Source: Gammaproteobacteria bacterium (GTDB lineage: Bacteria > Pseudomonadota > Gammaproteobacteria > Tenderiales > Tenderiaceae). From it: a stretch of DNA of 10,046 nucleotides. Below are positions 1 to 10,046 of the stretch, piece by piece. The position numbers and the translations under genes were made by a program. The notes under the pieces were generated by a model that saw nothing but the letters and a program-made list of their open reading frames with translations, searched no databases and was not told the origin of the DNA. Position 1 is the first letter of the stretch. The number at the start of each line of letters is the position of its first letter. The stretch is from positions 1 to 10,046 of the forward strand of contig JALTMR010000500.1 of assembly GCA_027001525.1 (NCBI GenBank), given 5' to 3'.

Positions 1-1778
1 TCAATATCTCGGATGTCAGGGTCAATGATCAGGTTTTTATCGTCGGCATTATTCGGGACATCACCTTGCGCAAGCAGGCAGAGGAGAATATGCGTCTCTC
101 GGAGCAGGTGTTTGCCAATAGCGTCGAAGGGATTGTGGTGGCGGACAAAGACAAAAAAATTCTCCGGGCCAATTTTTCCTTTTCCAATATTACCGGCTAC
201 CTGATGTCTGATTTTTCCTGCAAAGGGCTGGACTGCATTCTGGACAGCCAGACGGGGCATGCTGCAAGCGATGAAATTTGGCGAACGGTACAGCGAGACG
301 GGCAGTGGAAGGGAGAGGTTCAGGGGAGCCGCAAAAACGGTGAGCGCTACCTGGCCTGGATGGCCATTGTGGAGACAAAAGATAGCGGTGGGAATGTCAC
401 CCACTACATTGTGGTGATCAACGATATCAGTGAAATAAAAGAAGCTCAGACGCGCATTCACCATCTGGCTAATTTCGATTCGTTGACCAACTTGCCTAAC
501 CGTTCCCTGTTTCAGGATCGGCTGATTCAAGGGGTGGCGCAAGCCGCCCGGTCAGACAAAAAGCTGGCGTTGTTGAGAGTCGATCTGGATCGGTTTAAAA
601 CGCTCAACGAAACCATGGGTCACGGCAGTGGTGACCAGCTATTGAAGTGTGTCGCGGAGCGTCTGAACAGCGTGGTCAGGAAATGCGATACAGTGGGGCG
701 TCTCAGCGGTGACGAGTATGCTCTGATGCTGACAAACCTGGGCACGGATAAAGATGCTGCCCATGTGTCGCGTAAAATTCTGTCGGTGTTTGAGAGCCCG
801 TTCGAGGTGGCTGGTCAGGAGGTTTATGTTACCGCGAGCATCGGCGTGGCGCTCTATCCGAACGATGCCGACAATGCTGATGATCTGATCAAGCACGCTG
901 GTGCAGCAATGCATCACGTCAAGGATCACGGGCGCAACGCTTATCGCTTCTATACGGGGGATCTGGACGCCAGTGCTTTCGAGCATCTGGTGCTGGAGAA
1001 TAGTCTGCGCCGTGCCCTGGGGCGTGAAGAGTTTGTGCTCTTCTACCAGCCGCAGCTGGACCTCAATAGTGGCAAAATCATCGGCGTGGAGGCGTTGATA
1101 CGCTGGAACCATCCGGATCTGGGAATGGTATCCCCCGCTCAGTTTATTCCCCTGCTGGAGGAGACCGGGCTCATTTTACCGGTGGGTGACTGGGTGCTGC
1201 ACACGGCATGTCAGCAGGCACAGGCGTGGATGGAGGCCGGCTTCGACTTTGTTCGTATGGCCGTCAACCTCTCACCCCGCCAGATTGACCAGACTACTTT
1301 AGTCGATACCGTTGCTGAAGCGTTGAGCAGCAGTGGCTTGGATCCGAGACGTCTGGATCTGGAGATCACCGAAAGCAGCTTGATGAGCGATGTAGAGCAG
1401 AGTGTGAGGATGCTCTCTGAACTGCAGCAGATGAAGGTAAATATCTCCATCGACGACTTTGGTACAGGCTACTCTTCACTGAGTTATCTGACCCGCTTCC
1501 CTATCAATACACTGAAAATTGACCGCTCTTTCGTCAAGGATGTAACCGATGATATGGACGATGCCAACCTCGCACGGGCAATTATCACCATGGGGCACAG
1601 CCTCAAACTGAAAGTGTTGGCGGAAGGGGTGGAAACGCCCGAGCAGCTGGAGTTTCTTCGCCAGCACGGATGTGACGAAGTGCAGGGATTCCTCTTCAGC
1701 AAACCGTTGCCTGCGGAAGAGGTGGTGTCCCTGTTCGATAGCGAGATGCGTTCGTTACTCTGCGTTAATGATCAGTAG
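1..1778 (+). CDS. PAS-GGDEF-EAL cyclic-di-GMP turnover protein (5' end outside window)
   Basis: This is a signalling enzyme predicted to make and/or break down cyclic di-GMP in the cytoplasm. The reading frame is open from base 3, so the gene starts upstream of the window. The first visible residues (FIVGIIRDITLRKQAEE, about nt 36-92) are the typical end of a PAS domain. A second PAS domain follows at about nt 90-440. The GGDEF domain begins with FDSLTNLPNR. Its active-site loop reads SGDEY (nt 705-719), a conservative variant of GGDEF, and an RxxD inhibitory site, RKCD (nt 678-689), lies exactly five residues before it. The EAL domain is fully canonical: EALIRW (nt 1089 on), NLSPRQ, an EITES motif, DDFGTGYSS (nt 1452 on), LKIDRSF, AEGVET and QGFLFSKPL. 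Phosphodiesterase activity is therefore very likely; cyclase activity is plausible but less certain. It ends 16 bp from the convergent ettA. The TTG at nt 66 is an internal leucine codon, not a start. Confidence 0.95.
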   Translation, partial: NISDVRVNDQVFIVGIIRDITLRKQAEENMRLSEQVFANSVEGIVVADKDKKILRANFSFSNITGYLMSDFSCKGLDCILDSQTGHAASDEIWRTVQRDGQWKGEVQGSRKNGERYLAWMAIVETKDSGGNVTHYIVVINDISEIKEAQTRIHHLANFDSLTNLPNRSLFQDRLIQGVAQAARSDKKLALLRVDLDRFKTLNETMGHGSGDQLLKCVAERLNSVVRKCDTVGRLSGDEYALMLTNLGTDKDAAHVSRKILSVFESPFEVAGQEVYVTASIGVALYPNDADNADDLIKHAGAAMHHVKDHGRNAYRFYTGDLDASAFEHLVLENSLRRALGREEFVLFYQPQLDLNSGKIIGVEALIRWNHPDLGMVSPAQFIPLLEETGLILPVGDWVLHTACQQAQAWMEAGFDFVRMAVNLSPRQIDQTTLVDTVAEALSSSGLDPRRLDLEITESSLMSDVEQSVRMLSELQQMKVNISIDDFGTGYSSLSYLTRFPINTLKIDRSFVKDVTDDMDDANLARAIITMGHSLKLKVLAEGVETPEQLEFLRQHGCDEVQGFLFSKPLPAEEVVSLFDSEMRSLLCVNDQ

Positions 1779-1787
1779 TGGTGCCCT

Positions 1788-1794
1788 GACTAAG

Positions 1795-1800
<6 letters not shown>
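1788..1800. repeat. Short palindrome at the convergent 3' ends (weak terminator candidate)
   Basis: GACTA-agc-TAGTC, a 5-bp stem with a 3-nt loop, lies in the 16-bp gap and runs over the ettA stop codon. On the + strand a run of five T begins 8 nt after the stem (1808-1812), which is too far and too short for a convincing intrinsic terminator. It is the only structure seen between these convergent genes. Confidence 0.25.
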
Positions 1801-3462
<1,662 letters not shown>

Positions 3463-3534
3463 GGGTTTGCCCGTGTGGTGTTGGTGTATAAGTTTACAGA
3501 TTTGGTTGGGATTAAGGGCCGAAACAGGCGTCGA

Positions 3535-3563
3535 ATTATACTATATCCGGGGGCGAAGAAATC
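3535..3563 (-). promoter_or_regulatory. Candidate ettA promoter
   Basis: On the - strand a perfect -10 hexamer TATAAT lies at 3535-3540, about 73 nt upstream of the ettA ATG. The hexamer at 17-bp spacing (3558-3563) reads GATTTC, a poor -35. The call rests mainly on the -10 box and its position. Confidence 0.4.
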
Positions 3564-3592
3564 GGTTTATTTTTCTATAAATCCTGTACAAT
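3564..3592 (+). promoter_or_regulatory. Candidate promoter for the sensory/GTPase cluster
   Basis: TACAAT at 3587-3592 is a 5/6 match to the -10 consensus and is followed by a GC-rich discriminator (GGGGCGC). The hexamer at 17-bp spacing (3564-3569, GGTTTA) is a weak -35, so an activator may be needed if this is the real promoter. It would abut the ettA promoter back to back and give a leader of about 190 nt before the first cluster gene. Confidence 0.3.
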
Positions 3593-3680
3593 GGGGCGCA
3601 CGGCGCAGGGCAGGTCGCGTCATTATGAGGTCAGAGCTAGTCTTGAAAACACCCGGCGTCTATACCCCACGGTCTCGAGG

Positions 3681-3706
3681 GGCGGGGCACGACGGTTTGC
3701 CCGGCC
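3681..3706 (+). other. GC-rich hairpin in the cluster leader
   Basis: GGC-g-GGGCA, an 8-nt loop (cgacggtt), then TGCCC-g-GCC form an 8-bp stem with one G/G mismatch. A possible outer CTC/GAG pairing (3674-3676 with 3707-3709) would extend it. No T-run follows, so it is not a standard intrinsic terminator. It may be a structural element of a regulated 5' UTR, or chance in GC-rich DNA. Confidence 0.35.
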
Positions 3707-3745
3707 GAGTATCAGCTTGGTGGTCTGGCAGCAAAAAAATAAGAA

Positions 3746-3762
3746 AGAAATTCCATATTTCT
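3746..3762 (+). repeat. AGAAAT/ATTTCT inverted repeat upstream of the first cluster gene
   Basis: This is a perfect 6-bp inverted repeat with a 5-nt spacer (tccat), ending 26 nt before the start codon at 3789. It is AT-rich, so an RNA hairpin would be weak. It could instead be a small operator half-site pair. No regulator can be assigned. Confidence 0.25.
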
Positions 3763-3788
3763 AATAAGAGACAACGTTAGTTTCAATA

Positions 3789-4553
3789 ATGTCCGATCAT
3801 TCAAAGACAGATGATTTTATCGTTCAACAAGCGGATGCTTCGGCAGCGCAGGTTGATCTATCCCTTCTGGATCCCAGTTTTTTGTCTCGGGAGGCTTGGC
3901 TGAGGCCGCCGCCCGTTGAATCCATGGCTCGCGTAGTGGACCATCTGGCACACAAGGTTTCCCGGCATCCCTCCGATCTGATGAGTCATGTTCAGCGTAT
4001 CGCGCTTTGCCATGAGGTGGGGGAAAGTGAGCTCATTTATGGTGCGGTACTCGACCTGTTTATCGCCCTGGGCAATAGCGGGGTCTCGTTACGCACGCGT
4101 ATGCTGCAAAAGGTGGCTGACCTTTTGAGTGACGAGCAGCTTGATGTGTTACAGAAGGGGCTGATATCCGGGGTGAAATCAAATGACACGTTGCCCCTTA
4201 GTCGATACTCCAGATTGAGTGGTGGCGTGGTAGGGGATACCTCATTGGTTGAATATCTCGATACAAGCTCCCAGGCTGAATTCGATACCATTGATGAAGC
4301 TAGGGATTTGATTGACTCAGGTCACATCGAGTTGGCGCAGAAGCTGTTGGAAGAGGCGTTATTGGGGGAGCGAATGCGAGAAGACATCAGCCTGGAGCTC
4401 CTGGAGATATATCGTCATACGCAACATCAGGAAGCATTGTTTGGAATGAGGGAGCGATTGGGTGATGAGCCATTTGCTCTGGCTGATGAATGGGAGGGTC
4501 TCATTAACAGTTTCGCAGTAGAGAAGATGCCGGGAGGCGATGCGGATGAGTAA
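3789..4553 (+). CDS. FimV C-terminal-like TPR scaffold protein
   Basis: This is a 254-residue soluble protein of unproven function. The C-terminal part (about 165-225: DEARDLIDSGHIELAQKLLEE, then ISLELLEIYRHTQHQEAL) has the helix-turn-helix repeat pattern of the FimV C-terminal cytoplasmic domain. In Pseudomonas-type FimV that domain links the cell pole to type IV pilus regulators. Here there is no signal peptide, LysM domain or transmembrane segment, so the protein would be entirely cytoplasmic. The N-terminal half (about 20-150) is largely helical and not recognised. The start ATG has no good Shine-Dalgarno sequence; only a weak AGAG lies 19 nt upstream. No alternative in-frame start precedes residue 46, so the start is kept. 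It overlaps the next gene by 8 nt, which implies translational coupling and a role tied to the receiver-like protein. The FimV relationship is a moderate-confidence pattern match. Confidence 0.75.
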   Translation: MSDHSKTDDFIVQQADASAAQVDLSLLDPSFLSREAWLRPPPVESMARVVDHLAHKVSRHPSDLMSHVQRIALCHEVGESELIYGAVLDLFIALGNSGVSLRTRMLQKVADLLSDEQLDVLQKGLISGVKSNDTLPLSRYSRLSGGVVGDTSLVEYLDTSSQAEFDTIDEARDLIDSGHIELAQKLLEEALLGERMREDISLELLEIYRHTQHQEALFGMRERLGDEPFALADEWEGLINSFAVEKMPGGDADE

Positions 4554-5814
4554 TGGCGTGAATCACTCCTTGCGCTTGGCTGTTTATGGTTTTGATGACC
4601 GCTCTCGTGAGACGCTGAGGTTGGCGTTTGAAGGGCCAGGTAAAGGGTGTGGTGTTCTTGTTGATGATAGCTCCGCTGAAGCGGGTATTTTTAACATGGA
4701 TGCAGCGAATGCGAGTGAGTTGTGGAGCGATTACCGCAGTCGTTTTCCCGAGCGGCCCACTATCATTATGGCAATCAGGGATCCGAACATCGCTGGGACG
4801 TTCTATGTGCCTAAGCCTGTTCGTATCGATGCAATGATCAGGGCTGTAGAGGATGTGCGTCGCGCTATGCCTCATAACCAGGCAGACATGTCCATTGTGC
4901 TGGATTTGGAAGACAGCATACCTGCTGCGGTTCGCGCGGGGGTGGCCACAGCATCGGCAGCGCCGGTTGCGACGGCGAGTGTCGCCGAAGAAGTGGCCGT
5001 TGCGTCGCCAGAGACAGCTGAGCCAGAGGCTGCTGGTGCCTCTGTAGCGCGAGCCGTGCCTGCCGCCGGCACGGTCAAAAAAGAGCCAGTACCTCAGGCC
5101 ATCAAGGCGAGAGTGGCCAGTACACCAAAAGAGACGAGCCGACGCGAGACCTATTACGATCCCCTGGAGTTACTGCAAGGGCAGATACAGGACGCGCTGG
5201 ATCAGGCCAATAAAAAATATGTGGCTGTACAGCTGAATATACAGGTTGATGAAAATGATTGGCAGAGCATCACCTTTCTGCCAGGCGTGAAACGCGTTCT
5301 CACGACACTGAGTGACGAGCAGCTCAAGCATCTATGTAGCACACCTCTGGATCTGTTGAACTGCACGATCAAACGACACAAAGGTGATGAAACCTTCAAT
5401 ATGATCCGTAAGGTGACGGATGAAAAGTCCGGTCAGTCCCTGGATGTCTTCTTGTGGAAGGTTGTGGTGTGGAGCAGCAAGGGGCGTTTGCCTGCCGGCA
5501 CCAATCTTTCCAATCCCGTGAAGTTAAAGCATTGGCCGAATTTGACACGCTTCTATCCCATTCCCAACGCAATGAGAATCGCGACCCTCATTATTGACCA
5601 GCCCAGGCCACTGCCCCTGGTCATCAAGGTGCTGAATTTACCTCAAAGTCATGTGTTTGCTTTTTTCAGCGCCGCGAATGCAATTGGCTTGGTTGCGAAT
5701 AACGAGGGGGTGGGGGCCAGTCCGGTTGCAGAGGCGGCGACTCCTCAGAAGCATAAGCATCATTCGCTGTTTGGTCGCATATTGAAGCGGCTGCGGGGAA
5801 GCGGGGGCGCGTAG
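4546..5814 (+). CDS. Pseudo-receiver protein with Ala-rich linker and C-terminal winged-helix-like domain
   Basis: This 422-residue soluble protein is unlike common response regulators. Residues 9-110 look like a receiver fold. An acidic pair, D17/D18, follows the first strand, D52 sits at the phospho-acceptor position, and K90 lies in a YVPKPVRIDA strand. The Ser/Thr normally found after the fourth strand is replaced (TIIMAI), so phosphorylation is doubtful. Residues about 125-195 are a low-complexity Ala/Val/Glu/Pro linker. Residues about 200-390 form a conserved-looking globular part. It ends in a segment (WPNLTRFYPIPNAMRI to FFSAANAIGLV) patterned like a winged helix. The tail is basic (KRLRGSGGA). 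The ATG at 4546 is preferred over the one at 4540 because GGGAGG (4532-4537) sits 8 nt before it but only 2 nt before the earlier one. It overlaps the upstream gene by 8 nt and precedes the GTPase gene by 41 bp. It may be the effector or adaptor of the GTPase (inference). Confidence 0.8.
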   Translation: MSNGVNHSLRLAVYGFDDRSRETLRLAFEGPGKGCGVLVDDSSAEAGIFNMDAANASELWSDYRSRFPERPTIIMAIRDPNIAGTFYVPKPVRIDAMIRAVEDVRRAMPHNQADMSIVLDLEDSIPAAVRAGVATASAAPVATASVAEEVAVASPETAEPEAAGASVARAVPAAGTVKKEPVPQAIKARVASTPKETSRRETYYDPLELLQGQIQDALDQANKKYVAVQLNIQVDENDWQSITFLPGVKRVLTTLSDEQLKHLCSTPLDLLNCTIKRHKGDETFNMIRKVTDEKSGQSLDVFLWKVVVWSSKGRLPAGTNLSNPVKLKHWPNLTRFYPIPNAMRIATLIIDQPRPLPLVIKVLNLPQSHVFAFFSAANAIGLVANNEGVGASPVAEAATPQKHKHHSLFGRILKRLRGSGGA

Positions 5815-5855
5815 GCTTCTGTATGAGATGGATATCAAAGATATTTAGATAGGCT

Positions 5856-6392
5856 ATGAGTAATTATAAAATAATATTTACCGGCCCGGTGGGCGCCGGA
5901 AAAACAACTGCCATAAGCGCCTTAAGTGATATTCCCGTGGTGGCTACTGATGCAAATGCCACCGATATGACAAGGGAGCGGAAAGAGACCACGACCGTTG
6001 CCATGGACTATGGAATGATGGTGTTGGAGGGTGAGGAGCGCATTCATCTTTATGGTACGCCGGGGCAGGAACGGTTCGATTTTATGTGGGATATTCTGAC
6101 CCAAGGGGGGTTGGGGTTGGTTCTGTTGTTAGACAATACAAGAGCCGATCCTTTTCAGGATATGCGTTTTTTCCTGGATGCATTCAAAGACTTTATCGCT
6201 GAGAGCAAATTGGCGGTAGGGGTAACGCAGATGGACTTGAAGGCGACCCCCACGCTGGATGAGTACCATGCAGAATTGCAAAAACTCAACATCAACCCTC
6301 CGTTGTTTGAGATCGATGCGCGCCGTGAGCAGGATGTTTCGAGGCTTGTCGAGGCGCTGCTGTTTTCGTTAGACCCATGGCTAGGTGAATAA
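5856..6392 (+). CDS. Small Ras-like GTPase, COG2229/CvnD type (MglA-related)
   Basis: This 178-residue protein is a predicted cytoplasmic nucleotide-dependent switch. The P-loop is GPVGAGKTT (10-18). A Thr-rich switch I region follows (RERKETTTVAMDYG, 40-53). Switch II is YGTPGQERF (66-74). It keeps the catalytic-type Gln 71, but Gly 67 stands where DxxG proteins have Asp. The G4 position reads TQMD (124-127) instead of NKxD, and a DAR at 154-156 fills the SAK-like place. The TTTVAMDYG and GTPGQERF patterns match the CvnD-like GTPases of actinobacterial conservons better than Myxococcus MglA. The start at 5856 has only a weak AGG 2 nt upstream. The stop overlaps the next start by one base (TAATG), so the GTPase and the winged-helix/roadblock protein are translationally coupled. 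Roadblock proteins are known regulators of such GTPases, which fits the neighbours on both sides. Confidence 0.92.
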   Translation: MSNYKIIFTGPVGAGKTTAISALSDIPVVATDANATDMTRERKETTTVAMDYGMMVLEGEERIHLYGTPGQERFDFMWDILTQGGLGLVLLLDNTRADPFQDMRFFLDAFKDFIAESKLAVGVTQMDLKATPTLDEYHAELQKLNINPPLFEIDARREQDVSRLVEALLFSLDPWLGE

Positions 6393-7063
6393 TGAGTGAT
6401 TATCAGCTTATAGCGGAACGATACGTAATTCCCACACCTGCTGGGGCCTACTACGCTGTATCGAGCGATTCAAAAGACTTGGCTCGACAGGTTTTGTTTG
6501 GGCTGATGAGTGGCGCTTCCAGTCAAGTTATCACCATAGAGTTAATTGCAGAGCTGACCGGACTTCAGTCTGAGCAGGAGATGCTTGAACTCATTTACCG
6601 GATGCAAAAGCTGGGCTGGATTCAGACTGAAGATCAAGGGCGGGATGGCCCGAGCGGCATGCTTGAGGATATTCTCCCTGAGTTCCTCTCGGTTCTCTCC
6701 GGTTCAGGCAAGGCTCTGTTGGCTGATCAACAGGGATTTTATCTGGCGACGCACGGTTTTTCACATGAAGCAGCCGAGGAGCTGTCTGCCTTGAGTGCTG
6801 ACGTAGCTTCGTTGCATCAGCGCCACAGCGGCTTGTTGCGCAATAACCTGGGCATCGATTCCTCCGCATGGTCTGTTGTGGATGCCTCGGGTGATAGCCA
6901 CCTGGGTTGTTGGCCCGTATTTATCGGCGACCAGCGTTTTAGTTTGGTCCTGGGCGGGGTGCCACAAATGAACCAGATGGCGTTGACAGACCTGGTGTGG
7001 ACCCTAACCAAGCGCTACCGGGGAGCTGAGGCCGAGGAGAGTAGAGAAGCCGGTGCTATGTAA
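6392..7063 (+). CDS. Winged-helix plus roadblock/LC7-like protein, GTPase partner
   Basis: This is a 223-residue soluble protein. Residues about 25-85 form three helices and a short turn patterned like a winged-helix domain (ITIELIAELTGLQSE, LELIYRMQKLGWI). Residues about 98-210 resemble a roadblock/LC7 domain: KALLADQQGFYLATHGF is the typical first strand-turn-strand, a helix follows (AEELSALSADVASL), then paired strands (SHLGCWPVFIGDQRFSLVLGG) and a terminal helix. Roadblock domains such as MglB and CvnB bind Ras-like GTPases as dimers and can act as GAP or scaffold (family knowledge). The start codon overlaps the GTPase stop by one base, with AGGTGA just upstream, so the two products are likely made in equal amounts and interact. 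In conservons a separate DUF742 protein supplies the winged helix; here it is fused to a roadblock domain. Whether it binds DNA is unknown. Confidence 0.82.
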   Translation: MSDYQLIAERYVIPTPAGAYYAVSSDSKDLARQVLFGLMSGASSQVITIELIAELTGLQSEQEMLELIYRMQKLGWIQTEDQGRDGPSGMLEDILPEFLSVLSGSGKALLADQQGFYLATHGFSHEAAEELSALSADVASLHQRHSGLLRNNLGIDSSAWSVVDASGDSHLGCWPVFIGDQRFSLVLGGVPQMNQMALTDLVWTLTKRYRGAEAEESREAGAM

Positions 7064-7191
7064 TCTTCTCAGTCGCCAACACATCGGTTCCTAAAAGGTT
7101 TTAATAAATTGTGGTTATTGGGTCTGCTTCGACGTAAACTGAGACGCCAGTCAAATAAAAGAATAATTAGTTTTAGGGGTGCAATAACGAT
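7064..7191. other. AT-rich intergenic gap within the cluster
   Basis: This 128-bp gap separates the GTPase pair from the protoglobin gene. Its right half (7097-7191) is AT-rich. TAAACT (7135-7140) lies 19 bp after TTGTGG (7110-7115), a poor promoter match. A 7-bp inverted repeat TCTCAGT/ACTGAGA (7067-7073 and 7138-7144) flanks the interval. No intrinsic terminator was seen. An internal promoter is possible but not shown. Confidence 0.3.
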
Positions 7192-7755
7192 ATGGATAAT
7201 GTCGACTTTGATGAGCTGATGGATCACGCCAAGCGCTTTTCTGGACTGACACCGGAGAGGGAGTCCCTGCTGGTGGCCTCCGGCGACACGGTTCGGCCTC
7301 GGTTGCAAGAGGTTACCGATAATTTTTATGCGATGTTGCTGTCGATCCCCAAAACGGCCGTTCATTTAGAGGGGCGTGTAGAGTCGCTCAAAGCGACGCA
7401 TTTACAGTGGTTAACCAGTCTTTTTACTGGTCCTTACGATGTAGAGTACACTGCTGCCATGTATGCGGTGGGGGATGCCCATGTGAGGGTCAAGCTGCCC
7501 GTCGAGTTCATGGCGGGGGGCATGTGCCTGATTCAAAATGAGTTGGCTCGTATTGCGGGAGAGGTCAGTGGTGGAGATGTCGATAAAACGGTATCCCTTG
7601 TTAGTGCTATTAACTCGGTATTAGGGTTCTCTCTGATGGTAATGCAGGAGTCTTATCAGTCATCATCATTAGCAGAGGAATTGGATAGATTTTTGGCAAT
7701 TACGGGTATGAGTCGGGTGTTATTCAATAACCTGGCTGATGCTTATCAGATTTAA
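7192..7755 (+). CDS. Stand-alone protoglobin (globin-coupled-sensor heme domain)
   Basis: This 187-residue protein is predicted to be a cytoplasmic heme protein that senses O2 or another gaseous ligand. Residues about 35-175 follow the globin-coupled-sensor pattern. LQEVTDNFYAMLL gives the B/C helix region and THLQWLTSLFTGPYD the E-helix region. The hallmark F/G segment is VGDAHVRVKLPVEFMAGGM (93-111). Its His 97 aligns with the proximal heme ligand in the family motif (HxRIGL followed by a Y/M-containing helix). No kinase, cyclase or methyl-accepting domain follows, so the signal must pass to another protein. The start ATG is preceded by AGGGG (7175-7179) at a long 12-nt spacing, suggesting modest translation. 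It lies 23 bp upstream of the roadblock gene, which points to the GTPase/roadblock switch as the likely partner (inference). An enzymatic role for the heme, or heme-free function, cannot be excluded. Confidence 0.88.
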   Translation: MDNVDFDELMDHAKRFSGLTPERESLLVASGDTVRPRLQEVTDNFYAMLLSIPKTAVHLEGRVESLKATHLQWLTSLFTGPYDVEYTAAMYAVGDAHVRVKLPVEFMAGGMCLIQNELARIAGEVSGGDVDKTVSLVSAINSVLGFSLMVMQESYQSSSLAEELDRFLAITGMSRVLFNNLADAYQI

Positions 7756-7778
7756 TTATATAACCAGGAGTAACTAAT

Positions 7779-8141
7779 ATGCGTTCTGATTTGTTGACCT
7801 CCATACTCAGCGACTTAAACGGAAGCTCGGCAGATATTGAGGCATCTTCAGTCATCTCGACAGATGGTTTGATGATGGCTGCAATGCTCCCCTCCGGTTT
7901 GGACGAGGATCGAGTCGGGGCCATGGGCGCAGCCATGCTCTCCCTGGGTGACCGGACGGCGCAGGAGTTGGCTCGGGGCTCCTTGGAGCAGGTGTTGATC
8001 AAGGGTGACAACGGTTACGTGCTGATGACGCATGCAGGTAAAGAAGCTGTTCTCTCTGTCCTGGCCAAGCCGAGTGCCCGTTTGGGTTTGATTTTTCTCG
8101 ATGTTAAACGCGCTGCCGAGGCAATCTCTAAAGTGCTGTAG
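7779..8141 (+). CDS. Roadblock/LC7 domain protein, MglB/CvnB-like
   Basis: This 120-residue protein consists of one roadblock/LC7 domain. It starts with a helix (LLTSILSDLNGSSADIEA), then the diagnostic strand-turn-strand (SVISTDGLMMAAMLP, about 24-38). A long helix follows (DEDRVGAMGAAMLSLGDRTAQEL), then the central strands (SLEQVLIKGDNGYVLMTHAG, EAVLSVLAKP) and the final strand-helix (LGLIFLDVKRAAEAISKVL). Length and layout match MglB and CvnB, which dimerise and regulate Ras-like GTPases. The start has a strong AGGAG (7766-7770) 8 nt upstream, one of the best ribosome-binding sites in the cluster, so this is probably an abundant subunit. It lies 23 bp after the protoglobin gene and is followed by a hairpin at 8147-8177. 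It likely pairs with the GTPase at 5856-6392; partnership with the protoglobin is also plausible (inference). Confidence 0.93.
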   Translation: MRSDLLTSILSDLNGSSADIEASSVISTDGLMMAAMLPSGLDEDRVGAMGAAMLSLGDRTAQELARGSLEQVLIKGDNGYVLMTHAGKEAVLSVLAKPSARLGLIFLDVKRAAEAISKVL

Positions 8142-8146
8142 TGCCA

Positions 8147-8177
8147 ATATGTGGTGCTCATCAACATCACCACGTAT
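8147..8177 (+). terminator. Stem-loop after the roadblock gene (possible attenuator or processing site)
   Basis: ATATGTGGTG (8147-8156) and CACCACGTAT (8168-8177) form a 10-bp stem with one G-U pair and an 11-nt loop, beginning 5 nt after the stop codon. The following 20 nt are A-rich, not T-rich, so this is not a classic intrinsic terminator. It could protect the upstream mRNA 3' end or partly attenuate transcription. Confidence 0.4.
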
Positions 8178-8206
8178 ACAAAACAATAAAATAATAGACT
8201 GTGCAA

Positions 8207-8221
8207 GGCTTTTGGAAAGCC
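8207..8221 (+). promoter_or_regulatory. Hairpin just before the PAS gene ribosome-binding site
   Basis: GGCTTT-tgg-AAAGCC is a perfect 6-bp stem with a 3-nt loop. It ends 10 nt before the AGGA (8232-8235) that serves the start at 8244. It could affect translation or act as an operator. A TAAAAT at 8187-8192 resembles a -10 box, but no convincing -35 box precedes it. Confidence 0.3.
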
Positions 8222-8243
8222 AACTGAGGGTAGGAATCAGCGT

Positions 8244-8720
8244 ATGGTGGTGGATATGAGTCCCGATGATCTCATCGGAGAGCATAGAGAGGTGTTGTTA
8301 AAGTACCATGATGGCACGGTGCGCCAGGTACTTGTCACCGACGTGGAGACACCGATGCCCGACGGGCGACTGATTGTTTCACGCACTGACCCGCAAGGGC
8401 TGATCACGCACGTTAATCAGTCTTTTATCGAGATGGCCGGGTATCCGGAAGAAGAGTTGATTGGCGCTCCGCACTACATTTTACGCCATCCAGATATGCC
8501 TGCTGCTGCTTTCAAAATGCTATGGGATACTTTGAAAGAGAATAAGAAGTGGCATGGTTATGTAAAAAACCTGAGAAAAGACGGCGGTTACTACTGGGTT
8601 TACGCCACAGTGATTCCAAATATTCGCGGTGGGCAGCTTATGGGGTATACCTCGGTACGGCGTAAACCCTCACGAACAAAGGTCAGGGAAGCTGAGGAAT
8701 TGTATAGGACGTTGAGCTGA
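8244..8720 (+). CDS. Stand-alone Aer-type PAS protein, predicted FAD redox sensor
   Basis: This is a 158-residue soluble protein. Residues about 42-150 closely follow the FAD-binding PAS domain of the E. coli aerotaxis receptor Aer: NQSFIEMAGYPEEELIGAPH, then RHPDMPAAAFKMLWDTLK, then W-x-G-x-VKN-x-RKDGGYYWV, with a GYTSVRRKP end. The Aer residues needed for FAD binding and signalling are kept with a constant offset of 24: R57, H58, D60 and W79 become R81, H82, D84 and W103. Aer then has an F1 linker, membrane segments, HAMP and a chemoreceptor domain; none is present here and the protein stops soon after the PAS domain. The first 40 residues are an extra, acidic extension. AGGA lies 8 nt before the chosen ATG; a second ATG at 8256 is possible. 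It probably reports flavin redox state or electron-transport status to another cluster protein (inference). Confidence 0.92.
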   Translation: MVVDMSPDDLIGEHREVLLKYHDGTVRQVLVTDVETPMPDGRLIVSRTDPQGLITHVNQSFIEMAGYPEEELIGAPHYILRHPDMPAAAFKMLWDTLKENKKWHGYVKNLRKDGGYYWVYATVIPNIRGGQLMGYTSVRRKPSRTKVREAEELYRTLS

Positions 8721-8774
8721 AGTTGGTGGTCGGATTCTCGATTGCAGGTGCTTTAACGTGTTGGAGTGTGCGTG

Positions 8775-9521
8775 ATGACATACAATTTTACCGTTAGTCC
8801 CGATTTTAATCCTAACCACCTTTCCGGTTGGTTTATTTTCAATACCTGGCTGCAAAAGGCGATTGGTGAAGGTATTCACCTGGAGCTGTTTGATGACTTT
8901 GACAGCCAGCGTCGAGCGATCGCCGACAACCAGTTTGATCTGATCTACGCTAATCCCTACGACGCCAGTTTGCTGGTACGTGAGAAGGGCTTTTTGCCGT
9001 TGGTCAGTCCACAAAACAAATCGGATGAGGCAATTATTGCCGTGCGTGCTGATTGTCCCGCTCACGTTGTGGAGGATTTGAAGCCCGGCCTGCGTATTTC
9101 CTCAACGGATGATCCCGATGTCAATATGATGTGCATGATCATGCTGGAGCCCTGTGATTTGAGTGCAGAAAACACAGTGCTTCATCGCAGTGATACCTAT
9201 GTCATCGTGGCCAAAAACCTGATTCAGGGGGATGCTGACGTCGGCTTCTTTCTCGAGGAGACGTACAGCGAACTCTCCAATATGATCCGTTCTCAGTTGC
9301 GCCCATTGGTGCAGAGCCAGATTCAGGTGATTAATCATGTGCTTTTGGTGGGGCCCCGTCTGATCCACATGCGTGAAACGATGGGGAATGCCTTGATGAC
9401 CATGACGCAGGAAGAGAAGGGGCAGGGCGTGTTGGAGAGCCTGGGGTTTTCCGGTTGGGAAACGGTTAGCGAGGAAGATACCGAGTTCATGATTGATCTG
9501 ATGGATACGCTGGAAGACTGA
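8775..9521 (+). CDS. PhnD/SsuA-like substrate-binding fold without signal peptide
   Basis: This 248-residue protein has the fold pattern of periplasmic phosphonate/taurine-type binding proteins (PhnD-like). A first strand (FTVSPDFNP) and the helix (GWFIFNTWLQKAIG) begin the lobe. ELFDDFDSQRRAIADNQFDLIYANPYDASLLVREKGF matches the family's 'F.IAYvGP..y' region, with the hinge strands following (AIIAVRADCP, LRISSTDD). Family members are exported and carry a signal peptide; here the first core strand begins at residue 3, so the protein should stay in the cytoplasm. The C-terminal 70 residues (about 178-248) are helical and acidic. The ATG at 8775 is preferred because GGAG (8763-8766) sits 8 nt upstream; GTG codons at 8766 and 8772 are less likely starts. 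No transporter genes are adjacent, so it is more likely a small-molecule sensor module than a transport component (inference). Confidence 0.8.
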   Translation: MTYNFTVSPDFNPNHLSGWFIFNTWLQKAIGEGIHLELFDDFDSQRRAIADNQFDLIYANPYDASLLVREKGFLPLVSPQNKSDEAIIAVRADCPAHVVEDLKPGLRISSTDDPDVNMMCMIMLEPCDLSAENTVLHRSDTYVIVAKNLIQGDADVGFFLEETYSELSNMIRSQLRPLVQSQIQVINHVLLVGPRLIHMRETMGNALMTMTQEEKGQGVLESLGFSGWETVSEEDTEFMIDLMDTLED

Positions 9522-9534
9522 CGCTCCCAGCGTA
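9506..9534. terminator. 8-bp inverted repeat at convergent gene ends
   Basis: TACGCTGG (9506-9513) and CCAGCGTA (9527-9534) are a perfect inverted repeat around the stop codon, with a 13-nt loop. It occupies the 3' end of the PhnD-like gene and most of the gap before the convergent dehydrogenase. No T-run follows on either strand, so termination would have to be factor-dependent or the stem may only protect mRNA ends. Confidence 0.35.
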
Positions 9535-9549
9535 CCTCTCCCCGAGCAG

Positions 9550-10046
9550 TTAAATTACCCGTTCATTCCCTCCGTCCATGGGAATCTGTGCTGCGGTTGT
9601 TTTCGCAAAGCGTGGCCCACATAACTCGGCAGTGAGTTCCGCCACGTCCTGACTGGTAATCTCAGTTTTCAGCACATTTTTTGTCTTGTATTGCTCGACG
9701 CTCAGGCCGTAATGCCTGGCGCGGGCCTGTAGTACTTCTTCTGTCCAAATGCCCGTGTCGAACACCGCATCCGGGTGGAGTTCATTCAGGCGAATGCCAT
9801 CTTGCCCCCATTCCAGTGCAGCGACTCGCATGAGTTGGGTGAGCGCAGCTTTGGAAGCCGAGTAGGCAGCCGCCCCAGGGCCCGGTGCCGGGACGTTCTT
9901 TGAGCCCATCACCACTACACGACCACCCTTGGGTGCCAGTTTCAGCAGAGGGTGTGCCTCGCGCATTAACACCAGATTGGCTTCCAGGTTTACGCTCATG
10001 ACGTTGCGCCAAGTGTTGGTGTCGAGGGCGTCAATACGGCATCCGC
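9550..10046 (-). CDS. Short-chain dehydrogenase, probably C-terminal half of a bifunctional aldolase/SDR (5' end outside window)
   Basis: The last 165 residues of an NAD(P)-dependent SDR oxidoreductase are visible, and the frame stays open to the right edge, so the start lies outside. The catalytic motif YSASK is present in AAYSASKAALTQLMRVAALEW. The preceding strand RVVVMGSKN supplies a likely catalytic Ser, and the chain ends in the usual PMDGG motif followed by NERVI. The segment LHPDAVFDTGIWTEEVLQAR with a later YKTKNVLKTEITSQDVAEL is characteristic of the SDR part of fused class II aldolase/dehydrogenase proteins of the RhaEW/YuxG kind, which act on rhamnulose- or other deoxysugar-phosphate products. 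The aldolase half would be upstream, beyond the window. It is convergent with the sensory cluster and probably unrelated to it. SDR is near certain; the fusion is inferred. Confidence 0.85.
   Translation of the reverse strand, partial: GCRIDALDTNTWRNVMSVNLEANLVLMREAHPLLKLAPKGGRVVVMGSKNVPAPGPGAAAYSASKAALTQLMRVAALEWGQDGIRLNELHPDAVFDTGIWTEEVLQARARHYGLSVEQYKTKNVLKTEITSQDVAELTAELCGPRFAKTTAAQIPMDGGNERVI

Follow-up and report, generated by a model that had tools for sequence, protein, structure and literature searches.

A predicted Group 3 MglA small-GTPase operon with a cassette of cytosolic sensors in a gammaproteobacterium

Introduction

Small GTPases are on/off switch proteins related to Ras. 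The closest known family of the locus described here is that of the Group 3 MglA systems of the beta- and gamma-proteobacteria (Wuichet and Sogaard-Andersen 2014; PMC4316618, cited, like the other sources below, for selected sections), which combine a GTPase without the G4 lysine and with a G5 DAR motif, one or two MglB-type proteins, and a protein in which receiver-like and winged-helix parts are joined by a variable linker. This group was catalogued in 2014 without an input or an output. A DAR GTPase (PMC4316618), a roadblock GAP and a further regulator are also found in the actinobacterial conservons, or AGPS (CvnA-D with CvnE/CvnF), some of which have stand-alone GAF and P450 accessory proteins, and a stand-alone GAF protein stimulates the conservon kinase (PMC13343842). 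In HGbRL of Methylacidiphilum, a heme globin is coupled to a roadblock domain within one fused protein, whose gene shares an operon with that of a methyltransferase (PMC4476040).

The locus at positions 3789..9521 of a 10,046-nucleotide stretch of gammaproteobacterial DNA (the window) is, in our preferred reading, held with moderate confidence, a predicted Group 3 MglA small-GTPase operon with a cytosolic sensor cassette. The GTPase switch core has been known since 2014; the conserved, exchangeable sensors adjoining it look newly described.

Results

The row of eight genes is confirmed as it was first described, and the genes, two folds, the motifs and the conserved co-localisation are established here:

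3789..4553, + strand: TPR-like cytosolic protein, first gene; an ORF found in 55 of 56 well-flanked relatives
4540..5814, + strand: receiver, variable linker and C-terminal region ending in three helices; likened to the receiver/winged-helix protein of Group 3 MglA systems
5856..6392, + strand: MglA-family small GTPase of Group 3 type (Pfam Ras/ATP_bind_1; motifs over 82 rows)
6392..7063, + strand: roadblock domain preceded, in one fused protein, by a helical, possibly winged-helix, N-terminal domain (roadblock fold by structure comparison)
7192..7755, + strand: stand-alone protoglobin, 187 aa, optional member (PF11563, E 3e-23)
7779..8141, + strand: 120-aa single-domain roadblock (MglB-like) protein, strongly conserved (PF03259)
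8244..8720, + strand: stand-alone Aer-type (FAD-type) PAS protein (E 1.8e-36 to the Aer PAS 8dik)
8775..9521, + strand: PhnD-like solute-binding fold without a signal peptide (PF12974, E 5e-37); the ORF list gives a GTG start at 8766, the ATG at 8775 being likely

The GTPase and its closest kin

The G1 (GPVGAGKTT), G3 (YGTPGQERF) and G5 (DAR) motifs of the GTPase are nearly invariant over the 82 rows, with DAR in 81 of them, the window included. G4 reads TQMD in the window, and its second letter is Q in 72 rows, R in nine and H in one, and never Lys. The GTPase therefore deviates from the G4 consensus [NT]KxD and bears the G5 DAR, as Group 3 GTPases do. The predicted assignment to Group 3 is based on these two motifs, the receiver fold and the neighbouring roadblock gene, which are features listed in the sections of PMC4316618 used here; the TPR-like protein and the stand-alone sensor cassette, which the window adds, are not mentioned in those sections. 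The closest loci are from Gammaproteobacteria, chiefly Methylococcales, with no actinobacterium among the best 80 of 511 GTPase matches.

The original prediction saw its nearest likeness in the conservons, a place now taken by Group 3. Conservon membership is rejected because the CvnA histidine kinase is missing from the eight genes and the phylum is not Actinomycetota; the window also has different sensors and a receiver/winged-helix protein. No kinase domain was found by Pfam in the eight window genes, in keeping with the earlier statement that a histidine kinase is absent, but this does not extend to the homologous loci, where a Ser/Thr kinase is fused to the GTPase (L109, L112, L116) or a GAF/HisKA_2 histidine-kinase-type protein is joined to the C-terminal half of a member of the receiver family (L130). 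The Myxococcus polarity module (MglA/MglB/RomR/SgmX) is similar in parts, with a GTPase, roadblock proteins, a receiver protein and a TPR effector, and we know of no heme or flavin sensors in it. It differs in having a Group 1 GTPase and response-regulator partners that, according to the sections of PMC4316618 used here, are not encoded near mglA.

The roadblock, receiver and TPR-like proteins

The two roadblock proteins, one assigned by PF03259 (7779-8141) and the other by its fold (6392-7063), correspond to the one or two coupled MglB homologues of Group 3. The single-domain protein is 56-85% identical to its counterparts in 41 other-genome places above 130 bits and 87% identical to a second copy in its own genome, and it matches 2296 database proteins at E<=0.001. 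Compared by profile, the two roadblock families match weakly (probability 3%), which counts against our preferred reading, and it is the fold result that carries the roadblock claim for 6392-7063. This fusion is possibly one of the second MglB proteins of Group 3. CvnC/DUF742 was considered as the identity of its helical domain and rejected, as there is no Pfam match.

The 4540-5814 protein has a receiver-like N-terminus by fold comparison, covering residues 9-115, followed by the variable linker; at its C-terminus, the structure model has helices at 344-353, 358-365 and 369-381, and the Pfam matches in this region are stray. The four residues D19, D52, S/T78 and K92 are all kept in 56 of 72 receiver rows. 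The acceptor position is Asn (N52) in eight of these rows, including that of the window, which also has A78, so that the usual phosphorylation set (an acidic residue near strand 1, the strand-3 Asp, Ser/Thr and Lys) is incomplete. The term pseudo-receiver, used in the original prediction, is thus apt for the window and a few close rows but not for the family. The loss of the usual acceptor Asp from the window's receiver counts against our preferred reading.

In the TPR-like family, weak LapB, PilW and FimV_Cterm matches are found in some of 39 members. The window protein itself has no TPR-family match, and its FimV match (4mal, E 0.087) is a trace only; the likeness to the C-terminal part of FimV that had been proposed is not specific.

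The sensor proteins

Tyr46 and His97 of the protoglobin are kept in the window, and Tyr and His occur in all 19 rows counted, which omit a split gene (L062); the motif alignment used elsewhere has only seven rows. The 7192-7755 protein is a protoglobin alone, lacking the fused transmitter domain of a globin-coupled sensor. The HGbRL globin presumably belongs to another globin family.

By its match and its RHPDMP motif, the PAS protein is of the Aer type, that is, FAD-type, and a putative flavin binder; this motif and W118-V119 are kept at 95% or more over 70 rows. The aerotaxis receptor Aer shares the flavin-type PAS with RHPDMP, but the window protein (158 aa) is free-standing, with PAS matches only and no HAMP or methyl-accepting domain. 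In the PhnD-like family, the SPDF and NP motifs are conserved and none of 57 rows has a hydrophobic N-terminus by hydropathy, unlike an exported periplasmic protein.

Conservation of the core and exchange of the sensors

Two sets of loci were counted for gene content. The near-relative set has 56 of 80 loci, these 80 being the best of 511 GTPase matches and mostly from Methylococcales, after 24 were dropped for short flanks. The class set, from a sample of 369 genomes, has 30 of 42 roadblock loci, after 12 were dropped for short flanks, a FIST locus (L109) and a CZB locus (L108) among them. The class-sample co-localisation counts omit the rows of the window's own genome except those on contigs C148 and C218, GTPase rows under 140 bits and fourteen roadblock rows under 35 bits.

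The GTPase is near the roadblock gene in 33 of the 42 roadblock loci (31 by a second row set), and a roadblock gene is beside 26 of the 27 closest class-sample GTPases. In the 150-200-bit GTPase bin the figure is at least 21 of 27, a lower bound because of the fourteen omitted roadblock rows. Against our preferred reading, three loci (L100, L113, L114) keep the TPR, receiver and both roadblock genes with no detectable GTPase, and no GTPase match reaches E<=1e-20 anywhere in their genomes.

PAS and PhnD-like genes accompany the core in 53 of the 56 near relatives and are missing from 19 of the 30 class loci. The two are paired in 14 of 14 loci and never found apart across the 42 loci. In the 369 genomes, all 15 PhnD orthologues are beside a roadblock gene, versus none of 11 weaker relatives; this count omits the window's own row, a second piece of one gene (G074), a 55-bit paralogue inside the operon (G146) and the weak rows G051, G080 and G081, from genomes in which the roadblock search matched nothing. 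The protoglobin is present in five of the 56 near relatives and six of the 30 class loci. It is beside a roadblock gene in seven of nine class-sample places, one being the second copy in the window's own genome, and away from any in two (L145, L146). Distant protoglobins adjoin distant roadblock genes in three further loci (L131, L142, L143), as does a truncated globin in L129.

Neither sensor type is found in 14 of the 30 class loci, which include an orphan roadblock locus (L104), three that lack the TPR gene (L124, L127, L128) and two in which CZB or FIST takes the place of the sensors (L106, L112); replacement modules at homologous loci are CZB (L106) and FIST (L109). Also against our preferred reading, PAS, PhnD and protoglobin are absent from L056 and from the closest relative, L005, whose GTPase is 79% identical. 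With the protoglobin optional and PAS/PhnD often missing, the sensors are exchangeable parts. The view of the locus as a single system, in which separate sensors for heme and flavin accompany a roadblock/GTPase core, is upheld by the constancy of the GTPase-roadblock pairing and by the restriction of PhnD to roadblock neighbourhoods. When the question was put whether the GTPase occurs elsewhere without the other genes, the roadblock and PhnD associations held, but the sensors, although stand-alone modules as predicted, did not prove to be a fixed set.

Discussion

By analogy with the action of MglB, as a GAP, on MglA and of the CvnB/CvnC homologues on MfpB, the two roadblock proteins may form homo- or heterodimers that would set the GTP/GDP state of the GTPase. 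The stand-alone sensors, these being the flavin PAS, the PhnD-like protein that always accompanies it and the optional heme protoglobin, would dock on the roadblock proteins and make their activity depend on oxygen, on the redox state or on a small ligand. The GTPase would act on the receiver/winged-helix protein, most likely a putative transcription regulator, and the TPR-like protein may be a scaffold or a second effector. In other lineages, the same core is combined with CZB, FIST or kinase modules.

Tentatively, we propose a gammaproteobacterial class of G-protein systems in which the conserved roadblock protein would be a common socket for interchangeable, diffusing cytosolic sensors (two globin families, PAS with PhnD-like, CZB, FIST), which would signal via the GTPase to the receiver/winged-helix regulator, with unlinked sensor-roadblock pairs feeding the same core. 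If true, this class, widespread in gammaproteobacteria, would be a counterpart of two-component signalling that is based on a small GTPase and takes plug-in inputs. The heme, flavin and ligand sensor set provides concrete candidate inputs for Group 3, making the input question testable in cultured methanotrophs, and it has a parallel in actinobacterial G-protein systems, whose stand-alone accessory proteins have been studied recently.

It is less likely, but still to be weighed seriously, that the locus is a polarity or type IV pilus switch, in which the GTPase recruits the TPR-like protein and sets the place or time of pili by oxygen or redox state, the winged-helix domains being protein-binding parts. 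One effector of MglA-GTP, which recruits it, is SgmX, a TPR protein that is likely cytoplasmic (PMC7519303, in the sections used here), and an orphan mglB allele changed Snodgrassella colonisation, possibly via pili (PMC11112851, likewise). The PilW/FimV-type TPR matches fit this but are weak and generic, and the flanking genes are clustered, mostly without annotation. All 40 carriers have PilT above the family cut-off, but so do 32 of the 40 non-carrier genomes (34 match at E<=1e-60), which are unmatched to the carriers in kinship or genome size and include small genomes; with so many non-carriers above the cut-off, the association says little, and the pilus or polarity output suggested originally gains little from it. 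FliG, found in 33 of the 40 carriers and 20 of the 40 non-carriers, is dispensable, and a flagellar output as a requirement is rejected.

A nutrient or ligand sensor, with the cytosolic PhnD-like protein as the main input (for phosphonate, phosphate or another small ligand) and the PAS protein only as modifier, is improbable. The invariable pairing with PAS, the uniform lack of a hydrophobic N-terminus and the conserved SPDF and NP motifs agree with it, but globins recur beside roadblock genes, the PAS protein keeps the RHPDMP motif of Aer, and 19 of the 30 class loci have no PhnD.

That the core alone (receiver/winged-helix, GTPase and roadblock) is the system and the PAS, PhnD and protoglobin genes are unrelated neighbours is very improbable: the 14 loci with neither sensor, the gaps of 128 bp before the protoglobin gene and 102 bp before the PAS gene and the two protoglobins apart from roadblock genes are outweighed by the 15 of 15 PhnD orthologues and seven of nine protoglobins beside a roadblock gene, and by the second protoglobin-roadblock pair of this genome, which is found on contig C148 unaccompanied by the rest of the operon.

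An Rfam search of the window gave nothing at gathering score. Its promoter-like sites number 8, about as many as the 6.5 expected by chance. Terminator-like sites across the window number 11, versus 5.7 expected.

Conservation of the eight-gene operon

The eight genes at 3789..9521 noted in the original prediction are confirmed as a recurrent arrangement when considering the near relatives, which were taken as the best 80 of 511 GTPase-encoding genome loci (chiefly Methylococcales, with some Chromatiaceae-labelled bins, bivalve symbionts). In the 56 loci with sufficient flank, the TPR gene is found in 55, the receiver/winged-helix gene in 56, the roadblock fusion in 55, the single roadblock gene in 55, the PAS and PhnD-like genes in 53 each and the protoglobin gene in 5; the order TPR, receiver, GTPase, roadblock fusion, roadblock, PAS, PhnD is identical in 46. 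The closest relative among the best 80 (locus L005, GTPase 79% identical) is without PAS, PhnD and protoglobin, all three sensors are missing from L056, and L042 retains the receiver genes and the GTPase only.

Among 369 genomes taken from the class, relatives are found for the GTPase in 62 (E≤1e-20), for the roadblock protein in 70 (E≤1e-3), for PhnD in 28 and for the protoglobin in 11 (both at E≤1e-10). A roadblock relative lies within 4.5 kb of 26 of the 27 closest GTPases (at least 235 bits); by arithmetic, the chance of a random gene being this close to one given gene is about 0.3% in a 3-Mb genome. All 15 PhnD places above 190 bits adjoin a roadblock gene, as do none of the 11 weaker places tested, and the family divides cleanly into roadblock-adjoining members and weaker relatives. 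When considering all 42 roadblock loci, the GTPase is near the roadblock gene in 33, and PAS and PhnD always occur together (14/14). The proposal of a single system, checked for GTPases standing apart from the other genes, is supported with changes to the family assigned and to the fixed membership of the sensors, and the data support the eight-gene stretch being one unit.

The operon is flanked by the following genes:
66-1778, + strand, PAS-GGDEF-EAL protein (Pfam)
1795-3462, - strand, presumably an ABC-F (EttA-like) ATPase
9550-9999, - strand, which we take to be a short-chain dehydrogenase
The cluster containing the flanking ABC ATPase recurs in 11 loci.

A Group 3 MglA core, judged by motifs and gene neighbourhood

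PMC4316618 describes Group 3 MglA systems, almost exclusive to beta- and gamma-proteobacteria, as combining an MglA homologue with either one or two homologues of MglB and with a conserved protein in which a variable linker joins a receiver-like N-terminus to a winged-helix C-terminus; the GTPase G4 motif is often without Lys, and G5 is DAR. The window GTPase has TQMD as G4 and DAR as G5, and in the alignment of 82 rows Lys never occurs in G4 and DAR is present in 81. Because motifs and gene neighbourhood agree with this description, the core is, judged by these two features, a Group 3 MglA system, which replaces the conservon as the closest family. Conservon identity was rejected, CvnA being missing and the phylum being wrong. 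A likeness is that some conservons also employ stand-alone accessory proteins: PMC13343842 reports that CvnF8 binds and stimulates CvnA8, and that in the Mfp system the CvnB homologue is a GAP and the CvnC homologue a probable GEF. Among the titles and abstract openings listed in the literature search, none describes the sensor cassette or the eight-gene set, though either may have been noted before; experiments on members of the Group 3 MglA kind were likewise not found there.

The pseudo-receiver assignment holds for the window, which has Asn at the acceptor position together with seven other rows of 72, but not for most relatives, since the phosphorylation quartet is intact in 56 of these rows. 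Phosphorylation may be an extra input in relatives that is lost in the window.

Sensors as exchangeable parts

The sensors beside the core were predicted to be its inputs. Genes for candidate heme and flavin sensors do adjoin the roadblock gene, but their membership is not fixed: in 30 well-flanked roadblock loci the core genes are frequent (TPR 26, receiver 29, GTPase 25, roadblock fusion 26), whereas PAS and PhnD are each found in 11, the protoglobin in 6 and neither sensor type in 14. This supports the view that the sensors are exchangeable, optional parts, the protoglobin most of all. Protoglobin places above 75 bits adjoin a roadblock gene in seven of nine cases, including the second copy of the window's own genome and excluding L145 and L146. 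The position of the protoglobin gene relative to the roadblock gene varies: it is 5' in the window, L064, L098, L110, L111, L113 and L114, and 3' in L062, L096 and a Methylobacter-type clade with five members (support 100/100). Tyr46 and His97 are conserved in all 19 aligned sequences. Distant roadblock genes adjoin a protoglobin (L131, L142, L143) or a truncated globin (L129).

Other modules are found beside the roadblock gene, namely CZB (L106 by Pfam, L108 as same-cluster member) and FIST (L109 by Pfam, L112 as same-cluster member), or in its vicinity, namely an MCP signalling protein (L121) and a GAF histidine kinase (L113). Fusions also occur. In L109, L112 and L116, from three genomes that belong to different families, the GTPase carries an N-terminal Hanks-type Ser/Thr kinase, and the fusion gene has the usual place in the operon. 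In L133 a roadblock domain is joined to an AAA ATPase, and one open frame ends in a receiver/winged-helix-like part:
L130, 12368-15154, - strand, GAF/HisKA_2 open frame of 929 aa, its C-terminal end matching the C-terminal half of the receiver/winged-helix family

An ODP-family protein follows the distant AAA-fused roadblock gene in L133 (7465-9973; Pfam) and a distant roadblock gene in L138 (8228-10331; cluster membership), the latter with a cytochrome c gene upstream. L129 (9436-14937, - strand) has receiver/winged-helix and GTPase genes, then a fusion of an ABC ATPase with a protein phosphatase, a small uncharacterised protein, the truncated globin and the roadblock gene.

Proposed mechanism

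By analogy with MglB and CvnB, the roadblock proteins would control which nucleotide the GTPase carries. Since the sensor genes adjoin the single-domain roadblock gene, and a globin fused to a roadblock domain is described for Methylacidiphilum (PMC4476040), the simplest signal path would run from sensor to roadblock protein to GTPase. The stand-alone PAS protein is Aer-like by sequence match, and its invariable companion, the PhnD-like protein, has a ligand-binding fold with the export signal missing. Operons L100, L113 and L114 keep the TPR, receiver and both roadblock genes with no detectable GTPase, and a search of their genomes gave no GTPase match at E≤1e-20, which argues against a strictly GTPase-centred view. 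L100 also has a 405-aa open frame between its two roadblock genes, in which the PhnD-like part starts at residue 166.

Downstream, the receiver/winged-helix protein suggests an effect on transcription, the output that the 2014 authors proposed for the Group 3 protein (PMC4316618). The TPR-like protein is similar in type to the MglA effector SgmX (PMC7519303), which leaves room for pilus control as well. PilT is found in 40/40 carrier genomes and exceeds the cut-off in 32/40 non-carriers, and FliG is found in 33/40 versus 20/40; these counts give no decisive preference for either output.

Additional copies and tandem systems

The window's own genome (G000) has three more GTPase genes, 56%, 58% and 49% identical to the window GTPase, and a second protoglobin-roadblock pair:
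L085 (contig C273), 10343-10939, GTPase paralogue
L086 (contig C455), 370-933 and 1825-2376, two GTPase paralogues
L087 (contig C148), 4482-5447, protoglobin-roadblock pair, roadblock 87% and protoglobin 52% identical to the window copies

No roadblock or receiver gene was recognised among the examined neighbours of the three paralogues; the gene between the two on C455 is presumably MsrA-like. Pfam finds two roadblock matches in this incomplete bin, and no GTPase was found on the 6.9-kb contig C148. With its diverged sensor and little-changed roadblock protein, the C148 pair would be consistent with a second input into the same core.

In genome G077, a second set (L143, contig C121) comprises receiver/winged-helix, roadblock, protoglobin, TPR and roadblock-fusion genes, the GTPase being missing on this stretch, and the PAS/PhnD operon is on a separate contig (L090). 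In L039 (Methyloprofundus), a second PAS-PhnD pair starts at 13781 and is followed by a diverged receiver/winged-helix gene and GTPase, forming a tandem second system.
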